DNA from: Armatimonadetes bacterium CG06_land_8_20_14_3_00_66_21
Lineage (GTDB): Bacteria; Armatimonadota; Abditibacteriia; CG2-30-66-41
Assembly: GCA_002779825.1 (NCBI GenBank)
Contig: PEVN01000010.1
Location: 1 to 32,725 of the forward strand
Length of the DNA stretch: 32,725 bases
Reading direction: 5' to 3'
Shown: piece after piece, positions 1 to 32,725 of the stretch
How positions within the stretch are numbered: the stretch's first letter is position 1
How the letters are laid out: each line of letters opens with the position of its first letter
Position numbers and translations under genes: made by a program
The notes under the pieces: generated by a model
Seen by the model: the letters and a program-made list of their open reading frames with translations, nothing else
Databases searched by the model: none
Told to the model about the DNA's origin: nothing

Positions 1-74
1 TTGCCGTGATCCACGTGGCCGATGGTGCCCACGTTCACGTGTAACTTGTCTCTTGAAAACTGCTGCTTGCCCAT
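1..74 (-). CDS. tuf: Elongation factor Tu, N-terminal fragment (cut by window edge)
   Basis: Only the first 24 codons plus two bases are in the window. The start ATG is at 72-74 on the minus strand, and the translation begins MGKQQFSRDK and continues through HVNVGTIGHVDHG, the EF-Tu N-terminus with the start of the P-loop (GHVDHGK). EF-Tu is the GTPase that carries aminoacyl-tRNA to the ribosome. A GGGAG ribosome site lies 9 bases upstream. It is the last gene seen in the rpsL-rpsG-fusA-tuf order, 101 bases after fusA, and I see no convincing promoter in that gap. Confidence 0.96.
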   Translation of the reverse strand, partial: MGKQQFSRDKLHVNVGTIGHVDHG

Positions 75-175
75 TCAGGCGGTCTCCCTTCCGGGTGGCG
101 CTGGTCTGTGCGCTTTGGAATTCGATACCGGACCTCGCGGATCCGGACTAAGAACTACGCAACCTGTCTGCGGCA

Positions 176-2266
176 CTAACTGCCCGCCAGAGGGCCGCGA
201 ATTCTGGCGACGATCTCCTCCGCGATGGTCTGCGGAACCGGCTCATAGCGCGCCGGCTGCATGGTGTAGGTGCCACGCCCCTGAGTCAGGGAGCGGAGCA
301 CGGTCGCGTAACCAAACATCTCAGGCAGCGGCACTTCGCAGCGAATGGTCTGCGTGCCCCCGGCCGTCGGCCGCATTGCGACAATGTTCCCACGCCGCGA
401 AGTGATGTCGCCCATCACCTCACCCATGTGGGCTTCCGGCATCACGACCTCAACAGCCATGATGGGCTCCATGAGCATTGGGCGCGCCCTGCTTGCCGCG
501 GACCGCAGAGCCATCGCCCCGGCAATGCGAAACGCGATGTCTGAGGAATCGACTTCGTGGTAACTCCCGCCCGTCAACGTCGCCAAGACATCGACCAGCG
601 GGAACCCGGCTACCGGGCCGGCTTCCATCGCCTGTCGAACGCCCATCTCGACTGCGGGAATGAACTCCTTGGGGATGTCGCCCCCAACCGTCTTGTCGAC
701 AAACGAGAACCCCGAGCCGTTACCCAGAGGCTCAACCTCCAGGATCACGTGGGCAAACTGGCCATGCCCTCCGGTCTGACGAACAAATCGCTCATCTGCC
801 CGCGTCTTGCCGCTCAGGGCTTCGCGGTACGAGACTTGCGGCCGCCCGACACTGGCTTGGACGCCCATATCGCGGCGAAGCCTGTCCGTGATGATATCGA
901 GGTGCAGCTCCCCCATACCGGAGATGATCATCTGACCGGTCTCTTGGTCAACCTTCATCCGGAACGAGGGATCTTCCTGGGCGATGGTGTGGAGTGCGGT
1001 GGTGAGGCGCTCCTCGTCGGCCTTGGTGCGAGGCTCGATGGCGACGGAGATCACCGGCTCGGGGAAGTCGATGGACTCCAGCACAAGCGGATGACCATCG
1101 TCACAGAGCGTGTCTCCGGTATTGGTGTCTCTCAGCCCAACAACTGCGACAATGTCGCCAGCGCGGACGCTCTTTACATCTTCGCGCCGATTGGCGTGCA
1201 TCCGCAGGAGGCGACCGAGACGCTCGCGAGTGTCCCGGAGCGTGTTGACAACGTACTCGCCGCGCTTCCGTTCACCCGAATACACTCGAATATAGGTGAG
1301 GCGCCCGACGTATGGATCAGCGGTAATCTTGAACGCCAGCGCGGCAAACGGTCCATCGGGGTCCGCCGCGCGCACTTCAGGCTCTCCTGCCGGATTGACG
1401 CCTTCCATCGGTATCACATCAAGCGGCGAGGGCAGGAGATCCACAATCGTGTCAAGCAACGGCTGCACACCCTTATTGCGGAAGGCAGCGCCACACAGCA
1501 CCGGTACCAACGAGCACGATAGAGTGGCCTTACGAAGGGCCCGGGTAATCAACGGCAGCGCCACGTCTCCTTCAGAGACGTATGCCTCCATTGCTTCTTC
1601 ATCTGCTTCGGCCGCTGCTTCCAGGAGCGCCTCCCGGAATTCGAGCGCCTGCGGTTCAAGGTGCTTGGGTATCTCGGTCTCCGTGCTGACGCTGCCCAAG
1701 TCATCTTCATAGATGAGGGACTTCATCCGCAGGAGATCGATCACCCCGGTAAAATTGTCTTCAGCTCCCACCGGGAGCTGAGTCGCAACGGCGTTGGCGC
1801 CCAGATGGTCCCGCATTTGATGCAGGACATGGTGGAAGTCGGCACCAGCGCGGTCCATCTTGTTGACCAACGCAATACGAGGTACCCGGTAGCGGTTGGC
1901 CTGTCGCCAAACGGTTTCCGATTGCGGCTGAACGCCGCCGACAGCGCAGAAGACCGCGACTACACCATCGAGAACGCGGAGCGAGCGCTCCACCTCAATG
2001 GTGAAGTCCACATGCCCCGGCGTATCGATGATATTGATGCAGTGGTCCTTCCAGACACAGGTCGTCGCGGCAGACGTGATGGTGATGCCGCGCTCCTGTT
2101 CCTGGACCATCCAGTCCATCGTCGCGGAGCCTTGATCGACTTCGCCCATTCGGTGGACGCGTCCGGTGTAGAAGAGAATCCGCTCTGTGGTCGTCGTCTT
2201 CCCGGCATCGATGTGCGCAGCGATCCCGATGTTACGTATTTGAGATAGGGGGAAGGGATCGGCCAT
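176..2266 (-). CDS. fusA: Elongation factor G
   Basis: Translocation GTPase of 696 residues, the usual EF-G length. The G-domain motifs are complete: AHIDAGKT at 17-24, the switch II motif DTPGH at 81-85, and NKMD near 135. Domains II-V follow, including the domain IV stretch with [12 protein letters not shown] and the C-terminal [20 protein letters not shown] place the start at the ATG of MADPFPL because EF-G proteins begin about 8-10 residues before [12 protein letters not shown]. An in-frame TTG 39 bases further upstream would add 13 residues without family support. The ribosome site is weak (GAGAAG). It follows rpsG by 159 bases and precedes tuf in the str operon. Confidence 0.97.
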
Positions 2267-2425
2267 TGGCTTCTCGCGGGTTGCCGGCACTCCCGGCTCC
2301 CGCAAGTCTCTCTCTTTGCGCCCGGTCTTCTCTCACGCCGCGTTGGCAAACGAATCGACTCCAACTCTGGCCTGCTCCGAGTTTCGAACGATGCCCGTAC
2401 GACTCGGCGTCGTTCCACGCTCAAC

Positions 2426-2896
2426 CTACCAGCGGTAGTGCGCGAAGGCCTTGTTCGCCTCTGCCATCTTGTGGGTATCGTCTCGCTTCTTTACGGCCGC
2501 GCCCTGGCTGCTGGCAGCATCCATGATCTCTCCTGCCAGCCGAGCACTCATGGTCTTCTCATTCCGCGCCCGGGCATAGCCGATGAGCCAGCGGATGGGC
2601 AGCGCGATTCGCCGCTCGGAACGAACTTCCATAGGCACCTGGTAGGTGGCGCCGCCGACTCGGCGGGAACGCACCTCAACCTGGGGGCTGATGTTCCGAA
2701 AAGCCTCGACCAGAACGTCCAGCGGATTCCGCTTGGTTCGCTCTGCAACAAGCTGAAGGGCGCCGTACATCTGCTTCTCAGCGACGACCTTCTTCCCGTC
2801 CTTCATCATATAGTTGATCATCCGAGAGACCAAGACACTCTCGAATACCGGGTCCGGCAAAACCTGACGACGGGTAGCCGGGGCTTTGCGAGCCAT
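2426..2896 (-). CDS. rpsG: 30S ribosomal protein S7
   Basis: 156 residues, the standard S7 length. It nucleates assembly of the 30S head and contacts tRNA in the E site. The sequence [20 protein letters not shown], the [16 protein letters not shown] motif and the ending AHYRW are all typical. The start ATG has GGAGG 6 bases upstream. The gene ends in TAG at the normal length, which shows that TAG is read as stop in this organism. Second gene of the str operon, 93 bases after rpsL. Confidence 0.98.
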
Positions 2897-2989
2897 ACAA
2901 CTCCTCCGTTCAAATCAATGGAAGCTCGCCAGAACAACTAGTCTGCGAGCCAACGCTGTCCAGCAATCGAGTACGGCTCAGGCGCCAGC

Positions 2990-3403
2990 CTACTTCGGTC
3001 GCTTGGTGCCGTACTTGGAGCGACCGCGCCTACGGCCATTGACACCCGCAGCGTCGAGCGCGCCTCGCACGATCTTGTACTTCACGGACGGCATGTCCTT
3101 CACGCGCCCGCCGCGCACCAGCACGACGCTATGCTCCTGCAAGTTGTGGCCCTCGCCAGGAATGTAGCAAGTAACCTCTTTGCGGTTGCTCAGCCGGACT
3201 CGAGCTTTCGCCCGCAATGCAGAGTTCGGCTTCTTGGGGGTGTCGGTCTTGACCAGCAGGCAGATGCCCCGCATCTGCGGCGCTGCATTGTTGGTCGTCT
3301 GGCGGTTGGTGGACGAGTTGAAGCCGAACTTGAACGCCGTAGCTTTGCGGCGCTTGCGAGCGGTGGTGCGGCCCTTCCGCACGAGTTGGCTGATCGTTGG
3401 CAT
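2990..3403 (-). CDS. rpsL: 30S ribosomal protein S12
   Basis: 137 residues. S12 sits in the decoding centre. The start is the ATG of [12 protein letters not shown], with GAGG 7 bases upstream; the open frame continues 19 codons further but without homology. The decoding loops [19 protein letters not shown] and the block after GRVKDMPSV are intact, including the lysines at the positions where streptomycin-resistance changes usually occur, so a wild-type (sensitive) form is inferred. First gene of the str operon, behind the promoter at 3683-3711 and a leader of about 270 bases. Confidence 0.98.
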
Positions 3404-3682
3404 ACAGAATCCTCTTCTGCTACTTCCGGTCGGAATGGTCCGCCGATGAACCCACTGCACTTACCCGACAGAAATACCTTGCGCTGAGAACGGCACCGGG
3501 GGCTACGGAGCGCAGTGCTCTCGGCTGTGACCGAGGCGCTGACGGGGAGCGGCGTGGCTACGTCCCGGCTGCCCTTCGCTTTGCGTCAGGCAGCGTGCCC
3601 TTCGTGAGTGGGGTTCAGATACTCACGAATGACTTGCCGAAGGTGATTGGAATTGGACCTGCCTTCGGCGCGCAAAGGTACA
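3404..3682 (-). other. Long 5' leader of the str operon with a 9-bp hairpin
   Basis: Non-coding stretch between the predicted transcription start (about 3676) and the rpsL start. It holds a perfect inverted repeat, TTCGTGAGT at 3601-3609 and ACTCACGAA at 3621-3629, giving a 9-bp stem with an 11-base loop. No U-run follows, so it is not an intrinsic terminator. Ribosomal operons are often autoregulated through leader RNA (S7 in the E. coli str operon), but I see no recognisable copy of a known S7 or S12 binding site. A regulatory role is an inference. Confidence 0.5.
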
Positions 3683-3711
3683 AGTATACCCCAGCAGCGG
3701 GGTTCGGTCAA
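3683..3711 (-). promoter_or_regulatory. Sigma70-type promoter of the rpsL-rpsG-fusA-tuf operon
   Basis: On the minus strand: -35 TTGACC (3706-3711), a 17-base spacer, -10 TATACT (3683-3688). Five of six bases match consensus in each box and the spacer is optimal. It lies between rpoC and rpsL, so the str genes have their own start even though they follow rpoBC on the same strand. The remaining 90 bases up to the rpoC stop hold a GC-rich inverted repeat (GGCGG-CGGG-CCGCC) without a U-tract. Confidence 0.8.
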
Positions 3712-3801
3712 TGACGAACGGGACTTTTTCGCAGCTTTCCGCGCCCGCGGACAGGCCGAAGGCGGCGGGCCGCCAAAGGTCCAGAAACGCGACGCAAATT
3801 G

Positions 3802-6800
3802 TCACTCCTGCTCGTCCAGCGGCGCTTCAGCCAGCGCTTCCTCGACCAGCGAGACCGCCTCACCTACTTCGTCGTCTACGACCGCCGCAGTCGCGCGGAC
3901 CACGTCGGGGAGCGGGAGAATCTCTCCGGTGGACGCGACGTCCGGCGGCACCACGCGCACGCGCTTGTGGATGTCGAGCCCGGTACCTGCAGGAACGAGC
4001 CGGCCGATGATCACGTTCTCCTTCAGACCGACAAGGTGGTCGGCCTTCCCGCGCGTGGCCGCTTCGGTGAGCACCTTAGTGGTCTTCTGGAAGGAGGCGG
4101 CCGAAAGGAAGCTCTCGGTAGCCAGCGCCGCCTCGGTGATGCCGAGAAGCACCCAGTCTGCGTTGGCTTCCTGACCGCCTCCGGCCGCGACGCTGCTGTT
4201 CTGGCGCTGGAACACGAAGCGGTCAACTACCTGCCCGGGAAGCAGCTCGGTGTCACCAGGCTCCCGGATCTTGCGCTTGCGCAGCATCTGGCGGACGATG
4301 ACCTCGATGTGCTTGTCGTTGATATCAACGCCCTGGGACTTGTACACCTTCTGGATCTCGATGACCAAGTAATCTTGGACGGCAGCGACGCCTTTCTTTG
4401 CCAGGACTTCCTGCGGCGCCATGGGTCCTGCGGTCAGCGGGTCGCCGGCGTCCACATGATCGCCGACCTCCACTTCGAGATACCCTCGGTAGGGCACCAG
4501 GTACTCCTCACGGAGCACAACCGACTTCACTTTCGCTTCGCGAAGCTGATCCATGAGGCGATCATTCAACTCGGAACCTGCTGCGGCCAGCGCTTCCTTT
4601 GCGCGGGGAGCCCGGACGTCTTCCGCCAACCGCCGGCCTTTCCAGCGGATCTCCTCGTTCACGGAGACGTTCGCGTGGATGATCACCTGCCGGCCGGCGA
4701 CGGTCTGGATGTCAACGACTTCACCGTCGAACTCCGAGATCACCGCTTTGCCCTTGGGGCGCCGAGCTTCGAAAAGCTCAACGACCCGCAGCAAGCCGCG
4801 CACAGAGTCCTCTAGGACTCGCAGCATTTCCTGCACTTTCTTCTTTCGCTCAGAGACCGACTGGACGGCCGACTCCTCGCTGACAAGGCCTTGCGCGCGG
4901 TCGCGGTGGTATGACTCCAAGGCTTCCCGCTTCTTCTTCTTGACGTCGGCAACACCCGTCAGGTACTGGCCGGCTACGCCACCAAGGTGGAAGGTGCGCA
5001 TGGTCAACTGCGTACCCGGCTCCCCGATGGACTGCGCGGCGATGATGCCCACCGCTTCGCCCAACTCGACGGCGCGACCGGTGGACAGGTCGAGCCCGTA
5101 GCAAGCTGCGCAAACGCCTTGGGTGGAGTCACAGGTGAGCAGGCTACGGACGGCAACCGTCTCCACGCCTGCGGCCTCGATGGTACCCGCCAGTTCCTTG
5201 GTAATGAACTGGTTCTCCGCGGCCAACAATTTACCGGTCTGCGGGTGGGTGACGTCGGCACGGGCCCGCCGGCCGTAGATCCGCTCCGCCAGCGATTCCA
5301 CCAGTTCGCCCGAATCCTCGATGCGCTTGACCTCGATTCCGGCGACGGTGCCGCAGTCTTCCTCGCGGATGATCACATCTTGCGACACGTCTACCAGTCG
5401 CCGGGTCAGGTATCCGGCGTCTGCCGTGCGGAGCGCTGTGTCTGCCAGTCCCTTGCGGGCGCCGTGCGTGGAGATGAAGTACTCCAGCACCGACAGCCCT
5501 TCGTGGAAGTTGGACTTGATCGGCAGGTCCTCAATGAACCTGCCCGACGGCTCAGCCATCAGTCCCCGCATACCGGCCAACTGGCTGATCTGCTTCTTGC
5601 TACCGCGGGCGCCGGAGTCGGCCATCATCCGCAGCGGGTTGAACTCCCAGATGCCCTGGAGCACCGCTTCGGCAACATCTTCCGACGCCTTGATCCAGTG
5701 CTCGCACACGCGCTGTTCGCGCTCGCCGGCGCTGATAAGCCCGCGGCGATACGCCTTGTTCGTCTCCTCGACAGCGGCTTCTGTCTCGCTGATGATGCCT
5801 TCCCGCCGCGACGGAATCTGCATGTCGCTCAGGGAGATGCTGATGCCCGCCTTCGTGCCGTAGCGGAAGCCCAGCGACTTGATATCGTCCAGTAGTTCCA
5901 CGGTCCGTTGGTTGCCGCATTCCTCATAGCAGCGCCGAATGAGCAGCCGCAGACCAGCCTTGTCGACTAAGTCGTTGACGTATCCCATACTCTCGGGAAT
6001 GATCTGGTTGAAGATGATCCGGCCCACGGTGGTGTGGCGCCGCTCGCCGTCCATACGAACCTCGATCTCGGCGTGCAGGTCCAGCTCGCCGACCTCATGG
6101 GAGAGGATCGCCAGTTCCGGGTTCGAGTACGTCACGAGCTTGTCGCCCTCGCGCTCGGTCATCTGGGTGAGGTAGTAGCACCCCAGCACGATGTCGTATT
6201 CGGGGCTCATCACCGGCCGGCCGTCTGCCGGCGAGAACAGATTGTTGCTCGACAGCATCAGCAGTCGCGCTTCGGCCTGCGCCGCCACGGAGAGCGGAAC
6301 GTGCACGGCCATCTGGTCGCCGTCGAAGTCCGCATTGAACGGCGGACAAACCAACGGGTGGATCTGGATGGCCTTGCCGTCCACCAATATAGGCTCAAAG
6401 GCCTGAATGCCCAAGCGGTGCAGCGTCGGCGCGCGGTTCAGCAGCACCGGATGGTCCTTGATGACTTCATCCAGCGCGTCCCACACTTCGGGGCGGGTGC
6501 GATCCACCATCCGCTTGGCAGTCTTGATGTTGGTGGTGTAGCCTTGCTCCACCAGCCGCCGCATGACGAACGGCTTGAACAGCTCCAGCGCCATCTCTTT
6601 CGGCAAGCCGCACTGGTCCAGCTTCAGGTGGGGTCCAACCACGATCACCGAGCGCCCGGAGTAGTCCACGCGCTTCCCCAGCAGGTTCCGCCGGAAGCGG
6701 CCTTCCTTGCCCTTGAGCATATCGCTCAACGACTTCAGCGGCCGCCCGTTGGAGCCGGTAACCGGCCGCGTGCGCCGGCTGTTGTCGATCAGCGCATCCA

Positions 6801-7980
6801 CCGCTTCCTGCAGCAGGCGCTTCTCGTGGTTGATGATGGACTCCGGCGCCTTGATCTCCATGATCCGGCGCAGGCGATTGTTCCGGTTGATGATGCGGCG
6901 GTACAGATCGTTCAGATCCGAAGTGGCGAATCGCCCGCCGTCGAGCTGCACCATCGGGCGCAGTTCGGGCGGCATGACCGGCAGCACTTCGAGGATCATC
7001 CACTCGGGGCGGTTCTTCGACTTGGCAAAGGCCTCGACGACCTCCAAACGCTTGATGGCGCGGACGCGCTTGGCGCCGGTGGTCTCCGCGACCTGCTTGC
7101 GCAGGTCCCGGGCTTCGCGCTCCAGGTCCAGATCCTCCAGCAGCGACTTGACGGCTTCCGCCCCCAGACCGACGCGGAAGAGGGTCTCGAACTTCTTGCG
7201 CTGCTTACGCTGGACGGCCTCCATGAGCTTCGTCAGCCCGCGGTGTTCCGGGTCGGTCAACGGCTTGCGCTTCTCCAGTTCGGAGAGCAGCTTGAAGGAC
7301 TCGTTGATCTCGACGACGCGTTCCTGGGCGTGGGTGTCTTCGAGGTCGACTTGATCCTGAAGACGGCGCCGCTCTGATTCCAACATCTCAGGGGTGATGC
7401 GGTCTTCGTCCTCTTCCGTCTGGACGGCGGCCTGCTGTTCCAGCTCATTGAACTCGCGCTGAAGCGCTTGCTGCGCAGCGCGTTTCTGCTGATCGATCTC
7501 CTGGATCTCCAGGTCCGCGGCCTCGCGAACGCCCGGAAGCGCGCGCTTGATGGCCCCGGCATCCGCCCGCGTCACGATGTACGACGCGAAGTAGAGTACC
7601 TTCTCGACAAGTCGCGGCGACATGTCCAGCAGGAGGCTCATCGGGCTGGGCACGCCTTTGACATACCAGATGTGGGCCACCGGAGCCGCGAGCTCGATGT
7701 GTCCCATCCGCCGCCGACGGACCTTCGACCGCGTTACCTCAACTCCGCAACGGTCGCAGATGATGCCTTTGAACTTGACCTTCTTATACTTGCCGCAGTG
7801 GCACTCCCAGTCCTTGGTCGGACCGAAGATCCGTTCGCAGAACAGCCCGTCACGCTCTGGCTTGAACGTGCGGTAGTTGATCGTCTCAGGCTTCTTGACT
7901 TCCCCACGAGACCAGGACCGGATGTCCTGGGGGGAGGCGATGCCGATCCGGAGAATGTCGAACTGATTTCCCTCTGCCAA
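3802..7980 (-). CDS. rpoC: RNA polymerase beta' subunit
   Basis: 1,392 residues. The first zinc site is at C60, C62, C75 and C78. The catalytic NADFDGD is at 548-554, with D550, D552 and D554 holding the active-site Mg. The bridge-helix and trigger-loop region and the second zinc site ([13 protein letters not shown]) are present. The start is TTG: the translation [17 protein letters not shown] matches the family at that codon, and AAGGAG lies 9 bases upstream. Residues about 155-240 form an extra highly charged, Glu/Gln/Arg-rich stretch with coiled-coil character that pushes the catalytic motif about 90 residues later than in E. coli. It follows rpoB by 53 bases. Confidence 0.98.
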
Positions 7981-8033
7981 AGGCTTTCACTCCTTCGGAG
8001 GAATCGAGCCGCCGCGCTGTTCTGGCGACGCGG

Positions 8034-11000
8034 TCACATGCGGACATCCGTGTCGGGGGTGTCCTCATCGGCGTCGCGCAACTCCATCGCTTCGCCGTCT
8101 TCCGACTCAACGGTGATCTGCAGGCCCAGGCTCTGCAGCTCTTTGATGAGGATCTTGAATGACTCGGGAACGCCCGATCCGGAGATCCGCTCGCCCTTCA
8201 CGATGGCCTCATAGGCCTTGACGCGGCCCACCATGTCGTCTGACTTGATGGTCAGCATCTCCTGGAGCAGATGCGCGGCGCCGTACGCTTCCAGCGCCCA
8301 GACCTCCATCTCGCCGAACCGCTGTCCGCCGAACTGGGCCTTGCCACCCAACGGTTGTTGGGTGACCAGTGAGTAGGGACCGGTGGAGCGTGCGTGAATC
8401 TTGTCGTCCACCAAGTGATTCAGCTTCATCATGTACACTTCGCCGACCACCACCGGCTGGTTGAATGCCTCGCCTGTGCGGCCGTCGCGGACAACGCACT
8501 TGCCGGTTTCCGCGTCGAAGCCGGCCCGAAGCACCGCCCGCCTCAGCAGGCACTCCAAGAGCGGCTCTACCAGCGCGGTCTCGCCCGCTGCCGCAGCCAG
8601 GGTCTCCGCCGGCAGGGCAATCTCCTCGGCCAATTCAGCGGCTTCAGCCGCGGGCAGTCTTGTCAACACCGTCCGCACACGGTCGCTGGCTTCCTCCCAG
8701 GAAAGCCCCTCGAACTCTTGCTCGTCGCAGAGAGTGAGTTCGCCGCCGACAAGCCGCGCCAGTGCGTGCACGCGCCACAGCGACTCGACTTCTCTCATTC
8801 CCGTCCGGATCTCGTCCTCACTGGCGCTCCGGAAGACTGGGTTGGGGAATGCCGTGCCCAGCGTGCGCCCGACCAGGCCGAGGTGGGTCTCGAGAATCTG
8901 GCCGATGTTCATTCGGGACGGCACGCCCAGCGGGTTCAGGACGATGTCCACAGGCGTGCCATCGGGCATGTAGGGCATGTCGCAGTCCGGCAGGATGCGG
9001 GCGATGACGCCCTTGTTTCCGTGCCGACCGGCGAGTTTGTCGCCTTCGACCACCTTCCGGCGCTGGGCCAGGTACACGCGCACCAAGTGGGTGGTTCCGG
9101 GCTTCAACTCGTCGCCGGGGCGCTGAACCAGCTTGCCGCCACACTCCGCGCAGCTCAAGTCCAGGGGCTGGAAGCGGTGGACCTTGTTGCAGGCGGCGCA
9201 CACGTAGTGGTGGCGGGCGAATATGCGGATCCCGATGACCATGCCGCCGTCGCCGTGGGGCACCCGCAGGGACGCGTCTCGCATCTCTTCGGCCTTCTTG
9301 CCGAAGATGGCAATGACGAGGCGCTCTTCAGCCGTCAACTCGCCGTGACTCTTGGGCGCAACCTTGCCGACCAGGATGTCCTCGGGGCCCACTTGGGCGC
9401 CCATGCGGATCACGCCGTCTTCGTCCAGGTTGCCCAGCAGTTCCTCGCCGACGTTGGGAATGTCCCGAGTGATCTCCTCAGGACCCAGCTTGGTTTCGCG
9501 GGCCTCGATCTCGTACTTCTCGATGTGGATGGAGGTCAGCAGATCATCGCGCGACACGCGCTCGCTCAGGAGGATGGCGTCTTCGTAGTTGAAGCCCTCC
9601 CAGAGGGCGAACGCGCACAGCAGGTTCCGGCCGAGCGCCATGTTCCCGTTGTCGATGGCCGGCCCGTCTGCCAGAAGCGTCCCCTCACGGACACGCTGTC
9701 CCAGCCGGACCACGGGCCGCTGGTGGATACAGGTGGCCTGGTTGCTGCGCACGAAGGTGTAGAGCGGGTACCTGTCTGAGTGCCCCTCGTACCCCTTCAC
9801 GGTAATGTGATCGGCGGCCACCTCTTCGACCACGCCAGCAGTGTGGGCAACGATCACTGCGCCGCTGTCAATCGCTGCGCGCGACTCCATTCCAGTGCCG
9901 ACGCGAGGCGCCTCCGGGCGCACAAGGGGCACCGCCTGCCGCTGCATGTTGGAGCCCATCAACGCACGGTTCGCATCGTCGTTCCCCAGGAACGGAATGC
10001 AGCAGGTCGCCACGCTGTACACCTGCATTGGCGAGATGTCCATGTACTCGACTTGCGCCGAGGAGACAACCGGGTGGATGGAGCCGAACCGCACCTGGAC
10101 TTCTTCCGACGCAAACCCCTGCTTCTCGTCCAAAGGGGTGTTGGCCGGCGCGATCCGGTGGCGGTCATCGTCTTCCGCAGTGAGGTAGACGATTTCGTCG
10201 GTAACTCGACCGTCCTTGACCTTCCGGTACGGGCTCAGGATGAACCCTAACTGATTGGTCCGGGCGTGCGTCGCCAGGGAGTTGATCAGCCCGATGTTTG
10301 GCCCCTCGGGCGTCTCAATAGGACAGATCCGTCCATAGTGCGAGTGGTGAACGTCGCGCACTTCCAGTTTGGCGCTCTGGCGGCTCAACCCGCCCGGGCC
10401 CAGCGCGCTCAGTCGGCGCTTGTGGGTCAACTCCGCCAACGGGTTGGTCTGGTCCATGAACTGCGACAACTGACCGCTGCCGAAGAAGCTCCGGACGGCG
10501 GCGGTGATGGGCTTGATGCTGATAACGGTCTGAGCGGTAATGCTCTCCCGGTCCAGCGAGGTCATCCGCTCCCGGGCCACTCGCTCCATCCGCAGGAAGC
10601 CCACGCGCAACTGGTTCTGGAGCAACTCGCCAACCGACCGAACGCGCTTGTTCCGGAGGTGGTCGATGTCGTCGGTCTCGCCCTCTCCCTCAGACAGATG
10701 CTCCAGATACCGGAAGACCGCGATGAGGTCTTCCTTGGTGAAGGTGTGGATGTCCTCCGGGACGGTAACAGCCAGCTTCGTGTTCAGCTTGTAGCGGCCG
10801 ACTCGCCCGAGATCGTAGCGTTTGACGTCCAGGAAGTACGAATTGAGCAGCGCCCGGGCGCTGTCGTGCGTCGGCGGGTCGCCGGGGCGAAGTCGCTTGT
10901 GAATCTCGAGCAGCGCTTCGTCCTGGTTCGTGGTGGGATCGGCGCGGAGCGTCTCCGTCAGGAACGCCGAGGCCCGCAGGACCTCCAGTTCGCCGGATAG

Positions 11001-11990
11001 CGCCGTCGCCAGTGTCTCGGCCAACTCCTGGTCGATGTAGGTGCCCGCTGGAACAGCCACTTCGCCGTTCTGGTCGATGAGGTCGCTGGCAGTCCAGCAG
11101 CCTTGCAGTTGCTCGACGGAGACTTCCTTCACGGCGACGCGCTCCGCCATGAGCGACAGAATCTCCAGCGTGGTGCTGCACTCCAGCGTGTCTTTGTAGA
11201 CCGCCACCTGCTGTTCTTCGACGCGCTCCGCGATCCGTGCCGCCAGCCCGGTGTCGAGGTGGGTGTTCGCGTCCGCGATCAGCTCGCCGGTCTCGAAGTC
11301 GATCAGGGGCTCTGCCAGAACGCGCCCCCGCAGCCGGCCCTTGGTCGGCTTGATGAACTCTTGCACGTCGCCATGCGGCATCGAGCCGGGCAGGGCGTTG
11401 AATGCCCGCAGCAGGACGGTTGCGGGAGTCTTGCGGGCCTGCCCCACCTTCACGGAGATTACGTCGGAGGCGTCGCTCTCCAGGTCCACCCACGCGCCTT
11501 CGCGGGGGATGACCTGGGCGCGCAGCAGGACGCGGCCGGAGAAGTCGAGTTCGTCGCTGAAATAGACGCCGGGAGACCGGGACAACTGGTTGACCACGAC
11601 GCGCTCGGCACCGTTGATAACGAAGGTGCCCTTGTCGGTCATGCAGGGAATCTCTCCAAGGTATACCTCGGACTCCTTGAGCTCGCCGGTCTCCTTGTTG
11701 ACCAACCGGACCTTCACCTTCAGTGGCATCTCGAAGGTCATGTCGCGGTCGCGGCACGCTTGGGCAGCGTACTTCGGCTCCCCCAGGTTGTAGTCGAGGA
11801 ACTCAAGCGAGAGCGTGCCGGTGAAGTCCTCGATGGGCGAGAAGTTGTCAAATAGCTCCCGCAGCGCTTCTTTGAGGAACCACTCGTAAGACTGGAGCTG
11901 AACTTCCACCAGATTGGGTACTAGCGAGCTGCCCTCGCGCTCCCACTCGGCGATGCGGGCCTGGGCCAGTTCTCGATACAGGCTACCCAT
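8034..11990 (-). CDS. rpoB: RNA polymerase beta subunit
   Basis: 1,318 residues from the ATG of [13 protein letters not shown], preceded by GGAGG; the open frame reaches 51 codons further upstream without homology. The rifampicin pocket [19 protein letters not shown] begins at residue 511 and has the sensitive-type D, H and S residues. [14 protein letters not shown] and GRHGNKGVI are intact. Between RIFARHHYV and [18 protein letters not shown] there is a CxxC-(12)-CxxC zinc-ribbon-like insert (C931, C934, C947, C950; codons at 9198-9200, 9189-9191, 9150-9152, 9141-9143). This is absent from the E. coli and Bacillus forms I know. It ends in TGA 53 bases before rpoC. Confidence 0.98.
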
Positions 11991-12305
11991 GTTTGGTAAA
12001 TCCTCCCATTCGGGCCCCGACGGCTTGGCGGGGGCACAGCCCGTGGCGACTGACGGCCAAGCGACGGGGACAAGCGGGCGACAGAAGAAGCGTCTGGCGA
12101 CATGCCGAAAGCCCGACCGGCGCGGCCAGGTCGGGTCTCGCAACGGCTCTCATTGTGATTGCTCGGCGGATAGGTGCTACCCCAGACGTGGGGCCCCTGT
12201 GGGCTGAACAGAGCAGTGAGCTGGCTGCCGCGCCCGCTTCGGCGGCGATTGAGGGGCAACCTGCAAGCTGCACTGTAGCGGGCGAAGTGCCTACGGGCGG
12301 GACGC
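11991..12305 (-). other. 315-base rplL-rpoB spacer with a small GC hairpin
   Basis: No gene is supported here; the open frame upstream of rpoB has no homology. The spacer contains CCCCA (12180-12184), a GACG loop and TGGGG (12189-12193), a 5-bp GC stem of the size seen in attenuators, but with no U-run. In many bacteria the rplL-rpoB gap holds an attenuator or RNase processing site that lowers rpoBC expression relative to L7/L12. That role is possible here but not shown. I found no promoter with both boxes. Confidence 0.35.
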
Positions 12306-12683
12306 CTATTTGACCTCGACCGTTCCGCCCGCCTCTTCCACCTTTGCCTTGATGGCTTCCGCTTCCTCTTTGGCAACGCCTTCCTTGATGGCGACCGGAG
12401 CGGACTCGACCAAGTCCTTGGCTTCCTTCAGGCCAAGCGAGGTGACCTCGCGGACGGCCTTGATGACCTGGATCTTCTTCTCGCCGACGCTGGTCAGCAT
12501 GGCGGCAAACTCAGTCTGCTCCTCGACTTCGGCAGCCTCTGCCGCTCCGCCTGCTGGAGCAGCCGCAACTGGGGCCATCGCGGCGATGCCGAAGGTCTCC
12601 TGCATGCCCTCGTACAGCTCCTTGGCTTCCAGGAGCGTGAGGTTCTTGATCTGGTCGATAATCTGCGCAACGTTCTCTGACAA
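12306..12683 (-). CDS. rplL: 50S ribosomal protein L7/L12
   Basis: 125 residues. It forms the ribosomal stalk that recruits translational GTPases. The N-terminal dimerisation part ([20 protein letters not shown]), the Ala/Pro-rich hinge and the C-terminal domain ending in [12 protein letters not shown] are all present. The start is taken as TTG at 12681-12683, because GGAGG lies 9 bases upstream and the N-terminus then has the family length. A GTG three codons earlier is in frame but overlaps the ribosome site. Downstream of rplJ with an unusually long 174-base spacer. Confidence 0.96.
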
Positions 12684-12857
12684 TGTATCCACCTCCGGTG
12701 GTGATGCCGTACCACCTGATCCGCTTTGATTTCGCGATACTCTCACTGCCGTCGCAGAAGAGGCCGCTTTGCTGTCATGGCGCTGCCCGGCCCCCGCTGA
12801 CACTTGCACCCGCCGGTGCAGCGCCGCCCGAAAGGCGAGAGCCAGGAATGCCTTGGG
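12684..12857 (-). other. rplJ-rplL spacer with inverted repeats
   Basis: A 174-base untranslated gap where most bacteria have only tens of bases. It contains a perfect inverted repeat TGCACC (12805-12810), CGCC loop, GGTGCA (12815-12820), followed by a second possible small stem (CGCC...GGCG, about 12822-12836). Near the rplL ribosome site there is a GGTGGT/ACCACC pair. I find no convincing promoter. These stems may tune the usual excess of L7/L12 over L10, by RNA stability or an internal processing site; this is an inference. Confidence 0.35.
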
Positions 12858-13406
12858 CTACGAGGGGCTTTCGCCGCTCTCCGCCTTCTGTTCCGCAATC
12901 TGTTGCAGGCCCGAGACGACGTTGCTGATCATAATCTGGAGCAACGACAGGATGCCCACGGCCGGCGACTGAACGGCGCCGGCAATCATCGCCATCAACT
13001 CATTGCGGCTCGGCAGCGTGGCGAGACGAGCCACTTCCTCTGCAGAGACGAACGAGGCTTCCAGGAAGCCACCTTTGATCCGGAGCTGTTCGTGTTTCTT
13101 GCCCGAATCGTGGACCAGCTTCATCGGGAGCGTGGTCTCGTCCGTACTTGTGTAGGCCACGGCCGTCGGTCCTGCGAGTGCTTCCGCCAACTCCGCGGTC
13201 CACTCCGCCCCAGTGGCCACCAGCGCCCGCTCCAGCAGGCTGTTCTTGACGACATGGAACTCGACCCCGGCCTCGCGGAACTGATGGCGCAGGGGCCCCA
13301 GCTCCTTGGCGCGCAGCCCGCGATAGTCCGTGAACACCACAGACTGGGAGTTCTGCAATCGCTCTTGGAGGTCAGTTAGGACGACTTCCTTCTCAGCTCT
13401 CAGCAT
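12858..13406 (-). CDS. rplJ: 50S ribosomal protein L10
   Basis: 182 residues. L10 anchors the L7/L12 stalk to 23S rRNA. The sequence has the expected TDLQERLQNSQSVVFTDYRGL, VKNSLLERAL and a C-terminal helix that would bind L7/L12 dimers. The start ATG has AGGTGA 7 bases upstream. Only 34 bases separate it from rplA, so there is no room for the classical L10-binding leader directly upstream. Confidence 0.97.
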   Translation of the reverse strand: MLRAEKEVVLTDLQERLQNSQSVVFTDYRGLRAKELGPLRHQFREAGVEFHVVKNSLLERALVATGAEWTAELAEALAGPTAVAYTSTDETTLPMKLVHDSGKKHEQLRIKGGFLEASFVSAEEVARLATLPSRNELMAMIAGAVQSPAVGILSLLQIMISNVVSGLQQIAEQKAESGESPS

Positions 13407-13440
13407 CTTCAGCTCACCTAATGGCAGTGGTCCGCAGCAG

Positions 13441-14139
13441 CTATCCGCGGCGCCCGGCGGCGCTCTGGGAGTCCACCCGGACGGAGGGCCCCATCGTGGA
13501 AGACAGGGTGATGGATTTCAGGTAGAGTCCTTTGGCGGCGGCGGGCTTGCTCCGCACCAGCGCGTCGGTCAGCGCCCGGAAGTTCTCCGCCAAGTGTTCG
13601 TCGGCGAAAGACGCCTTGCCGACAATGGACTGCACCACCCCGCCGCGGTTGGCACGGTACTCGATCTGACCGCGCTTCAGGTCGCGGACGACGCCGCCGA
13701 TGTCGGGCGAGACAGTGCCGGACTTGGCGTTGGGCATCCGCGGCCCCAGCTTCTTGCCGAGCCGGGCTACCGTTCGCATCATGTCCGGGGTCGCGCAGAG
13801 CACGTCGAAGTCGCTCCAGCCGCCATCGATCTTCTCGACGAGGTCCTGGCCGCCCACTTCGTCGGCTCCCGCCTCTCGGGCCGCTTCCGCGCCCTCTCCC
13901 TCGGCGACCACGGCAATGCGCACCGTTCTTCCGGTTCCGTGGGGAAGGGTGAGGGTGCCGCGCACATTCTGGTCACTCTTCTTGGGATCGATTCCCAGTA
14001 AGTAGCACGCTTCGATGCTCTCGTCAAACTTGGCGGTGGCTGCGCTCTTGACATAGGCCACGGCTGCTTCGACTGGGAGCAGTTCTTCTGCAGGCCGGGT
14101 CGCAGCCACGGCCGTATAGCGCTTTCCTCTGCTGGGCAT
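13441..14139 (-). CDS. rplA: 50S ribosomal protein L1
   Basis: 232 residues, the normal L1 length, in two-domain form. MPSRGKRYTAV begins at an ATG preceded by GGAGGAA. Family marks include GTLTLPHGTGRTVRIAVVAEG, MPNAKSGTV and the C-terminal LKSITLSSTMGPSVRVD. It forms the L1 stalk and in many bacteria represses its own rplK-rplA mRNA. It lies 51 bases after rplK. Confidence 0.98.
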   Translation of the reverse strand: MPSRGKRYTAVAATRPAEELLPVEAAVAYVKSAATAKFDESIEACYLLGIDPKKSDQNVRGTLTLPHGTGRTVRIAVVAEGEGAEAAREAGADEVGGQDLVEKIDGGWSDFDVLCATPDMMRTVARLGKKLGPRMPNAKSGTVSPDIGGVVRDLKRGQIEYRANRGGVVQSIVGKASFADEHLAENFRALTDALVRSKPAAAKGLYLKSITLSSTMGPSVRVDSQSAAGRRG

Positions 14140-14190
14140 TCGAACGATTCCTCCTACTCAACCCGCTGGCCGGCTGTCTCGGCGATAGAC

Positions 14191-14616
14191 CTACCCGACA
14201 ACCTCGATCCCCATGCTGCGCGCGGTGCCGGCGATGATCCGCTCGGCGGCGTCTATAGTCCTGGCATTCAGGTCTTCGAGCTTCTGCTGCGCGATCGCGC
14301 GCACTTGGTCGCGGGTCACGCGGCCCACCTTCTCGCGGTTCGGCTCACCGGAGCCCTTCTCGACCCCTGCGGCTGTGCGCAACAGCGCCGCGGCGGGCGG
14401 GGTCTTGCAGACGAAGGTGAAGGACCGGTCTTCAAAGACAGTGATCTCGGCCGGAACGATTGTGCCCATCTGAGAGACGGTGCGCTCGTTGTAGGCCTTG
14501 CAGAACTCCATGATGTTCACGCCGTGCTGCCCCAGTGCAGGGCCCACGGGCGGGGCAGGGTTCGCCTGTCCCGCGCGGATCTGCAGTTTGACGACGGCGG
14601 CAACCTTCTTCGCCAT
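14191..14616 (-). CDS. rplK: 50S ribosomal protein L11
   Basis: 141 residues. [20 protein letters not shown] is the canonical L11 start; its ATG at 14614-14616 has GGAG 8 bases upstream, so six codons further upstream in the open frame are dropped. [22 protein letters not shown] and the C-terminal rRNA-binding [10 protein letters not shown] are intact. L11 binds the GTPase-associated centre and is needed for stringent-response sensing. It sits 30 bases after nusG. Confidence 0.98.
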
Positions 14617-14646
14617 GTACTGGCTCCTTCGCAATCCTTCCGGATG

Positions 14647-15171
14647 CTACAGCTTCTCTACCTGGGCGAAGTCCAACTCGACGGGGATGTCGCGGCCGAA
14701 CAGTGAGATCATGGCCGTGAGCCTCTCCGCCTTCGCGTTGACGTCTTCGATGCGCCCGGAGTGGTCCACAAAGGGACCGGAGTTCACGCGGATCATCTCC
14801 CCCTTGTGCCAGATCGGCTTGGCCCGGGGGGCTGACTCGCCCAGCGTGTTCAGGATGTTCTCGACTTCTTCAGGGAGAAGCGGCGCCGGCTTGGTGTTCG
14901 AGCCGACGAACCCCGTTACTCCCACCGTGTTGCGGACAAAATACAGCGTGGAGTCGTCCAAGTCCATCTCCACGAGGATGTAGCCGGGGAAGACCTTCTT
15001 GCGCGTGGTGCGCTTTTTCCCGCCCCGCATCTTGGTCTCTTCTTCTTGCGGCACCAACACGCGGGCAAGCTTGTGCTCCAGACCGGCCGAAGGAGCTCTC
15101 CGCTCCAAATTGGTCTTGACTTTGTTCTCCTGGCCGGTGAACGTGTGCACCGCGTACCACTGTTTTGCCAT
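14647..15171 (-). CDS. nusG: Transcription antitermination factor NusG
   Basis: 174 residues. The NGN domain begins KQWYAVHTFTGQENKVK. A central stretch carries KKVFPGYILVEM. The C-terminal KOW domain carries KGEMIRVNSGPFVDHSGRIEDVN. NusG binds RNA polymerase and links it to Rho or the ribosome. The ATG has GAGGT 6 bases upstream. It follows secE, the usual bacterial pairing. Confidence 0.98.
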   Translation of the reverse strand: MAKQWYAVHTFTGQENKVKTNLERRAPSAGLEHKLARVLVPQEEETKMRGGKKRTTRKKVFPGYILVEMDLDDSTLYFVRNTVGVTGFVGSNTKPAPLLPEEVENILNTLGESAPRAKPIWHKGEMIRVNSGPFVDHSGRIEDVNAKAERLTAMISLFGRDIPVELDFAQVEKL

Positions 15172-15263
15172 CAGTAGACCTCAGGGGGGCTTCGCACGGT
15201 CCTGTCACATTGCGGCGGGCGCGTCGGTTGCTCCGCTGTCGGGGGGGGGCACTCTGCGTTGCA

Positions 15264-15482
15264 CTACGTGCTGTAGAGCCCCAGAACCCGGACGAGGTAG
15301 CGGAAAACCAGATCCAGTACCCAGACACAGCCGCCAAAGGTCACCAGCACTCCGATGACGACGACAGTGTTGTTGACGATCTCCTGCTTGGAGGGCCACA
15401 GCACTTTGGAGAGCTCTGACCAGACCTCGCGAAGGAACCGCTCAATCCGACGGTATACGTTTTCTTTGCGTGACGCTCTCAA
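15264..15482 (-). CDS. secE: Preprotein translocase subunit SecE
   Basis: 72 residues with one C-terminal membrane helix (about residues 38-62) after the amphipathic segment RFLREVWSELSKVLWPSKQE, the SecE signature. It clamps SecY in the inner membrane. The start must be TTG at 15480-15482: five codons upstream in frame is a TGA and no other start lies between. A GAGG sits about 13 bases away, longer than usual. It ends in TAG. It lies 37 bases downstream of tRNA-Trp. Confidence 0.95.
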   Translation of the reverse strand: MRASRKENVYRRIERFLREVWSELSKVLWPSKQEIVNNTVVVIGVLVTFGGCVWVLDLVFRYLVRVLGLYST

Positions 15483-15519
15483 GCAGGTGTTACTTCCTCA
15501 CCAGCAGTCCCGGAAAATC

Positions 15520-15595
15520 TGGCAGGCCCGGCCGGAATCGAACCGACAACCCCCGGTTTTGGAGACCGGTGCTCTGCCAATTGAGCTACGGGCCT
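15520..15595 (-). tRNA. tRNA-Trp (anticodon CCA, CCA tail encoded)
   Basis: Read on the minus strand: 7-bp acceptor stem AGGCCCG/CGGGCCT, D-arm with GCTCAATTGGCAGAGC, anticodon stem CCGGT/ACCGG around loop CTCCAAA with anticodon CCA, T-arm with GGTTCGATTCC, discriminator G, and the 3' CCA encoded in the DNA at 15520-15522. Total 76 bases. It lies between rpmG and secE, a common bacterial arrangement. Confidence 0.97.
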
Positions 15596-15777
15596 TCAGC
15601 TTTCAGCATTCTCGACTTACTATCCGCGGAAGGGGGGGCTCCGAGCCTCCGCCCCGGCCGTTGCCCGGCGGGAGCGACCGACCGCTTTGGTCGGCAGCGA
15701 ATCCCCTTCGCCAGACTGCCCTCGCACGCCTCGAAGCTAAGGTGGGTGATGAGCGCCCCCCAGCGCGCACTGCGCGG
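15596..15777 (-). other. rpmG to tRNA-Trp spacer with a 6-bp hairpin
   Basis: 182 bases with no supported gene. It contains CCGACC (15678-15683), GCTTT loop, GGTCGG (15689-15694) and further GC-rich complementarity around 15630-15655. The hairpin probably belongs to the rpmG-tRNA transcript and may mark a processing site; there is no U-run to make it a terminator. Confidence 0.35.
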
Positions 15778-15927
15778 CTAACGGGTCTCTTCGTGGGAGG
15801 TGTGTTTCCCGCACTTCGAGCAGTGCTTGCTGAGCTTCAGCTTATCGCGCTGGTTGGCGCGGTTCCGCGTCGTCGTATAATTGCGGGACTTGCACTCTCG
15901 GCAGGCGAGCGTGATTATGGTCTGCAC
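15778..15927 (-). CDS. rpmG: 50S ribosomal protein L33
   Basis: 49 residues, too short for many gene finders. The translation has two zinc-binding CxxC pairs ([10 protein letters not shown] and [15 protein letters not shown]) and the L33 core [19 protein letters not shown]. The start is GTG at 15925-15927 with GGAG about 10 bases upstream. It ends in TAG. First gene of the superoperon, about 60 bases after the transcription start predicted from the promoter at 15993-16021. Confidence 0.95.
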
Positions 15928-15992
15928 TTAGGATTCACTCCAGGCGGCCACGAAGGTGGGGACCCTCAAGTATGCGGACAGACAAGCTGTTA

Positions 15993-16021
15993 AGTCTAAT
16001 CCCCCCCGCAAGGCATGTCAA
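15993..16021 (-). promoter_or_regulatory. Sigma70-type promoter of the rpmG-secE-nusG-rpl-rpoBC operon
   Basis: On the minus strand: consensus -35 TTGACA (16016-16021), a 17-base spacer containing a run of G, -10 TAGACT (15993-15998). The predicted start is near 15986. It is placed to drive the whole minus-strand cluster. The 89 bases from it to the end of the CBS/DUF1385 gene contain a GGGTCG/CGACCC pair without a U-tract and no other feature. Confidence 0.75.
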
Positions 16022-16110
16022 GACCCACCGGTTGTTTTTTGGCGAGATTGGGGTCGTTTCGGAGGCAACGCCGACCCGCTAGCACGGCGCTCTCCCCCTG
16101 GGGATTCGCT

Positions 16111-17280
16111 TCAGAGAAACGCACGCAGGTCAACCCAGTGCCCGGCCAGCCAGCCGAGGCCCCAGACTGCCATCGCCCCAGCGATCACCTGCAGCATCCC
16201 CATGTACCAGACCCGTTGCCACCAGGGCGCCTGATAGGCGGCGTTCTGGTGGTACTTGGCCAGGATCTCGGCCCCGGCGCGCATTCCGTTGTCCAACTGC
16301 TTGTCGGAGGCTGGCTTGGTCGTGAAGTGCTGCTGGAGGCGCATGCCCACCCGACGCCAAAAGGGCAGCAGGAGGGCCAGTGCGGCCAGGAGCACGACGG
16401 GGCTCCTTGAGTGCTCCAAGATGAAGAAGAACAGCATCAAGAGCGCCGCCAGGTTGGTGCCGCACCGTGGGTGCGGTCTGGGCATTCTGCGCACGATATC
16501 GCGGTCCAACCGGTCGCCGCGCTCCAAGGCGTGCACAACTTGGTGCTCCGCGGCATGGTAGCCGGACAGGGGGGCCGCGCGGATCAGGAGCAGGAACACG
16601 GCTGTCAACAGTAGCTCGAACACCCACGCCAGCGCTGGCATCCCGCGAAACGACGCGAGAACGGGCGACAGGAAGATCTCCGAGAAGTGGGAGCCGGTGA
16701 GTTGATCCAGCGACCAGACTCCGGCGAACAGGGCCCAATGGCCCAAAGACATCAGGGCGAACATCGACGCCCCGGTCAGGAACAGCCCTAAGTCGCTTGC
16801 GCCCGCCCGGTGGTGGCCAGTGCTCAGGTACACACCCAGCGGGGTCGCCATCCCGCCGACGCTCGCGGGCCGCAGCGTGTTGGCCAGCGCCTCGATCAAC
16901 GTCCGCCGACTGAGCATGCCGCAGTAGGCGCCGGTCTCGGTGACGACGGCAACTGCCTCCAGCGAGCGCGATTGCATCAGCGCGGCCGCCTGGCGCAGGG
17001 GGTACCAGTCCGGCAGCAGCAGGACGTCCCGCGACATCAGGCTGTCGACGGGCTGAGTGCGGACCGCCTCCGAGGCCGTCGTTGTCCAGCCGGTCGCGTC
17101 GGGGGCGACGAGGCGCAGGAGTTCGGCTTCCGATACCAGCCCCACAACCGCCTCGCCGGCCACGACCGGCGCCGTGCCGTTGGCCGCGCGCCGAACGAGT
17201 TCCACGGCTCTTCCGGCGGTATCGGTCGGCGCCAGCGGCTCGACGTAGCTGCGGAATTGTCGGATCGAGGGGTCGCTCAT
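16111..17280 (-). CDS. CBS-domain protein fused to a DUF1385 membrane domain
   Basis: 389 residues. Residues about 10-140 form a CBS pair (VEPLAPTDTAGRAVELVRRA; DSLMSRDVLLLPDWYPLRQAA), which usually bind adenine nucleotides. The rest matches DUF1385: VGGMATPLGVYL near 141, YHAAEH at 241-246, HPRCGTN at 270-276, with several membrane segments around 160-190, 215-235 and 278-308. The conserved His/Cys residues suggest a metal site; the function of DUF1385 is not known to me. The start is uncertain: ATG at 17278-17280 is chosen, and an ATG 42 bases upstream is also open; neither has a good ribosome site. It lies upstream of rpmG on the same strand, divergent from the sugar kinase. Confidence 0.8.
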   Translation of the reverse strand: MSDPSIRQFRSYVEPLAPTDTAGRAVELVRRAANGTAPVVAGEAVVGLVSEAELLRLVAPDATGWTTTASEAVRTQPVDSLMSRDVLLLPDWYPLRQAAALMQSRSLEAVAVVTETGAYCGMLSRRTLIEALANTLRPASVGGMATPLGVYLSTGHHRAGASDLGLFLTGASMFALMSLGHWALFAGVWSLDQLTGSHFSEIFLSPVLASFRGMPALAWVFELLLTAVFLLLIRAAPLSGYHAAEHQVVHALERGDRLDRDIVRRMPRPHPRCGTNLAALLMLFFFILEHSRSPVVLLAALALLLPFWRRVGMRLQQHFTTKPASDKQLDNGMRAGAEILAKYHQNAAYQAPWWQRVWYMGMLQVIAGAMAVWGLGWLAGHWVDLRAFL

Positions 17281-17373
17281 GGTGTTGCCGGAAGGCCGCC
17301 CGCCTCCCTCATGGTACTCCATCGAGTCAGGGACTGGAACTGGCGCCGCGCAGAGGGTCTGCGCGGGCGACGC

Positions 17374-17402
17374 TTGCGGCCCCAGCCTCCATGAGCTATG
17401 GT
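17374..17402 (+). promoter_or_regulatory. Putative promoter of the sugar kinase gene
   Basis: -35 TTGCGG (17374-17379), 17-base spacer, -10 TATGGT (17397-17402). The predicted start is about 33 bases before the kinase ATG. It lies in the 161-base divergent gap shared with the CBS/DUF1385 gene. The boxes are only fair matches. Confidence 0.45.
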
Positions 17403-17441
17403 CTCACGCAGCCACTTCGCACCCGCACATTCGAGGATAGT

Positions 17442-18659
17442 ATGACCGCACAACCCGTTGTGTCGCCAGCTCGCGCCAGCCCCTCCCCGCCCCTACCCGG
17501 CCGGCTGTTCTCGTTGGGCGAGAACATGATCGAGATCCTGGTGGAAGGAGCCGGCGAGGTCCCGGAGTCGCTGTTCGGCCGGTATCTCGCCCGGACGGAC
17601 GACCGTTCGGGCCCCAAGTCTGCCTGGCAGTCGGGGACGCTGAGCGCCGACGTGTCGGCGTGGCTACGCGGCCACGCCGCCGAGCAATCGGTCCAGCGTG
17701 GCGCTGAGGTCTCCTTTTCCGAGGCGGGGTTCACGGTGTTCTTCCGGGTTGCGGGCGACGCCTACGACGTCACCGCGGCCGCTGCCGCATTGGGGACACC
17801 CGCTTACCTCCTCAGCGCCACCGGCGACTGCGCGGCCAGCGCCTTCATGCGCCGGTGGATGCTCCGCGAAGGCGTGCACCTCGACTACTGCCCGCACCTG
17901 CCGGGGAAGCAGGTCGCCGCCCACTTCCTGGTGCGCGGGCGGAAGCGCTACTCCCGCTGGGGAAGCGCCTCCTCCACGCTGTCGCCCGGTCAACTGGAGC
18001 TCGACTACGGGCTTGCCGACTTCTTCCACACCTTCGGCGGCACGACGCAGATGCTGTCGCCGTCGATGCGCGCCACCGTGCGCGAGCACGCGGCCCGGGC
18101 GCGTGAAGGGGGCGCCACCGTCAGCTACAACCTCAATGATCGGCCGGACCTCCGAGAGTCCACTAACGAGCTTCTCGGCGCCTTCGACGAGGTCGCGCCG
18201 TTCCTGGACCTGCTGTTCGTTGGGGCCGAGGAGACCGTTACCGTGTTCGGTCTCGACCGGTCGCCTTCCGACTCGGCCGACACCAGCGCCGACACTGCGC
18301 GCATCATCGCTCGGACGCTCCTCCCCAGGTGTCCTCTACTGCAGTGCCTGTTCGTTACCGACGGGAAGCACGGGGTCCACCTGTTCCAGCAAGGCCAGCG
18401 CCCTCGGCACCTCTCCGCCACCCTCGTCAGCCAGGCCGAGATCGTCGAGCCCATCGGCGCCGGCGACGCCTTCGTCGGCGGTACCCTCCATGGGCTGCTC
18501 CACGGGTTCCCTCCCCACCGCGCAGCCGAGATCGGCATGGTCACAGCCCAACTCAACACGCTGGGGCACGGCGCCGTCGTCCTCCCCGACCGGTCGACCG
18601 TTCTGCGACACCTCGCCGGCCATTTCGCCTGGCCACCGCAGATGCTGCGGCGAGTGTGA
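17442..18659 (+). CDS. PfkB-family carbohydrate kinase
   Basis: 405 residues. Phosphorylates a sugar or sugar acid with ATP in the cytoplasm. The N-terminus LFSLGENMIEIL is the usual PfkB substrate strand. SYNLNDRPDLRES resembles the ketodeoxygluconate-kinase segment. GAGDAF at 339-344 is the ATP/anion-hole motif with catalytic base D342. The start ATG has GAGG 5-6 bases upstream; the frame is open for 360 bases further upstream but overlaps the divergent gene. The best guess is a 2-dehydro-3-deoxygluconate kinase-like enzyme, but substrate cannot be read from sequence. Its end lies 8 bases from the convergent higA end. Confidence 0.85.
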   Translation: MTAQPVVSPARASPSPPLPGRLFSLGENMIEILVEGAGEVPESLFGRYLARTDDRSGPKSAWQSGTLSADVSAWLRGHAAEQSVQRGAEVSFSEAGFTVFFRVAGDAYDVTAAAAALGTPAYLLSATGDCAASAFMRRWMLREGVHLDYCPHLPGKQVAAHFLVRGRKRYSRWGSASSTLSPGQLELDYGLADFFHTFGGTTQMLSPSMRATVREHAARAREGGATVSYNLNDRPDLRESTNELLGAFDEVAPFLDLLFVGAEETVTVFGLDRSPSDSADTSADTARIIARTLLPRCPLLQCLFVTDGKHGVHLFQQGQRPRHLSATLVSQAEIVEPIGAGDAFVGGTLHGLLHGFPPHRAAEIGMVTAQLNTLGHGAVVLPDRSTVLRHLAGHFAWPPQMLRRV

Positions 18660-18667
18660 GCGCCGTC

Positions 18668-18991
18668 CTATCCGCCCGGACCGTGAGCAACCGCCGCTCC
18701 GAGCGGCCTGATGCGCTCGTAGGTCTCCCGGTTCTCCTGTAAGGCGTCCCACAGATCAACATCCCGCTGCATACCGACCCAAACGTCCGGCGAGGTCCCC
18801 CGCAGCCGCCCCAGTCGATGCGCCAGGTCGGTGCTCACTGGAGTTCGCTCGCAGAGGACGCCGTTGAGGGTCTGTCGGGACACGCCCAGCCGCTCCGCGA
18901 ATCCCCGTTGGGTCACTCCCAGCCCGGGGAGCACATCTTCACGGAGAACTGCACCCGGATGGGTGGGCCGTCGGTTGCGGTTAGTGCTCAT
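18668..18991 (-). CDS. higA: HigA-type antitoxin
   Basis: 107 residues. Begins RPTHPGAVLREDVLPGLGVTQ and carries a helix-turn-helix (GFAERLGVSRQTLNGVLCER, about 30-50), the signature of the HigA/VapI addiction-module antidotes. It would bind HigB and repress the operon. The ATG has GGAG 9 bases upstream. It starts 16 bases after the higB stop; toxin before antitoxin is the normal hig order. Confidence 0.93.
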   Translation of the reverse strand: MSTNRNRRPTHPGAVLREDVLPGLGVTQRGFAERLGVSRQTLNGVLCERTPVSTDLAHRLGRLRGTSPDVWVGMQRDVDLWDALQENRETYERIRPLGAAVAHGPGG

Positions 18992-19007
18992 GCTGAATCG
19001 CTCCGGC

Positions 19008-19286
19008 TCAACGGTAGTCCTCCAAGTTCACGTCGAGCGCGTCTTCTCCCTCGAACCTGAACGTCAGGCGCCAGTTCCCGCTGACAGTAACACTCCACGT
19101 TCCTCGGAGCTCACCCTTCAGTTGGTGTAGTCGCCACCCGGGTATGTTCATGTCAGACGGCGCCCGGGCCCGGTGCAGGAAGTCCATCTGTCGCAGCAGC
19201 CGCTCTGCCAGGTGCGCGGACACGCCGCTGCGTGTGCCGCGCTCGAAGAGCAGTCGCAGGCCCTTGTGCCTGAAGCTCCGGATCAC
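19008..19286 (-). CDS. higB: HigB-type toxin (RelE superfamily mRNA interferase)
   Basis: 92 residues, the family length when started at GTG 19284-19286. IRSFRHKGLRLLFERGTRSG and the C-terminal WRLHQLKGELRGTWSVTVSG-NWRLTFRF-EDYR are the HigB/PF05015 signature. It cleaves mRNA on the ribosome. The open frame continues 25 codons upstream but without homology, and a TATAAT box lies only 7 bases before the GTG, which supports the short start and suggests a leaderless mRNA. Confidence 0.92.
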   Translation of the reverse strand: MIRSFRHKGLRLLFERGTRSGVSAHLAERLLRQMDFLHRARAPSDMNIPGWRLHQLKGELRGTWSVTVSGNWRLTFRFEGEDALDVNLEDYR

Positions 19287-19293
19287 GGACGGG

Positions 19294-19299
19294 ATTATA
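19294..19299 (-). promoter_or_regulatory. Consensus -10 box of the higBA promoter, overlapping a possible operator
   Basis: TATAAT on the minus strand, 7 bases upstream of the higB GTG. No good -35 is found at 16-18 bases (CGTCGG-like). The box is centred in a partial dyad, GGGCTATAATCCC, and CGTCCGT occurs on both sides (in the -35 area and just before the GTG). This is the kind of layout through which HigA could repress. Operator function is an inference. Confidence 0.55.
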
Positions 19300-19373
19300 G
19301 CCCATGCGAGACGAGACCGACGGACGCCCGACAGGTCGTCGGGGGGGAGGGGATCGGCCATGACCGAGGCGGC

Positions 19374-19414
19374 GGCGGGCCGAGGACACTCCCGGCCGTC
19401 CCCAGCGGCCCGCC
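19374..19414 (-). terminator. Possible stem-loop downstream of tadC
   Basis: Perfect 8-bp inverted repeat GGCGGGCC (19374-19381) and GGCCCGCC (19407-19414), starting one base after the tadC stop. The loop is 25 bases. There is no U-run on either strand, so termination is only suggested by position. Confidence 0.3.
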
Positions 19415-19415
19415 C

Positions 19416-20306
19416 TCAGAATATCCCGCAGTTCTTCAGCTCCGTGGCGCTTGTCACCGCCGCGGGCCCCAGGATGATGATTCCGAAAGCGGGTAGCAGC
19501 AGCAGTACCATCGGGAGCACGAGCCAGATGGGTGCGCGGAGGGCTTTTTCGCGGCGCTTGTGGACCCATGAACTCCAGCACTGGTCAGCGAGGGTCTGCA
19601 GCCACGGACCCACCTTGCCGCCTACCTTCCGAGCCTGGAGGGCGGCGCTGGCGAGACCGGTGGTGCCGCGGATGCCCGTCTGCTGTGCCAGCTCCCGAAG
19701 CGCCTCCTCCACCGGTTTGCCGAGGCGAATCTGCCGCAGCACCTGCCCCAACTCCCGCCGGATGTCCGCAGAGCCGAGGTACAGATAGGCGCGCTCCAGA
19801 GCCGTCGCGAGGTCGCAGCCCGCGCGTTCCGACAGGGCTAACACGTTGAGCAACACCGGCAGCTCCCGCTCCAGGCGCACGGTGCGCGCCCGCGTCGCCA
19901 GCCACAGGCAGAGCGCCAAGCCGTTCCAGGCGCCGGCGCCGGCCACAGCGACCGCGAGACAGACCGCGACGAGGTTGACGTGGGCGGGAAGCGCAGCGGT
20001 CGCCGCCAGCGACACGAGCGCCGCCAACGCCACCAACGCGGAGCGCGCCCCGAGGTAGGTTCGCGCGTCGAGGCTGTCCCGCACTCCGGCCCGGTCCAGG
20101 GCGTTGCTGAGTCGGCGCAGTCGTTCGTCCGACCAACGCCCGAACACCCGACCGAACGGCTGCCCCAGCGCGAGGAGCGGCGACATCCACCAGACGGCGG
20201 CAGCCGACCGGTCCTCTCTCAAGTCGACCGGGGCAACCGCCACCCACGTCGCCCCGGCAAGCAGCACGGCGGCGGTCAACGCAACGAGGAAGCCCAATGG
20301 ATCCAT
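19416..20306 (-). CDS. tadC: Type II secretion F-family protein, TadC-like
   Basis: 296 residues. Inner-membrane platform protein of a tight-adherence (Tad/Flp) pilus. Membrane helices lie near residues 5-25, 90-135 and at the C-terminus. The cytoplasmic GSPF region LPVLLNVLALSERAGCDLAT, with VGPWLQTLAD further on, is typical. The start is the ATG of MDPLGFL, with GGAGG 9 bases upstream; six codons further upstream are open. It directly follows the tadB remnant (4 bases apart). No tad ATPase, prepilin or secretin gene is in the window, so this is either a remnant or part of a scattered locus. Confidence 0.85.
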   Translation of the reverse strand: MDPLGFLVALTAAVLLAGATWVAVAPVDLREDRSAAAVWWMSPLLALGQPFGRVFGRWSDERLRRLSNALDRAGVRDSLDARTYLGARSALVALAALVSLAATAALPAHVNLVAVCLAVAVAGAGAWNGLALCLWLATRARTVRLERELPVLLNVLALSERAGCDLATALERAYLYLGSADIRRELGQVLRQIRLGKPVEEALRELAQQTGIRGTTGLASAALQARKVGGKVGPWLQTLADQCWSSWVHKRREKALRAPIWLVLPMVLLLLPAFGIIILGPAAVTSATELKNCGIF

Positions 20307-20310
20307 GATC

Positions 20311-21010
20311 TCACACCTCCACATTGGCGATCCGACGCGAAATCAGCCAGCCGGCAACCTGCATGACGACGGCGGCCACCAGGAACCCCCTCCCGACAGA
20401 GGAGTCCAGGAGCGGCTTCACGTACGAGTCAGTGACGCCGCCGCCGAGCAGCTTGGTCACCATGTCGAGCAGGCACAGCAACACCCACGGCACCAGGATC
20501 AGCAGCATCGTCGAGAGGCGCGGCGGAGGCGGCCCACAGCTCCTGGCGCACGTTGTCGCGGGCAGTGGACAGCTCTGCGGTGGACCGGAAGAAGCCGACG
20601 AGGTCGCCGCCCAGGCGGTCGTGCATGGTGAGTCCGCACACGGCGATGTCCAGTTCCTCCACCGCGCAGCGATCCCGCAGCCCCAATAGCGCCTCGTCCA
20701 GAGACACGCCCAACGCCAACTCGCGGCACGTCTGCCCGAGTTCCTCGCCCAGCGGCGGCAGCAGCGAATCGCCCGCTAACTCCAAGGACTGCTCCACTGT
20801 GCGACCGGCCTGCAGGGCGCCCGCGATGGTGATCAGGGCCGAGGGCAACTGCTCCCGAAGCCGCGCACGACGACGCCGTAGCGCCCGCCCGTCGAAGTAG
20901 GCGAATGCCGCGCCCGTGAGCCACCAGGAGCACGGCACGGCAAGCAACGACAGCGCGATGTCCCGCGTGAGCGCGCAACCGATGATCGGTCCCGCCCCGA
21001 CCAGCTCCTC
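20311..21010 (-). pseudogene. tadB: tadB remnant: N-terminus missing and frameshifted near its 3' end
   Basis: The F-domain sequence REQLPSALITIAGALQAGRT, TCRELALGVSLDEALLGL and HDRLGGDLVGFF identifies TadB. Roughly the first 50-70 residues are missing, replaced by transposase sequence in the same frame. Near 20516-20522 the homologous frame jumps: the upstream frame ends in an unrelated Ala/Arg tail, while the next frame resumes with RLSTMLLILVPWVLL and continues to a proper TadB end (RRIANVEV) at 20311. A one-base indel in a GCCGCGCC stretch explains it; decay, programmed shift or sequencing error are all possible. It normally pairs with TadC as the pilus platform. Confidence 0.75.
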
Positions 21011-22387
21011 ATAGCCGTGCTCGGCCAGGTGCAGTTCACTGGACGGACCGCACAGCCGCGCCAGCACCAGCACCAGCGCCATCAGGGCCCAGGGGATTTG
21101 CTCCTGCCCCTGGGGCAGCTTGCGCTTCAGGAACTCGTCCAGTCCCAGCGTGCGGATCAACTCCAAACCCAGCCACGGACCGCCGAACTGCCGGCAGCGC
21201 TCGACGCGAACCCCGCCAAAGTCCACCGCTACCCACTCGAGCTTGACCTGCTCAAACAGAGCCTCCTGTTGGACCGCCACGGCCGGGGCCGCGACGTGCT
21301 TGCCCCCCAGCCGAACCGCCTCCGGCAGCCAGCCGGACAACACGTGGCGAACCGCCGCCCGGCCGCTGTGCTTGCCAAGCACAAAGCGATGCTCCCGGCC
21401 AACGAGAGGGGGCGGGAACGGCTCATAGCAGGCAGGACTTTGCAGCAGCCCGTGGAGGTGAGCCCCGGATTCGTGGGTGAACACGTTGGCGCCGAAAATC
21501 GGCTGGTTGGAGGCGGGCTCCGTTCCCGCGGCTTTGCTGACCAGGGTGGACAGCTCCGTCAACTTCTCCAAGTTGACCCCGAAGTCGTAGTCGAGTTGAT
21601 ACAGCGCGGCGAGCGCAACTTGCTCCAAGGGCGTGTTGCCGGCGCGCTCCCCCAGCCCGTTGGCGCACACCTGAACCTCAGTGGCGCCGGCCAACATCGC
21701 CGCCAAGGCGTTGGCAACCGAGAGCCCCAAGTCGTTGTGGAAATGCACCGACACCGGCAGACCGACCTCGCGCTGAAGCAGTGCGAGACAGCGCTCGACG
21801 GCCCAGGGCGTAGCCACGCCCACCGTGTCCGGCAGGGACAGCATGTCGGCGCCAACTTCCTTCGCGGTCAGGTAGCTGCTCACCAGTCGTTCCGGCGGGG
21901 TGCGGAAGGCCTCCTCGCAACTGAAACGCACAAAGAGCCCGCGCGACTTGGCAGCGGCAACGACTCTGCGAATGCGGTCTTGCACGACCGTGAAGTCTAC
22001 CTGCAACCGGCGGCGCAACTGCAGCTCGGAGACCGGCGTGTACACCGTCACGTGCTCCACGCCACATGCGCAGGCGGCGGCCACATCCGCCTCGACACAC
22101 CGACAAAGACTGAAGACCGTCATCCCCGTCTGCGCGTCCACCACCGCTCGGATCGCCTCGCGCTCCTCCGCCGACACGGCCGCGAACCCCGCCTCCAGGG
22201 CGGGGATACCCGTCTCTGCCAGCAGCCGGCCAATCGCTACCTTCTCCGCCGTGGTGAACGCCACGCCGGGAGTCTGCTCGCCGTCTCGCAAGGTGTTGTC
22301 GAACAGCGTCACGCTGCCCGCCGCCAGGCGGGTGGGTCCGGCGAAGGAGTTGCGGTAGGTCTCAAGTGCCAACTGGTCGCGATTCAT
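20429..22387 (-). CDS. Three-part frame: homocitrate/isopropylmalate synthase-like enzyme - transposase piece - TadB
   Basis: One uninterrupted frame of 652 residues. Residues 1-354 are an HMGL-like acyltransferase that condenses acetyl-CoA with a 2-keto acid: TLFDNTLRDGEQTPGV (27-43), VHFHNDLGLSVANA (214-227), GLGERAGNTP (244-253), KHSGRAAV. It is closest to the NifV/homocitrate synthase style, and LeuA-type is the alternative. It appears to lose only about its last 20-40 residues. Residues about 355-459 are an IS-transposase fragment and 460-625 are TadB, with a nonsense tail after the frameshift. The start ATG (22385-22387) has no clear ribosome site. No nif genes are visible. The enzyme part may still fold, but the fusion is unlikely to be adaptive. 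Confidence 0.8.
   Translation of the reverse strand: MNRDQLALETYRNSFAGPTRLAAGSVTLFDNTLRDGEQTPGVAFTTAEKVAIGRLLAETGIPALEAGFAAVSAEEREAIRAVVDAQTGMTVFSLCRCVEADVAAACACGVEHVTVYTPVSELQLRRRLQVDFTVVQDRIRRVVAAAKSRGLFVRFSCEEAFRTPPERLVSSYLTAKEVGADMLSLPDTVGVATPWAVERCLALLQREVGLPVSVHFHNDLGLSVANALAAMLAGATEVQVCANGLGERAGNTPLEQVALAALYQLDYDFGVNLEKLTELSTLVSKAAGTEPASNQPIFGANVFTHESGAHLHGLLQSPACYEPFPPPLVGREHRFVLGKHSGRAAVRHVLSGWLPEAVRLGGKHVAAPAVAVQQEALFEQVKLEWVAVDFGGVRVERCRQFGGPWLGLELIRTLGLDEFLKRKLPQGQEQIPWALMALVLVLARLCGPSSELHLAEHGYEELVGAGPIIGCALTRDIALSLLAVPCSWWLTGAAFAYFDGRALRRRRARLREQLPSALITIAGALQAGRTVEQSLELAGDSLLPPLGEELGQTCRELALGVSLDEALLGLRDRCAVEELDIAVCGLTMHDRLGGDLVGFFRSTAELSTARDNVRQELWAASAAPLDDAADPGAVGVAVPARHGDQAARRRRH
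21011..21325 (-). mobile_element. Transposase fragment of IS1634/IS4-like type
   Basis: About 105 codons inside the three-part frame. VERCRQFGGPWLGLELIRTL, LPQGQEQIPWALMALVLVLA and LCGPSSELHLAEHGYE match the region just before the catalytic domain in IS1634-type transposases. The N-terminus, the DDE catalytic domain and any terminal inverted repeats are absent, so it cannot move. Limits are approximate: the left limit is where TadB homology begins and the right limit where synthase homology ends. Confidence 0.7.
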
Positions 22388-22506
22388 GTGGCCCGCCGGG
22401 GAGTGCACACGTCACCTGGTCTGTCTTGAACGGCAAGCAATGTTGTCGCCAAGCCACCGGCGGTCGCATTGGGCTGGGACTCTGGCAACGCTCCGCGCCG
22501 TCTGCC

Positions 22507-22534
22507 TTGCTCGCCCGACACGGAGTGCGATAAG
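22507..22534 (+). promoter_or_regulatory. Possible extended -10 promoter of the secreted protein gene
   Basis: TTGCTC (22507-22512), 16-base spacer, GATAAG (22529-22534) preceded by TGC (extended -10). It lies about 70 bases upstream of the ATG at 22608 in the 220-base divergent gap with the synthase. Only moderate matches. Confidence 0.35.
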
Positions 22535-22607
22535 ATTACGAAAACGCCCTCGCTGGTCCGGGTCGCACCTCCGTTGCGCCCCCAGCGAGCCACGACAAGG
22601 AATCCCC

Positions 22608-23474
22608 ATGAGAGTCCGCCTTTTCACCCTTGCCCTTGCCCTGAGCTCCCCTGCTCTGCTGGTCGCCCAACCGCCCTCCGGCGAGGTCGGCGCTGTGGAA
22701 GTCGAAGGGCTGCCCGGCGCCACGGCGGCTTGCCAGTCCGCCACCCTGATGCTCCGCAAAACCTTCGTGCCCCCGGCAGAAGGCGCCCTGCTGCAAGTCC
22801 GGTTGGCCTTTCGGCTTCCGCAAGAGGCCCCGCTCGGGCTCAGCGTCGGCGCCCCCACGCTTACCAAACTGGTGGCTAATGGCGGCGCTGAACTACCGGT
22901 CGCGGCGCTGGATGATGAACTCTGGGATCGCGCCGAGTTCAACGGCGGCAAAACTACTTCGCAAGGAGCGCGCGTGGTGATGGAGGGCGCGGTCCACCTC
23001 TTGCGGCCGACGATCTTGACCATGTACGCTCCACTCGCCGGACCGCTGCCCTTGCAGTTGGCACTCCTCGAGTCTCAGGTCCCGGTCATGTACCCCGCCG
23101 ATCCGGTGACACTCGATCTCGACGCCAAGGCAGGTGCCACTGCGGAGAAGGACAAGGTCACCCTCACGATCGAGCGTGCGGGCAAGTACAAGGAGACGTA
23201 CATGGTCATGGCGCAGTGCGAGACCGAAACCGCACGCGCCATCCCCATTTCGCCCAGTCTCCAACTGCTGGATGCGAAGGGCAACCCGGTCCCCAGCTAC
23301 AGCCGGGTCATGCGCACCCAGGAGGACGAAGATCCCCGGGCGGTTACGGTCTATGCTCGCACCACCAAGGGAGACGCTGAGCCGGCCAAGGTGCGCATCC
23401 AATGGTACTCCCGCTACGAGCCGCGGCCCGTGCTCGTCCGGCTCCGGGACGTGCCCCTGCCGAACCTCCAGTAG
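22608..23474 (+). CDS. Secreted protein of unknown function
   Basis: 288 residues. A clear Sec signal peptide (MRVRLFTLALALSSPALLVA, cleavage probably after AQ at residue 20-21). The rest has no family I recognise. It looks beta-rich: alternating hydrophobic strands and a repeat-like arrangement of GAPTLTKLVANGGAELPV and DKVTLTIERAGKYKETYMVM, so one or two Ig/C2-like sandwiches are plausible. Two cysteines, one early (ACQS) and one late (QCET), could form a disulfide. Start ATG with AAGGA 7 bases upstream. It stands alone, divergent from the synthase and convergent with the 753-residue gene. Confidence 0.8.
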   Translation: MRVRLFTLALALSSPALLVAQPPSGEVGAVEVEGLPGATAACQSATLMLRKTFVPPAEGALLQVRLAFRLPQEAPLGLSVGAPTLTKLVANGGAELPVAALDDELWDRAEFNGGKTTSQGARVVMEGAVHLLRPTILTMYAPLAGPLPLQLALLESQVPVMYPADPVTLDLDAKAGATAEKDKVTLTIERAGKYKETYMVMAQCETETARAIPISPSLQLLDAKGNPVPSYSRVMRTQEDEDPRAVTVYARTTKGDAEPAKVRIQWYSRYEPRPVLVRLRDVPLPNLQ

Positions 23475-23734
23475 ACAGCGTCTGCCGCCCGCCGGCGGCT
23501 CGTTGCTGGGTCGAATCCTTGCGGCTGCTGAGTTTGCGGGCTCGTTCGCGCCCTGCAACCTGGAAAGCACGTGCGACCGTCCGGCGCCCTTGCCGCCCAA
23601 CCTGCCGCCCGGTGCCATCGACGCCTGACCGGGGGAGCCAGCACGGTCTCCGTTCCGCCGGCGACGTCCTTCCTGGTCACAAGCGCCGAGAACGGCGGCT
23701 CCCCGTATCGCGTCCCTCTGCCGCCGCCGGACTC
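23475..23734 (+). other. Convergent 260-base intergenic region
   Basis: Lies between the ends of the secreted-protein gene and the 753-residue gene. No recognisable gene or intrinsic terminator. It holds one copy (23528-23550) of a 23-base motif found again at 29461-29483 (18 of 23 identical); in the + frame both encode AEFAG[P/S]FA. Confidence 0.3.
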
Positions 23735-25996
23735 TCACTCGGCGACCTGCCCGATGGTTCCCCCCTCCGGAGCGACGCCGGCGGCGAGACACTGGTCCCG
23801 GAAGGTCTCGAAGCTCCCCCGATCCGCAACCTCCGCACAATGGCAGATCCAGGTGGCTTGCCGCCCATCCGCCCGCAACTCACGACCGGCGAGCACCTCG
23901 TCGTGCCGGCGAAGGGGTCGGCTACACCACAGCGCAATGTAGCCGGCGCCGTGCGCGCCGAACGCCCAGTGATCGGTGACTTCCTCGTGGGTGAACTCTC
24001 CGCTGGGCCAGTGCGCATGGGTGAAGTTGACGGGATGGGACGGGGGGATGTCGTATCGCGCCACCAGTGTGCTCCCGCGCTGGGATAACTCGGGCAGAAT
24101 GCCGTTGCCGTACCAATAGCCCGGCCGCGACATCGTCAGATCAAAGTGCGCCCCGGGATGGTTGACGAAGACGTGGCACCGTCGGCCCAAGGTAGCGTGC
24201 CATGCATGCTCCTGGTAGCCGGGCGCTCCGGCGAGGGCGTTGAACTGGCCCACAGAACGGAGGTCCCCGCGCTTCAGTTCCCCGGCGCACAGCATGTACC
24301 CGGCTGTCTTCTCCAGGCGTGTGACGACCTTCTCGTGCCGGAGCGTGGCCGAGACCGGCTTTCGCATGAGTTCGGCGAGATCGGAGGGCGGGCGATAGCG
24401 TGGCGAGGAGGCGAGAAACGGCGCCCAACCAGTATGTGCCGGCACGGCCGCCGTGGTGCAGTACGAAAGGAGCGCCTGGGCGGTGGAGGTTTCCGGCGCC
24501 AGGATGCCGCGATACACGCGCCCTTGCGGCGCGACAAACACCCCGTCGAAACTGTGCCGCGCCAAGTCGCGCAGGAGGGCATCGACCTGAAGGGCAGCGC
24601 GTCTTCTGAGCTGGTCGTCTGCGGCGAAGTCGACCAAGTTCATCAAGGCAGCAACGGTGATCGGCAGATACGTGCTGCTCAGGAACTCGAGGTAGCCGCG
24701 CGCCTCGACGCGCTCCAGCCATCCCCGACAGCGCTCCGCGCCCAGGGCAGCCTGCTCGGAACCCGAGCGCTTTGCCGCCGGGAACGTGCGCGCCGGCAGA
24801 AGCTGGCCGGCCAGGAGCTGGCAGCCATGGAACAACAGACTGTGGTTCTCGCTGCCGAAGCACATGGCGTCCGTGCCGGTTTCGTCATGCCAGTAGCGGA
24901 ACCCCAGCAGCGTCTGCTCGACCCGCTCGCGCCAGGACCCCGGCAACGCGTCGAGCTGCCACAGCCGCAGCACCGCTGCCAGCGCGAAGTCGGCGCAGTC
25001 ATTGCGGTCATCGATGAATCGCAACGTGTCCTGAAGAATGCGGTCGTCCGCGCGACGGTCGCTCGGGCCGGTCAAGTGGCGGGCGAGGACCGTCTGAACT
25101 GAATCGCGACCGCTGCCCTGCCCCGCCGCAATGTGCTCCAGGTAGTTGCGTTGGTGCGCCTCCAGCGGACACGTCGGCGGGGTTGGAACCACCCGGTTTT
25201 CCGGGAGCTCGAAGGTGCGCTCGAGGACTTTGCCGGCCATCGACAGCCGGACCGAGAGACTGGTGACCGCTTTCTCTCCCAGCACAAAGCGGTCCGTTCC
25301 CTGTGCCCACTCGACCGGCTGACCGCCGGCGGCAACCTGCACCGACCACTTCGGCGAGGTGGCAGCCACGAGTCCGGCATCCCCTGCTGCGCGGACGCCA
25401 AGCAGCCATTCCTCGGCCGCCGCGAGCCCACCCGTGACAACGTCGCTGCCGGCCAGGCTGACCTCGATCTCGTGGACACCGTCGAGAACCTGCATCCCGA
25501 ACAGGAAACGCGTGTCTCTCACGCCCAACCCCTGGAGGCGCACGCAGAGCCGGTTCATGCCTTCCTTCAACGGCAACTCCGCCTGGGTTGCTTGGGGGAA
25601 CATGTAACGAGGCACGTCATGGCGCACCAAGGGCGCCTCATTCACCCAGAGGTCGAGGGTACCGACCGCCCAAAGCCGGCACGGCGCTCGCCATTCCGTC
25701 GGGACGTGGAGCTGGGTTGCCGCCCACAGATCGAGCACTTCAAGTTGGTGATAGAAGGCGCTCTGCTCGACGAACACGTTGAAGCCCGGCCAGTGGAAAC
25801 GCCAGGGCTCGCCAAAGGGACCGGGTTGCCCAAGACCGATTCCTTCGGGCAGCGCAGCAAGCTCGTGATCGACGGCCTGCCGCCGCATTTGGTCGTCGCT
25901 ACCCGCAGTGCCGGTGTACGGCCGCGTCTGCGGCCCCGCGAGGATCCAATGTCGAATGTAGCCCTGTGCATCCGGTCGAAATCTACGTTCGCTCAC
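23735..25996 (-). CDS. Large putative polysaccharide-active protein (alpha/alpha toroid type)
   Basis: 753 residues, no signal peptide, so probably cytoplasmic. Three regions: an N-terminal beta part with sugar-binding-like strands (about 60-180: WVNEAPLVRHDVPRYMFPQA, PLKEGMNRLCVRLQGLG), a long helical centre (about 275-590) and a C-terminal beta-rich domain (about 590-740) with FDLTMSRPGYWYGNGILPEL. FGSENHSLLFHGCQLLAGQL (SENH at 382-385) looks like an active-site segment of a toroid lyase or hydrolase. Family assignment is an inference and substrate is unknown. The start is GTG with GGAG 8 bases upstream. It follows the MFS gene by 47 bases, probably in one transcript. Confidence 0.75.
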   Translation of the reverse strand: MSERRFRPDAQGYIRHWILAGPQTRPYTGTAGSDDQMRRQAVDHELAALPEGIGLGQPGPFGEPWRFHWPGFNVFVEQSAFYHQLEVLDLWAATQLHVPTEWRAPCRLWAVGTLDLWVNEAPLVRHDVPRYMFPQATQAELPLKEGMNRLCVRLQGLGVRDTRFLFGMQVLDGVHEIEVSLAGSDVVTGGLAAAEEWLLGVRAAGDAGLVAATSPKWSVQVAAGGQPVEWAQGTDRFVLGEKAVTSLSVRLSMAGKVLERTFELPENRVVPTPPTCPLEAHQRNYLEHIAAGQGSGRDSVQTVLARHLTGPSDRRADDRILQDTLRFIDDRNDCADFALAAVLRLWQLDALPGSWRERVEQTLLGFRYWHDETGTDAMCFGSENHSLLFHGCQLLAGQLLPARTFPAAKRSGSEQAALGAERCRGWLERVEARGYLEFLSSTYLPITVAALMNLVDFAADDQLRRRAALQVDALLRDLARHSFDGVFVAPQGRVYRGILAPETSTAQALLSYCTTAAVPAHTGWAPFLASSPRYRPPSDLAELMRKPVSATLRHEKVVTRLEKTAGYMLCAGELKRGDLRSVGQFNALAGAPGYQEHAWHATLGRRCHVFVNHPGAHFDLTMSRPGYWYGNGILPELSQRGSTLVARYDIPPSHPVNFTHAHWPSGEFTHEEVTDHWAFGAHGAGYIALWCSRPLRRHDEVLAGRELRADGRQATWICHCAEVADRGSFETFRDQCLAAGVAPEGGTIGQVAE

Positions 25997-26043
25997 TTGG
26001 TCAACTCCTGCTCAGGTCATGGCGTGGGTCGCCAGGATGCAGG

Positions 26044-27300
26044 TCAGCTCTCCTGGCCGGCCGTCCCAGCGCTCCCGGTCACGTTCGGTCGCAGAGCGCC
26101 GTTCCCCTTCTTTCTCGCGAGACTTACGCCCACCGCCACCAGGACGCAGATCGAGGCGCTCATGCTCACCGTGAGCGAAGCGCCGAAGTGCTCGGCCAGG
26201 ATGCCCGCCAAGAGGCTGCCGAGAGGGTGCGTGCCCACGAACACCATCGCCCATACACCCATGACCCGACCGCGAACTGCATCGGGCACGCTGGTCTGAA
26301 TCACTGTGTTGGCCGTCGAGTGGAAGCTGATCATCCCCAGCCCGGCCAACGCCAGGAAGAGCAACGCCAGGTGGAATCGGGTGGTCCAGGAAAACAGGAC
26401 GAGGCACACCCCGAAGAGAAACACCCCACCGGTGACCAAGCGCTCCCAGTGGGGGTAGTCACCCAGACTGGCAATCACCAGCGAACCGAGCAGCGCCCCC
26501 ACACCGTTGGCGGCCAACAGCAGACCATAGCGCTGCTCGGCAATACCCAGGACATCTCGGGCGAAGACCGGCAGCAACACAGAGTAAGACCACCCGAAGA
26601 TGCCCACCGTCAACAGGATCGCCATGAGCCCCAGAACTCGGGGATTCCGCCGCACTTCCACGAAGCCACCCACTGCGTGCCGCAGCACCGATTCGGGGGA
26701 GACCATTCGCGGAGACGGCGTCAAGCGCATGGCGACCAGCCCGCCGATGACCGCCAGGAAGCTTGCGGCATTGGCGTAGAAGCACGGCGCCGTTCCGAAC
26801 CGCCCCATCACCAGTCCAGCCACCGCCGGACCGACGATCCGGGCCCCGCTGACCAGCGAGGAATTCAACCCCACTGCGTCCATCAAGTCGTCCCGGCCGA
26901 CCATGTCGACCACAAACGCCTGCCGCACCGGCATATCAAACGCCATCACGGCGCCACGCATGGCGGTCAGAGCCGCCACCTGCCAGACCCGGATCTGCCC
27001 CGTGGACACCAGCACGCCCAATGCGAAGGCGGCGAGCATCATGACGCTCTGCGTGAGGACCAGCACGGCGCGCTTTGGAAACCGATCTGCGACCGCGCCG
27101 CCCACCGTGGAGAGAAAGAACGTCGGCAGCCCGCCAATGGCTTGCACGGTCCCCAGGAGCAGCTTCGACCCGGTCAACTGGTAGATCAGCCACCCAATGG
27201 CGGTCTGCTGCATCCACGTACCCATCATCGAGATGAGTTGACCGACGAAGAAAAGCCGATAATTGCGATGGCGGAAGGCGGCAAAGGTAGTGACGCGCAT
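26044..27300 (-). CDS. MFS transporter (EntS/MFS_3-like)
   Basis: 418 residues with about 12 membrane helices. The N-terminus FAAFRHRNYRLFFVGQLIS and the central FDMPVRQAFVVDMVGRDDLM-AVGLNS are typical of the PF05977 exporters. GGAVADRFPKR matches the loop 2-3 motif. Substrate unknown; family members export siderophores or drugs, but beside two carbohydrate-related genes a sugar or oligosaccharide role is possible. ATG at 27298-27300, with only AAAGG about 15 bases upstream as ribosome site. It lies 85 bases after the beta-helix gene, with the stem at 27308-27373 in the gap. Confidence 0.9.
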   Translation of the reverse strand: MRVTTFAAFRHRNYRLFFVGQLISMMGTWMQQTAIGWLIYQLTGSKLLLGTVQAIGGLPTFFLSTVGGAVADRFPKRAVLVLTQSVMMLAAFALGVLVSTGQIRVWQVAALTAMRGAVMAFDMPVRQAFVVDMVGRDDLMDAVGLNSSLVSGARIVGPAVAGLVMGRFGTAPCFYANAASFLAVIGGLVAMRLTPSPRMVSPESVLRHAVGGFVEVRRNPRVLGLMAILLTVGIFGWSYSVLLPVFARDVLGIAEQRYGLLLAANGVGALLGSLVIASLGDYPHWERLVTGGVFLFGVCLVLFSWTTRFHLALLFLALAGLGMISFHSTANTVIQTSVPDAVRGRVMGVWAMVFVGTHPLGSLLAGILAEHFGASLTVSMSASICVLVAVGVSLARKKGNGALRPNVTGSAGTAGQES

Positions 27301-27307
27301 GGACGCG

Positions 27308-27373
27308 GGGGAGCCTTTCAGTCCAACGACCTCCGGACTCGGTGCCAGGCTTCTGCCAGCGAAGGCGCTCCCC
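27308..27373 (-). other. Nested inverted repeats ahead of the MFS gene
   Basis: Outer arms GGGGAGC (27308-27314) and GCTCCCC (27367-27373), with an inner AGTCC/GGACT pair. It fills most of the 85-base gap between the beta-helix gene and the MFS gene. The only GGAGG in the gap sits in the inner loop. It could be an mRNA stabiliser between operon genes or a translational control structure. No U-run. Confidence 0.35.
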
Positions 27374-27385
27374 GCGGCGTTTCTG

Positions 27386-29443
27386 CTACGTCGGCAGTCT
27401 CTCCAGCTTCAAGTTATCCAGATAGAACACCGTCGTGTCTGTCGCCAGGCTGATGAAGCCCAGCCACTGGAGCCGACGCCACTCGCCGTGACCGAAGGGC
27501 AGCCCTTCGAACCGCTCCGGCGCCTGACCGGGTGGGGTGATGGTCAGATCGTATCTGCCGGTGGCTTGACTCCCCAATGGGCAGACGAACTCGAAGTGAA
27601 CCCACTTCCCAAGCGGGAGGTTCAGCAGCGTCTTGCCGCCGACTTTCACGTCGCCATTCTCAACCTTCACAGAGGGCCCCACGCGGTAGGGGCTCGACGA
27701 GTCACGCCACTCGTTCCACACGATGGCGCCGGCCTCGATGCGGAGGTCATAGCTCAGCTTCACGACACCGCGGGGGTACTGGACCGCGTAGTACAGATGC
27801 GGCTGCCAGACCTGCGACAGTCCGGGGGCGTCGGCGAACTTGAGGCTGCGCTGCCCGCCCGCCGCGGTTTCATCGGTGACGCGGATGGAGGCCCTGCCCT
27901 CCTCGCCATTGGTCCGGGCTTGTGCTGCCTGCTGACCGACGGCGGTGCCTTCGAAGTCATCGTCCACCTTCGCCGGTCCTGGCGGCAGGGGGAAGTTGTG
28001 GATATGGTTGTACGCGAAGACGTTGTGGTTGGCGGTCGTGGGCGCGTAGCCCCAACTCCACCCGACAGAGCACCCGCTGTAGTAGAAGTCGCAGATCTCG
28101 TTGTGGGAGACGGTGTTGTAGCTGCTCCGCCCGATCCACACGCCGATGCCGGCACGGAACACGTGCCCGCCGTCGTGGATGAAACAGTTGTCCACCACGT
28201 TGCGCTCGGTCTGGTGCTCCGGCTCCGGCGGCAGCGCCGTTTCGCCGATTCGCACCCCGCCTGCACCGAGATCGTGCAGGTGACAGTGGACGACGCGGTT
28301 GTCCTTGCAGCCCTTGCCCAGGATCAGCGCGTACTCGCCAACGTGCGCGACCTCGCAGTTCTCTACGAGGCAGTTGTGCGCGCCGGTGGCGACGACCGCC
28401 GCCCGCGTGTGCGTGGCGGCCTGACCGTCGAGGACGGCGTCTTTCGGGCTCTGCCAATCAGCGTGCTGCAAGGAGAGCCCCCGCAACATCAAATGCTCAA
28501 CCTGCAGACCCACGTTTGCCTCGCCCTGAATCTCCACCAACCGGGTGAGTCGCGGAGCCGTCACGGTCGCTTTGACCAGGTCTTCGCCGGGAAGCGGCCA
28601 GTAGGAGAGCACGCCCGTCTTCCGGTCCAGATACCACTCGCCCGGCGCGTCCAACGCTTCGTGACAGTTCTCGACGTGGTAGCGCTGCTTGCCATCCCAC
28701 CAGGCAACGGGCCAGCCGGTGCGGTTGGTGAAGCGGACCGTCTGCTGGTTCTCGTCGAGGTCCTGAATCCAGTGGACCGAGGCGGTCCACGAGTGGTACA
28801 GCACGACATTCACGTCGGCGAGGTTATCCCACCCCTTCATCTCGCCCGGCGCGTACTTGAACCCGCTCTTCATCTCCGGCGTCGCCTTCGCGCGATCGCG
28901 AATCAGGGGCGCCAGGGTGCCGGCGATGTGGAGGCAGCCCTCGTTCGGCGTCCGCGCCCGGGTCCGCCGCTCGCCGTTGACAAAGAGCTAGTGGAAGTAC
29001 CAGTTGCCGGCCTTCACCTCGGGAATCTCGGCGACCCAGAGCTCACCGTCGCCCTTCTTCCAGCCGCCGATCTCGCTGCCACCGCTGAGCACCGGTGTTT
29101 CGCCGGGGTAGGCCGCGTAGGTGACCGGCGCGCCCTCGGCGCCGCTGTCTTGTGGGAGAAAGCGAATCGGCTCTGTCAGTGCGTAGACGCCGCCGCGCAG
29201 CAGAACTGTCACGGGCCGATTCGGCGCGGCGGCCCGCAGTCCGCGGGCTGCCTGCTGTGCGCGGGTGAGCGTGGCGAATGGACCGTCGGTCGCGGCTGCA
29301 TTGGGTGCGGGCAGCGTGCCTGACCACCTGTCATTGCCACCGGGCGAGACGAAGAAGTCGGCCGCTGCCTCGCCAGCTAACGCAATGCCGGACGACAGAG
29401 CCGTCACGGTAAGCAGCAGGGCAATCATCGGTAGAACCTCCAT
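27386..29443 (-). pseudogene. Secreted right-handed beta-helix protein, interrupted by one in-frame TAG
   Basis: About 685 codons if read through. Signal peptide MEVLPMIALLLTVTALSSGI, then ADFFVSPGGNDRWSGT, a pectin-lyase-like N-terminal strand set, repeated beta-helix turns (ENCEVAHVGEYALILGKGCK, DNCFIHDGGHVFRAGIGVWI, NHNVFAYNHIHNF) and a C-terminal lectin-like domain (about 510-680). At 28988-28990 CAC TAG CTC breaks the frame inside a conserved stretch (WYFH-stop-LFVNGERR), where a glutamine (CAG) would fit. Everything after it stays in frame for 533 codons. A recent nonsense change, a base error or suppression could account for it. The start ATG at 29441-29443 is preferred over 29458 because AAGGA precedes it. 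Upstream of the MFS and toroid genes. Confidence 0.85.
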
Positions 29444-29460
29444 GAGAGTCCTTCTCATGG
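29440..29460 (-). promoter_or_regulatory. Perfect 8-bp hairpin/dyad over the beta-helix gene start
   Basis: CCATGAGA (29440-29447), 5-base loop, TCTCATGG (29453-29460). On the mRNA sense strand the loop carries AGGAC, the likely ribosome site, while both candidate start ATGs lie in the stem arms. If formed in mRNA it would sequester the start; if used as DNA it is a 21-bp operator-like palindrome. Regulation is inferred; the symmetry itself is exact. Confidence 0.6.
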
Positions 29461-29557
29461 CAGAATTCGCCGGCCCGTTCGCGGTTCCTGCTGCCCGCCG
29501 GCATTCGGCCGCGGCGCGTCAACCTCTTCCCGGCGAGGTCGAAGCGCCGCCGACCGT

Positions 29558-29587
29558 TTGGCCGCCTCCGCCCGCCTCGGCTACAAT
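29558..29587 (+). promoter_or_regulatory. Putative promoter of the ABC exporter genes
   Basis: -35 TTGGCC (29558-29563), 18-base spacer, -10 TACAAT (29582-29587), five of six to the -10 consensus. The predicted start near 29594 gives a 113-base leader to the ATG at 29707. That leader holds a 6-bp hairpin CGCCTG-ATC-CAGGCG (29645-29659). Confidence 0.5.
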
Positions 29588-29706
29588 GGCGCGTTTGCCC
29601 GCCGCACTCCGACGGTAGACCGAAGATGAACCTCCCTGCAGGGTCGCCTGATCCAGGCGCGGGCTCGTGTTCCCCCAACGGACCACGCCGTGCCGCGCGC
29701 GCTGTA

Positions 29707-31458
29707 ATGAAGACCCTCTTCCGCATCCTTCGCTACCTGAAAGCTGAGTCCCGGCTGGTGACAGCCGGGCTGGCCGCCTCGCTGCTGTTCATTGGGACGA
29801 CCGTGGTGATGCCGCAGGTCATGCGCGACCTGGTCGATCAAGTGTTCGTAGGGCACCGGATGGAGCGGCTGTCGGTGCTGGCGCTGGTCATCGTGGGGCT
29901 GGCGGTGTTGCGCGGCGGGCTGCTGTTTGCGCAGATCTACTGCGCGGAGATGCTGGCGCAGCGGGTGCTGCGGACGATGCGCAATCAGTTGCTGTCCCAT
30001 TTGCAGCGGCTGGAGTTTGGGTTCTTCGACGGCATGCCGACCGGACAGATCATCGCCCGGATCACCAGCGACATCGACTCGATGCGTCGGTTCTTGGGCT
30101 TCGCGCTGAGCCAGATGATCGTCAACGTGCTGCTGTTCTTAGGCGTGCTGCTCATGTGCCTGCACATGCACCCCAAGCTGGCGCTCCTGGCGCTCGGCAC
30201 TGCGCCGTTCATCTCGCTGTCCGCCTACCGCTTCGGCCGGCGCATCGGTCCCGCCTTCCGCGGGATTCGCGAACAGGTCGCCAGCGTGACGACGGTGCTG
30301 CAGGAGAACATCGCCGGCGTGCGCGTGGTGAAGGCGTACGTCCGCGAGCGGCACGAGATCGAGAAGTTCGTCAACGAAGCCGTGACGCTGCTGGAACGGA
30401 ACGTCGGCGCGGCGCGGCTCTGGTCGTTCTACTTCCCGTTGATGGACTTCATCGCCGCCGGCGGGACGCTCGCGATCCTGTGGTACGGCGGCGGCGAAGT
30501 GATCCGCGGGCATCTGACCCTGGGCGAGTTCGTGGCCTTTGAGGCGTACTTCATGCTGATGAGCTGGCCGATCATGGCGCTGGGATTCGTCATCAGCATG
30601 ACGCAAGGCGCCGTGGTCGCCGGTGGGCGGATCTTCGAGCTGATCGACCGCGAACCGGCCATCTGCACCAAGCCCGGCGCCCGCACCCTCCCCGACATGG
30701 CCGGTCGGGTCGAGTTCCGGGACGTGACGTTCGCCTATCCGGGCCGCGAAGACTCGCCAGCCGTGACAGACCTCAGCCTGGCGGTTGAGCCCGGCCAGAC
30801 CGTCGCCGTGATCGGGCCCACCGGCTGCGGCAAGTCCAGCGTCGTCAACCTGATCCCGCGATTCTACGACGTGACCCAAGGCGCAGTCTTGGTCGACGGC
30901 ACCGACGTGCGGGAACTGGACCTGGAATCGCTGCGCCGGTCGGTCGGCATCGTCCTGCAGGACACGTTCCTGTTCTCTGCCAGCCTGCGCGACAACATCG
31001 CCCTCGGCCGCCCCGACGCCACCGACGACGAGGTCCGCGCAGCCGCCCGCCAGGCCGCTGTCGCGCCGTTCGCGGAGAAGCTCGAGAAGGCGTACGACAC
31101 CGAGGTCGGGGAGCGCGGCACCCAGCTCTCCGGCGGCGAGCGCCAGCGCGTCGCCATCGCCCGCGCCCTGCTGCTCGACCCGAAGATCCTGATCCTCGAC
31201 GACTGCACCTCCAGCGTCGACGTCGAGACCGAAGCCGTTATCCAGCAAGCGCTCCGAATCCTGATGGAAGGCCGCACCACCTTCATCATCGCCCAGCGCC
31301 TGTCGACCCTGCGCACCGCCGACCTGGTCGTCGTGCTGAAAGACGGCCGGATCGTCCAGCAAGGCAGCCACGAGGAGCTGCTGCAGGCCGGCGGGTTCTA
31401 CGCGGAGATGCTGCAGGTGCACTTGCAGACGCAGGAGGCGGTGGAGGGCGGGGTGTGA
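29707..31458 (+). CDS. ABC exporter half-transporter, degenerate-site subunit (TM287-like)
   Basis: 583 residues: six-helix membrane domain (about 15-310) and ATPase domain. Walker A GPTGCGKSS (370-378, K376), Q-loop LQDTFLFS, signature LSGGERQR (474-481). Walker B ILILDDCTSSVD has Asp499 where the catalytic Glu normally stands, and the switch His is Gln530 (IIAQRLST). That pair of changes is known in the TM287 half of heterodimeric exporters, so this subunit should need a partner with a normal site; the next gene is the candidate. ATG of MKTLFRILRYLKAE chosen on homology; an ATG 81 bases upstream adds a non-homologous Pro/Gly-rich tail. No clear ribosome site. Confidence 0.93.
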   Translation: MKTLFRILRYLKAESRLVTAGLAASLLFIGTTVVMPQVMRDLVDQVFVGHRMERLSVLALVIVGLAVLRGGLLFAQIYCAEMLAQRVLRTMRNQLLSHLQRLEFGFFDGMPTGQIIARITSDIDSMRRFLGFALSQMIVNVLLFLGVLLMCLHMHPKLALLALGTAPFISLSAYRFGRRIGPAFRGIREQVASVTTVLQENIAGVRVVKAYVRERHEIEKFVNEAVTLLERNVGAARLWSFYFPLMDFIAAGGTLAILWYGGGEVIRGHLTLGEFVAFEAYFMLMSWPIMALGFVISMTQGAVVAGGRIFELIDREPAICTKPGARTLPDMAGRVEFRDVTFAYPGREDSPAVTDLSLAVEPGQTVAVIGPTGCGKSSVVNLIPRFYDVTQGAVLVDGTDVRELDLESLRRSVGIVLQDTFLFSASLRDNIALGRPDATDDEVRAAARQAAVAPFAEKLEKAYDTEVGERGTQLSGGERQRVAIARALLLDPKILILDDCTSSVDVETEAVIQQALRILMEGRTTFIIAQRLSTLRTADLVVVLKDGRIVQQGSHEELLQAGGFYAEMLQVHLQTQEAVEGGV

Positions 31459-31461
31459 GGG

Positions 31462-31545
31462 TGAAGTTCGAAGCTCGAAACACGAAGCTCGAAACACGAG
31501 ACCCGAAGCTCAAAGCCCGAAATGCGAGGCTCGAAATGCGGAGCG
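31462..31545 (+). repeat. CGAANNN heptad tandem repeat, left border of the cassette
   Basis: Twelve consecutive 7-base units in register: TGAAGTT, CGAAGCT, CGAAACA, CGAAGCT, CGAAACA, CGAGACC, CGAAGCT, CAAAGCC, CGAAATG, CGAGGCT, CGAAATG, CGGAGCG. It begins 4 bases after the ABC gene stop and ends 26 bases before the four-helix-bundle start. Degenerate but clearly periodic. Confidence 0.85.
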
Positions 31546-31571
31546 TGGGGCTTGCGCGAAGGAGGCGGGAC

Positions 31572-31964
31572 ATGCCGGAACAGCGAGAGCGGAAGCGATA
31601 TGATCTGGAGGATCGCACGTTGGAGTTCGCTCAGCGGGTTCGGCACTTCGTCAAGGCGTTGCCCAGGACGGTTGCGAACATTGAGGACATGCGACAGCTC
31701 GTGAGAGCCTCTGGTTCAGTTGGCGCCAACTACATCGAGGCGTGCGAAGCCCTCAGTAGGAAGGACTTTGTGTATCGCGTCAAGGTCTGCCGGAAGGAAG
31801 CCAAGGAGTCGGCGTACTGGCTCAGTTTGGTTGACACAGGAGATCACCCGGAAACACAGCAAGCGCGACAGGAGTTGCTTCAGGAGAGCACAGAACTGAC
31901 CAAGATATTCGGCGCGATCGTGCGGAAAACCGAGGAGCAAACTGAGCACGATGACGGTGCGTGA
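31572..31964 (+). CDS. Four-helix-bundle protein (23S rRNA intervening-sequence protein family)
   Basis: 130 residues. The family core is present: LEFAQRVRHFVKALP, then QLVRASGSVGANYIEACEAL, then RVKVCRKEAKESAYWLSL. It should form a pentameric helical bundle; biochemical role unknown. The ATG is set by AAGGAGG 7 bases upstream; the open frame continues upstream only through the heptad repeats. It lies between the two ABC exporter genes, same strand, and interrupts what would otherwise be a tight gene pair. Confidence 0.92.
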   Translation: MPEQRERKRYDLEDRTLEFAQRVRHFVKALPRTVANIEDMRQLVRASGSVGANYIEACEALSRKDFVYRVKVCRKEAKESAYWLSLVDTGDHPETQQARQELLQESTELTKIFGAIVRKTEEQTEHDDGA

Positions 31965-31971
31965 CTCGTCA

Positions 31972-32007
31972 GTTCCGGATTTCGCCATTCGAGCTTGGAT
32001 CTTGCCC
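31972..32007 (+). repeat. Direct repeat copy 1, right border of the cassette
   Basis: 36 bases that reappear at 32102-32137 with about six differences; both contain GGATTTCGCCATTCGA. The copies are 130 bases apart. Read on the minus strand they show the CGAANNN heptads of the left border. Copy 1 starts 7 bases after the four-helix-bundle gene stop. Confidence 0.75.
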
Positions 32008-32101
32008 AGAAGGCTGTGCGTCTTGCATTCGCCGTGTACGAGCAACTACGCGGCAGCGACGGAGGAGCGGCGTCGACGTGACGAACCCGCCTGATCCCTT
32101 G

Positions 32102-32137
32102 GTTTCGGATTTCGCCATTCGAACTTAGGACTTGCCT
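32102..32137 (+). repeat. Direct repeat copy 2, outer right border
   Basis: Second copy of the 36-base repeat. Its minus-strand reading gives CGAATGG, CGAAATC, CGAAACC in register. It ends 6 bases before the start of the second ABC gene. The 94 bases between the two copies contain no supported gene. Confidence 0.75.
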
Positions 32138-32143
32138 CAAGAG

Positions 32144-32725
32144 ATGGGCTTCCACCACGGACCTCCCGGTTCTGACGAAGAGACGAAAGTCAGCCTCTTT
32201 GACCGCAGACTGCTGGGTCGGCTGCTGCAGTTGGCGGCGCCGTATCGCTGGCAACTTGGCGTCGGCCTGTTCCTGGCGCTGGTGCTCTGGGCCATCGGGC
32301 TGGCGATGCCGTATGTGAAGAAGCTGGCCATCGACCAGGGGATCGTCGCCAAGGACCTCGGCGTGCTGACCCGGTTGGCGCTGTTCTCGCTGGGGCTGTT
32401 CGTCGTTCGGTTCGGCGCCAGTTGCGCCCGCGGGATCCTGTTGGCGGTGACCGGGCAGAAGGTGATTCTCGATTTGCGCGAAGGCGTCTTCGCGCACCTT
32501 CAGGCGTTGGGGCTGGACTACTACGAGAAGGAGCAGTCCGGCCGGATCATCTCTCGGCTGACCAACGACATCGACGCCATCAACGAGCTGCTCAGCTTCG
32601 GGCTGGTGGAGGCATTCGCCAATGTGGCGACGCTGCTGGGCGCTGTCGTCATCATGTTCCACCTGCACGTCGGGCTGACGCTGGCGTGCCTTGCCATTCT
32701 TCCGTTCATGGTGCTGGTCGTCGTC
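32144..32725 (+). CDS. ABC exporter half-transporter, partner subunit (cut by window edge)
   Basis: 194 codons, open to the window end. The translation begins MGFHHGPPGSDEETKVSLFD and continues with exporter-type membrane helices (LGVGLFLALVLWAIGLAMPY, LGLFVVRFGASCARGILLAV) and the coupling-helix segment YYEKEQSGRIISRLTNDIDA. This is the membrane domain of a type-IV ABC exporter. The ATPase domain lies beyond the edge. It would pair with the degenerate subunit upstream and should carry the catalytic Glu and switch His. AGAG just before the ATG is a poor ribosome site, perhaps because the cassette has replaced the original upstream sequence. Confidence 0.9.
   Translation, partial: MGFHHGPPGSDEETKVSLFDRRLLGRLLQLAAPYRWQLGVGLFLALVLWAIGLAMPYVKKLAIDQGIVAKDLGVLTRLALFSLGLFVVRFGASCARGILLAVTGQKVILDLREGVFAHLQALGLDYYEKEQSGRIISRLTNDIDAINELLSFGLVEAFANVATLLGAVVIMFHLHVGLTLACLAILPFMVLVVV

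Follow-up and report, generated by a model that had tools for sequence, protein, structure and literature searches.

In terms of anatomy, the closest described systems to the unit analyzed here are the intervening sequences of bacterial 23S rRNA genes, units of about 430 nt with a terminal inverted repeat of ~28 bp and one PF05635/S23 gene in the loop, which are cut by RNase III and whose origin, spread, and protein function have been open since their first description (PMC4990558). The rRNA elements of Coxiella burnetii and Leptospira share with the present unit the complementary ends, the PF05635/S23 gene in the loop, and a sporadic presence. The present unit differs in that it lies between protein genes, not in rRNA, and in that its arms are multicopy heptad arrays; whereas RNase III excises the rRNA elements without ligation, the stem of the present unit is a predicted stem only. 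The TIGR02436/PF05635 family has hitherto been described by its protein, and the solved relatives, 2GSC and 2RLD, contain five chains each. In the literature searched, which covered the family together with repeats, operons, and mobility, we found no description of heptad brackets around these genes or of their placement at operon junctions.

A similar fold is present in Avd of diversity-generating retroelements, a relation also given in PMC10053308, but the present cassette adjoins neither a reverse transcriptase nor a template repeat, and its neighbors are ABC exporter genes. With RAYT/REPIN and MITE-type hairpins the cassettes described below have in common a gene-bearing unit and matching gene-less hairpins in the same genome, whereas they lack a transposase of the RAYT Y1 type (the protein is a four-helix bundle), their words vary by cassette, and the hairpin loops are unrelated. 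The TAACTGA heptamer arrays of Beggiatoaceae (PMC4679880) are likewise intergenic and built of 7-nt units, but these are direct arrays of one word, and the cassettes have inverted pairs of many words around one gene family.

The window, by which we mean the whole stretch of 32,725 nt that was analyzed, is contig C170 of the 8.3-Mb genome of Armatimonadetes bacterium CG06_land_8_20_14_3_00_66_21. The features of the cassette and of its neighbors are collected in Table 1. As the original prediction had it, the unit at 31463–32136 fills the entire gap between the two exporter genes, from just after the last base of the upstream stop codon (31458) to just before the downstream ATG (32144). Apart from the four-helix-bundle gene, no sense frame of gene size lies between the ABC genes, with no transposase in the ORF list or among the Pfam matches, and the cassette is devoid of a recombinase or any other catalytic domain.

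Table 1. Coordinates of the cassette and the flanking exporter genes in the window
Feature	Position	Strand	Evidence and remarks
First ABC exporter gene (membrane domain and ATPase)	29704..31458	+	Pfam PF00664 and PF00005, ORF; stop TGA at 31456–31458
Left arm, eleven imperfect GAAnnnC (CGAAnnn) heptads	31463..31539	+	Period analysis, heptad profile, repeats D1
Four-helix-bundle (23S rRNA-intervening-sequence-type) gene, 130 aa	31572..31964	+	TIGR02436, PF05635, AlphaFold2, Foldseek; start ATG at 31572 with AAGGAGG 5′ of it, stop ends at 31964
Direct repeat pair carrying both right arms	31959..32136	+	Repeat D2; copies 31959–32006 and 32089–32136
Inner right arm, complementary heptads	31970..32004	-	Heptad profile, inverted repeat I1
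Outer right arm, second complementary-heptad copy	32100..32136	-	Heptad profile, inverted repeat I2, RNA fold
Second ABC exporter gene	32144..32725	+	PF00664; ATG at 32144 or TTG at 32132; truncated by window end

The claim that the gene is bracketed by nested inverted repeats of CGAA heptads was borne out by a profile of the left heptads, which was run along both strands of the full 32.7 kb. Its best non-self matches lie on the minus strand at 31977–31997 and 32107–32127, i.e., in the two right arms, and because the profile picks exactly these two segments, the nested inverted repeats are real. The left array has identities of 0.62, 0.71, and 0.69 at lags of 7, 14, and 21 nt (0.13–0.31 at the remaining lags) and is the top lag-7 stretch of the entire window, with 38 of 56 matches (mean 14.7, sd 3.7). 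Read on the minus strand, the inner right arm is CAAGATC CAAGCTC GAATGGC GAAATCC; the two copies of the 48-nt right-side repeat are 77% identical. General local alignment of the flanks gives a score of 22, within the swapped-partner range (null median 20, 99% 30). In the predicted RNA fold the left array pairs with the outer right copy, and the fold of the whole unit is no more stable than those of shuffles (z = -0.36). In the window, the cassette is eroded, and it is the heptad profile, together with the relatives, that makes it significant.

The window protein scores 73 bits against TIGR02436 (cut-off 24) and 46 bits against PF05635 (cut-off 33.8), and its AlphaFold2 model comprises four helices with a mean pLDDT of 95. 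A Foldseek search with this model returned 2RLD with a TM of 0.71–0.72, and also 2GSC, so that the protein has the same family and fold as the solved relatives; Avd (4DWL and 8UB7) was matched more weakly, with a TM of 0.63–0.64. The family is under purifying selection, with pN/pS of 0.05–0.26 in eight pairs. PF05635 has nine hits in the genome of the window, most of them at loci that carry left heptads and a right complement, the word differing per locus.

We surveyed such flanks across the phylum, where 61 genomes gave 92 testable loci and the threshold was set at the 99th percentile of swapped partners. Flank complementarity lies above this threshold at 69 of the 92 loci (true median 38 vs. 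null median 20), compared with only 12 of 92 for the same flanks in direct orientation. Among 60 control small genes (up to 700 bp, taken from 686 kb of two of the genomes), none has such arms (Fisher test against the 69 of 92, 2e-23). A second sample, evaluated with a stricter null, consisted of eighty named loci (79 testable) from Bacteroidota, Nitrospirota, Acidobacteriota, Desulfobacterota, candidate phyla, Chloroflexi, Planctomycetota, Verrucomicrobiota, Bacillota, and others; complementary flanks were found at 52 of the 79. The 125 arm pairs have a period of 7 in 89 cases and of 8 in 28 (7 or 8 in 117), with a median arm length of 33 nt and an identity of 87%, and the 5′ arm contains more G than C in 114 of the 124 pairs that differ. 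Cassettes of one genome resemble each other in arm word no more than cassettes of different genomes do (likeness 0.177 vs. 0.186), which rules out a single arm word per genome. Likeness increases only above 60% protein identity (0.42 vs. about 0.19); the arms therefore travel with the gene. The window cassette is a member of a class of operon-seam insertions that is widespread in bacteria and in which the word varies by place and the two sides match.

Individual arms show further arrangements. At L085 (1580–1900), the right arm is present ~4 times in a unit of ~100 nt, and the window shows the same arrangement in two copies. In L142 and L146, the left arm folds back into a heptad hairpin of its own directly 5′ of the four-helix-bundle start codon; pairing of this arm with the right one is possible too, and such alternative folds may control the gene.

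In terms of placement, with genes called by a simple codon-usage caller that may err in individual cases, 104 cassettes between called tandem neighbors are in sense and 2 in antisense, whereas among 329 ordinary neighbor pairs 249 share one direction. The left arm lies at a median distance of 0 nt from the upstream stop codon (interquartile range -3 to 8.5), and the right arm ends a median of 12 nt before the next start; the arm-to-arm length is 457–530 nt (interquartile). The sites include the groES/groEL junction (L023), the junction of two sugar permeases (L003, L089), and sdhA–sdhB at seven Bacteroidota loci and one Verrucomicrobiota locus, the identities of these genes resting on read translations and shared flanks. 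At sdhA–sdhB, the arms are octads in Bacteroidales and heptads in Sphingobacteria, and the words differ by locus and still match across the gene, a coevolution of the arms that rests on eight loci. L028 (1370–1880, genome G009) is a cassette within a coding gene that resembles an Eco57I-type methylase. The host frame is open through the entire cassette, with the four-helix-bundle gene in another frame, which argues against obligatory RNA removal at this locus.

Other arrangements were seen near these sites and elsewhere. At L092 (1190–2000), between groES and groEL, where a congeneric genome carries the L023 cassette, the four-helix-bundle gene is another one and has a long Arg/Gly-rich tail fused to it. 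On contig C40 of genome G001, GCACTCA heptad arrays at 103244, 208157, and 319707 (L104, L109, L114) lie apparently in-frame in host genes resembling uvrA, miaA, and NAD kinase, and mutually nested hairpin repeats at 97560–97750 and 99054–99224 (L103) flank a gene on both sides.

The proposed likeness to the rRNA intervening-sequence design gained a direct counterpart in the same phylum, where one locus (L060) is a true 23S rRNA intervening sequence whose arms are built of heptads. This locus is spanned in full by the Rfam bacterial large-subunit model, our own reading of the flanking sequence matches the site to the helix-45 region, and the arms are GGAAGAT-type heptads. Published intervening sequences are of the same size as the cassettes, and in their anatomy, their gene, and the type of their arms, the rRNA elements group with the operon cassettes.

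The ABC exporter pair itself is found without the cassette. In genomes G002 and G004, which belong to the same class as the window genome, the orthologous genes overlap in an ATGA, and in G010 the stop codon is followed immediately by the ATG. Cassette-free orthologous pairs are fused stop to start, and therefore empty sites exist; this comparison of sequences gives good support to an insertion at the ABC junction. At the site of L019, the congeneric genome G037 lacks the gene and has a small heptad hairpin of another word, and the site of L028 is uninterrupted in G047; at both sites, the junctions of filled and empty versions are too diverged for any target-site duplication to be read. Two outcomes that would speak against the original prediction, a cassette in every orthologous ABC pair and a lack of borders elsewhere, were both looked for, and neither occurred: homologous junctions free of the insert were found, and such borders are present at most loci of both samples. 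The anatomical reading given there was right, and it is far more general than the single locus could reveal.

Within our set, the window gene has its nearest relative in L085, which comes from another family of the phylum and has 62% protein identity. It too has CGAA heptad borders, and it sits between the ATPase and permease genes of a sugar transporter. Because the same cassette type is found at different operon junctions, it is mobile, or once was, in agreement with the mobile cassette that had been proposed. Six loci (L177, L195, L198, L202, L208, and L218) share a stretch of about 270–440 bp with 73–91% identity that is confined to the cassette, the surroundings being unrelated; the hosts are Desulfobacterota, Nitrospira, Geobacter, and a proteobacterium, and three of the loci have common termini. 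No near-identical dispersed copies of a cassette were found within one genome, which rules out recent transposition bursts. The two copies in Planctomycetes bacterium CA13 have 1388 bp in common, neighboring sequence included, and look like a local duplication.

Gene-less hairpins were surveyed in four genomes, in samples of at most 400 kb. A free hairpin matching the arms was found in the own genome for 15 of 27 cassettes, as against 1 of 81 foreign comparisons, and none of 20000 label shuffles was as high. When compared with cassette interiors, the hairpin loops give null-like scores except at L082 and L085, where the values are modest, which rules out an origin of the small hairpins by internal deletion. 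The window's own arm word was seen again in its genome only as solitary direct arrays, at six other places that are without the gene and mostly in spacers; the reversed control pattern of the CGAA word has zero matches in this genome. The spacers at G000:C162:6071, C423:24215, C431:8002, and C568:22765 (L316, L325, L326, and L329) are for the most part taken up by solitary, one-direction CGAAnnn arrays and have no four-helix-bundle gene, and some of these arrays begin shortly after the upstream stop codon.

If the arms were kept by pairing in RNA, G.U changes should outnumber A.C changes among arm mismatches. The observed counts are 153 and 163, respectively, or 32 and 42 when counted per locus. 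With no G.U excess, RNA pairing is not a visible constraint on the arms, and on present data RNA-stem selection is ruled out as their keeper. PMC4679880, drawing on earlier work, gives heptanucleotides as the commonest repeats of 5–11 nt in prokaryotes, and template switching is described in PMC8794818 as able to create and keep hairpins. We infer that slippage of the DNA by 7 nt at a time, together with inter-arm copying (template switching), accounts for the arms better than RNA selection does; stems would form in the RNA all the same and could be cut there.

The explanation that we favor, and hold to be fairly probable, is that an intervening-sequence-type cassette was inserted in sense at the exact junction of an ancestrally translationally coupled ABC exporter pair, with the arm upkeep and protein role proposed here. 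It builds on the anatomy of arms and gene, the insertion marked by empty orthologous sites, the second junction, and the membership of a true 23S rRNA intervening sequence in the same class. Having no promoter of its own, the cassette would be read from the operon transcript; the arms would close into a long-range stem, and RNase III would cut it as in 23S rRNA, so that a small message would be released and the two exporter messages separated. The splitting of the exporter transcript, which the original prediction had also raised, is plausible by this analogy. The arms themselves would be made and kept alike in the DNA. The Avd-like, pentamer-forming protein probably recognizes structure, namely, the hairpin formed by its own arms and the matching gene-less ones elsewhere in the genome, and it may help to spread or hold arms and hairpins. 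Points against this explanation are the lack of a G.U excess, the eroded arms of the window, the unexceptional stability of its fold, the lack of a catalytic domain and of near-identical dispersed copies, the solitary direct arrays, and hairpin loops unlike cassette interiors.

Some of these points fit other accounts. The arrays could be spacer filler, i.e., heptad repeats that slippage and template switching produce ubiquitously in spacers, with the four-helix-bundle gene as an ordinary small operon gene; the prevalence of heptanucleotide repeats, the capacity of template switching to make and keep hairpins, the solitary CGAA arrays in gene-less spacers of the window's genome, and arms without G.U preference are all as expected from this. 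Yet the control small genes carry no such arms, the cassettes of one genome share no arm word while each matches its own hairpins, and the arms accompany related genes, also across phyla, so that we regard spacer filler as unlikely. The own-genome matching of the hairpins would also follow from a structure-recognizing mobile system like RAYT/REPIN, in which the protein is a trans-acting factor, the cassette the gene-bearing form, and the small hairpins the gene-less form, the orientation bias being merely the need for transcription. The heptad hairpin without gene at the L019 site of the related genome agrees with such a system, which nevertheless seems to us somewhat unlikely given that there is no catalytic domain and no fresh copy, that the hairpin loops are not cassette-derived, and that target duplication is not demonstrable at the diverged junctions.

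The strong excess of sense over antisense cassettes despite symmetrical arms, and the fold match to the retroelement protein Avd, could point to an RNA-borne element that inserts at the RNA level or via reverse transcription with a host reverse transcriptase. Absence of a promoter explains the sense bias equally well, however, no reverse transcriptase adjoins the cassette, and L028 lies inside a coding gene; we consider an RNA-borne element quite improbable. Returning to the inserted intervening-sequence-type cassette, we suggest tentatively, as a possibility, a wider generalization, in which 23S rRNA intervening sequences would be a corner of a pan-bacterial mobile class. Such a class would have a pentameric four-helix bundle as its sole protein, heptad or octad hairpin ends recognized by structure and not by sequence, and a gene-less hairpin family of its own for each cassette, and it would function without a known transposase, integrase, or reverse transcriptase.

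These results show that an rRNA-type cassette is common outside rRNA, at operon seams such as groES–groEL, sdhA–sdhB, and transporter pairs. The class has measurable rules, namely, sense orientation, stop-codon placement, matched heptad arms, and matching gene-less hairpins, and with these both the question of mobility and the role of the protein become testable. Many operons thus carry an insert that likely alters the coupling of their genes.
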